Origin: Pelagophyceae sp. CCMP2097
Taxonomy: Eukaryota; Sar; Pelagophyceae
Assembly: GCA_026770575.1 (NCBI GenBank)
Contig: MU657215.1
Location: forward strand, 257,125-306,669
Direction: 5' to 3'
DNA length: 49,545 nucleotides
The notes under the pieces were generated by a model, which saw only the letters and a program-made list of their open reading frames with translations, was not told the origin of the DNA and did no database searches. Below are positions 1 to 49,545 of this stretch, piece by piece. Both the position numbers and the translations under genes were made by a program. Numbering within the stretch: position 1 is the stretch's first letter; every line of letters begins with the position of its first letter.

Positions 1-2
1 AA

Positions 3-165
3 AAGGCTGATGCGCCGACTGCGGCGGCTGCGTAAGGCGGCTTCGCCGACTGCGGCGGCAGCATAAGGCGACTGCGCCGCCTGCTGCGGCTGCCCGCAAG
101 CATAGGCAAAAGAAGGATGCGCCGCCTGCGACGGCTGCATGAGGCAGCTGCGCCGCCTGCGACGG
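3..165. repeat. 31-bp tandem repeat, about five units
   Basis: Units begin at 3, 34, 65, 113 and 141. The first three are exactly 31 bp; the fourth and fifth are shortened and follow a 17-bp interruption at 96-112. All share a GCGCCGMCTGCGRCGG-like core. They directly precede the kelch exon. They could lie in an intron or in the coding sequence of the missing 5' part of that gene, since the frame of the kelch exon stays open back to about 143. Confidence 0.75.
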
Positions 166-186
166 ATTTACCGCGAGCAGCGTCAG

Positions 187-1315
187 CAAAAAGCGCTTCG
201 GCATGATCCTCGACTTTTTACGCGGCGACCCTCCAGACGGCCAGCGGATGCAGAGGGCGCTCCGCGCGTTACCCGCGGCTGCGCAGGAGGCGATGGCGCA
301 GGAGATTGACTACTTTGGCCTCGAGGCTGCCGTGTTTGGCGGGCCGCCGTGGATCGACTTTGCCGCTTTCCGGCCGGGGCCGGCGATGATCTATGGACGT
401 TCTCAGTGCGCCGCCGTGGTCGCTGAAGGGCGCGTCGTCGTGTTCGGTGGTCTTTTGGACGAGTCGTATGCTTTAGACTCGACGGAAGTGCTCGACATGC
501 AGACAATGGCCTTTACAGCTGCGCCGGACCTGCTCACGGGACGGATCGGCTGTGCGGCCGTCCAGCTCGATTCAGATCGGGTGCTCGTGGTGGGTGGAAA
601 ACATGAAGATGAAGTTTTAAACACGACGGAGATATTCCACCTCTCGACGCTCACGTTCACGCCGGGACCGGACATGCAATCTGCACGTGCCTCTTGTGCT
701 GCTCTCGCTCTAGACGCTCGCAGGGTCCTCGTCGTTTGTGGCCACGATGGCCAGTCTAATCTGTCGAGCACGGAAATCCTTAGCCTGGACACGATGGTCT
801 TCGCGCCCGGGCCCGCCATGGCCGCTCGACGCAGCACATGCGCGGTCGTCGCGCTCGACGAGCACCGCATCATGGTCGCCGGTGGCACTTCAGGTTCAGA
901 ATATTTGACGACGACTGAGATCCTCGACGTCCGGACCATGGCGTTCGCGCCCGGCCCGTCGATGGGCTCGGCACGATGTTACTGCGTGGCTTTGCAAGTC
1001 GATGCGGAACACGTCCTCATTATCGGCGGGACGGACTCGTCATTCACGGTGTTGGCCACGACGGAGCTCCTCGACCTGGCGACGATGGCGTTTTTGCCCG
1101 GGCCGACCATGCAGACTGCGCGCAAAGCCTTCGCAGCCGTTCGACTCGACGCTGCCGGAGAAGAGCCGCGGATCCTCGTCGTAGGTGGGCATGCGAGGGA
1201 GTTCGATGACTTGGACGACGAGGACGATGAGGATGACGGCCCTTTTTTCTTGTCGAGCACCGAGATCCTCGCCGTCGAGGTCCAGAGGGGCGCGCGCACG
1301 CGCCGCCGGCAGTGA
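187..1315 (+). CDS. T1/BTB-like end plus kelch-repeat protein (5' partial)
   Basis: The visible part encodes about 375 residues. The first roughly 45 (RFGMILDFLRGD through EIDYFGLEAAVFGG) match the C-terminal half of a KCTD/Kv-type T1 (BTB fold) domain. About six kelch-type repeats of 50 residues follow, each with a VLVVGG-like strand followed by a STEILD and PGPxM pattern, so a beta-propeller is expected. An acidic stretch (DDLDDEDDEDD) sits in the last repeat. The ATG at 203 falls inside the T1 motif, so translation must start upstream; an AG at 185-186 is a plausible acceptor and the first exon is missing or lies in the repeats. By family knowledge, T1/BTB plus kelch proteins often act as cullin-3 substrate adaptors, but that role is inferred here. 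Confidence 0.75.
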
Positions 1316-1694
1316 CGCATCGACCCCCAGAGCACCCCGACGACGACGCAGAGACGATCCACGCGCCGCGGCCGACGAGTCCGACGGCGGCGCGGCCTGC
1401 CGGCAGGCTCCTCGAAGACGCCTCGGCGCATTGAACGCTCTATGAGCAAGGCCCTGCGCCCGCGACTGGCGCGCCCGGCGGTCCGGCGGCGGTGCCCGCG
1501 CGCCGGCCCGTCGAGCGACGCGCAGCACCGCGGAGCCGCGAAGGAGGGCTCTTTGGAGTGCATAAAGAAGCACAGGTCGCGGCCATCCCTGCGCGCGGCT
1601 GCGAGGCCGTGCGGGCCCGCCTCCGGTGGACACCGTCGCGGCGCGTCGCGCGCCAGTGGCGTGTGTTTACGATTACGCCCGTCATAATTTTAAG

Positions 1695-1701
1695 TATAAA
1701 T
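1695..1701 (+). promoter_or_regulatory. TATA-like element before the NOA1 gene
   Basis: TATAAAT lies about 100 bp upstream of the NOA1 ATG inside an AT-rich island (1684-1730) in otherwise GC-rich DNA. The 1316-1798 gap holds no convincing coding sequence; this island is its only notable feature. The promoter role is inferred. Confidence 0.3.
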
Positions 1702-1798
1702 CAAATCCTGAAAAGGCAGAATCATTTCGGATCGAGCGAAGAACGGAATCAGCGATTTCGCTCGGTCGCGCTTCCAAGGGCCGCGCGCGTTCGCCGGC

Positions 1799-4700
1799 AT
1801 GCAGCCGCTCTTGAGCGGCCTGCGGCGCGGGGCCGCGCGGCCGCGCACGGCGGCGCTGCTGCGGCGCGCGGTTCTGGACGGGCGGCTGCGGTCTGAGCAG
1901 GGTTCCGAGGACCGGCGAAGCGCCGGCTCCTCGCGCGGCTTCCACGGCACGTGCGCTAGCCTGCTCTACGACCGGCACGACTTTGACGAGAGCGAGCTTC
2001 GACACGCGTCGGAGTCGGACATTGCGAGCGAGATTCGCGAAGGGAAACGGGTAAAGTCCATCGCGGTGACGCGGTCAAAGGGCTCGAACAAATCCGCCTA
2101 CTGCTACGGCTGCGGCGCAGACGTCATCGCCGGCGTCGCCGGCAAGGGCGGCGTCATCGCCACGGACCAGACGAAGAAGCTCGGGTATTGGGAGGAGCAG
2201 AAGCAGGTATTCGACGGCGTCCTTTGCGGAACGCGCGGGCCGCCAAAGGACCGGAGATGTGGCCCATCCGGAGATAGGGCCCATCCGGAGACTGGGGCCG
2301 GAGACAGGGGCCGGATAGCGGGGAGGCTCCCGCAGAGTCGCCGCGGGCCCTCTTGCCTGAAACTCACCGCCCTCGTATAGACTCTGAAAAAGTCGCAGAT
2401 CAAGAACTGGGTGCTCTGCGCGCGGTGCAAGTCTCTTCGGAACCAGGGCCCCGACGCGGCGGGCGTCATCGCCGCGGTGGATAACGCCGAGGCGGTTGAG
2501 ATTTTTAGAACGGAAGTCAGTCGAATTAAGCGAGTCAAGGCCGTCGTCGTGCTCGTGGTGGACGCGCGCAACGTCACGGGCACGTATTTCAAGTCGATTC
2601 GAAACTACGTGGGCGGGAATCCAATCGTGATTGCGATCACTCGGCAAGACCTCTTACCCGACTTTGCCAAGAGAGACACGGCCCATCTGAAGGCGCACAT
2701 TCTGCGCAAGTGCGAGCAAATCGCGCCCGCCGACGTCTTTTTGACGGACGACAACACGCTGGAGAGCGTGCGCGACCTGGCGGAAGCGATTATGGCGCAT
2801 CGGGCGGAGCACGACGTCTATGTCGTCGGAGGCGCAAATATCGGAAAATCGACTCTGACGGACCGTTTGGTCTCCGCTCTCCTGAGGCTTCAGAAAGATG
2901 ACTGGGGCGACACGGTCTACGACGCGAAGAGGAAGGTGGCTTTGAAGGAGCACCGCGTCACGGCGTCGGCTTTACCGGGCACCACTTTATCCAACATTCG
3001 AGTTCCTTGCTTCACCAACCATTTGCAAGCCTTATGGGACACGCCCGGTCTGAAGCTGGACCATTCAAAGGCGCATTTCCCGATTCGAAACTACGACCGA
3101 GTCATCCGGTCGCGGCCCTCGCTCAACCAGTCCGTCGAGCTCCAGGTGGACAACGACGACCCGGACTACTCAAAGGGCTTTGAATTCGTCGTCAAGGAGC
3201 CCGGAGACCCGGCCATGTTCGTCGTCGAGGTGCGTCTTGGTTTGGCGGAGGGCATGCAACTGCGTCTCAAACCGTCTCAAAAATAGGTCCGCTTCAAGCC
3301 AACTGCGTCTCAAAACGTCTCAAAAATAGGTCCGCTTCAAGAAGAAGCCGCAGGGCACGACGCTGCTGAGCTGGAACCCGATTTACCCGGACCTCACCGC
3401 CGAGGTGCTGCCGCTGGGCGCTTCCCGGTTGGAGAAGGAGGCTATCCTTGTCGAGAAGGAAGAGGCGTGGCTCGCGTTCCAAGCAGAACAGGTGGAGATT
3501 TACGCCATCGTCGACCGCAAAATGGCCGAACACAGCGCGTTTCATGCCGCCGAGGAAGAGGCCGCCAACGCCGACGCCGCCGCCGCCGTGGAAGGCGAGG
3601 AGGACGACGAAAAGGTCGTAGAGGTCGACGAGGAGTCTGGCGGCGCGGCGGCGGAGGAATCAGAGGAACCCGAGGAGGAGGACGACTACGCGGCGGAGAA
3701 GAAGTTGCACGCTGAGAACCTGGCCGAGGAGGAAGACGAGGAGGAACAGGCCCAGCTCGACGCCGTCTTGAACAAGGAAGCCAAGAAGAAGTCGCGCGAG
3801 GACCGTTTGGCAATGTACGAGCTGCGCGAGAAGCGCCTTCGGCAGGCTTTAGGGGCGGAAGCGTATTTCCGCCAGAAGAAACATCGAGAGGAGGTGGTGC
3901 TCGAACGATCCCGCGTCCGCAAGTTGGAAAAGCTGCCGACGGTCGCGCAGCTGGCTTTACCGGGACGACGAACTCGCGACGTTGTCATCGACAACTTTGG
4001 GTGGTTCGTCCTCCATACTCCAGAAGACGTCGTCTTCCGCATTTACGCCCCCTCGCTCGGAATCCGCATCTCTCTCGAAGTCCCGCTCGGCGTCCCGCGA
4101 GGGTGGCCCGCGTCCGACGAGCCCGCCGACGAGGCGGCGCCGCAGAGCAAGCGCGACTTTAAGGGAGACGGGCGGTCTCGCGCCGGGAAAGGCGGCAAGG
4201 GCTCTGCCAACGACCACTCTCTGCAAGACGAGCTGGACGACATTGACGCCGAGGAGGACGACGACGAGTTGTCGGACATGTACTCTTTGGACGAGTACGA
4301 CGAGTCTCCCATGGGCGGCTACTTTAGGGGGTTTGCCAGCGAGGAAGATGAGCGCATGGCTGAAATTTGGGGCGACGTCGACTCTGGCGCTCTGGAAGAC
4401 GACCGCCCGACTTTAGGGTGGGACGACGAGGCCGACTCGGCGGCGGCAAAGGGGAAATGGCACGAGAAGAGCGGCAAGGCCATTGGCTGGGAATTCGACG
4501 AGAACAATTCCTGGGGCGCGAAGAAGCGCGGCGTCAAGATGGAACCCGGCTGGAAGCCCATCTTCGTCCCCGAAAATGCCCCCGACATTCGCGCCTTTGT
4601 CAACACGGAAGCCGGCGGCGGCAAGGGCGGCGGCCGCGGCGGCGGCAAGGGCAAGGGCCGCGGCGGCTTCGATGGCGGCAAGGGCCGCGGCGGCTACAAG

Positions 4701-4802
4701 GGCGACGGCGGCAAAGGCAAGGGCGGCGGCAAGGGCAAGGGCAAGGGCGGCGGCTACCGCGGCGGCGGCGACGACGATAGGGAAGACGACGACCGATACT
4801 AG
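1799..4802 (+). CDS. NOA1: NOA1/RIF1/YqeH-family circularly permuted GTPase
   Basis: Exons are 1799-2206, 2381-3229 and 3330-4802, all junctions phase 0, giving 909 aa. An N-terminal zinc motif (Cys102, Cys105, Cys149, Cys152) precedes a circularly permuted GTPase: G4 position TRQD (223-226), P-loop GGANIGKST (286-294), then DTPG (356-359). The order G4-G1-G3 is diagnostic of the YqeH/NOA1 group, which acts in organellar small-ribosomal-subunit assembly. The C-terminal domain carries the family-like VIDNFGWFVL strand. Odd points: the usual NKxD is TRQD; a long acidic insertion follows (about residues 465-550); and the last roughly 60 residues are Gly/Lys/Arg repeats (GGGKGGGRGGGKGKG-like). 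The basic N-terminus could be an organelle presequence. The second intron carries a duplicated acceptor, described separately. Confidence 0.85.
3258..3341 (+). repeat. 43-bp tandem duplication spanning a 3' splice site
   Basis: Two 43-bp copies, differing at very few positions, each contain a poly-A stretch, an ATAG acceptor and the first 12 bases of exon 3 (GTCCGCTTCAAG). The acceptors end at 3286 and 3329. Only the second keeps the GTPase reading frame, because 43 is not a multiple of 3. Confidence 0.85.
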
Positions 4803-4930
4803 GCGCGCGGCGGCCGGCGCAAAAGGCATGCGCCGGCGACGTTTAACGAGATTGGACTGGACTCCGCGACTCGGGCCCCAAGAGATGCCCCCTCGTCGAG
4901 GGCGGGGTCGTGATTGTGTTATTCGGAGGG

Positions 4931-5707
4931 TCACGCGTCGTCCTCGAACGGCACCAGCCTGTCTGGGTCGCTTAGGACGTCGGCGTGTCCGCCCTCTGCG
5001 GCCATCTTCAGGCGGATCTGCGAGTCTGGGACTCCCATCCTCTGTAAGCGGAAATAGGATGCGAACGTCGGGTGGTCCGCGGCGCGGCAGAAGCCGCTCG
5101 GCGGGCCGGCCTCTGATGCTTCGTCGGCCTCCGCCTCGGCCGGCGCGGCCTGGCCGTCGTCCGCCGCGGCGAAGGCCAGCGGCGGCTCTGCCGTGCTCGG
5201 CGCCGCCTCGGCCGTCGGCGTGGCGCTGGCCTCAGCCGCGGCCACGTCGGCAATGCCCGGCACAGAGTCCAGCTTCGCCTCGAGCAGCGAGAGCCTGCGC
5301 AGCGCCTCGAGACGAGGCCGAACGTGTGTCGTCTCTCTGCGCGCTGCACGCGGGGCGCCCTTTCGGCCTCCTCTCCGTGGTTGCTGCGCGGCGTCTCCGA
5401 CGCACGCGAGTTCGATGCCGCTGAGCCTTTGGGCGACGCCGGCGAGCTTGTCCTCGCAGTTTGCGGCGAACGTGTTGAGGAACTGGACCGTGTTCGAAAC
5501 GAAGTTGTTTACAAGCATGACCGTCTTCACCTACGTTGTTTACGAGCATCTGCAGTCCCGGGCATTCAAGACCCCGGGAGCGACCCCAAGGAGCGCCATG
5601 CTCCGCAGGCATCCCGGCTGAGCGGAGCATCTCCGGGGCCCGCCACGACGACGGGGGCGGCGCACCTGCGGGATCGGCGGCAGGCGGTGGTACGCCACGT
5701 CGTCCAT
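4931..5707 (-). CDS. WASHC3: WASH complex subunit 3 (CCDC53)
   Basis: Exons on the minus strand are 5707-5666, 5530-5406 and 5294-4931, giving 176 aa. The spliced N-terminus reads LPPIPQ then VKTVMLVNNF, followed by NTVQFLNTFAANCEDKL, matching the conserved FLN..V.HTVQFLN..CEEKL helix of WASHC3. The second junction restores IELALSLLEAKLDSVPGI, which aligns without gaps with the family's IETTLNILDAKLSSIPG. The C-terminal block (FASYFRLQRMGVPDSQIRL) is the second conserved region. Length agrees with the roughly 190-aa human protein. It is a coiled-coil subunit of the WASH complex, which activates Arp2/3 on endosomes. It ends convergently with the GTPase gene (128 bp apart) and is divergent from NOL9 (151 bp apart). 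Confidence 0.88.
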
Positions 5708-5858
5708 CGCGGCGGGCGCGGCGCGTCTTCGCGCCGCTCTCCCAAGCACGGGCCAGTGGCGGCCCCCCTTGGGCGGCGCGCGAAGTCGGCGCGTCTCGAG
5801 CTTTTCCTATCAAGTTTTAGCGAGACTAATTCCGCGATAGATCACGCGCGGTGCGCCC

Positions 5859-7955
5859 ATGCCGAGCACGCGCCTGCGCTTGCAGCGGCGGCGCGCGCGC
5901 CGCGCCGGCGGCCCGACGGTGCAGAAGCACAGACGCGCGACGTCGGCAAAGGTGCCTCTCAGACAGCGTCTCGGTACCCTCGTATGGCCGTGTGAGACCA
6001 CTCTCGCTTAGGCTTCCCGCGCAGAGTCCGACGGCGGCTCTGCATCGTCTTCGTATGCGTCGGAAGACGCGGCGTCGGAGTCTGAGGACGACGGCGCGGG
6101 CCATGCTTCAGCGGACTCGGTCACCATCACTCTGGAAGCTGGCCAGCGCCTCGTCCTCATCGGTTCCGCGGCGCTTACTTGTTTGAGCGGCGTGCTGGAG
6201 GTGCACGGCGCGCGGCTGACTCCAGAGACGGCGGAATTGGAGGTCCATTCGCCGAAATGGCTGCCTGCACTCGTGGTCTGCGCGCCCCAGGCCCACCGCG
6301 GCGAGGCCGGCGTGCTGCACCTCCGCAGACTCGACGCGCCCTCCGTCGTTTCCGCCGCTGGCGACGCGCGCGACGTGGGCGCGGTGGCGGGCGACTTTTT
6401 CCGGGTGGAGACTTGTTGCGCCCTGCGCTTCGACAACCAACCCGCCACGGACGCTGCCGCCGCATTGCGCGCGGCGGCGTACGACGAGCCGCATCGGTGG
6501 CGTTCAGCGGCGCAGGGCTGGCGCGGGGCGTCTGCGGTCATCTGTGGGCGGCAGGGGGCCGGGAAGTCGACGTTCGCGCGCCTCCTCGTCAACACTCGCC
6601 TGGCAAAGCACGCCACGATAGCCGTTTTGGAGTGCGACCTCGGGCAGCCCATGCTCGGCGCGCCCGGGTGCATCTCGCTGAAGCTCGTGCGGAAGCCGCT
6701 GTTGAAAGCGCCGCACGCGCACTGCGCTTTGCCGGAAGCGGAAACCGTCGTACAATTCTTCCTTGGCGACGTCTCGCCCAAGGACGCGCCGGGCGCGTAC
6801 ACGAACGCGATTGGGAAGTGCTGCGACGCGTGGCGAGCCTATCATTCGGACATGCCGTTGGTCGTGAATACGTGCGGCTGGATCGCCGGCCTCGGGGCTG
6901 AGCTCCTATCCGCCATTTTGAGCCTCGTCGAACCGCAGAATACGTTCGTCGTCGGTGGGAGGCCGCGTCGGGGAAAAGGCCGTCGAGAGAGGGTGCGACT
7001 GGGTCCGAGTATACGACTGCCTCACGCGTGTCTTTCAGGCGAGCCGGGCTTCCCCGAGGGCTCGACGCTCGGCAACGCGTTCCTGAATCACCGCGCCAGT
7101 TACGTTGGCACGTTTGCGCGCCCGGACGACGGCAAGGCCGCGGCGCCCGCCGTGGCAAGAAGGGCTTTATCCTTGGCGGCGTATTTCGCGCCGGACGCAA
7201 AGGGCGCTCTCGCGCGAAATGGCACTTTATCCGACGGCGACTCTGCGACGGCGCGCGCTTTGCTGCGCCAAACGGCGCTCGCGGCGCCCTACGCCCACCT
7301 TGCCATGGGACTCGTCGGAGGCGCCGCGCAGTGCTGCCTCGCGACGCCCGCACCACGCCGCGTCGGTGGTTGGCAATCCCGAAAGCGCGATGCACGCCAG
7401 GGGAGACGCGGCCGTCATCAATGCGTCTGTCTTCCCTTGTAGGAAGACGCGCTGCGCGCTCTCATCGGCTCCGTGGTGGCCCTCGCTTCCCAAACCGACG
7501 CGCAGCACCTCGCCGTTTCCGTGTCGGCGTCGGCAAACGGGCCCGCCGTCTTGGCGGGGGAATGCAGCGACGTCCCAATCGCCGGCCTCGCCCTCGTCAG
7601 AGGTCCGTCTTGATGTCCGCTTTGCCCTTCCGCTTCGGGACGCCGCGCTCAGGCCTCGACCTCGTGCGGCGCGAGCTCTTGCTCCTGACGCCGCTGCCCC
7701 GAGAGACCGTCGAGCAGTGCGACCTGCTGCTCCGCGGCGCGATGATGTACGTGAAAGTGTCGCCCTGGGCCATTTCTGCCGCCGGGCCGGCGCACCCGCT
7801 GTGTTAGGCCGCCGACGCAGCTGCTCTACTCGCCGATGGACACGACGTCGTTCCCGTTCCTGACGTGCGAGTCGCTGTCGAGCGACCTCGCGACGTCGAT
7901 GAAGTCTCGGAACAACATCACGAGAAAGGTCCACGCGCAAAGCGCGAAACGATGA
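5859..7955 (+). CDS. NOL9: Polynucleotide 5'-hydroxyl kinase NOL9/GRC3
   Basis: Exons: 5859-5951, 6012-6954, 7039 to about 7313, 7443-7602, 7653-7746 and 7808-7955. Only the donor of the third intron is unsettled (7314 is the best in-phase GT). A basic N-terminus (RLRLQRRRARR) suits nucleolar targeting. The Clp1/GRC3 kinase core has Walker A GRQGAGKST, the lid-region ECDLGQP, and MPLVVNTCGW, a strand typical of NOL9. The C-terminal part recovers family blocks across introns: DALRALIGSVVALAS, GLALVRGLDLVRRELLLLTP and RGAMMPPTQL. The last exon ends in a basic MKSRNNITRKVHAQ tail. GRC3/NOL9 phosphorylates 5'-OH RNA during ITS2 processing of pre-rRNA in the nucleolus. Confidence 0.85.
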
Positions 7956-8097
7956 ACGCGCCCGAAACGGCGCCACGCGGCCCGCGGCGTGGCGGCCTCG
8001 CAAGGTCGTTTGATTTTGGAACGTCGTTTGATTAAATAGCCACGCATCGCCTCTCAGCGGCCCGCGCGGCGATTCCGGCGATTCCGGCAGCGGCGGT

Positions 8098-9434
8098 TCA
8101 TCGTGGCGCGCCTGCGCCGCACCCCCGAACCGCGCGGCGGCGCCGTCGACGGCCGCCGCCGCGCCAGACGGTCCGCGTCGGCCGCTGGCGACCAGCTCCA
8201 TGCTGACCTAGCGGCGAAAATGGGACGACGAGAGCGACGATCTCCGACGCGGGCGCGGGCCACGGCCGCGGCAGCGCCGTATTCGGCCGGGGCGTCGCGG
8301 CGCGCTGCGCGTGCAGGTTGAGGGCCGTGGCGCCCTGCGCGCGGTGGAGGTTCAAGATTTTCGCGGACAAGGACCACGGCGTAGTCGTCGACCGCGGCGT
8401 CATCGATCGTGGCGTAGTCGTCGACCGTGGCGTCGCGGGTGCGGACCTCGGCGTATTCGCCGGAGTCTTCGCCGCGGCCCTCCCGTTGTGCGGCGGCGCT
8501 GACTTGGGAGGCGCCGACTGCGGCTGCGCCGACTGCGGCCGGCGCGGCGAGGCGAGGCCCGGCTGCGGCTCGGAAACCGCGAAGAGACGGTCGACGACGT
8601 CAAATTTCTCGGCCCAGCCGCAGCGCTGCGGCGACCGAGGAGACCGCGGCGTCGTGTGCAGGATCCAGCAGTCGCCGACGCCTTCGGCACACACGGCCAC
8701 GTCGGCCGCCGCGGGCCGCTGAGGCGTCTGGCGATCCGCGACACTGAACCACAACACGCCGCCTCCCTCGTAGCCGCCGGCGGCCGTTGGTCCCGAAAGA
8801 AAACGCGGCGTCGCGGGCTCGGCGTGCCGCGCCTTTTGCCGGAGCGCCGCAGTCACGGCGCGGAGCGTCTCGTGCTCCGTCTCGTAGTGGCGGAGCTGCG
8901 ATACGAGCGAGGCGAAGAGCGCTGCCGTGCGCTTCGATTCGTGGTCGGCGCACTCGACGCGCGCCCGCCACGCCTTCGAGACGCGCCGCTCGCACTCGAT
9001 TAAAGCGGCGGCGGCGCGCTTCGCCGCCGCGTCGGCGCGGCGCTCTTGAGCCATTTCAGCGCCCGTGGCGCCAAGGCCGTCTGAGAAGCCGAAACCGCCA
9101 GAGAAGCCGTCGGCGTCGGCTTCGACTTGGAAAGCGGGTTTTCCGCCGGCCCGCAGGCGCGCGCGCTCGACGCTGCGGAGCGCGCCTGCGTTGCACATAA
9201 AGCGCGCAGCCGTTTGGCGTCGCCGCGCCAGCCGCGCCAGCGCGCCGCTTCGCGCTCTGCGGCGGCGCACTTGGCCGCGCAGCGTTTCTGCACGTCCGCG
9301 AGCTTACTCTTCTGCTTTTCAATGGCGAGCCGGTGAATGGCGAGCCGGTGCAGCTGCATGAACGCCGAAGGCTTGTACAGCGCCGCCGACGCCTTGTACG
9401 GTGCGGCCACCGCCGGTCTCGCGTCGTCGGGCAT
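8098..9434 (-). CDS. Unknown coiled-coil, Ser/Thr-Pro-rich protein
   Basis: Not recognised. A two-exon model, 9434-9271 and 9172-8098, uses a GTGCGC donor and a CGCAG acceptor (98-bp intron, phase 2) and joins two frames that both look coding. The N-terminal part has a basic helix (LHRLAIHRLAIEKQKSKL) followed by Ala/Arg/Glu-rich helices with coiled-coil character up to about residue 160. A globular stretch (GVLWFSVADR, GDCWILHTTP) follows, then a low-complexity tail of TPRSTTTPRS-like repeats that would be good phosphorylation targets. The start at 9434 is the first in-frame ATG; an acceptor-like CGCAG upstream could add an exon. The Arg-rich last 50 residues may not be coding, so the 3' end is uncertain. 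Confidence 0.5.
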
Positions 9435-9672
9435 CGGCGGCGCTGCGATGTCACCAGTGGCACGAGCCGAGTGGGCGCCATTAGGCGTGACAGGCTGCGA
9501 GGACGGGCACGGCCTTCTCAAGACCTCCAGAGGTTTCTTGCAACTTTTGAACGACCCCCGTGTCGCTCCCTGCGCTTCGCAGGCCTGCCCTCCGCGCCGA
9601 CCGTGACTGCCGTGTTGATTAAAGTAAGTGTTGCTAACTAAACCCGTGCGCGTAAATTTAATTTGAATTTCC

Positions 9673-9696
9673 AGTCCAATAGATCTAGTCCAATAG
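9673..9696. promoter_or_regulatory. Twin CCAAT boxes
   Basis: The decamer AGTCCAATAG occurs twice, at 9673-9682 and 9687-9696, separated by 4 bp. It lies in the AT-rich gap between the minus-strand coiled-coil gene and SMC6, 50-75 bp before the SMC6 ATG. CCAAT boxes bind NF-Y in other eukaryotes; promoter function here is inferred. Confidence 0.45.
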
Positions 9697-9746
9697 TGTG
9701 GGCTTGTGGGCTTTGAATTTCAGGGGGCTCTCAACTGTGTGGTGGG

Positions 9747-12700
9747 ATGGCGCCGTCTTCGAACCGGTCGAAGCGGGCGCGGCACAGCGCGCCAGCCGAC
9801 GACGACGTGGACATGGCGGCCGCAGCGGCGGTCGGAACGGACGACGACGAGGGCGAAGACGGCGAGAGCGCCGAGGAGCCCGCGCCTGGGATGAGCGACG
9901 ACTCTGAGGACTCGGAGCCCGACGAGGACGAGGCGGAGAAGCGCCTGTCCCGCGCGGCGTCCCTCTCGGGCGCTTTTCCGCCGAAATGGACGGGCCCGCC
10001 CCCACTTTTGTTTTTCGCAGGGAGCGGCGGACGCGCGAGACCGGTTCGGCGCCTTCGTCGGCGGGCATCATCGACGAGATTTGTTGCGTCCACTTCATGT
10101 GCCACAAGAAGCTGCGAATCAAGTTCAACCGCCGCATCAACTTTATCAACGGCGAGAACGGCAGCGGGAAGTGCGTCTTTTTCTCGCCCGCAGAGGCGGG
10201 TGGGGTGCCGATTGGGCGTGCGTAGGTCTGCGATTTTGGCGGCGCTGCAGATTTGCCTCGGGTCTTCTGCGAAGCACACGCACCGCGGCAACAAGCTCGG
10301 GGACTTGGTGCGCGAGGGCCACTCGGGAGAGGCGATCGTCTCTGTCACGCTGGTCAACGAGGGCGCCGACGCGTGCAAGCCCGAGCTCTACGGCAAGAGC
10401 ATCACGATTGAGCGGAAATTCGCGCGCGAAGGCGCATCCAAGCTGCGTTTACTCAGCGACAACGGGGATTGCGTCGCGCGCGACAAGAAGGAGCTCCGCC
10501 TCGTCTTGGACTGGCTCAAAGTGGCGGTGGACAACCCCGTCTGCGTGCTGGACCAGGAGAACGCCAAGAACTTTATCCGCGGGAAAGCGCGCGACAAGTA
10601 CGCCTTTTTTTTGAAGGCGACGGAGATCGATACCGTGTTGAACAGAATTATGGCCGTCCAGAAATCCGCGGTCAAGTGCATCGGCGACGCTGCGCGGCAG
10701 CGGCGCAAGCTCAAGGACATTGCGGAAGTTTATCAGAAAGCGCAGCTCGAGCACGAGGAGATCGTCCGTTTGCAAAAGTTCGACGTTGATCTCCGGGATT
10801 TGAAAGTCGTCGGCGCCTGGGTCCAAGTCCGCCAGGCCGAGGGCACGTTGATCTCGGAGCAAAAATTAGCGGCAGACGCCGAGCGGGCGCTGGAGCAGGC
10901 GCAAGGGCTCGCAGAGCAGGCGTGTCGGGACGCGGACGCTCTGACAAAGAGACAGCAGGGCAGTGATGGCGCGGTCCGCCACTCCGAGGCGGAGATCACG
11001 CGACTGAAGCTGGAGATCGACGGCTGCGCCGCCTCGACGCGCGAGGCGCGGGGGAACGTGGCCGATCACGCCAAAGTCGTGCGCGCGGCGACTTCGGCTT
11101 TAAGAATCGACCAGTCGAAACACCGAGACGTCGACAACGACTTCGCCCACGCGCGCCGCGACCTGGAGATCGCGCGCAAGGATAACGCGAAGAAAATGGC
11201 CGCCGCCAACTCGGGTGCGTTCGGGTGCCCGTCGTAGACCCTTTGAACCCCCCGACTCCATAGGCGCAAAAGGCAAGAAGATGGCGAAGATCCAGATCAA
11301 GCTGCAGGATCTGGAGGCGCAGCAGGCGCGGCTGAAGGAGGACGTGGGGAATGGGGAGGAACGCTCTGCTAAGCTTAAGGTGGTCCTCAGCGAGAAGACT
11401 GACTCTCTAAAGGGTCTCGATTTAGAGGCGCGCGAGGTGCGGCACGAGGCGACGGTGGCGCAGCAGCACCTGAAGCAGCTCGAGGCGCAGACGGCGTCGC
11501 CTCTCAACGCCTTTGGCGATTATCAGACCGAGCTGCGCAGAGCCGTGACCCAGCGGTCGCGCGAGTTCCAGCGGCCGCCGGTGGGCCCGATCGGCGCGCA
11601 CGTCAAGCTCGCCGAGAACGGCGCCGTGCGCTGGACCAAGGCTCTAGAAGTGTGCATTGGCAACCGGCTGGGGTCGTGGGTCGTGACTTCGAAGCAAGAC
11701 AAAGCTACTCTACTGGGCTTCGCTCGCCAGCTGCGCTGCGAGCGCAGCCTCAACGTCATCGTCCAGCCTCTCCGGCCGCGGCACAACGTGCGCGATCTGG
11801 CGCGCGAACATGGGTTTGTCACGGTGAATTCGGTGATTCAAGTAGACGACGATCTGGCCTACAACGTCCTCGTGGACATGCACAAGATCGACGGCGTCTG
11901 CCTCTTCGCCGACAAGGCCGACGCCGAGCAGCGCGGCGTGGCGCAGAATCAGGGCCGCGCGGCCAACGTGAGCGGGGTCATGCAGATGCTTCTTGAAAAC
12001 GGCGACGAGACCGGGGCGCGCGACGGCACGTATTTCCTCAAACGAAACGCCAACGCGGGCCGGTCGCGCGCTTTATTCGGAGTCGACGTCTCTGCCGCGC
12101 TGCCGGCCGCGCGGCAGCAGAGCGAAGACGCCCAGCGCAACGCGGCCGACGGGGCGAGGTTGGTTGCCGAGGCTCGAAAGGAGCACGACGTGGCGTCACG
12201 AGCTTTGCAGCAGGTCGACACGCAGTGGCACAACGCCACCGACGCCCTGGGCCGGGTGGAGGCGCAGCTGCGTTCGCAAAAAGCTCAGCTGGCGGACGCG
12301 GAGAACGACGCCGAAGCCGATTTGCATATCGAGGACACCTCGCAACTCGAACAAGAGATCCAGCGCATCGAGGCCGCCCTCCAAGAGTGCGTGCATTGCG
12401 TGGGGACGTGCTGTCGCCTCGTTGAGTCGATTGGTAGGCTCCAAGCCGCCGTGCGCGCGGCCAACGCGGGCGTCTCGGCGGCGCACGAGGCGGGCAAGCC
12501 TCTGCAGGACTTTGTGCGGCAGCACGAGCAGCGCAACGCGCAGCTGGACCAGGAGATGACGCGCGCCGAGGACGCTCTGCAGAGGGAGATCGAAAGGGAG
12601 ACTGCCTCGAAGAGCGAAGCGGCGCGGTTGAGTAAGGCGGCGGAGAAGCACGCGGCGTACGCGGCGCGGTGCGCGGCGAGCGTCGAGGGCGAGCAGGCGC

Positions 12701-13603
12701 GGTTCGACGAATTGGAGTCGAAAGCGGCCAAGTACACGCGTCAGATTTGGAAGGACGCCTGGGACGGGGAGCGGCCCGCCGAGGCTTCCAAGTTCAAGTC
12801 GATAGAGAACCTCAAGGCCAAGATCAAGACGATGGAGTCGATGTACGACCGCGAGCTGGAGCGGCGGTCCATTTCGGAACGAGATCCGGACGTGGCCCGC
12901 ATGAAGATGGAAAAAGCCAAAATCGCCTATCTGGAAAAGGAGACGGGGTGCAAGTCGGTGGAAAAGGAAGGCGCCGACTTGCGGTCCGACGCCGCTGCGC
13001 GCTGGGGCCGGCTCAAGGCGATTCGGAGGTACATTTGCAGGACGGCCAGCAGGGAGTTTGATCGCATCCTGAACCACAAAGGTGCGCTTTTTTTTGGTGG
13101 CTTCTTCGTACAGCGCCCGCGGACCCCATGATAGGGTCCTCGGGCCAGCTCCTCTTCCAGCACCCCGGCGAGGGCTCTGCCGGCGAACTCTCCCTGACGT
13201 TCCAAAAGGACAACCAGGACACCGCGTCGCAGATCCACGACATTAATCTCCTCTCCGGCGGCGAGCGGAGCTTCTCCACGCTGGCCATGCTCATTGCCAT
13301 CGGCGAGACGATTGAGTGCCCTTTCCGGGTGATGGACGAGTTCGACGTCTTTATGGATCAGGCGCGCCGGGATTTGTAAACCGGAGAACCACGTCCCGTA
13401 GAACCACCAGCCTCTAGGTCTCCCGCAAGGTGGCCATGAAGGAGCTCGTCTCCTTGGCGACCAACATGGAGAACCGCCAATTCATCTTTATCACACCTCA
13501 AGATCTGAAATCGCTGACCAAGACAGCCATCTTGCAGGTCTACACCATGGAAGCGCCCATCCGCGGCCAGCAGACGCTGCACGAGGCCTTTGGCCGCTCC
13601 TGA
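9747..13603 (+). CDS. SMC6: SMC6, SMC5/6 complex ATPase
   Basis: Six exons: 9747-9946, 10021-10170, 10226-11214, 11264-13081, 13135-13361 and 13418-13603, giving 1189 aa. After an acidic N-terminus comes the SMC6-type start GIIDEICCVHFMCHKKL and Walker A NGENGSGKSA, restored across intron 2. Two long coiled coils flank a hinge (about residues 540-660: GPIGAHVKLAENG, CIGNRLGSWVV). The C-terminal head has signature LLSGGERSFST and Walker B FRVMDEFDVFMD, and ends with FIFITPQDL. The DEFDVFMD motif is specific for SMC6. It partners SMC5/Nse proteins in recombination-dependent DNA repair and replication-fork maintenance. Introns are 49-74 bp. The last one, 13362-13417, starts with GC rather than GT. 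Confidence 0.93.
13362..13417 (+). other. GC-AG intron in SMC6
   Basis: Splicing CAG|GCGCGC to CTCTAG|GTC joins MDQ to VSRKVAM in phase 0. This reproduces the conserved SMC6 motif (plants have MDAVSRKI). The only GT alternative nearby, at 13376, gives a frame mismatch and inserts extra residues. Confidence 0.7.
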
Positions 13604-15368
13604 AGACTCCGCCGCCGGCACAAGCAAGAACGACGCTCACCTTGCCAAAGCAAACGTGAACCCGTACTACAGCATCGATTCCAACCCCGCATCGCCCCCG
13701 GGAGCTGCTTCGAGCATCGATGAACACCTTGGCCGCTTCGAAGTGGCCCTCTTACAGAGGCCGCACGTGCCGCGTATCTAGAAGGCCCCCGTGGGAGGAT
13801 GGCTTACGCGACGCGTGTCGTGGAAGGCCCCCGCGGGAGGGTGTGTGTTTATTTAAGGGTGCACTTTCGGATCCCGTTTGCCCTCCGAGGCGGCGTCGCT
13901 CCCGCCCAAGGGGCCGCAACGCAAAAAAAACGTGCGGGCCGGCCCTGCGGGCCCAAGGCGCGTCGATAGAGCCCTTCAACGCCTCATTCCAACGAGAACT
14001 GCCTGAGATCCTTGACCCCCCCGCCCGGTCCACGCCCTGCTCTTCCACGACACGCGTCGCGTAAGCCATCCCCCCGCCCGGAACCGTCCTCGCTCTGTTT
14101 GGTTTCCGTCGGCCGATTGCTGCCTCTCGGCGTCGCATCGGGCCCCCGCCGATGCGGCCGCCTCGAGTGCTGCAACCGCTCGATGGAGGCAAAGATGATT
14201 TGATTAATTCTTCACTTTTGAGAACTCCGCTGAATTAGTTTCGGGTGTTCTGTGAGAGCTTGGCCGGCACGTGCAGTGACAAGGAGCCTCAAGAGGAGCT
14301 TTGAAATCCTTCTATACCGTAGGCCCGCGTCCTCGTCGGACGCGTCCCATCCGCCAGGTATACTCGGTGTCCTCTTTCTACGGAAATCTGTGGAGCTCTC
14401 TTTGTCACTGCTCGTCCACGCCCTGCTCGTCCACGACACGCGTCGCGTAAGCCTACCCCCTAAGGCACCTCTTGGATCAAGTGGTTATCTCACCCCGTAA
14501 GACACCCGTCGGGTTTGAGGCCGCCGCCGTGACGGTCCGCGGTCGCGGCGCTCTTTAGGTCCGCAGTCGCTCTTTAGGGATTTGAATATCCCCCATAAGA
14601 ACCTAAAGTTCTTTAATTTTCGTGTTCTTCGAGGTCTAGACCTACTAGTACGACGCGCAGTGACAAGGAACCTCGAGAGGGGCGTGAAATCCTTTGTGTC
14701 TTAGGACCGCGCCCTCGTCCGACTTCCTCCTTTCGCCAGGTATGCGCGGCGTCCCCTATTCTGACGGAAATCTACTTCAACTCTGGTGGACTCATTGTCA
14801 CTGCTCGTCTACCCCCTGCTCTTCCACTACACGCGTCGCGTAAGCCATCCCCTACTACTACTACTACTACTACTACTAAGACACCCGTCGCCGTGCAGCC
14901 GCGCCAACGCGCCCGCGAACAAACCCACAGCCAGCACGCTCGTGAGCTTCATCATCATGGTGAGACTGGAGCGACTGGAGAGTGTTTGTGCTGGTGGCTT
15001 TCTGGACGAATGATTTTATCCGAACATTCGGGTAAATCTTTCTGTGTTTCGGTGGTTGAGGGAATCTGTGGATCGGTTTCGGATTTCGGACAGCTGGGCT
15101 CGCTCAGCAAGCATTTGCGGCCCATCGCGCTCTCTCGCTTCCGTCCACTTGATTTTGGGGTATTATAAGGGCATTTGGGGGTATTATAGGCATTTTGAGT
15201 CCACATGTTCGCACGCTCGCTCCGCGGGCCTGGGAGCGGCTCGCATGAGGTCGCTCCCCACGATCTCGGGCGACCTGGGGTGTGTGTTTATTTAAGGGTG
15301 CACTTTCGGATCCCGTTGCCCTTCGCCGACGTCGGCAGTTTGTCGCACTCGCGCGCTGTCAAACAATC
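13604..15368. repeat. Gene-free repeat cluster between SMC6 and the PH-like gene
   Basis: No convincing gene. A 29-bp perfect inverted repeat lies at 13797-13825 and 14043-14071 (TTCCACGACACGCGTCGCG core). Further copies of the same core occur near 14425-14455 and 14821-14848. A diverged duplication of about 240 bp pairs 14272-14520 with 14658-14900. A 39-bp identical element lies at 13840-13878 and 15279-15317. A (CTA)9 microsatellite sits at about 14851-14877, and a 23-bp tandem pair (GGGGTATTATAAGGGCAT-like) near 15155-15200. This looks like decayed mobile or tandemly duplicated non-coding DNA; no transposase was seen. Confidence 0.65.
15279..15317 (+). promoter_or_regulatory. Possible core promoter, copy of 13840-13878
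   Basis: This 39-bp element contains TTTATTTAAGG, a TATA-like run, and ends 52 bp before the ATG at 15369. An identical copy lies at 13840-13878 with no obvious gene behind it. Promoter function is inferred from position only. Confidence 0.35.
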
Positions 15369-16748
15369 ATGTGGTCCTTCTTCCGCGGCGCGCCCGAGGC
15401 GGAGCGCAAGGTGGCGGACCCGGAGGCGGCGTCGCGCGACGAATGGTTCGCCTGCTCCGGCATGCTCAACCCCAGCGCGTTTTCCGCAGTCGTCTCCTGC
15501 GCATGTAAGATTTTCAAAATAAGTCGCCCGGGCCGCACGCCGCGATTAGGCACGGCCATGGGCGAGGTGCCCGACGACGACGACGCGCCGATCGAGGCAC
15601 AGGCGCAGCTGCGCGCGCGGTCCCGGTCCTCTTTGCGGTCGCAGTCGGTGCCGCCGGTGAGCCCCTGGATTTTTTCGTGCGCAGACGCCTCCGCGCACGC
15701 CGACGCCTTTAAAGCAGGCGTACTACGCCGAGGCGCCTTCTTCGGGGGCGATGACGTTTGAGCAGGGGACTCAGCGGACTTTTTACGACGCGGCGCGCGA
15801 GACGCGAAAGGCGGAGGTCAAGAAATCGGAGAGCGTCTTCATGAACGAATTTATCACCATGCTCAAATCCGGCGTCAGCGTGCGCCAGCGCACGGGCAAC
15901 GAAGAAGAGGCGGTGAAGATTCGACTCGTGCAGCCGGCCTCAGCAAAGGGCGCGCCGCAAAAGCAGCTCATCATCGAATGGCTCTTGGAAGCCACAGAGG
16001 CCCAGCTCGGCGCCATTGCCCTCGGCGACATCGTCGTCATCCTCGCCGCCGCAGACGAGAAAGAACTCGGCGGGTGCGTAATTTGGCGTTTGTACGCTGG
16101 TCGTGCCGATTGTTCAAACGAGTGCGAGGTACCACGACTCTTACAAATCTTTCAAGATCCAGCCGCGCAAGGGCAACGCCGTCGTTTTCCACTGCGACGA
16201 CGCGGACATTAACTCGTTGCTGGTGGATGGGCTCGGTATGCTTGTCAAGGACAATAAGTCCAGGAGAAGGTACGTCCCTCGCCGTCCCAGGCCCTCCACA
16301 GACCGCCCCGCCTTTCCGACATCCTCCGCAGACCGCCCCGCCTTCCTAGGCTCCGCGATACCTCAAACGCCTAGATCGTCAGGCACGCAAGCGCATAGAA
16401 CCATCGGGCACATCGAGGCCTCCACGTCAGAAGCACGGTGGCCGCATAGAACCATTCCGCATCCTTTCAGCCGCCGCTATGTAATAAGAGCACGGACCAC
16501 CCCCACAGTCAAGCGAGGAGGTTCTCAGAGGGAGGAGGGTCTTGGGCAGCTCGGTGAGGCATGCCAAGCCTCTATCTACACGACGCAACAGAGAGAAGCC
16601 GAGACAGCGGCGCGCGAGGGATCCCGGCGCAACAAAGAGTCGAAGACGTGAGTTACGTGTCCACGCGTCTCGGGGGAGGTATTGCGAAGCAAAAAGGGTT
16701 CTACGCCTCGTCGTTCATGGCGCGGACGTCGCCGCGAAAGGCGTTTGA
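15369..16748 (+). CDS. Protein with PH-like domain (3' end uncertain)
   Basis: Well supported exons: 15369-15504, 15550-15656, 15718-16073 and 16129-16269, all in phase. The product starts MWSFFRGAPEAERK, has an acidic and Arg/Ser-rich linker, then from about residue 100 a region resembling a phospholipase C-type PH domain: FITMLKSGVSVRQRTG, IIEWLLEATEAQ, LGDIVVIL, SYKSFKIQPRKG, VVFHCDDADI. This assignment rests on pattern only. After the GTACGT donor at 16270 the next exon is unclear. One in-phase option begins after GGGCAG at about 16550 and ends at 16748, adding a basic tail and overlapping the 3' end of the opposite gene. Small CCGCCCCGCC-type repeats fill 16280-16360. Confidence 0.55.
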
Positions 16749-19700
16749 AAGGTTCCGGAGGGCCTGCTGCTCCCGCACGGCGGACATGCCGGAGGTGAAG
16801 TTGTCGTCGCGCGCTTTGGCGACGGGAGTCGTCGGCGCGCGCTTCTGCTCCAGGGACTCTAAATGCCGCACCGTGTAGTCCCAGGGGTCCGCTGCGCGGT
16901 GGATGGCGTACTTGAACGGCTCCAATCTTGCGAGCACCGCTCGGCACTTTGACTCGGCGTCGCCTGGGCCCGGCAGCATGTGATACGCGATGAATTCGTA
17001 GACTTCAAAGAGCACACCCCAGCTCCGCCGCCCGTTGTGGCCACCTTGAGTCAGAGCCAGCGAGACCTCCGGCCCGCCGGGGCCCTCGACGTCGCGGTGG
17101 AGCCTTCGAGGGCGGCGTTTGGCGTACCGGTCCAATAAAGCCCCGGCGTGGGCGCGCACGGGCATCAGAGCGTCGTCCTCTGCCGACACAATGAAAAGAG
17201 GCGCGTCCAGCGTGTCCACCGCGACCAACGCGTCGACTGCATCGACTGAGAAATTCGCGCGTTTCTCTACATCCCGACGAACAGCGTCCACCGCAGCCTT
17301 GGCCGCCGCCTCGGCCACGGCCTGCCTCGCGCCGCCCGTCGAGGCACAAGGGCTCGAGAAGGGGTCCGTCGTGCCCATGGCTTCCACGAACCTTCTGTCC
17401 ACTGGCGCTTTTGCGGCGACGACGTCGGCCGGGAGAGGCGCGGCAAGAGCGTCGCAGGCGGCAGACCTCGCCAAAACGTCCACCAGGGTCGATAATGAAC
17501 TAAAGGGAGAGTCCGCCGCGACGCACGCCGCGGCGCCGCCGTTTGGGCCGCCGAAGGAGTGGCGCTGGGCTCCTGCTAAGATCGCCGCGACGGCGCCCAT
17601 GGACCTTCCGAAGAGGCCAATGGCCGTCGCTTTGTTCGATGCGATGAGGTGGTCCGCAACAGATGCGGCGTCTGCCGACTCTCTGAGACCCAAAGTGCAG
17701 AATTCGCCCTCTGAGAGACCGGACCCGGCGGCGTCAAAGGCGCAGACGCGCATCCCCAAAGCTAAAAGAGGAGCGACGTGGGGCAGCGCTTCCATCCTGC
17801 AAGAAGCGTTGCCGTGGCAGTACAAGACGCAGGGCCTGTTCGCGGGGTCGCCCTCGACGCGGCACCAAAGCGAGCATTGAAGGACCAAATCCTGCGAGTT
17901 GACGATTTGGAAGTCCGACCTTGCAACGAAGAAGCTGTCCGTCGCCCCGGAGCGCAGCCTCGCGTCGCGCGGGATGGCGCGCTTCGACGAAACTTCAAAC
18001 GTAAAAGGGCCCAAATCTGCCATTTCGTATCGCGCTCGGGGCGGCCGGATAATTAATTTCACAACCGACCTCCACGCGGACCGAAACCGCCGAGGCGCCG
18101 CCGCCTCGTACTTGACTCGGCCATCGGAGAGCACGACTCGGTCGACGGCCCAGCCCTTGTGCACTTCGACTTCGTGTTCATCCGAAAAACGCGAAGACCG
18201 CCTTCGAGCGGATTTGATCGACGCCCCGAGGCGCTGCGCGACGCCGTCGGGAGATGCGCCCGACGCCCAGAGGCCGAGCTGCTTCAAAGCCTCGCGCGGC
18301 ATCGCATGCCGTTCGATTTCGTCAAAGGCTTGGCCCTTGAACGCCTCGGGCCGCAGCCGGGTTCCTAAGCGCCTCGCCATGGCCAACGTCTCGGCAATGC
18401 ACGAGAGCCAGTCCTTTGCGGCATCGGCGTTTGCGAAAGCGAGAGTGAACGTTTCTTCCGAGAGTGCATTTGAAGGGTCGCGGAAGACGAGAGCCACGAC
18501 ATTCGAGCTAGGCCTCGTTGAAGAGAGCACGGCGTCCGGGTGGAGCGGCAAAGAGCGCATCGTCGACTCTGTCGAGGAGTCGTGCTGTAAACGTAAAAGG
18601 GCCTTGTCTAAAACGAGGTAGGCCATGACCTCTCCGACGTTGGCTTGGCCTTTTTTGCGAGGCCACGCTGCGAATTCGGCGCGAGGATCGTCGTTCTCAA
18701 AAGCGCCAAAGGCAAGCGTCTCTCGAGCGCGGTCCGCGGCGTGCCTGGCCGTGGAGGAGAGCCATTGGACGACGTCGTGAAGATCAACGTAGCCGTCTCC
18801 GTCCAGATCAGCTCGGTCAAACGCGTCCAACAGAACCGGATCCTCGTCTGAATCCGCGTCTTTGCGCGTAGAGTAGCACCCAGCGAGTCGGGCAAACTCG
18901 GACGGCCGCAGCCGCCCACTGCGTGCGGCAGCAGCCGCAGGCGTCTCCTCGGAGAATCGATGAGCCGCTCTCTTCTGAGAAGCCTCCTCCGAAGCAGCAA
19001 AGAGGAGCGAAACCTTTAAAAGCGCCTTGGACCGCGCCTCGCGGTCCGAAGATCGCCAGGCCTTTAACATTTCCCGCCGGTCTAAAGCGCGCCCCTGGCA
19101 CCTTTGACAACGCCGCGACACCACCGCACCTTCGGAAACCCGCTGGGAACCCAGCGAATGGCACCGTGTATGCACCGCGCCGGCGCACTTATGGCAGATG
19201 GCGCCGCCGCACTCGCGGCCTTGGCAGTCTAAAAGCTTTTGGATGGACGTTTCTTCAAAGCAAGAGGCGCACCACCCTTGCGCACCCGCCAACGCGGCCG
19301 TCTCGCGCGCGCGCGCCTTGTGCACCTCGCGGCGCACGACCTTGCCAAAGGCCTGGAGTCGGCGGTTTGTCTGAGCCTCTTCTTTTTGCGGTGTTGAAGC
19401 CTCGATAGCGGCGGCCGAGACTGCGTCGCCGAGCAAGTCCATCGCTAAACGTTGCGCCGCCGCGACGGCGGCGGCGGAAGTGGCGAAGCAGGTCATGTCC
19501 GCGACGACGGCCGCCGACGTAGACTCGCCGATTCTCAGGACGACAGTGGTTGTTCCATTTCGAGCGTAGAGAAAGGCCGCGCCTTTTTCTTTTTGAAGCC
19601 GCCTCGCCAGGCACTTGGCCGCCGAACCGAAGAGGGCGCCGCGGCCTACGCGCTAAACGTCGGCGAGCGCGGCGGGCCTCTGTGCCACGACTGTCGGCGA

Positions 19701-20124
19701 GCGTGGCTGCGTATGCCTCTGGCGGTCGCTTCTTCTTTTGGCGGCCGCCTCTCCAAGGATCGCCCTCGCGCCACCAGCCCCTCTGACTGCGAGACGTCGG
19801 TGTCCCCGGACGCGGGAAATTGCCAAAGTCCCGAGCGTCCAACGCCTGCTCGCCTCTTGCAGAAAACGCCGCGCTCTTATAAACCTCCCAAACCGCGTCA
19901 CCGCTCCGCAGCGCCACAAAGGTGAACACGGCCTTGTCCGGCTCCGGCGTTGAAGACCAGGGGCGCTCGACGGTGATCGGGACGTCTTTGGCTTCACACT
20001 CTGAATTGTAGGTGCATTCTGTGGAGGTGCACTCATACGTCGACAGATTAATCGGCGAGTCCACCACCTCCGCGCTCGACGCCTCGTACAGCGCCATCTC
20101 CAAAGAGTCCGCGAAGATGGACAT
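16701..20124 (-). CDS. Zinc finger/EF-hand/PH/alpha-beta hydrolase fusion
   Basis: Two exons, 20124-19689 and 19645-16701, with a 43-bp GT-AG intron (phase 1), give 1126 aa. Residues about 271-329 hold paired Cys/His (CASC, CHKC, CQRC) resembling a RING/FYVE-like zinc finger. An EF-hand loop DRADLDGDGYVD lies at about 422-433. A PH-like domain covers about 485-565, ending in the usual KDWLSCI helix. From about 730 to 1030 there is a serine hydrolase: VLYCHGNASC oxyanion region, nucleophile elbow GRSMG (Ser827), acid in SAEDDALMP (about Asp970) and His1015 in TQGGHNG. The triad suggests an active lipase, esterase or peptidase of the BEM46/S9 type. The substrate is unknown. Calcium and lipid binding are inferred from the EF-hand and PH-like parts. 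The N-terminal 250 residues are unassigned. Confidence 0.8.
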
Positions 20125-20338
20125 GGCCACCGCACGTGCGCACCGCGAATGGGTCCGCACTGCCACTGGCAGGGCCCAACGACCTAATGGGGCGAACCGT
20201 TGGAAAGACGTTGGTTTTACTGCGACGGGTCAATCGGGCGTGCGGGCGCGTCTCGCTGCGTCGCGGCCTGCGCGAACAGCACCTTTGGCGCGCCGCCGGG
20301 CGAAAATATAGAGCCTCCGGGCGGAAACCTCTCGCGAT

Positions 20339-21612
20339 ATGACGCCTACTATCGGTTCGAAGTTGTCCGGGTCGACGTCCAAGTTTGTCGGTGTGTGTTG
20401 GTGCAAACGTTCCAAGAAATGGCTCGCCGGCTTCCGCAGCGACGGCAAGTTCATCCACGTCGGCTACTACCGCACGGAGCTCGAAGCCGCCGTGGGATAC
20501 GACGGCTACGTCCGGCCGTACGAAGCCCGCGTCTTTGCGACCCCGCGAGCCGTCGATGCATACCAGAGGCGTATAGGTATGGCCGGCCTTTGAACTTCCC
20601 GACGGCGGAGGACTCTGCTTTGAAGCCGGCGCCGCGGCCCGTGGTTGAGAGAGCGAAGAAGGCTTCGTCTTCGAGCTTCCGAGGGGTGAGCTGGAATAAA
20701 ATGAGGAAAAAATGGTATTCCCAGTTCAACTCCGAAGGCAAAGTCACGCGCGACGCAGCGTCCTCGACGCAATAACGAGGCCTATAATGACACGACAGGT
20801 ACATTGGCCTCTACGCGACCGAGCTCGACGCGGCAAAGGCCTACGACGCCCATGCGCGCGTTTGCGGCAAGCCTCTCAACTTCCCCGACCCCGACGACGC
20901 GCCGCCCGCGGTGGCGGCGGCCGACGCGCCGGCCGAGGGAGCCGCCGCGCCGGGCGGCCCTCTGACCATGCTGTCGGGGCCGGCGCCCGCCGCGCCGCCG
21001 ACGGCGCAGACCAACGCGCGACCTGCCACGCTCGCCGATTTGCTCGCGCCGCCGCTGATCCCCGCGCTCGGTGGCCCCGCCCGCGCGCCGTCAAAGTACC
21101 ACGGCGTTTCGTGGTCTGCCGTCGACGAAAAGTGGCTGGCGACGGTGACGGCGCCCGGCCGCCCCGCCGTTTCGATTGGCCTCTATGCTACCGAAGTCGA
21201 AGCCGCGCGGGCGTACGACGCCCGCGTGAAGGAACTCCTCGCGAGCGGCCGCCAAAAAACGCGGCCGACGGCGTCCGAGGCGCAGCAGCCCGGCGCCGAG
21301 GCGCACGGCGCGCCGGCGCCGCGGAAGCGCGCGAGGCCCGAGGCCGCTGCGCCGTCGACGGACGGCGCCGCTGCGTCGACGGACGTGCGCACTTTACAAG
21401 ACGTCATCGACTCCACCGTCGACGAGCGCACCTTGCAAGACGCACACGACTCCAGTGACCACCGCCAAAAGAGGCCGGCCCCGGACGTCTCGAGCCTTGA
21501 AGGCATCGCTCCCAGTCCGCACGCCGAGGCCGCGCGGCCCGCGGCCTTGCCGGGCGTCCCCTCGGCGCTACCAGTGTACGACGTCGCAGCAAACATGCCG
21601 CCACCCGTCTGA
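20339..21612 (+). CDS. Triple AP2/ERF-domain protein
   Basis: Exons 20339-20517, 20577-20747 and 20799-21612 give 387 aa. There are three AP2 domains. The first runs from KFVGVCWCKRSKKWLAGF to TELEAAVGYD and ends YGRPLNFP after splicing. The second runs from SFRGVSWNKMRKKWYSQF to TELDAAKAYD and GKPLNFP. The third runs from KYHGVSWSAVDEKWLA to TEVEAARAYD. AP2 folds bind DNA in plant ERF factors, and multi-AP2 proteins are common in stramenopiles. An Arg/Lys patch (PRKRARP) after domain 3 could be a nuclear signal; the rest is Ala/Pro-rich. Intron 2 appears to be GC-AG (AC|GCGCGA); with that junction domain 2 aligns without gaps to domain 1. The gene is divergent from the hydrolase gene across 214 bp. 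Transcription-factor function is inferred. Confidence 0.82.
20748..20798 (+). other. GC-AG intron inside the second AP2 domain
   Basis: Splicing AC|GCGCGA to CGACAG|GTAC gives GKVTYIGLYATEL, the same spacing as GKFIHVGYYRTEL in domain 1. The nearby GT (20743) is out of phase with the acceptor, and without splicing the frame stops within 30 bases. Confidence 0.65.
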
Positions 21613-21843
21613 CCCCCCCCCCCAAAAAAGACCTCTTGGAACCGTAATCCATCGACTGTGCTCGCCAGCGGGAGCGCAGGCGGCGGCGCGCTACGTGAGC
21701 CCTTGAGAGCCCCTTCTGTCAGAAAACGCCATCCGGAAAAGGATTTGATTTGGGGCGTCGCCGACTTGAGCGAGTCGACTCCGCGCTGCGCACTGACTCG
21801 CGGCTGCTGTCGCCCCGAGGTCCTCGCCGCGCGGCGTGGGGCG

Positions 21844-22887
21844 ATGCCGCTCGACTACAGCAAGTTTGACAACATCGTCGACAGCGACGACGAAAAGGAG
21901 AAGGCAAAGGAAGTGACAACCAAAAAGCCCGACGTACCAAAGCCTAAATGCGGCAACTGCGGCGCGACACCGGACAAGCTCGTCCGCTGCAGCATCTGCA
22001 AAAAGGCGGGGTACTGCTCCGCCCAGTGCCAGCGTACGAGGCCCGCGTCTGGCGTCGTCTGAACGTGGGAGCGTCGCCGTCGGTGCCAGGGTCGGCTTTT
22101 GGGCGCCGACGCCCCTTGCGTAGGCGACGACTGGAAGTTCCACAAGCGCGTCTGCACGGCACCTGTGGTGGAGAAGGACAGCAACACCACGGCGGTGCCG
22201 AAGAAGGGCGCCGGCGCGGCGGCGGCGACGAAGAAGAAGAACAAGGTCGATGAAAAGGACGACAGCGACGACGACAAGACGCCGATTACGTGGTACAAGC
22301 ACCGGGAGACGAAGCTCCCGCCCTCGGCCCAAGGCCCTTCCAAGTTCGACGACGCCCCGGAGTCGCCCGCGGACGAGACGGAGAAGCGCATCTCCGCGAG
22401 CTCGGTCTGGAACACGGCGGGCACGTGGGAGGAGCGAAACGTCCTTCCTTGGGCGCGAAAGGAGTTTGAATTGATGCTCCCGGGCCTGTCCTGCGTCCGC
22501 GACGACTTCACCCTCACTGTCAAAGACGTCTCCGCCGTCACCGGCGACGCCTCCGTCGGGACGAACCGCGGCAAGGCGCGGCACATTTTCGATTTGGCGC
22601 TCGAGTTGAAAATTGAAGTCAAAGTGGGGGACAAGGTCTATACTGGCAAGCTTACTATCGAGGAGTTCAACCACGACGCTCTATCCACCGACGCTGACGC
22701 CGTCCACGTGGCGTGGGCGTTTACAGACGAGAAGAAGTGCAAGGCTTCGCTCTTAAAGGCAGTAAGCGGCGGCGTCGGCGCCGGCGCGATGGACTTCATC
22801 GCCGAAACGGACGCAACACCGACCACTCTCTCGCAACACGTCCTCGGCGCGCTGCGTGACTTCCTGCCAAAGTTCAACGCGCTCTAG
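21844..22887 (+). CDS. MYND zinc finger fused to AHA1 N-terminal domain
   Basis: Exons 21844-22033 and 22124-22887 (90-bp intron, phase 1) give 317 aa. Residues 36-75 form a MYND finger: CGNC, CSIC, YCSAQCQ and, restored across the intron, DDWKFHKRVC. After a Lys/Asp linker, residues about 145-300 match the N-terminal domain of the Hsp90 ATPase activator AHA1: SVWNTAGTWEERNVLPWA, then LTVKDVSAVTG, IFDLALELKIEV and GKLTIEEFNHD. In AHA1 this domain binds the Hsp90 middle segment and stimulates ATPase activity. MYND fingers bind Pro-rich peptides. The fusion suggests a Hsp90 co-chaperone with its own recruitment module; this is inference. The AHA1 C-terminal domain is absent. A run of 11 C sits at 21612-21625 just upstream. 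Confidence 0.82.
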
Positions 22888-23137
22888 CATGCCAAACTGG
22901 GCAGGCCCTATGAGGACATCTCTTTTCAAGATCCGTCCACCGCACCGTTTTTAACCAAGCGACTTGCCACACCCGGGATCTCTCCGGCGGAGCCTCATGG
23001 AATCTTTAGAGAACAGCTGGCCCAATTATTGAGCTGGCCTCTTTTCTTTTCTTTTCGGCGGGCGGTCCGACTCGGGCTCGGAAGAAGATCCGGGAAAGAG
23101 CCAAGCGCGGTTGGCATTTCCCCTTGCGTGACCGGGG

Positions 23138-24252
23138 ATGGTGCCCGACGCCGCAATCGAGGCCTTTGCGGCGGCGGCGGGGTTCTACGCCATGGCCATG
23201 GCGTCGCAGGCGGTGCAAGGATGCCTTTCCATATCGGCGGCATCGGCGCTGGCCCCACTCGTGGGAGCCGCCACCGTCGCGTCTGGCGCCGTGCGTGGAC
23301 GCCGCCGACGCTCCCGCGGACGCAACGCGTAGGTCGTCGCGGTGCACCTTGGCCAGGCGCGGCGGCGGCGCGAGCCGCTGGCGGAGACGCTCAGGGGGAT
23401 GCCAAACGCCATCCGAGAATCCATCTCTCAAGACGCTCCGCGCATCGCCCTTGTCGGCTTCGTGAGCCGGCTCCGTGCGGGGGCGAGGTTGTGATGCATC
23501 TCCACCAGGTCGTCTTTGCCGTGCTCGGCGGCAAGCTCAACTCGTTTGCCCCGTCGTGAGAAGCCTCACTGACATCAGCGGCATGCCGACACGTGGCCTA
23601 GGAACCTGGCGGCGCCGGGCGCGTTTGCGCGCAGGTCGCTGAGCGCGACGAAGAGCTACGCGTCGGGCGTCGAGCGTTCACTCATCGCAAAGTGCGGCGG
23701 CGACGGGCCCCGCTCAAAGTCGACCAACGCAATTCAGGCTCGGCGGCCAGTTCGGGTGCCACTCGTGCGGGGCTCGGCGCTGCGCGCAGTTCATTGCGGA
23801 CCATCAACCGCCACAGAAGTTTGCCGTCCAAAGAGACGCCACGTGGCTCCGCCGCACGCTCGGCCTCACGACAAAGCAGCGCTTCTTCCCGCACTGCACG
23901 GCGTGCTCGCTCAAGCAGTCCGTGGCCGTGCGAGTGTCGCACAGCGGCGCCGCCTCGGAGGTGCGTTTTGAAGAGTTGGGAAAAGGCCGCCGCCCGACGC
24001 AGCGCCTCGCAGATGGTACAAGGATCGCTGCAGTTCCACTTCCTGCGGTTCCGACGCTACCACCTCACGGGCGCCGCGTTGCCGAGCCTCGCCGTTTGGA
24101 GCGGCGCATTTGATCCGCAACCCGCAAGGCGGACGCCGCAACGCAAAACGGACCGGGCCCTCTCATGGCTCTCGGCGCCCGCGCCGCCGCCCGACCCGCC
24201 GCGCGCGCCCGCCGCGCCGCCCGAGCCGCCTCGGCCGGGCCGCTTCGTCTGA
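23138..24252 (+). CDS. Conserved-looking Cys-rich protein, function unknown
   Basis: Six short exons fit in phase: 23138-23290, 23333-23461, 23509-23555, 23635-23691, 23738-23960 and 24013-24252, giving 282 aa. The N-terminus is an Ala-rich hydrophobic segment (AAIEAFAAAAGFYAMAM, then LAPLVGAATVASGA) that may be one or two membrane helices. The middle has LVGFVVFAVLGGKLNSF. The C-terminal half has a probable zinc site: FGCHSCG, then FIADHQPPQKF, then RFFPHCTACSLKQS. The clean joining of FIADHQPP to CxxC pairs suggests an old, constrained family. I think similar CHxCG...ADHQP proteins exist in other eukaryotes but cannot verify this. The tail is Pro/Ala-rich. It ends 180 bp from the convergent myosin gene. 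Confidence 0.6.
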
Positions 24253-24432
24253 CACCTTTAAAACGTCGCCGTGACAGTCGACGACGCCGGCGAGGCAGCT
24301 GCCACGCCGCCACGCCCATCGACGCCGGCAAGGCGGGGGGCGCTTGGCGTCCGGGAGATTGAAATAAAATCTTATGAAAAGTGGACCTCGAGCGGCGCCG
24401 CATAGGGCGGCCGATGGGTGAAAATCGTGGGC

Positions 24433-27400
24433 TCAGCGGCGGTTGCCTTTGCGGCCCGCCTTGAGCGCGGCGTCGACCATGGCGTTCAAGTCGTCGATGG
24501 ACGGCGCCTCGGGTCGCAGCTGCGTCACGTAAGCAATCTCGTGCCTAGCTCGATGCGTCAACAGAGGCAGGGTCCATCGGAAGCACGCAACCACGCCTCT
24601 TCACCTGGCGCGCAGCTCGCCTCTGAGGTCTTCCCCCGGCGCGCAGCTCGCCTCTGAGGTCTTCCCCCGGCGCGCAGCTCGCCTCTGAGGTCTTCCCCCG
24701 GCGCGCATCCTCTGCGTGTCGGGCACCGCTCGTGCCCTTATGCGGTTTCCTCGCAGACGCCGCCTCTTGCGCTTTGGCGGTGAAGGTGGACCTCTGGTTC
24801 GACGGCGCAAACTTGCGGATGTAAATGTGGACATAGTTCTCCAGCTCCGCTTCCGGCGGAAACGTCAAAAGGCACATCATCAGCAGAGTCCAGCCCTTTT
24901 GGCTCGACTCGTCCGACCTACGAGGGGGTTGCAAAGGTAGGCCGCGACGGTCAAAAGGCGCCTTCGCTCCGGCAGCCCGCGCCGCCGTCACGTCTCGAGG
25001 AGCCGAAAGCCCATTTCTTTCACAAAGGTCTTTTCTGCATCTTCCAAGACGCGGCCTTGTTTGCGGGTTGGACGTGAGCTGCTTCATCAGCTGGCAGTAA
25101 ATCTCCGGCCGCAGCTCGGCCTGGGAGAGGCCCGCCTGCACGACTTCCACGCAGAGGTCGGCGGAAGCGTAAGTGCGTTTCTCGCCCATGAAGCCCATCA
25201 TCGCCCGAAACGCCCGAAGCGCGTCTTTCACCAGCTTGGGCGTCGCCAGCTTCGTCAGCGACGTCAACAACTTGTGCTTGGAGTATAGGAGCATCGTCTC
25301 CGCCTTTTCCTTCTTGTGGCCCGCCAAGAGAGAGCCGGCGCAGGCGTACTCGTCGGGGGACCGGAGGAGGCTCGCTTTTTCGAATTGAAACATGCCAGTG
25401 TACTGGTCCAGGTAGACCTATCTTTCGCGTTTGGGGTTGGCCATTTGCCCGATGGAATGACTCACTTCCTTGAGCGCGATTTCCTTTTCTCGCGCCCTCG
25501 ACTCTTGGCCAGTTTCCCTCGCCTTGACGTACTGTCGCTTCAGCAGCGTCTCCTCGTCGCAGGCCAGGAGCTTTTCGATCTCGCGCATGAACGGGGTTTC
25601 GTACGAGTACTTGTTGGCCTCTGCGTAGAGTTCAGCCATGGGGTCGCGTTCTAATTCGTGCATGACCATTTCAAACTTTGGCGCGAACCGCCTCGTCCTC
25701 GCGCCGTCGAACCGCGAAAACGCGTAGGCGAACCACTGGTCGAAGAGGGGCTCGACCGGGCAGAGCACCGACATTGCTTGGCAATCTCGCATCACTGCTT
25801 GGAACAGCATCGCAAAGGCCGAGTCGTCGCAGTGCAAGTCCTCGTCCGTCGGCTGCGCCGCCATCTCCAGCATGGAAGCCAATCTGGCTGCTTCGCGCAC
25901 GACTGTGAGCAGGCGCTTGGCCTCCTTCCATTCTGCTATCGGGACAGCCACTTCAAAAGTCGAAAACACGCCCAAAGCCTCATCTGTCTCCCTCAGAGCC
26001 TGTTCAAGCATCCCCGCGTCCCTCGACGCCACTGCCGCGGCGAGCTGCGGCCGCACCGCCGTGATGAGACCGAGGTAGCGCCTGGTCAGTTTGCCTCGGC
26101 CGATGGCTTGAATCTTGGCAGAGACGCGGTCTGCCGCGAGTGCCCTGCAAAGTTCCAAGACGCGGTACTCGTCCGCCCTAAATAACAGCATGGTGCGGCC
26201 GCGCTGCAGCCTTTCAAACGTCTGCCTCGAAGCTTTTATAATTTCTTCGCACTGGCCTCTGGCGTCGCTGGATTTAAACGGCTCCCAAGACGCATTCGTC
26301 GACATGATCGACTTGTACCGCACCACGAAGCGGTCGTATTCAAAGCGGAAAGGGAAGCCCTGCTTCCTGATCTTGACCGCTTCAAAGACTCCAGCGCACT
26401 TGAGTTGTTCCAAAACCGCCCCGCCCTCAAACAAAGCCGGGCTCTTCGTCTGGTTCGGCTTGACGCAACGGATGTAGTGCGGCTCCGTCTCCCGGAGCTT
26501 GAGCATCAAACTCGCGAGCTGCTTGCGGAAGTTGGCTCCGAGCGTGGTCTTTGACGCGGTTTCGATTTTGGGAAAGGCCATGCTGACTAAGCTGTTGGTC
26601 GAAGAAGACATTGCGTCGTAGAGGTCTTTGTACAAAGTGTCGGCGTTCTTCTCCACGAAGCCGTCGCAGGAGTAGCAGACCGTGCCCGCGTAGTGCCGTA
26701 CGGAAAAGACGAGGCCTTGCACGCCACGATGTTCGTTCGCGGTGACGTAGTACTCGCCCTTCAACGACCCATCAATCGTCTGGGAGAACTTCGCGTCCTT
26801 CTGCTCCGGCTGCCCGGGGCCCTTGACGGCGTCGTCTAAAGCGGTGAAGATGCCGCCTCGCTTCTCGATGAGGTCGCAAATCGGTTGATTGTCTCTAAAC
26901 TCGATACGAGGAAAGTCCACGCCCTCGTTTGCATACACCGAAGCCTCCGTCTTGAACGTGTGCTCGTTGAACAGCTGCTGCAGCCGCTCGTTTGCGAAAT
27001 TGATGCCTAAGGGTCTTCACGGTGCGCTCTTTGCAGGCTTTCACGGTGCGCTCGTTGCAAGCTTTACACCTTCTTCCAATTTCGGTTTTTGAATTCCGCG
27101 AATTACATTTCAATTCCTGGAATCGCGTTTCGTCAAAAATCGTCGGAATATCGTCGGAATATCGTCGGAATATCCTGGCGCGGCCTCTCCTGCCTCTCCA
27201 CCCGGCGCCGTTCACGGCAGTCGCCCCGGCGTCGTTGCGGTCTCTCGCTCGACGTTTTTAGAGGGCCCGTGGAGTTTCGCAGAGGCCCGTCGCAGCGCCC
27301 GTCGCAGGCTCCGCCTCGGAGGCCGTCGAGAGAGACCGTCGAGATGGTCCGTACTAGGGACCGTCGAGAGGGACCGTCGAGAGGGACCGTCGAGAGGGAC

Positions 27401-30400
27401 TATCAAGGCCCGTGTATCAGGGCTTGTTGAGAAGGCCCGTCTCTTCGGGCCTGTCTCTTCGGGCCCGGAGCAGGGTCCGTCGAGAGGGCCTGGATCGAGG
27501 GCCCGTACCAGGGTTCATCTCGAGAAACCGTGCAGAGGGATCGTAAAGAGGGCCCGGAGCAGTCCTTCGCAGGGTCCGTCTCGAGGGGCCGTCTTGAGGG
27601 CCCGTATCCGGGCCTGCAGGGCCCCGTCTCGAGGGACCTTGTAGAGGGACCTTGTCGAGGGTCCATCTCTATGGACCGTCGACGAGGCACCGTCTCAGGG
27701 CCCATGTTGCAGGGCTCGTTGAGGGAGCCCATACAGAGGGCCCGTATCAGGCTCCGCCTCAAAAGTCCGTCTTGAGGCACTGGAGCGGTGCCCTCGATGG
27801 GGCCACCGAGGCGCGTTTTCCCGGGTCCGTTGCAGCGTTCGTTTCGGCGGTTTCAGAGAGCTATCTTGCAGTCCACGGATTCGGTCGATGCCGGGTTTGC
27901 GTTCGAGGCTCCACGCGGTTGGGGCACAGAGCTGCTCAAATGAATTGATTTTAAATATTTCAAATCCAAAAATGTCCAAAATGCCAATAAACCGTTTCAC
28001 CTATATTTCAAATCCAAAAATGTCCAGAATGCCAATAAACCGTTGCACCTGCCCCGCCGGCGCCTCGAGCGCAGCATTGACGCGGTCGACCAGCCAGTCG
28101 AAGAGGTTGTCGTAGACGTACCTAAAACGCCTTTTCAAGCTTGGCCGTCATGCTTGGCCACAAAGAAAAGTGGCCCGCGAAGCAAGAATCAAACGCCAGA
28201 CGCTTCAAGAGGCTCAAATGCCACGAAACAAGCCTTTGACGATTTACGCGGCCGCAAAGAGACGCACTTTGCCAGCGCGTCTCGGTTCTCGTACGACTGC
28301 GCGACCCTGAGCGCGACGGCCATGTCCTTTTGGCCCCGAATCTGCAAAGTCCGATGCGTCAGCGCCTCGCCGAGCGTGGCCACGTCGGCGCCGAGGTGCA
28401 TGGCGACTTCGGCGATGGCCGGTACGGACTTTGGCGAAACTTTGGAACCGTCGGTCATGCCCCCGATGGGCTCGAATTGCACCGTGGAGAGTTTCAGAAT
28501 GGCCGCGAGGATGGCCAGAATCTGCCCCGTCGAGTCGTCGCCGAAACCCAAGGCATTGAAAGCGCCGAGAACGTCGTCGAACTCTGAGGCGTCGTCGACG
28601 CCGGGCACCCTTAAGCAGTTGTTCAGATAATCATACGACTCCGCCCCTTGCACGTTATAACAAGCCGCGGACGACCCGCAGCAGAGCTGGTAGAAGACGT
28701 GGTAGTTGCGCTCCTCGTCGGCCTGGCCCTGGACTCTCGATTTTTCGAGCAAGTAGTTGAAGAGCTTGGCCCCTGAGATTCGGAGCTGCGAGTCCAGCTG
28801 CACTTTGGTAAATCTGCCGAACCGCGAAGAGTTGTCGTTTCGAGTCGTCTTGGCGTTGCCAAAGGCCTCGAGGATGGGGTTCGCGGAGAGGACGCGCTGC
28901 TCGATGTTCGAAGATGTCGACCCAGCGACTTCCGCTAAAAACGAAAGGCACTGTTTTGTGGCCTCGGTCTTGCCCGCCCCCGACTCGCCAGAGACCAAGA
29001 TGGCCTGGTCCGCGTCGTCGTCCAGAATAGCCTGGTGCGCCGCGTGCGCCAGCTTGTACCTAGAGGGCGCGGTGCAGTACACGCCGGGTTGCACGTCGGG
29101 GGACATCTTTTCCGAAGAAATTCGACGCCGCGCTTCACGGGTGCGGCGGCATGGGCTTGTTCCCCGCGCGGTGGTACGCCTCGATGCGCTCCGTGCCGTA
29201 CAGAGGCAACCTACGGGTGGTGTCGCGCCGGCGACTTTCCAAACAAAGGCGTCACCTGCGGAACGGATTCAGCGCGATGAGGATACCACCGACTGCGGTG
29301 TAAATCTTGTCCTGTTTATACCTTTCCCGCAGGTTATGAAGCACCAAACCCTCATCTAAAGAATCCAACAACACCAAGTCCGGCTGCAGCCGGGAAAGCG
29401 TAGAGTGCACTAGCGGCAGGACCAACTCGCCGCGCTTGGCCTTGCGTTTTTCGCCCGTTTTGGAAACGTCGTAGACCCCACCGCCCACGCCCCGCGCGGC
29501 CACGTAGCCCTCCGAAGCGTCCTGCAGCCAGACCCAGCCGGCGCCGGCGTCCTCAGTCTCCAAATTCGACCGCAGCTCCTCGGGCGTGTTCCAGGTCAGC
29601 TGGCCCGATGATGTCTGGAGATAGTAAGGGACCATGTCGCAAGTCAATTTCTTCACCCACCCGCCCGACAGCCCCACCCGCTGCGTCGATGAAGGCCGCC
29701 GAGTCAGCTCGCGGTCCGCGCGCTTCTGCACCGCAGCCGAGCGGTCCGCCGCGGCCTTGCGCTCAGGGGATGGGGTCGCCGCTAAAGCTTTGCGCGCGCC
29801 CGTCGGTTGTGACGCCTTGGACACCACGGGCGCCGCGGGCGGGTCCGGCGTCGCAGACGCGCCCTAGGTCACAGGCGTCGAGGCGCCAGCGTCGGGCGCA
29901 CAGGACGTCTGATATCGGAGAACGTCTGGCCGAGGCGCACCCGCTTCGCCGGCGGCGGTGGTGGAGGCGGCTCGATGATCTTCTTCAGGATGGGCAGCCT
30001 GCGCAGACGGCGACGGTGCGAAAGAACTCTTGGATTCATGCCGAGAAGACGGTAGGATTTCCGACTGTGTGTGTGTAACTCACGAGTCGACTGTGACCCA
30101 ATCTTCAAACCCGTCGCCGTAAATGTGGCAGTTGCCGTGCAGGTTCTTCCCCAACCACTCGCGCCGCAGCTCCTCCAGCTCGGACGGGCCCATCTACGCG
30201 TCGCCAAGTGGCGCGGGGGATGCGGCAGAATCGGCCTTTTTCGCCCGCCGCCCGACCCGCCTTCCGTGGCCAAAGCGGCGCGCCTGCGCACCTGGTCGCC
30301 GCTGGCCGACTGCCAGAAGTAGTGCAAGCAGAGCAGCTCCTAATGCCAAGCGCAATGTGCGGGGCCTCGGGCCGAAGCGCCCTTCGGAAAGCGACCTTTG

Positions 30401-30459
30401 CCGCGCACAAAGCCCGGGCACCGCGGGCGCACCTCTTTGCTCATCGCGGCCGCCGCCAT
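24433..30459 (-). CDS. Unconventional myosin: WW, motor, IQ, MyTH4
   Basis: Thirteen exons (30459-30433, 30339-30292, 30193-30084, 29998-29941, 29863-29256, 29210-29139, 29059-28268, 28121-28049, 28000-27928, 27006-25466, 25417-25065, 24917-24759, 24544-24433) sum to 1341 codons plus stop. Order: polyproline run (PPPPPPP, about residue 72); WW domain at about 150-176 ([16 protein letters not shown]); motor from about 235 with P-loop GESGAGKT (about 330), [10 protein letters not shown] switch I, LDIFGFE switch II, actin-binding loop HYIRCVKPN; one IQ-like helix ([14 protein letters not shown]); and a MyTH4 domain ([35 protein letters not shown]). No FERM domain follows. MyTH4 binds microtubules in other myosins. 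The donor of the last intron is the weakest junction. Introns 8, 9 and 11 are unusual and described separately. Confidence 0.88.
24609..24701 (+). repeat. Three perfect 31-bp tandem repeats in a myosin intron
   Basis: Units at 24609-24639, 24640-24670 and 24671-24701 are identical. They lie in the last myosin intron (about 24758-24545), between the MyTH4 exon and the final exon. A fourth, truncated unit starts at 24702. No spacers separate them, so this is a minisatellite and not a CRISPR array. Confidence 0.85.
24918..25064 (-). other. GC-AG intron in the MyTH4 region of the myosin
   Basis: CC|GCAAAC to CGTAG|GTC, phase 2, 147 bp. It joins KQLTSNP to [12 protein letters not shown], giving the normal MyTH4 spacing between QLTxNP and the GW motif. 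No in-phase GT donor exists nearby. Confidence 0.6.
27007..27927 (-). repeat. 921-bp repeat-filled myosin intron
   Basis: The intron splits C of [13 protein letters not shown]. It is about ten times longer than its neighbours. Most of 27250-27800 is a degenerate repeat of roughly 20-30 bp units built on GGGCCCGTCTCGAGGGACC and ACCGTCGAGAGGG. Near 27130-27170 there is a 12-bp unit (TCGGAATATCG) three times, and at 27010-27065 a 30-bp near-duplicate (TTCACGGTGCGCTC). No coding potential was recognised. Confidence 0.7.
28001..28048 (-). other. 48-bp intron copied from the adjacent exon
   Basis: This intron (GTGCAACGG...ATATAG) matches the first 48 bases of the following exon (28000-27953) at 44 of 48 positions. 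Left unspliced, it ends the myosin frame at its own TAG. Removed, it gives [19 protein letters not shown], the intact switch II region. Confidence 0.9.
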
Positions 30460-30835
30460 CGCAGCCGGCGTACCGCGGCCGCTGGGGAGTTTCGCTTTCC
30501 GCGGGCCTCTCCGCGCGCGCGCCAGACGTCGACAGAAGTGTCGCGCCTGTTTACGAAAGGGCAATTTTCCCAAAGTTTAGTGTGGTTTCTAATCGTTCGA
30601 AAATCGATGGCTTCGCAGTTTGACGGGACTCGCGAGCCCCGCGCCCGAACCGCCCGTCGACGGCCGCGCCCCGCACTGCCCTTCAAAAGCCACGCACTGC
30701 CCGGACGCACGCTGCGCAACCCTGTGCCTCGCAACCCCCTGTGGGATGCGTCAGAGTCCGAGTCGGCCCGAGGTCGTGGCACAAGCCTTATTGAACAGAT
30801 GAAAACTATAGAGTCCCGCGTGTCACAACACCGTC
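30460..30835. promoter_or_regulatory. Gap upstream of the myosin gene
   Basis: 376 bp between the myosin start and the 3' end of the TPR gene, both on the minus strand. No gene or clear motif was seen; an AT-richer patch at 30545-30610 could hold the myosin promoter. This is inference from position. Confidence 0.25.
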
Positions 30836-32177
30836 CTATCGTGCGTCTCCCCGCGGAGGCGCAGCCGCTCGGCTCTGGAGGCGCAAATCGGCCCAGGCCT
30901 CGCCGACGAGGCGCGTCGCTTCGCGGTCCGGAGCGTACAGATCATCCAACGCGTCGCGCTCCCGGACGGTCCGCGGCCGCACCACCACCGATTTTGCCTC
31001 GCGCGCGAGCCGCCTAAAGGGAATATGTTTGTGGCGACCGGACGACGCTTTCAACCATCGCGTCGACGGCGGACGCCGCCGCTTGCGACCGCGACGGCGC
31101 CTGCGATGCGGTCGACGCTCCGAGGCGCGACGCGCACACACCTAGAGTCTCGGTCACGAGAGATTGGTCCGCCGCGTCCTCCGTATAGCACGCACCGCGC
31201 TCGACAGCGAGGCCCTGCATGATGCGCTGCGACTGCGCGCGGCGGTTCGCCGCGTACGCGGCGCGCTTGGAACCTAAAGGATGGCGGTGTTCTACGGCGC
31301 CGTGTGACGGTTTCAACGACGCGGCCAAAAGACGGAGCGCTTCCGCCGCCTCGCGAAGGCCTCTGTCTTGCGGCGCCAATTCAAGGCCGCGCTTCAGCGC
31401 GTCGCGCGCCTCGTCGTACAGGTCGAGCGCCGTGTACGTCGCCTACATTTCCGTGGCGGGTCGGACGGCGCGCCGGAAGTCAGACGGCGCGCCGGTCCCT
31501 CGCGGCGTCCCCTTCACAAGATCGCCCGCACCGCCTGGCGGTGCATGGCGCGGACGCTCCCGGCGTCGATCTGCAGCGCCTGGTGGCACCTGCTGAGGAC
31601 GTCTGAGAAGAGACGTACTTGGAACTCGCACGCCGCGAGCCTAAACGCAGAGGAATCTCAGACGCAAAAGACAGCACCCTCGCCAAAGGTCCAAAGATCA
31701 AAGCTGTACCCGAGCCTACGCCGGCGCGCGATTCGACGGGGCCTTCCGCAAGGGTGTCGGCGCGTCCGACGTAGGCACGCACAACGTGTCGAGCCTCGTC
31801 GCCTCGAGCGATTCGATCTCGTCGTCGGACTCTGGGAACGTGTACTCGTAGTACGACAGCGCGCGCTGGTACCACAGCGACGCTCTGTAGTATTGGCCTT
31901 GCGATTGGAACGCGTCACCTCGCGCGTGGAACACCAAGCAGCATTGAGTTTTCGCTTCAGTCGACATTTCGAAGATGCGCCGCTCCTCGGAACGGTCGAG
32001 GCCGCCGCAGCCCGTGCAGAGGCGCGCCGCGTCGTCGGCGGCGGCGGCGTCCGTCGCGGTGGCGCTCCGGGTCTCGCCGGCGGCCTCGTCACGGCTCCAA
32101 GTCTCCCAGGCGTCGTACGGCTTCGCCCAGTCCCAGGCGGTACCCTCGGGGGGAGCGGAGGGCGGAAGCGCCTCCAT
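30836..32177 (-). CDS. TPR-domain protein
   Basis: Exon 1 is 32177-31786, exon 2 is 31640-31532 and exon 3 starts at 31442; the remaining junctions down to the stop at 30836 are not settled. The N-terminus carries WDWAKPYDAWETW and a CTGCGG motif. TPR-like helices follow: FHARGDAFQSQGQYYRASLWYQRAL, LAACEFQVRLFSDVLSRCHQALQID (recovered by splicing), then YTALDLYDEARDALKRGLELAP. That is the three-repeat pattern with a final basic helix (AANRRAQSQRIMQG) seen in AIP/FKBP-type co-chaperone TPRs, so binding of a Hsp90/Hsp70 C-terminus is possible but unproven. The C-terminal roughly 50 residues (DALDDLYAPDREATRLVGEAW) are acidic-amphipathic. Confidence 0.65.
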
Positions 32178-32732
32178 GGCCCCGGGCTGCACCCGTTTCG
32201 AAACCGTGGGCCCGCCTACTAGGAATTCCTAGGCTACGCCTAACTGGACCGCCGCCGCCGCGGTTAGAAATATCGCCAAACGGGTATTTTAGCGACATTT
32301 GTGTGGTGTGTGTGGGGCGAGCCAGCCCGGCCCCAGCGCCGCCGCGCAAGCCACAACAACAACGAGGCGCGCATGCTTCCGCTGAAGTTTAGCGACTCTT
32401 TCCACGTGGGGCTGGTTCAAAATGGTATGGCCGTCAAACCCGAGTCGAAGGTTGGCTTCGAGACCCGGTGGACCGGCGGTGGTCCGGTGATAAGCCTTGG
32501 AGAGCGCGCCAGCACATTAAGCGCCCGTGCATTTCGAATGCATGCACGCTCACGTCGCTCGTCGCTGTGCTCCGAGTCCTCGCGTCAACGGCGTGGTCGC
32601 AGGGTCGTGTGTGGTACCACAGATATCTCTGGCAGTGAGGCTTCTCCCATGCGCCCGCGGTGGGAAACTTAAAATGGGTCTTAAATGGTGTTTCGGAGCG
32701 GGGCCGCTCCCAGACAAATTCCGGGCGTGGTC
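32178..32732. other. Intergenic region, no gene recognised
   Basis: 555 bp between the TPR gene start and the polycystin stop. Short palindromic motifs occur (GTGCATTTCGAATGCATGCAC near 32528), with no supported coding sequence or tRNA. It probably contains the TPR promoter and the polycystin terminator. Confidence 0.3.
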
Positions 32733-35700
32733 TCAGGCGAGGTCGTCTCCCCAGTCGCTCTTGGACTCTTCCCGGGAGAGGCTGACTTCTTGACGCGACT
32801 TTGGCGTTGGTGTCGGCGAAGACGGCGACAAGGGCGAAATCGGCTCTTCGCACGCCCCAAAGTAATCGTCCGGCGCGGCGCGGCTCGGCGGCCTTGCGTA
32901 CAAAGCGGCTTGGAGTTGTAAAACGAGGAGCATGACTGGGTCGACCTGAGGGTCAAAACGAGAGACGTGGCGCAGCTCCCCCAGGGCTCTGACAGCGGCG
33001 CCGCCGGCCTCTTCGTCGTTTCCGGCGTTTTCGGCGGAGAAGCCCTGTTGTTCGAGGATGTTGAAGCAGAGGAGTCTTTCTGCGCAGTCGGCGTGCTTGG
33101 TGTGCGGGACTTCGAGAGTGATTTGGAACGCCGTCTGCAGCATGTTTTGGTCGATTGCCACAAGTTGGCCGAGGAGGTCGACTAGTAAAACGTTCCTGGA
33201 CCGTAAAACGACATCGTCGTGCTTGAAATACGCCATTTCCTCCCACGAGTCCGCGCGGTTCTCGGCGAAGAGCTTGTCGCGAGTCGGCTTCTGTTTGTCC
33301 AGCAGTTTGTCCAAAGCGCCTCCAACGTTTCCCACCTTAATAAAGACTTTCTTCCGGGGCACGCAGAACCCGCAGCATCTTCGGCAGAGTTTGGCGAAGA
33401 TGTCTGGGGCCGAGTTGGCAGAGGATGCCTTGGATTGCTCCTTGACCGTCGTGTACGAATCGACAATAATCGCTAAGAGAGCGTTGAGCAGGATCAACGA
33501 GCTTAGGCAGACAAAGGCGTAGAAGAAGACGACAACGAAGATTTGCTGGTCCTGTTTTGCGTCTAGAATCGAACCGAATTCACCAAACAGGATATCCACA
33601 AGAGCCATAACCGACAATGATAGAGTCGCAAACTGCGCGTTCTCCACGCCGAAGAGCAAAACGCCGAGGACGGCAAAGTCTAATAAAACAAAAAGGAACA
33701 AAAACAGAAAAAAGGCGAGGTCTCGGCCGGCGAGCTTGATCGTCGACGTCGTCAGACCCAGTTTGGGGTGAAAGTCCAGAACAGTGATGAATTGCAGGAC
33801 CGTGACGAAGATGCAGACGGCGGCCGCGTCGTGGTACGCCTGGCTGCTTTCCACTGCGCGTTTGATCGAGGCAAACATATCGTCGGAATCCTGCATGCCC
33901 GGGCCCGCCTGCAAACGCCGCGCGACTGCGAAAAAGTCAAAAGCGACGTCCGCGTGCCTCAGCAATTGGACCGAATCACAGTGCTTAACATGTTCGACCC
34001 AGCGGACGATGAGCAGAAGCGAAGATACGAGAGCGCAGAGGTCTACAGCGTTGGTCCAGTCGCAAATATAGCCCAGCGCCGCCTTGCCGAAGAGGCGCGC
34101 CATCGCGGCGCAGCTCCGTGCGGGCATCGATTCCGCGCCCGCGCTCGCAAAGCGCCGCAGCTGGCCTAGTCAGTCTGTGACGCTTCGGGTTTTCCGAGCG
34201 GGTTTCCCCATCTTCGGCGCGGGTTTCTGCAGAGCTCGAAGACGAGCAAAAAGGCCTGCGCGGCGACGAAGGCGAGCTCGCCGAGGAACCGGAGCCAGTC
34301 GCTATTCGTTTCGTAGAGGCGCAAGTCGACGACCTCGATGGCCCATTGGAACTCGTACCCTCCCGCGTCCTCGGCCACCTAAGAGCCGCCGTCGCGCGGC
34401 CATCGCGGTCGGTGTTTTCCAAATGCACGTACCGCGCCCACCGTCACGAGCGCGACGAGGCCGCTCTCCTCGTTGAACAACGGCAGACTTAACGAGACGC
34501 GCCGCGTCTGCTGGTCCAGGAAGCCACCTTCATTCATAGAAGTCAGCTGCTCTTGAAACCGGGTCCGGTTCAGCCGCGTGTCGAAGACCACCGGGAAATG
34601 GGCCAGCCCGCCGATGCCCTGATCCGAAAAGAAGCCAAAGGGCAAGCCGTTGCCGTTGATCTCGGAAGATTCGTAAAAGTCTGAAATGGCGTTGGAGGCT
34701 CGGTAGACGGCAGAGTCGGTCATGAAAGCTGCATCTGTACCGTACGGCGAGTCGTCGTACCTTTCCCGTTTAAACTCGTCCCGGTCCAGGTTCGGCCGGA
34801 CGGTCCGGCCCCGGGACCAGGGTTTCGAATCTTTCATGCAACGGCTGCCGCCGTCGTCGTCGAAGAGGGCCGAGTCGGCGGTACACTTCTTCGTGGCGTA
34901 TCTCGTCGTCGTCATTTTTGGACCTATCAGGACCAAATTCGGCTCCGTCAGGTATCTAGCGCGCTCGGGCGCTGAATCGGACGCCTCGAAGAGCGGGAAA
35001 GCTTCCGCGTGTGCGGTGCGCCAATCTATGCCACTCGTGTTGACCGTAAAAGAAAACGCCGAATAAGCCTGCCCCTCGGCCGACGCATCCGGATGCGCGC
35101 AGTCGGGGCAGTAGAGCGAGGGGAGGTCTTCTAAAGTGCTCTCGTAGCCGAGGCGGATTGTGCGGACGTCGCGGTACGCCCTTTGCGCTTCGAACGGAAA
35201 TTTGAGGTGCCACCCGGCGTCGCCATCAAAGTCCGCCTCCGAGTCGTCCTCGACAAAGTAAGGCCATCGAGGCACGCAGTCGCTCGCCGTGAGCAATTCC
35301 GGGTCGTCTTCCAGACCGAGGCGCCGAAATGGCGGGTCTTCCGACGGAGGGTCCACGGCGTAATTCATGTCGCACGCCTGCGACGACCTAAGCCGGCGAC
35401 GTTAAGAATGCCGCTCCCTTTCTTTAAAAGGATCTTTCAAACTCTATAAAAAGGATCTTCCGAGGGTCCCGGGAGAGACGCACTCGGTCGAGACGGAGCC
35501 GATTCTGGCGGGCGAGACGCAGCTGTCGTCGTCCGTGGCGTCCCCGTCGGCGTTGAGCGGGCAGGAAGCGTCTTCGTCGCGGCACGTGTCGACGCAGCAG
35601 TCCCCACCGTCGAACCCGCAGCCAGCGTTGTTGTTGGGTTCGTCGCACACGGCATCACCAAGCGCGGCGACGAGGCAGCCCGCGGCGGCGTCTACGAAGA

Positions 35701-38324
35701 TGTCGTCGGCGGCGATAGAGCGCACGTCGGCGGCAAAGGCGTTGGAGATGGACGTAGGGGAGAGCGACGGCACAAAAGTCGTCGGCACAAATGTCGAAGA
35801 TGGCTCGGGGCTCGGCGACCGCGTCGGCCGCAACGTCGGCCGCCTCAACGTCGGCGACGCAGTCGGCGCACCCGCGAAGGGCGGTGCCGCGTCGTCGTCC
35901 ACAAAAGGCGCGGCGTCGTCCGTCCCGTCGTCCGACGGCGCGGCGTCGTCCGACGGCGGCGGCGCGGCGTCGTCGTCTGCGAGGCGGCGGGAGCACTCTG
36001 GCGGGACGTCGCAGACTGTAGCAGTGCAGGCCACGGCGTCGCCTTCGTCTTTGAAAACCGCGCAGTCCTCGACGCACGCGCCGCCGGAGCGGATCACGGT
36101 GCCAGACGAGTCCTCGAGGGACCATACGACTTGCGAGGAGACGCAGTCGGCGCCGACGTTGATGTAGTAGTCAGCGCCCGCGTCGAGGTATATATCGACT
36201 TCGCTTTGAGTCCCAGTCGCCCGGAGGCCGCCGCCGGCGAGCACGTCCGTGCCGGCGTCGACGTCGGTGATCTGCAAACTCGCCGTCCAGCCGGTGTACG
36301 GGTACGACGCGTCCGTCAGCACCTACCGGGTGTGTCCTTCTGAATGCACCTCACCGAGAAGGCGCAGGCCCTTGACGTACCAGTCGATAGACGTCTGTGG
36401 CGGCATCGAAGACGTTCCACATGTCGTCTGTGAACTTGTGAGACTCATCAAGGTCTTCAAACGAAATGGCCGTCAGATTGTTGCCAAGGTGCCACCAGTC
36501 CGCCAACCAAATTAAAGCGTTGCTCCTCGCAAACGCCAGCAGAGGGGCGTTCTCCAAAGCGGTCGAGTGTACGGCGTAGCAGACGTGTTCACTGTCGTAG
36601 AATTCGCAAGAGCACTCGTCTGCCCCTGAACAGGGCGCCCAGACCTCACATAAACCGTACAACGTCTCGTTCGAGGCATCCAGCCCCGTCTCCTGGCAGA
36701 CGCGGCCACGGACGGCGGGGAAGGCCTTTGGAGGGGCGCCGAGGCCGTCGATGGCCTCCCATTCGAAATGGTCATAAGCAATCCGAAGCTCCCAATCCGC
36801 TTCAAAGAGTCCGCCGTCGAACGTATACTCGCCGCCAAACAATGCATCGTCGACGTCCAGTTCCGCCGTGCGGTACGGCCGGCCGTCTATGAAGACGTCT
36901 CCGTCTAATAGACAGACGTCTTCAAAAGCGCCGTGCCTCCTTCGCCCCACGGCGCACATGTTCCACCCTGCGACGGGCTTGGCTTCGGAAACGTCTTCGA
37001 TGCCCCACCGCGCCGCGCTGAGGCCGCGCCACCCGGAGTCCAGGGCGGCCTGCATATGCCTTGAGGCGTAAAACAGTTTGGCAACGTCGAAGAAGTCAAT
37101 TTTCACAAGCTTCGTCCGGGCCGTGCCGCAGTCTGCGGCGCAGCTCTCGCTAAACGTCCGCGCGCCGGCCGCCGCGGCAAAGTCGGGCTGCTCGTCTGGG
37201 AACTGGCAGGTGCCGTCTCCACAAACCTGACGGAGTTTCGAGTTCGGGATCCCGATAGACGCCAGATCTGCGGCGAGGCTCCGCGACGGACGCTCGAATA
37301 GGCGCTCGAATCGAATGCGGGCGCGGTCTCACCTCTGCGGCGAAGATGGGTGAGAGGATTTGTTCTTCGACCCAATCGACAAAGGCGTCGGCCGACGCAA
37401 TCGTTGGAGCGATGTCGCTAACGCCGTCTCGCAGCACGGCGGCGCTCTCGCCGAAGAGCTGGCCGTAGATCGCCCGATACATCGAGCGCCGCTCGGGGCC
37501 TAAGACGCCGTTTCGAAGACGCGCGCGCCCCCGGGCCGCACCGAAGCCTCGCTGGGCGAAGAGGACGAGGACGAGGAGTAAAGTACTGAGGAGAAACTTT
37601 GCTAAAGTGGAGTAGCCCACAGCCGCGTCGACGTCCTTTTGCACGCGCGATCGCACGCCGCGCACCAGCCGCCGCGCCGCGTCCGTCACCAGCAGAGCCT
37701 CGACGGCGCCTAAAAAGCGTATTCCAAGGCCCGGGACTGCCAGTGCGCGAGCTGGGAGCCAAAGGGCGATGACTCCCGCGCCGCCTCCGTCTTGGAGAGG
37801 CCCCTGATGGCGCTCGAGCCTCCGGTCTCTTTCTGCGTTGCGGGCATTTCGGCGCGGGCCGGCGCCGGCGAACGCAGCCGCGTCCTTGGGCGCCGCTTCG
37901 CCGCCCGCGTCAAAGTCGCCGCAGCGGCCGCCCAGCACCTGCCGACGCCCTCGACCAGCGGACACGCCGGGCTTTCCTCGCGTGCGCGGGGCCGGCCACG
38001 AGACGCTTGGTGACGCACCAGCTGGAACGGCGACGGCCCTCTGGGGTCGGCGGCCGCGAACGCGGCGCGCGTGAGTTTCAAGTGCTCTTCGCGCCGCCCT
38101 TGGAGCGCGGCGGCGAGCGGCGACACTTCCGCAGCGCGCTGCAGGACTGCCCCGACGCGGCCGCAGCGCGCGACGACGACTGGCGCCGCCGCGGCGCCGG
38201 GGGGATCTTTCGACGACGAAAATCTTGCCGGCGATTCGGCGTCTGGGAAGACGGTGGCCGGCGAGAGGTCGACGACGCGCGCGGCGGCGCGCCTCGTCGC
38301 GACGAGGCGCGGCGCGAGACGCAT
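32733..38324 (-). CDS. Polycystin-type (PKD2/TRPP) cation channel with LNR module
   Basis: Firm exons: first exon to 37333, then 37292-36381, 36322-35484, 35387-34433, 34378-34231 and 34165-32733. Exon 1 has an early membrane helix (KFLLSTLLLVLVLFAQ). The large extracellular part has Cys-rich VCGDGTCQFPDEQPDF and a Notch-like LNR (VCDEPNNNAGCGFDGGDCC) beside an Asp/Pro-rich linker. The polycystin TOP domain spans about 34433-35387 (GGLAHFPVVFDTRLNRT, SLPLFNEESGLVALVTVGA). The channel part has WTNAVDLCALVSSLLLIV, a Phe/Leu-rich S5 (FFLFLFLFVLLDFAVLGVLL), a pore region (FGEFGSILDA) and S6 (FLSSLILLNALLAIIVD-like). A Ser/Pro tail follows. The start is uncertain: ATG 38324 opens a plausible frame, but the link near 37712 needs either an intron or one extra base. 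Confidence 0.82.
34166..34230 (-). other. Probable GC-AG intron in the polycystin gene
   Basis: T|GCAGAA to GACTAG|GC, phase 1, 65 bp. It joins FELC to QLRRFASAG. No GT in the preceding exon end gives the needed phase, and reading through meets a stop at the TAG. Confidence 0.55.
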
Positions 38325-38537
38325 CTTCGGGAGCGGTGCAACACACGGAGAATGCGGCGCCCGTGCCAGTCGAAGGCGCCCGCGCCAGTCAACGCCTCTG
38401 CGCCGGGCCCGTTCCCAGGCGCCCGACGGCCCCGGGACCGGCGATCACGCGTTCCCGGCACGCCCGGCCCGGAGCGCGCGCGAAGGAAGCGGAACTCTCC
38501 CGAGGAAATGCGACGTGACCAAGGGGGGTTCTCCAAT

Positions 38538-38580
38538 ATAATCCAAAAGAATGCAAATAAATGCAAATCTTTTGGATTAT
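38538..38580. promoter_or_regulatory. 13-bp perfect hairpin with two ATGCAAAT octamers
   Basis: Arms ATAATCCAAAAGA (38538-38550) and TCTTTTGGATTAT (38568-38580) enclose a 17-base loop that, with flanking bases, reads ATGCAAAT twice. It sits in the divergent gap between the polycystin and histidine-kinase genes, in AT-rich sequence. It could be a regulatory palindrome or the remnant of a small element. Confidence 0.5.
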
Positions 38581-38768
38581 TATAAGTCCAGTTCCTTTTT
38601 TAGCGTCTTTGCTGGGATTCAATGCCCTGGCGTCCTCCCTGCGGCTGACGGTCTGCGTTCTTCCACATCCCTCGTACCTTGTCACTTTGAGATTACCAAA
38701 CGTCAAAGGCACGTCAGTGCCTGAATTTCAACTGAAGTTGAAGGACCAGGTGGCTTGCTTGCTTCTCC

Positions 38769-38837
38769 GGTCGGGCCAATGAGAAAGCCGTTCTCCGATC
38801 GGGCGAATCAGAAAGCCGAGCTCCGACAGCTGGCCAG
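38769..38837 (+). repeat. 28-bp tandem pair before the kinase gene
   Basis: Two similar 28-bp units (TCCGGTCGGGCCAATGAGAA and TCCGATCGGGCGAATCAGAA starts) with a partial third lie immediately upstream of the histidine kinase ATG. The first unit contains CCAAT. Possible promoter elements. Confidence 0.45.
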
Positions 38838-38860
38838 GGTAGGGGTCTCGGATTGTGACC

Positions 38861-41708
38861 ATGTCGGTCAGCGGCGGCGCGGCGGCGGTGGCGGCGCAGC
38901 GCCTCGGCGCCGCGGAGCGCGAAAGCGTCCAAGTGGCGGTGCAAGTTTCGACGTCTTCGAGAATGAGAATGAGTATGTCATCGAGCACTTCGAGTATGTC
39001 GTCAAACATGTCATCGAGCATCAACGACTCGCGCGTCGACCGCGCCGCTGCAAAAGCGCCGTGGCGGCCCGGCGCGCCCTGGCGCGTCTCGGTGCCCTCG
39101 GTCTCCGCGCGCGTTTTGCCCGCGGGCGCTCGCGAGGCGCCGCGCGAGGCGAAACACGCCTCGTCGCGCCGCCGCGAAAAAGGGTCTCGCCGGCGCGCCG
39201 CCGTCGTCCTTGGCCTCGTCATGACGAGCGGCCTCTTCGCCGCTGCAGCCTCGGGGCTCGGGCGCCACATTGTTGAAGCCCGGGATTTGGCCCGCCGCGA
39301 AAGAAGCGGCTGCCGGGCCTCGCGAGACGTCCTCACGGCCTGGGGCAAGCGCCTCGCAGTCGAGGCCTATACCTTCGGGGCCCTCCTCGTGCGAGAGCGG
39401 GACTTTATCCACCACGGCGCGAACGCGTCGACGCCGAAGCCGTTTCTGGTTCCGGGGCCTTTAGCCTGCGAGCTGCAGTCGGACCGCCTCTCGCGCATGG
39501 CCCAGGAGTTCCAACAAGCGCAGCCGACCGTCGTCTGGTACCCGACGGTGCGCTTGGAGGACCGCGCGGCGTTCGAAGCGTACACGGAGGCGCTCGCCGG
39601 CGTGGCCGTCAACATCACTGACGAAGGCAAAGAAGCGACGGCCCCAAACTCGGCGTTGCTCTCCAGCTTCGTACACGCGCCGAATCGGGAGAGTTACAAC
39701 CCGGTCTCGTCCGTCTACCGCTCCCCCGACGCTCGAAGCGGCGGCATTCGGCCGCCGTTGCACCATCCGGAACACCACGTCGGCCTCGACGTCCAGCAGC
39801 GGAGCCGCCTCGTGCTGCCTTTATCGCTCCAGCGGCGGTTCCTCGAGGACAAAAGGCTCGTCGCGCATCCCGTCTACCGCGCAGGCGGCAGCGCGGTTTC
39901 AGACTACTCTCTTTTGGTCAGAGTCCCCTTCATCGACGAGGGCTGTGTCGACGAGGGGTGCTTCTACGACGGCACGCCGTCGGTCCTCGGCTACGTCTCG
40001 TTCTCTTTATACGTCGAGACTTGGTTATCCATCTTCCCCGAAAACGTCAAGGTCTCCGGTGGGGCCACGGGCCACATCGTCAAGACGGTGGCGCGATACA
40101 AAACACATGCAAGAGCCTACGAACCCTTTCTTGATTTAGACCTGGAGTGCCACTACGACACGAGCCAAGGGCGGGACCTGCTCTACCTCGGCGCCGCCGC
40201 GTCGGCAGTCGGCATCCTCGTCTGCAGCTGGCTCCTGCGCAGACTCGACGTCCATGCCGCGCGATACCGCAAGCTCAACGACCAGAAACGCCGGGATTCG
40301 GCGAGGGACGCCGCGTCTCTCGCCGCAGCGGCGGCGGCCGCGGAGCACCTCCAGAACGAGCGGACCCGCTACGGCTTCGAGATGAGCGAGAAGACGGAGC
40401 GCTACCTGAACCACGAGCTGAAGAACCGCATCTTCGTCCTCGGACAGTCGAGCAACGTGGACTCGTTGCACGGGCAGATCGACGAGATCATCGAAGTCTT
40501 GAACAGCAAGGCCGTGCTGGTGCGGCTCTCGACGGGCCGCTACATCCCGTCGTGGGACGCCGTCGAACCCGTCAAGCTCATCGACGCGCGATGGAAGCGC
40601 TACTTCACGGCGAACAACCCCTTTGAGCGGACGCCGACGACGGGCGCCGCTTCGAACCGGACGGCGCTCCGCCTCGACAAGGCCCTCTTCAACATCTGCC
40701 TGGACTCGATGCTCTCCAACGGGTTCAAGTACGGCGACGCGTCACGGCCGCCGGTGCTGTCGCTCAACGTCGAGCCCCTCGACGGCGCGACGCGCGTCCA
40801 CCTCTCGCTGGAGCTGCGCAACTGGGCCGGGGCCGAGCACGAGGCGCTGCTCGAAATGGGCGAGGAGAAGCTGAACGAGGTTGCGCTCACCGAGGGCGGG
40901 CGCGCCCACAAGCACGCCGCCGAGCTGAGCTCGGGCGACGGCTTCCCCATGGCGGCCGCCGCCGCGAGCGCCCTCGGCGGCACCGTCCGACTCGTGTTGC
41001 TTCCAGACGGCGTCGTCGCGAAGCTCGAGATGCCGGACGTCGCGACCGTGCCCACGCCCGTCGTCGCGGCCGCGGCGCCCGTCGAGCTCTCGCGGCTGAA
41101 AATCGCCATGGCCGACGACTCGGCGACGTTCCGCAAGATGTTTGTGAGAGTTGCGGAGAAGGTGACTTCGCGGGAACCCATCCTCGCCGGCGCGACGCGC
41201 GCGTCCATCGACGACTTCCCGAGGATGGTCGTCGAGGGCAACGTCGACGTATTGTTCCTCGACTTCAACTTCGCCCCTGTCCACCACACCAAGACCGGTG
41301 CGCCCCCGATACCCGAGCGTTTCGAGGCGCAGGGGGCGTTTCAAAGGGCCTTAAATAGGCATCGACCTGTGCCGCGAGTGCCGGCAGCTCGACGCCGAGG
41401 AGGGCAACGTGCCGCGCCTCATCTTCATCGTCTCAGCAAACGACTCGCCCGAAGATGCCGAGCGGTACCGCGCCGCGGGTGCCGACGGCTCGCTCGGGAA
41501 GAACATGACCGTCCCGAGGCTCCGGAGGGTCCTCGAGGACGCGGTGCGGGCGCACCCGCGCTTCGCAACCTCGCGCCGGGGAGGCGCGCCGGGTGAAGAC
41601 GGCGCGCTCCGTTGGCCCTCTGCGGTGGACTTGCCCCCTCCGTCGCCGCAGCGCAGGTCGAGGCCGTCTCGTCGTCCATCCGACGCGTCTTTAATCGAAC
41701 TCCTCTGA
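38861..41708 (+). CDS. CHASE-domain hybrid histidine kinase
   Basis: Exons 38861-41297 and 41359-41708 (61-bp intron, phase 1) give 928 aa. A Ser/Met-rich N-terminus precedes helix 1 (about 112-132, AAVVLGLVMTSGLFAAAASG). A CHASE-type extracellular sensor follows (VVWYPTVRLEDRAAFEAYTE), then helix 2 (LLYLGAAASAVGILVCSWLL). In the cytosol a HisKA-like helix carries YLNHELKNR, with the phospho-acceptor His. The ATPase part has N-box DSMLSNGFKYG and a degenerate SSGDGFPMAAAA glycine box. The receiver domain begins KIAMADDSA, has phospho-Asp in VLFLDFNF, then VSAND and LGKNM; the intron splits it after the Asp. CHASE sensors bind cytokinin-like or other small ligands in plants and bacteria; the ligand here is unknown. 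Confidence 0.85.
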
Positions 41709-41765
41709 TTCTACGACTCCCTCCTTGTGCGACTCGGACGCAAAGCGGCGGGGCTCCTCAGGCCT

Positions 41766-41866
41766 CCATGGCCAATTGCAATAGAATGCAAACCATTTTC
41801 CGCCACAGCAAAACAGACCTGCATCAGTAACGGGTGGCCGCTGCGCGGCGTTTACTTTCGTTAGTG
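41766..41866 (+). repeat. Inverted repeat copy A (partner 46219-46315)
   Basis: About 95 bp that, reverse-complemented, align with 46219-46315 at roughly three in four positions. Shared blocks include ACGCCGCGCAG, GGCCACCC, GTTACTGATGC, GGTTTGCATTCTA and GCAATTGGC. It lies between the kinase and dioxygenase 3' ends. Confidence 0.7.
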
Positions 41867-42979
41867 TGCTTCCAACGGGGCGCCCCCCGATGACCGGTCG
41901 CTTGCGCTTTGAGCAAAGTCGACTGCGCGGACGTCGACGTCGAAGACGTTGCTTTCCGATGCGAGCGCTTCCAAAACGCCCGCCGGCGAATCGAGGAGCA
42001 TAACGGGCGCGCGGCCGCGGCGCAGCGCGCAGGCTCCGAGCATGGGCACCGCCAGGCGCACTTGGACCATCGCGGCGGCACCGTCGACGCTTTGAGGCGC
42101 GCAAAGTCGCCAATCGCCGCGGGGCCGCGCGAGGATGCTTCCGTTTGCGGCGTCGAAGGCCGCCGAGCTTAGGGGCACGTCGAGGGGCGGCGCGGCCCAG
42201 GTGTTGAAGAGGAGTACGGACCGCGTATAAGCGTCGGGTGTGAGCGCCTCGGGCTGCGCGTTTCGCGCGTCGGCGGCCCACGCCGCCGCGGGCCTTGGCA
42301 CGGCGTGCAGGAGATCGCCGTCGAAGCGGAGCACGCGGCCTTCGACGGGCGGCACCGAGACGAGGCGCGAGACGCCGTTTGCCACGCCGGCCGGAGAATC
42401 GGTGGCGAAGACGACGGTGGGCCCTCGCACTTGGTCACCGACTTTGAGGTATAGGACGTGCGCTTGGCGCGGCGACTTCAACGTCCCGAGCTTGGCGGCC
42501 TCTTCGTCCACGTCCACATGCGCCGAGACGGGCCGCCAGTCCGTGCGCCACCACCACTCAACAAAGGGCGATGCGTCGCCGACTGCGTCGAGGAACGAGT
42601 CGACTGCCCTTTCCAAGGCCAGCGTCGGCTCGCCGCGCCGGAAGACGCACGACCCGTCGCGCCAAGGGGGCACCGTGCCCACCTTTCCCGCGAGGTGGAG
42701 CGCCTCGGCGTGGAGGACCGAGCAGTCTGAAGCGGAGAAGACGCCGTCGTAGACGTCGACGGCACCGCAGTCGACGGCGCCGCAGCGCGCCTCCGCCGCC
42801 GCACTCGCCGCCGCGGCCTCCGTCGTCGCCGCACTCGCCGCCGCGGCCTCCGTCGCCGCCGCACTCGCCGCCGCAAGGCTGCGGCCGGCGCGGGGCCCGG
42901 CGGCGGTGCCGCGGGCCCACGCCGTCGCGCCCGGCCCCAGCAGCAGCAGCGCACGTAGCGCGCCGCGAAACGCGGCCAT
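41861..42979 (-). CDS. Secreted or ER 2OG-Fe(II) dioxygenase
   Basis: Single exon, 372 aa. The ATG at 42979 is chosen because it is followed by a textbook signal peptide (AAFRGALRALLLLGPGATAWA). An Ala/Glu/Thr low-complexity segment (residues about 35-65, encoded by 30-bp repeats at 42791-42874) follows. The dioxygenase core has the iron ligands His154 and Asp156 (SAHVDVDEE) and His225 (GDLLHAV), and the 2-oxoglutarate-binding Arg253 (YTRSVLLFNTW). Cys residues CGAVDCGAVD lie after the linker. The arrangement resembles prolyl-4-hydroxylase-like enzymes. The substrate is unknown, and the last 80 residues are an unassigned extension. It is divergent from the WD40 gene across 319 bp. Confidence 0.75.
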   Translation of the reverse strand: MAAFRGALRALLLLGPGATAWARGTAAGPRAGRSLAAASAAATEAAAASAATTEAAAASAAAEARCGAVDCGAVDVYDGVFSASDCSVLHAEALHLAGKVGTVPPWRDGSCVFRRGEPTLALERAVDSFLDAVGDASPFVEWWWRTDWRPVSAHVDVDEEAAKLGTLKSPRQAHVLYLKVGDQVRGPTVVFATDSPAGVANGVSRLVSVPPVEGRVLRFDGDLLHAVPRPAAAWAADARNAQPEALTPDAYTRSVLLFNTWAAPPLDVPLSSAAFDAANGSILARPRGDWRLCAPQSVDGAAAMVQVRLAVPMLGACALRRGRAPVMLLDSPAGVLEALASESNVFDVDVRAVDFAQSASDRSSGGAPLEAH

Positions 42980-43298
42980 GCCTCCGGCAGTGGCGGCCCT
43001 CTGGCCGTGAGAAGCGCACGCCTCGCTCGCCGAAGAGCACGCCTCGCTCGCTGCGGCGCCTCTGTACGCGCCCCGGACGTCGCCCGCGGCCGGCACTGCG
43101 AGGTCAAGAAGCGTCTTCTCCGAAAGGGGGCTTGTTTACACAAAAGGGCTTTCAAGCGGACATCGGGCTTGCAGTAGACTTCTGCAGAGAACAGGCCCCC
43201 TTGGAAGGCAGCCCGGCGGCGATGGCGCCGCGCGCCCCGCTGGGCGCCGCCCGCGCTCTCGAGCTGCTTCGGAGCGACCTCCGCTTGCCTTTATTATT

Positions 43299-44293
43299 AT
43301 GCCCGTCCTGCGGCTGGCGGGGTCCCCAAACGGCCTCCTCGTGACGAAGCGCGTCGCCCGAGATGGCCGCGCAGTGGCGGCGCGGTTGCGAAAAATTCTC
43401 TGGCTGGACCGCATCGCAAAGGGCGCGGCGATCCTCAAGGGGCACGCCGGCAGAGTCATGAGCTGCGCGTTCTCGCCCGACGGCAAGCGCCTCATGACGG
43501 CGAGCAGCGACGGCACGGCGCGGATCTGGGACGCGGAGACGGGCGCGCTGCAGATCACGCTCGTGGGGCACACCAACGACGTCAACGCCTGCGCGTTCTC
43601 GCCAGACAGCGAGAGCATTGTCATGGCGAGCGACGTCGGGACAGCGCGGCTCTGCTGCTAACTCTCGAGAGGCACGCCTCCTCGGTCATTGGCTGCGCGT
43701 TCTCGCCCGACGGCACGCGCATCGTGACGGCGAGCGCCGACGAGACGGCGCGGCTCTGGGACGCCGCGACGGGCGCGCTGGTGACAACGCTCGAGGGACA
43801 CGCCGACGCCGTCGCCAGCTGCGCGTTCTCGTTCGACGGCACTCGCGTTTTGACGGCGGGCATCGACGAGACGGCGAAGCTCTGGGACGCGGAGACGGGC
43901 GCGCTGCTGACGACGCTCGAAGGGCACATCGACACCGTCTTGTGCTGCGCGTTCTCGCCCGACGGCACGCGCGTCATGACAGCAAGCGACGACAAGACGG
44001 CGCGGCTCTGGGCCGCCGCGACGGGCGCGCTGCAGGCGACGCTCGAGGGGCACACCAGCTACGTCGAATGCTGCGCGTTCTCGCCCGACGGCACGCGCGT
44101 CATGACAGCGAGCGACGACAAGACGGCGCGGCTCTGGGACGCCGCGACGGGCGCGCTGCAGGCGACGCTCGAGGGGCACACCAGCTACGTCGAATGCTGC
44201 GCGTTCTCGCCCGACGGCACGCGCCTCGTTATGGCGAGCGGCGACTCGACGGCGCGGCTCTGGGGCGCCGCGCTCTGGTTGAAAGCAACATAA
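43299..44293 (+). CDS. WD40-repeat protein with internal frame break
   Basis: The first part (43299-43661) opens MPVLRLAGSPNG, then LKGHAGRVMSCAFSPDGKRL and a second repeat up to DVGTARLCC and a stop. The second part, from about 43660, continues in another frame: HASSVIGCAFSPDGTRIVTA through four more WD units to the stop at 44293. Against the neighbouring repeats, 19 bases (the WDAATGA segment) are missing at about 43655, shifting the frame. Alternatives are a sequencing or assembly error, a real pseudogene, or a 35-bp intron (43637-43671, GTCGGG...CTCGAG, with a CTAAC branch-like motif) that would restore frame but shorten a blade. Six or seven repeats of 42 residues would form a propeller. 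Partners are unknown. Confidence 0.7.
43943..44194 (+). repeat. 126-bp WD-unit tandem duplication
   Basis: The 42-codon WD unit starting at 43943 is repeated at 44069 and again, partially, at 44195. The two full units differ at only a few bases (WAAATGA versus WDAATGA; HIDTV versus HTSYV at the borders). This level of DNA identity indicates recent duplication or gene conversion. Confidence 0.8.
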
Positions 44294-44445
44294 GCAGCGG
44301 CTCCCTACGGGAGCCTGGGAAACTACTTGTCTGTCTTGTGGTCACACTCGCGGGGCTCTCCCTTGAAGACGCTCGACGGGCCGCCACAGTGGCAGTGTGA
44401 GAACGCGGGCCGCCGCAGTAACTGTGGCAGTGTGAGGACGCGTTT

Positions 44446-46050
44446 TTAATTCACAGGCGCCCTCAGGCGTTGTTTCAGGGCCCCTCGCGCGTCAGCGGCG
44501 GCGCTTTTGAGCGCTGCGCGCCACGCTTCCCAGGCGGCGGCGGACGTGTCCCGGGCGCGGTCGAGGAGCATGTGCGTCTCGCCGCAGCTGAGGACGACGG
44601 CGCGGTGCTGCGGGGCGTCTGGTTTTGAGGCCGCAGCGTCGCGCTTCGAGTCCGTTTGGGCCTTTGCAATGGCCACGTCTTTCAAAGTCCCGCCCTGCAG
44701 CGAAACGGCGCGGAGCGGCGATAGAGCGTCGCGTCTCTTGAAAAGAAAGAGGCTGCCGCCGTGGACGACGCACCAGAGCTTCACCGGCGGACGCACGGTT
44801 ACGGGCGCCTTGGTCCGCGCCGCCGGCGCGGGCACGTCCAGAGATACGGAGAGCCATCCGCAGTGCACCTCGGGCGCGCTCAGCCGCACCTCGAGGCCCG
44901 TGCCGTGGCCCGCCACGGCGGACTGCGCCGCGGAGGCCTGCCCCGCGACGGACGACTGCGCCGCGACGGCAAAGGGCTGGGTCGTCCACGGGAACGGTTG
45001 GCCTGCGACTCGCCCGACCAATCGTACGACGTGCTTCCTCGTCCCCGCCGCGTCAAAAACGGCGAGCTCGAGCGCCGCGCCGCGCCGCGCGCCGCCGCAG
45101 AGTAGTGTGGCGCGAGGGCGGATTTCGTCGACTTTTGTCCTTTGACAGCCGGCCCCTTGCCACAGCGAAATCCTCGCGTCGCCGCGACTTTTCAAGACGT
45201 CGATGACAAAGGGCGGCACAAATGCCTCGGCGATCCGCTCGCGCTGGACGAGCGGCTGCGTCGGTCGAGTGGACGTCGGGTCGGCCTCAAAAAAAGAGCG
45301 CGCGAGCCCGCACTTCAATTGCGCCGTCTTTTCGGCGTCCGTCGTCAAGAGGTCCATCCAGTTCCATTTCGAATCGCGCAGCACGTCGTCCGCCGGCGAC
45401 GGCACAACGTCGCCGAGCGAACCGACGACTGCGCGGCCGCACGCCACGAGCGTCGCCCTCGAAGAAGCGCCGATCTTCGCCCAGACGGTCAGCACCAGCA
45501 CCGTGCCCGGCCCACAGGCGGCGCGGAAGTGCTGCATGGCGCCGTCGGCCAAGAAAGCGCCGTCGATGTACGGCCGTAAGGCGCAACTGTGGACCTAGTG
45601 GCCATGCCGCTCCCGGAATCGCGCATCTTGACGATCAGGCACCCTCGCATGCCGCCCGTCATCGCCTTGGTGCGACGGTTTGCCACGGAGGACGCGGCTG
45701 CGCGCGAGCGTCTTGCAGCCACCGAGCATCTCATCGCGCATCGAAGCGCCGTCGCGCCTCGACGCGCCCCCGAGCATCGAAGCGCCACCGAGCATAGACG
45801 CGCCCCCAAGCATCGACGCGCCGTTTCGCCGCCGGCCCTGCGCGGCGTCGACGACCGAGTAGACCTTGAGCGTCGCCTGGATTCGGCGCTGCGGGCGGGT
45901 GGCCGTACGCATCGCGCGGACGCGGGCCATCGCGCGGACGCGGGAGAAAAGCACGTCGCGCACGCCATCGCTCGCGCTGCCGCGCCAGCCGGCGACGAGG
46001 CCTACGACGCACGGCCGGCCCGCGGCCACAGCTTCGACCAACGACGCCAT
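44446..46050 (-). CDS. C2-like/PH-domain protein (5' part uncertain)
   Basis: The firm exon is 45594-44446, opening after an ACTAG acceptor with VHSCALRPYIDGAFLADG. It continues with TVLVLTVWAKIGAS and a cytosolic-looking globular region. The C-terminal 120 residues match a PH domain: VKLWCVVHGGSLFLFKRRDAL, then VVLSCGETHMLLDRARD and the final helix AWEAWRAALKSAA. The N-terminal exons are not resolved. ATG 46050 starts MASLVEAVAAGRPCVVGLVAGW, includes ATLKVYSVVDAA, then three GASML-GG units from a 27-bp DNA repeat (about 45770-45830). A short C2-like strand (RGCLIVKMRD) lies just before the junction in a third frame. Membrane lipid binding is inferred from the PH domain. Confidence 0.6.
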
Positions 46051-46218
46051 GCGACAACTCAGCGCATCTCGGACCCGCACGCGACGATGAGGCACTCCGC
46101 GGAGACGAGGCACTCGGGACCCGCAGAGCGCGACAGCCCCGAGAGGGGAAGGGCCTCCGTGCGCACGGCACGGCCTTGTGCCGAGGTCGGGCACGCTCAA
46201 GGCTCCCCGTGGGCACGC

Positions 46219-46315
46219 AAGAAAACGCCGCGCAGTGGCCACCCCGTTACTGATGCCGGTTTGTATTTGCTATGCCCGATAACGGTTTGCATTCTAGTGC
46301 AATTGGCTGAGAGGC
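46219..46315 (-). repeat. Inverted repeat copy B (partner 41766-41866)
   Basis: See copy A. The two copies face each other and enclose the dioxygenase, WD40 and C2/PH genes. An AT-rich stretch (46330-46365) follows directly. Confidence 0.7.
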
Positions 46316-46903
46316 TCTAAGGGCCACCCGTCAATTTTCTAAGTTTTAAATACAAGATAATGAACCAAGTCCTGCGCGACGGCGCGCGCGTTGCAGGTTC
46401 GTCGCGCGGCTCCAAAGGTGATCCCACAATACGTATATGCTCCTAACGCGTTTGCTGCGAAACGTATACACGCAAAAGCTGCTTCGCGCGCGGCGACGTT
46501 GTTTGTCGGCGAGGCAGCGCGCGCGTTGACGGTTCACCAGGCGGCAGCGGCGGCGTTACTGCATCACGTTATAGCTCCGCACGCCTTGGCGTCGGCATAC
46601 GTCAACGCAAGGGCGGCAAAAAAGGCGCCGACCTTGCATGTGTCGACAAAAAGACGCGCGCGTCGCCAGTTCGCCGCGCGGCTGTGGCGATGACACCGCA
46701 ACACGTGCGAATGGACGTTCCAAACGCAACGGTGCGTGTAATATTTCAAATTATGAAGTATTCCTGCCGCGACAACTGGTTTTTTCGCTAAATGCCCGCG
46801 GACATTAAAATTACCGGCGGACATAAGGCTCCGGAGAGCCCCGGGCGGCACCCTGGCTTTGTGCACGCCGTCGATCCGCAGCGCGTGCAGGACATGGGTT
46901 GTG
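46316..46903. other. Intergenic region, no firm gene
   Basis: 588 bp of lower GC between two minus-strand genes. A plus-strand open frame at about 46391-46693 lacks an ATG but encodes two similar segments (APNAFAAKRIHAKAASRAAT and APHALASAYVNARAAKKAPT). I see no promoter or RNA gene with confidence. Confidence 0.3.
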
Positions 46904-48058
46904 TTATGTCTCACCGCTCCCAAGGCCCGGCGCGGCGTCGCGCAGCTGCGGCGGGAGCGTCTCCGCATCGGCCGACGTCCGCACGATGATGGCCTGGTGC
47001 GCCCCAAACTCCATCGCCGCGCCGCAATCGCCGCCGAGCAGGTCCACGCACGTGGCCGTGTCCGTTCGTCCGGCTGCTGGATCTGCGAGAAACGCTTCCA
47101 AGCGCGGGTCGGCGCTTGCGTCGGCGCGCAGGCGCAGCGCGAGGTGCGTCCTCTTGAGGTCGAGGAGCGCTTTGAGTCCACCGAGGCTCGCCCAGAGCTC
47201 CGAAACTTCCATCTGAGAAAGCTCGCGCCAGTCACCTGCAACCGAAAGGCCTTTTAAAGAGACTGGCCCGATTCGAATACGGTGCAGCGACCGAACCGCT
47301 AATTGGCACCTTTGCGCGAAGAGGCGTTTGATGACGTGGTTCGCGCCCGACGACAACGTCACGTCCACACGGTACCGCGCCTTTGCGACGCAGCCTTTTG
47401 GTAAAGTCGCGTCGCCGACGTTCAAGCCTCCGCCGACGCACTCGACGGCGTCGAAGGAGACTAAAAGCGGCGATGATGCTTCGTTCAACCGCCTCCCGGC
47501 GTCGCGCTCGGCCTTGTTCACGGTCAAGGGTCCTGGCTTTGTCAGAGCGGCCACGTCCGATTGCGCGAGCACGGCCTTGCCGCGCAGACCGTCCAAGCCG
47601 ACGCTATAAACCTTTTGTAAAGTGCCTGGCGAGTTGATCAGAAAGGCCAAGTCGCCGTCGCCGGTGAAGAGCAGCAGGCCCGTCGTCATGACGTCGAGCT
47701 GCCCGACGGGGAATACGCCTTGAGCGCCGAACGCGGCGGCGGCCTGCGCGAGGCCGCCGTCCTTTGCGTTGGGGAGCTTCTTCATATCCGTCGCCATCCT
47801 CGCCGGCTTGTAAAACGCAAAGACGCGCGTCCGCGGCTGCGGCGGCGGCAGGATGACGCAGCCGACGCGGAAAACGTCTTGCGCCGGGAAGACGAGAAAG
47901 TCTGCTTGGACCGAGGCCCCGTTCACGGAGACGCCCGCCAACAGCGCCGCCTCCCATGCTAAGCCGCAATCGGAAACGTAGCGGTCCGCGCGCCGGGGCA
48001 GCGCAGCCAGCGCGAGCGCGGCCGCGGCCTCGGCCGCGGCGTCGGCGCCGGAGGCCAT
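46904..48058 (-). CDS. RsuA/RluB-family pseudouridine synthase
   Basis: Single exon, 384 aa, from ATG 48058. An S4-like N-terminal segment (RYVSDCGLAWEAALLAGVSV, then NGASVQADF) precedes the catalytic domain. VFAFYKPARM is the first conserved strand. VGQLDVMTTGLLLFTGDGD holds the catalytic Asp in the GRLDxxTxGLL motif, with Gln replacing Arg. LINSPGTLQKVYSVGL matches the next block, and GANHVIKRLFAQ and LHRIRIGPVSL the later ones. These enzymes convert uridine to pseudouridine in rRNA, and RsuA/RluB members act on bacterial-type rRNA. The bacterial family suggests organellar rRNA as substrate, though no obvious transit peptide precedes the ATG. The C-terminal roughly 70 residues are an unassigned extension. 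Confidence 0.85.
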   Translation of the reverse strand: MASGADAAAEAAAALALAALPRRADRYVSDCGLAWEAALLAGVSVNGASVQADFLVFPAQDVFRVGCVILPPPQPRTRVFAFYKPARMATDMKKLPNAKDGGLAQAAAAFGAQGVFPVGQLDVMTTGLLLFTGDGDLAFLINSPGTLQKVYSVGLDGLRGKAVLAQSDVAALTKPGPLTVNKAERDAGRRLNEASSPLLVSFDAVECVGGGLNVGDATLPKGCVAKARYRVDVTLSSGANHVIKRLFAQRCQLAVRSLHRIRIGPVSLKGLSVAGDWRELSQMEVSELWASLGGLKALLDLKRTHLALRLRADASADPRLEAFLADPAAGRTDTATCVDLLGGDCGAAMEFGAHQAIIVRTSADAETLPPQLRDAAPGLGSGET

Positions 48059-48299
48059 AGTCCTTGGGACGACTTGGGACGACTGCGCACAAAGCGTGGA
48101 AGACCGTGGATCGCGTCGGGAGGGCGCACTGCGGGCGGCCTTCGCTCTACGACCTATGGTCGCTCGCTCGCCGTCTTTTCCAGCGCTCGCGCGGCGTGAG
48201 ACGAGAGTTACATTGCCCCTCCCCTCGCCAAAGGACGGTGAGGACGGTCCCGTCCGGAGCGGGAAACTCACCGGAGTGAGAGCGGGCGCTTTGCGGGGC

Positions 48300-48660
48300 T
48301 TATGCTTCAGGCTTCCTGGTCCGAGGCCGTGGGGCCTCTGAGTATTTCCGCGGAGTAGCTGTTCTCTCGGTGCGGCAGGTGCGGGTGCAGTAAACGCAAT
48401 CGAACTTTGAAAAGTGGTGATCTTTCTTCACCGTGAACTCCTCTGCGCAGAGCGAGCAGAATAGGCGGATCTCGCCGCTCTTTGACGGGCTGCGGCCTAG
48501 AGGCCCACGCGAGGTCGGGAGGAGGCGCACGTCGAGGAGCGCGGCGACCGATCGATCCGAGTCCGACTCGATGGTTTCTTTTCGCCGAATGGTTGACCTT
48601 GCACACGAGTTGCATCTGAAACCAAACGAAGGAATATCGTCGACGAGAGACCCTACGAGA
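48300..48660 (-). CDS. Possible Cys-rich zinc-binding protein fragment
   Basis: The frame ending at 48300 encodes FRCNSCARSTIRR, then a Ser/Arg linker, then RLFCSLCAEEFTVKKDHHF and FDCVYCTRTCRTER. Three CxxC pairs with basic and aromatic spacing look like a zinc-binding module. No ATG opens this frame nearby, so upstream exons would be needed. A GTTTCAG acceptor-like site at about 48617 sits inside the first motif and would favour a different frame. It lies in the gap between the pseudouridine synthase and RRM genes. Real coding is plausible but not established. Confidence 0.3.
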
Positions 48661-48833
48661 GACCCTGCGCAGCGCCCAGCGTCGGCCCTCAATCGCGTCT
48701 CGTGCTCCGCCGCGTCTACGTGACGCACGCTCAAACTCGCGACGCCCCTTGGTGAAATGTGGAATTGCGAAGATAGCCCCCTTCTTGCACCGTCTCCCTC
48801 GGACGAGCTCCGTCTAGGTCGCCGCCGGCGCGC

Positions 48834-49545
48834 ATGGGACCGGCGGCAGCGCCCCGGTCGCCGCGGTCCGCGGCGGCGGCGCCACGGTCGCTGCTTTCCG
48901 CGGCGGCGGCGCCCTGGTCGCCCGAGGGGCCTCTGGCGCAGACGTCGGCACGGTATGCACGGTCGGCCTCGTCGATCTACTCGGCAGCACCACGCGCCGC
49001 AGTGCGACTTTACGTGAGCAACCTCCCATTCGACACCACCGAGGACGACGTGCGCCAGGCGTGAGTGACTCACAGACTCTGAACTCATGCACTCGCGGGC
49101 TACCGTCACATCAGTCGTCGACAGGTTCGAGCACGTGTGCTGGGTCGAGCACGTCAAGATGCCGGTCGACCACGAGACCGGCTTGTCGCATGGCCTCGCC
49201 TTTGTGACTCTCGAGAAGGAGGCGAACGAGGCGGACGGTGAGGCTGTGCGTCGCAGGATGCACGGCTCCATCTTTGGTAGCCGATGCATCTGGGTGGAGG
49301 TCGTCAACGCTCCGGCCAGGACAGTTCTGACCGCTTCAGCCAGCAGGGCAGTTTCTATCGCTCTGAACAAGGAGCTCGTGTCACCCAGGGCCGCAGCCGC
49401 CGACATCCTCGCTCTGTTCGAGAAGAAGGGAAACGACATGGATGCAGTCAACCTCGCGACATCGATCCACCGCCTCGGGTTACTGAGTTGCTCTTTGATT
49501 GCTTCGTCGGACCCGCGGCTCCAGCGGTTGGTGGAACGCGCGACG
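48834..49545 (+). CDS. RRM protein with OPR-like region (3' partial)
   Basis: Exons 48834-49060 and 49125 to the window end (64-bp intron with a canonical GTGAGT donor, phase 2). The N-terminus (MGPAAAPRSPRSAAAAP) is Arg/Ser/Ala-rich without acids, like an organelle transit peptide. One RRM follows: RNP2 LYVSNLP, and across the intron VRQAFEHVCWVEHVKM and RNP1-like HGLAFVTL. After it come SRAVSIALNKELVSPRAAAA, DILALFEKKGNDMDAVNLA and TSIHRLGLL, which resemble the short helical repeats preceding OPR/RAP organellar RNA-binding proteins of algae. A role in plastid or mitochondrial RNA metabolism is inferred. The gene runs off the window. Confidence 0.7.

Follow-up and report, generated by a model that had tools for sequence, protein, structure and literature searches.

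A putative myosin intron in a pelagophyte alga that probably arose by tandem duplication of 48 exonic bases starting at AGGT

Tandem genomic duplication is a listed mechanism of intron gain, and the available excerpts count 188 events and mention that it has been demonstrated in vivo (PMC3443670). In the ATP2A1 system (Hellsten 2011; PMC4974935, PMC3443670), as excerpted, an exonic segment that carries AGGT is duplicated in tandem, the first AGGT supplies the donor and the second the acceptor, and the protein is left unchanged. Short exonic tandem repeats have also become introns via proto-splice sites in the fission yeast genes SPOG_01682 and SOCG_00815. The excerpted account describes two introns from 24-base repeats, with AGGC sites, several units and partial EST support (PMC3629103). 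A tandem duplication is likewise the source of an intron in potato RdRp, where an intron-exon border lies within the duplicated piece and most splicing signals are inherited (PMC4974935). A different route is taken by the introners of Aureococcus and other algae, which are described as multi-copy mobile elements (PMC9860276).

Our analysis concerns a window of 49,545 nucleotides from the Arctic alga Pelagophyceae sp. CCMP2097 (contig MU657215.1, positions 257,125 to 306,669), which is part of a 66.2-Mb assembly. According to the available text, the genome was assembled with AllPathsLG from Illumina reads of 2x100 or 2x150, and annotation used the JGI pipeline with a transcriptome (PMC9756366). 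The window contains a myosin gene, of which nine exons were read (Table 1); its true start is further upstream than 29827. Introns 1 to 8 measure 45, 79, 146, 48, 921, 48, 147 and 226 bases, with introns 7 and 8 placed by eye against relatives. For two introns of the gene (GCAAAC and GCAAGA; 24918-25064 and 24545-24770, minus strand), a GC-AG type is the best reading. Minisatellites with units of 11, 13, 14, 24 and 31 bases are located inside introns 5 and 8 (27016-27703 and 24598-24707).

Table 1. Features of the myosin gene around the putative intron 4
Feature	Positions	Strand	Basis or remark
Myosin gene, part read; 9 exons, motor and MyTH4 domains	24433..29827	-	Frame open to stop at 24433
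Intron 1, 45 bases	29211..29255	-	Introns as short as intron 4 exist in the gene
Exon 4, 73 bases, 67% GC, ends CAG	28049..28121	-	Sequence
Copy 1 of 48-base unit, AGGTGCAAC / AGGTGCAACGG...GAAATAT, AGGTG...AAATAT	28003..28050	-	46/48 identical to copy 2
Putative intron 4, 48 bases, GTGCAACG...AAATATAG, phase 0	28001..28048	-	Sequence; P0001 lacks exactly these bases
Copy 2 of 48-base unit, AGGTGAAAC / AGGTGAAACGG...GAAATAT	27955..28002	-	46/48 identical to copy 1
Exon 5, 73 bases, 30% GC, switch II region, presumed source of intron 4	27928..28000	-	Sequence
Intron 5, 921 bases, with minisatellites	27007..27927	-	Sequence
Intron 6, 48 bases, GTGAGT...GATAG	25418..25465	-	Read through in public model

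A preliminary description of this DNA had matched 28048-28001 with 28000-27953 on the minus strand, and direct comparison gives the same 44 identities in 48 positions. The natural register is shifted two bases upstream of that one. It consists of a 48-base head-to-tail unit whose copies agree at 46 of 48 positions, with copy 2 directly adjoining copy 1 and no bases between. The C that precedes the unit does not match the T that is its last base, and the T that follows the array does not match the A that is its first. Because both flanking bases mismatch, the unit is exactly 48 bases long and starts exactly at AGGT. The tandem duplication of an AGGT-containing exon segment, as first described, is therefore present, and the unit itself begins with this motif. 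The base changes from TT to AG that had been proposed to make the acceptor are an artefact of the register chosen, because the AG is simply the start of the second AGGT and involves no mutation.

The length and identity of the repeat exclude a chance origin. Tandem repeats as such are common in the window (40 TRF rows). In a search of the 66-Mb assembly that skipped simple repeats and very common words, the 48-base stretch has a single match, and it is thus not an introner, which would exist as many near-identical intronic copies in the genome. AGGT occurs three times in the coding sequence of 3,126 bases (a length that counts the last exon three bases too long). An AGGT pair results from 138 of the 3,078 possible 48-base duplications of this sequence, and three of these 138 also create an in-frame stop. 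Predicted folding of the region is weaker than that of shuffled sequences (z 1.72).

The whole of copy 1 except its AG lies inside the putative intron, whereas the AG of copy 2 provides the acceptor and the remainder of that copy is exon. The GT start, ATATAG end and in-frame stop attributed to the first copy are all there, and the stop is TAG. Keeping the 48 bases leads to this stop, and taking them out as a GT-AG intron gives an open frame. The claim that removal restores the switch II region thus holds, and the resulting frame is the same as that of the public protein P0001. The predicted junction is ...GCGGGGCAG joined to GTGAAACGG, with 48 bases removed. From these features we infer that the 48 bases are removed from RNA.

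P0001, annotated as 'P-loop containing nucleoside triphosphate hydrolase protein [Pelagophyceae sp. CCMP2097]', is 100% identical over the searched region to the spliced conceptual protein used as query. Because the model of exons 1 to 6 is contained in P0001 without mismatch from the model's second residue on, P0001 lacks exactly the 48 bases. After exon 6, P0001 continues for 15 residues read from intron 6 and then ends, without the MyTH4 end that the DNA keeps open (24433-25465, minus strand). Because this end is missing, P0001 is partly a prediction and does not prove splicing; the stop may have forced the public model to skip the 48 bases. Among the best 120 matches of each of three protein searches, no transcript-derived peptide of CCMP2097 lies over the junction.

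Like intron 4, all seven other introns of the myosin gene end in TAG/G (the slash marks the splice site). Five of these seven have GTG donors, and over all eight introns there are six GTG and two GC donors. Two of the other introns, of 45 and 48 bases, are close to intron 4 in length. In 194,391 readable bases of the window and the fetched stretches, GTG[AC]GT followed by TAGG at 40-60 bases was observed 24 times, against an expectation of 6.3 derived from distances of 300-900 (P 5e-8). No comparable excess after GTG[AC]GT was found in these bases for CAGG, AAGG or GAGG. The intron ends and the TAGG excess together suggest that the short introns of this alga seem to require TAG/G. GTGCAA as a donor is not itself in excess, with 3 places versus 2.0 expected, one of them being intron 4 itself. 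A myosin paralogue in another stretch (L024, 382-447) carries an in-frame 66-base sequence, GTCCGT...GCGTAG/GTC, which reads as an insert with a stop. This sequence is probably an intron, again ending in TAG/G.

Under the plain duplication model, AGGT may occupy any position within the duplicated unit. A unit starting further upstream would give CAG/GT, because the upstream context is GGGCAG/GT. The junction ATATAG/GT requires a unit that, as here, starts with AGGT and has T as its last base. Thus, a need for TAG/G would account for the start at AGGT, a coincidence that we put, from the unit length, at roughly one in 46.

These features make it probable that an exon segment was duplicated at AGGT and became a new spliced intron, with message and protein unchanged. 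The present exons 4 and 5 would once have been one continuous exon, in which 48 bases were duplicated head to tail from AGGT. The first AGGT would have become the donor CAG/GTG, and the end of copy 1 (ATAT) with the AG of copy 2 would have become the acceptor TAG/GTG; both sites are visible in the sequence. The T before the acceptor AG would come from the other end of the unit, and the TAG acceptor would have arisen at the duplication junction with no mutation required. The spliceosome would take out the 48 bases and leave message and protein as before, and a message retaining them would meet the stop and be lost or encode a dead motor. A candidate repair route is the filling-in and joining of protruding ends at a break, which fits the absence of matching bases at the junction; another study deals with small tandem duplications that arise at breaks (PMC8355091, as excerpted). 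The interpretation of the locus as intron birth thus retains its duplication, AGGT, boundaries and switch II, and loses its TT-to-AG step.

P0001 can be aligned with all 352 others in a set of 353 proteins, and 350 of these extend across the site. Fewer than 8 residues are inserted near the site in 341 of these 350 and 8 or more (up to 25) in nine, in lists of best matches that are biased towards sequences spanning the site and from which relatives with an intron at this site would tend to drop out. Ninety-six relatives are short, with unaligned tails, and are probably unspliced frames; 93 of them cross the site without an insert of 8 or more residues. The alignments of P0124, P0125 and P0250 begin at the boundary of intron 3, and intron 3 looks common to these relatives and intron 4 does not. 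For P0148, the alignment to P0001 begins only at residue 596, which is the site itself. In P0300, a few positions downstream of the site, 24 residues are unmatched and resemble a read-through intron. These two proteins are distant (47-60% identity to the proteins with which they were compared), and they may point to introns in other lineages, at this position or close to it. The loop preceding the site varies, however, and the breaks in P0148 and P0300 need not share one place. In a tree, P0001 is placed with Aureococcus proteins at 94/91, which is below the tool's mark for firm support, and a group of six rows that includes P0001, Aureococcus and Chrysophaeum has support of 100/100. Judged from protein frames only, the gain probably postdates the split of the CCMP2097 lineage from the Aureococcus lineage.

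Searching all six frames of the genome for the myosin motor yielded at least 33 matches. Fourteen other myosin loci extend as far as the site (about position 363 of the profile), and none shows an intron there: 12 cross it in a single match, C21 covers it, and the gap of C22 at this point is a coding loop. Coding is uninterrupted at the site in all seven loci that were read in letters (C46, C22, C21, C44, C10, C94 and C205), and the other seven were judged from the match table, which leaves room for a stop-free insert. C274 has a single TGA somewhere inside its match. At the position that corresponds to intron 4, C205 (L030) has CAG GTC AAG, which includes an AGGT, and no intron.

Exon 5 is richer in AT than any other part of the gene, with 30% GC versus 58-71% in exons 1-4 and 6, and with a GC3 of 0.375 versus 0.784. 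When codons for the same residues were drawn 20,000 times from the rest of the gene, a GC3 this low appeared at a frequency of 0.00025. Within the window, only the 120-base stretch of intron 4 and exon 5 forms an island of 32% GC or less, and 11 such islands exist in the 181,185 positions scored in the window and stretches L002-L021. In four paralogues, the GC content of the corresponding segment is 42-55%. Exon 5 (minus strand) is a sharply bounded AT-rich island inside a GC-rich gene. Two protein-based scans of viral contigs for a viral source of exon 5 gave no confirmed myosin relative, and a search with its DNA pattern for a viral or other source gave no match.

The composition break counts against the plain duplication model, because it is a coincidence under that model that the AGGT at which the unit starts is also the point where composition changes. 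That copy boundary, splice site and the switch from GC-rich exon 4 to AT-rich exon 5 coincide would instead favor an older intron at this site, whose original content was replaced with a copy of the following exon through conversion or break repair, with no intron gained. The possible introns of P0148 and P0300 point the same way, except that their breaks fall in a variable loop and need not sit at the same place. Nothing is left of any older intron, however, and the requirement for TAG/G explains the boundary without one. Given also that none of the 14 other loci shows an intron at the site, and that 341 of the 350 spanning relatives (from lists biased to such sequences) have fewer than 8 inserted residues there, we regard an overwritten intron as unlikely.

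The two differences in 48 bases (95% interval 0.5 to 14%) indicate an apparently recent duplication, the age being loosely set by so few changes. At the lowest age that they allow, an undamaged frame would be unsurprising (P 0.26) even if the duplication were a disabling one that is not spliced, leaving the gene or allele broken. Had the gene been broken since, however, about 11 disabling changes would be expected by the central estimate and 1.3 at the lower bound, assuming indels at 10% of substitutions. None is observed in the rest of the 3,735-base frame, and this intact frame favors splicing of the 48 bases. Because acceptor and length moreover match the short introns of the genome, a broken gene is improbable, more so than an overwritten intron. 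Still less probable is a false second copy created during assembly. The short-read AllPathsLG assembly (PMC9756366, as excerpted) might invite such an error, but the copies differ at two bases, the 96-base array is within reach of 150-base reads, and a second version of the locus was not found in the assembly. Two near-identical coding copies side by side could also suggest alternative exons produced by exon duplication. Mutually exclusive duplicated exons are both coding and have an intron between them; here, the copies are adjacent, with no intron, and copy 1 runs into an in-frame stop and lacks the second part of exon 5. We consider this explanation extremely improbable.

Other tandem duplications were surveyed in 232,109 readable bases (L002, L012 and parts of other stretches read N), a small sample that yields no rate. 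The window and L002-L021 contain 26, of which three have an AGGT pair. All three are inside the window: the 48-base myosin unit, a 43-base case, and a 31-base minisatellite whose AGGT is on the strand opposite that of the myosin gene. L023 has five tandem duplication rows, one of them with an AGGT pair (a 28-base minisatellite), and the three rows from L027-L030 include none with such a pair. At 3257-3341 (plus strand), two copies of the 43-base unit straddle the 3' end of an intron in a GTPase gene. This intron has its donor at 3230 and TAG/G at both 3286 and 3329. Because the downstream frame is compatible only with the second TAG/G, either the intron lengthened from 57 to 100 bases or it acquired an additional GT-AG piece of 43 bases. 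Repeat growth within a coding frame is seen at 43692-44272 (plus strand), where a 126-base repeat is present in 4.6 copies that are 86% alike; from its residues, we take it to code for WD-like repeats.

Short tandem duplications at AG/GT might conceivably be a standing source of new or remodelled introns in this genome, with a strict TAG/G filtering the survivors and pinning unit ends to the splice site. We hold this generalization to be doubtful. If it is true, the 43-base case in the GTPase gene belongs to the same pattern of duplication plus filter. In a genome with strict TAG/G acceptors, whether a duplication is spliceable may depend on where its ends lie and not solely on AGGT being there. 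This possible filtering of duplication ends by the acceptor is the part most worth testing.

Literature searches on the introns of this genome and on intron gain by tandem duplication returned no paper on this locus among the matches listed. The route to new introns is already known, and the myosin case is a very clean example of it. Introns whose source sequence is still legible are rare; here, source and product adjoin and differ at two positions. As in Aureococcus, the gain would be in a pelagophyte, but unlike the multi-copy introners (PMC9860276), the myosin sequence has one match in its genome. With the potato RdRp intron (PMC4974935), it would share an origin in tandem duplication, but the potato duplication spans an intron-exon border, and the 43-base duplication is closer to that case. 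Like the fission yeast introns (PMC3629103), it would derive from a short exonic repeat with proto-splice sites, although here there is a single unit and the sites are AGGT. With ATP2A1 (PMC4974935, PMC3443670), it would have in common a tandem duplication of an exonic AGGT segment, the use of first and second AGGT as donor and acceptor, and an unchanged protein. The myosin case, which differs from both the ATP2A1 and yeast systems in being known from DNA alone, is set apart from ATP2A1 as excerpted by its unit of only 48 bases, the 96% identity of its copies, its pelagophyte host, and a unit that starts exactly at AGGT and whose far end contributes the T, giving TAG/G rather than CAG/G.
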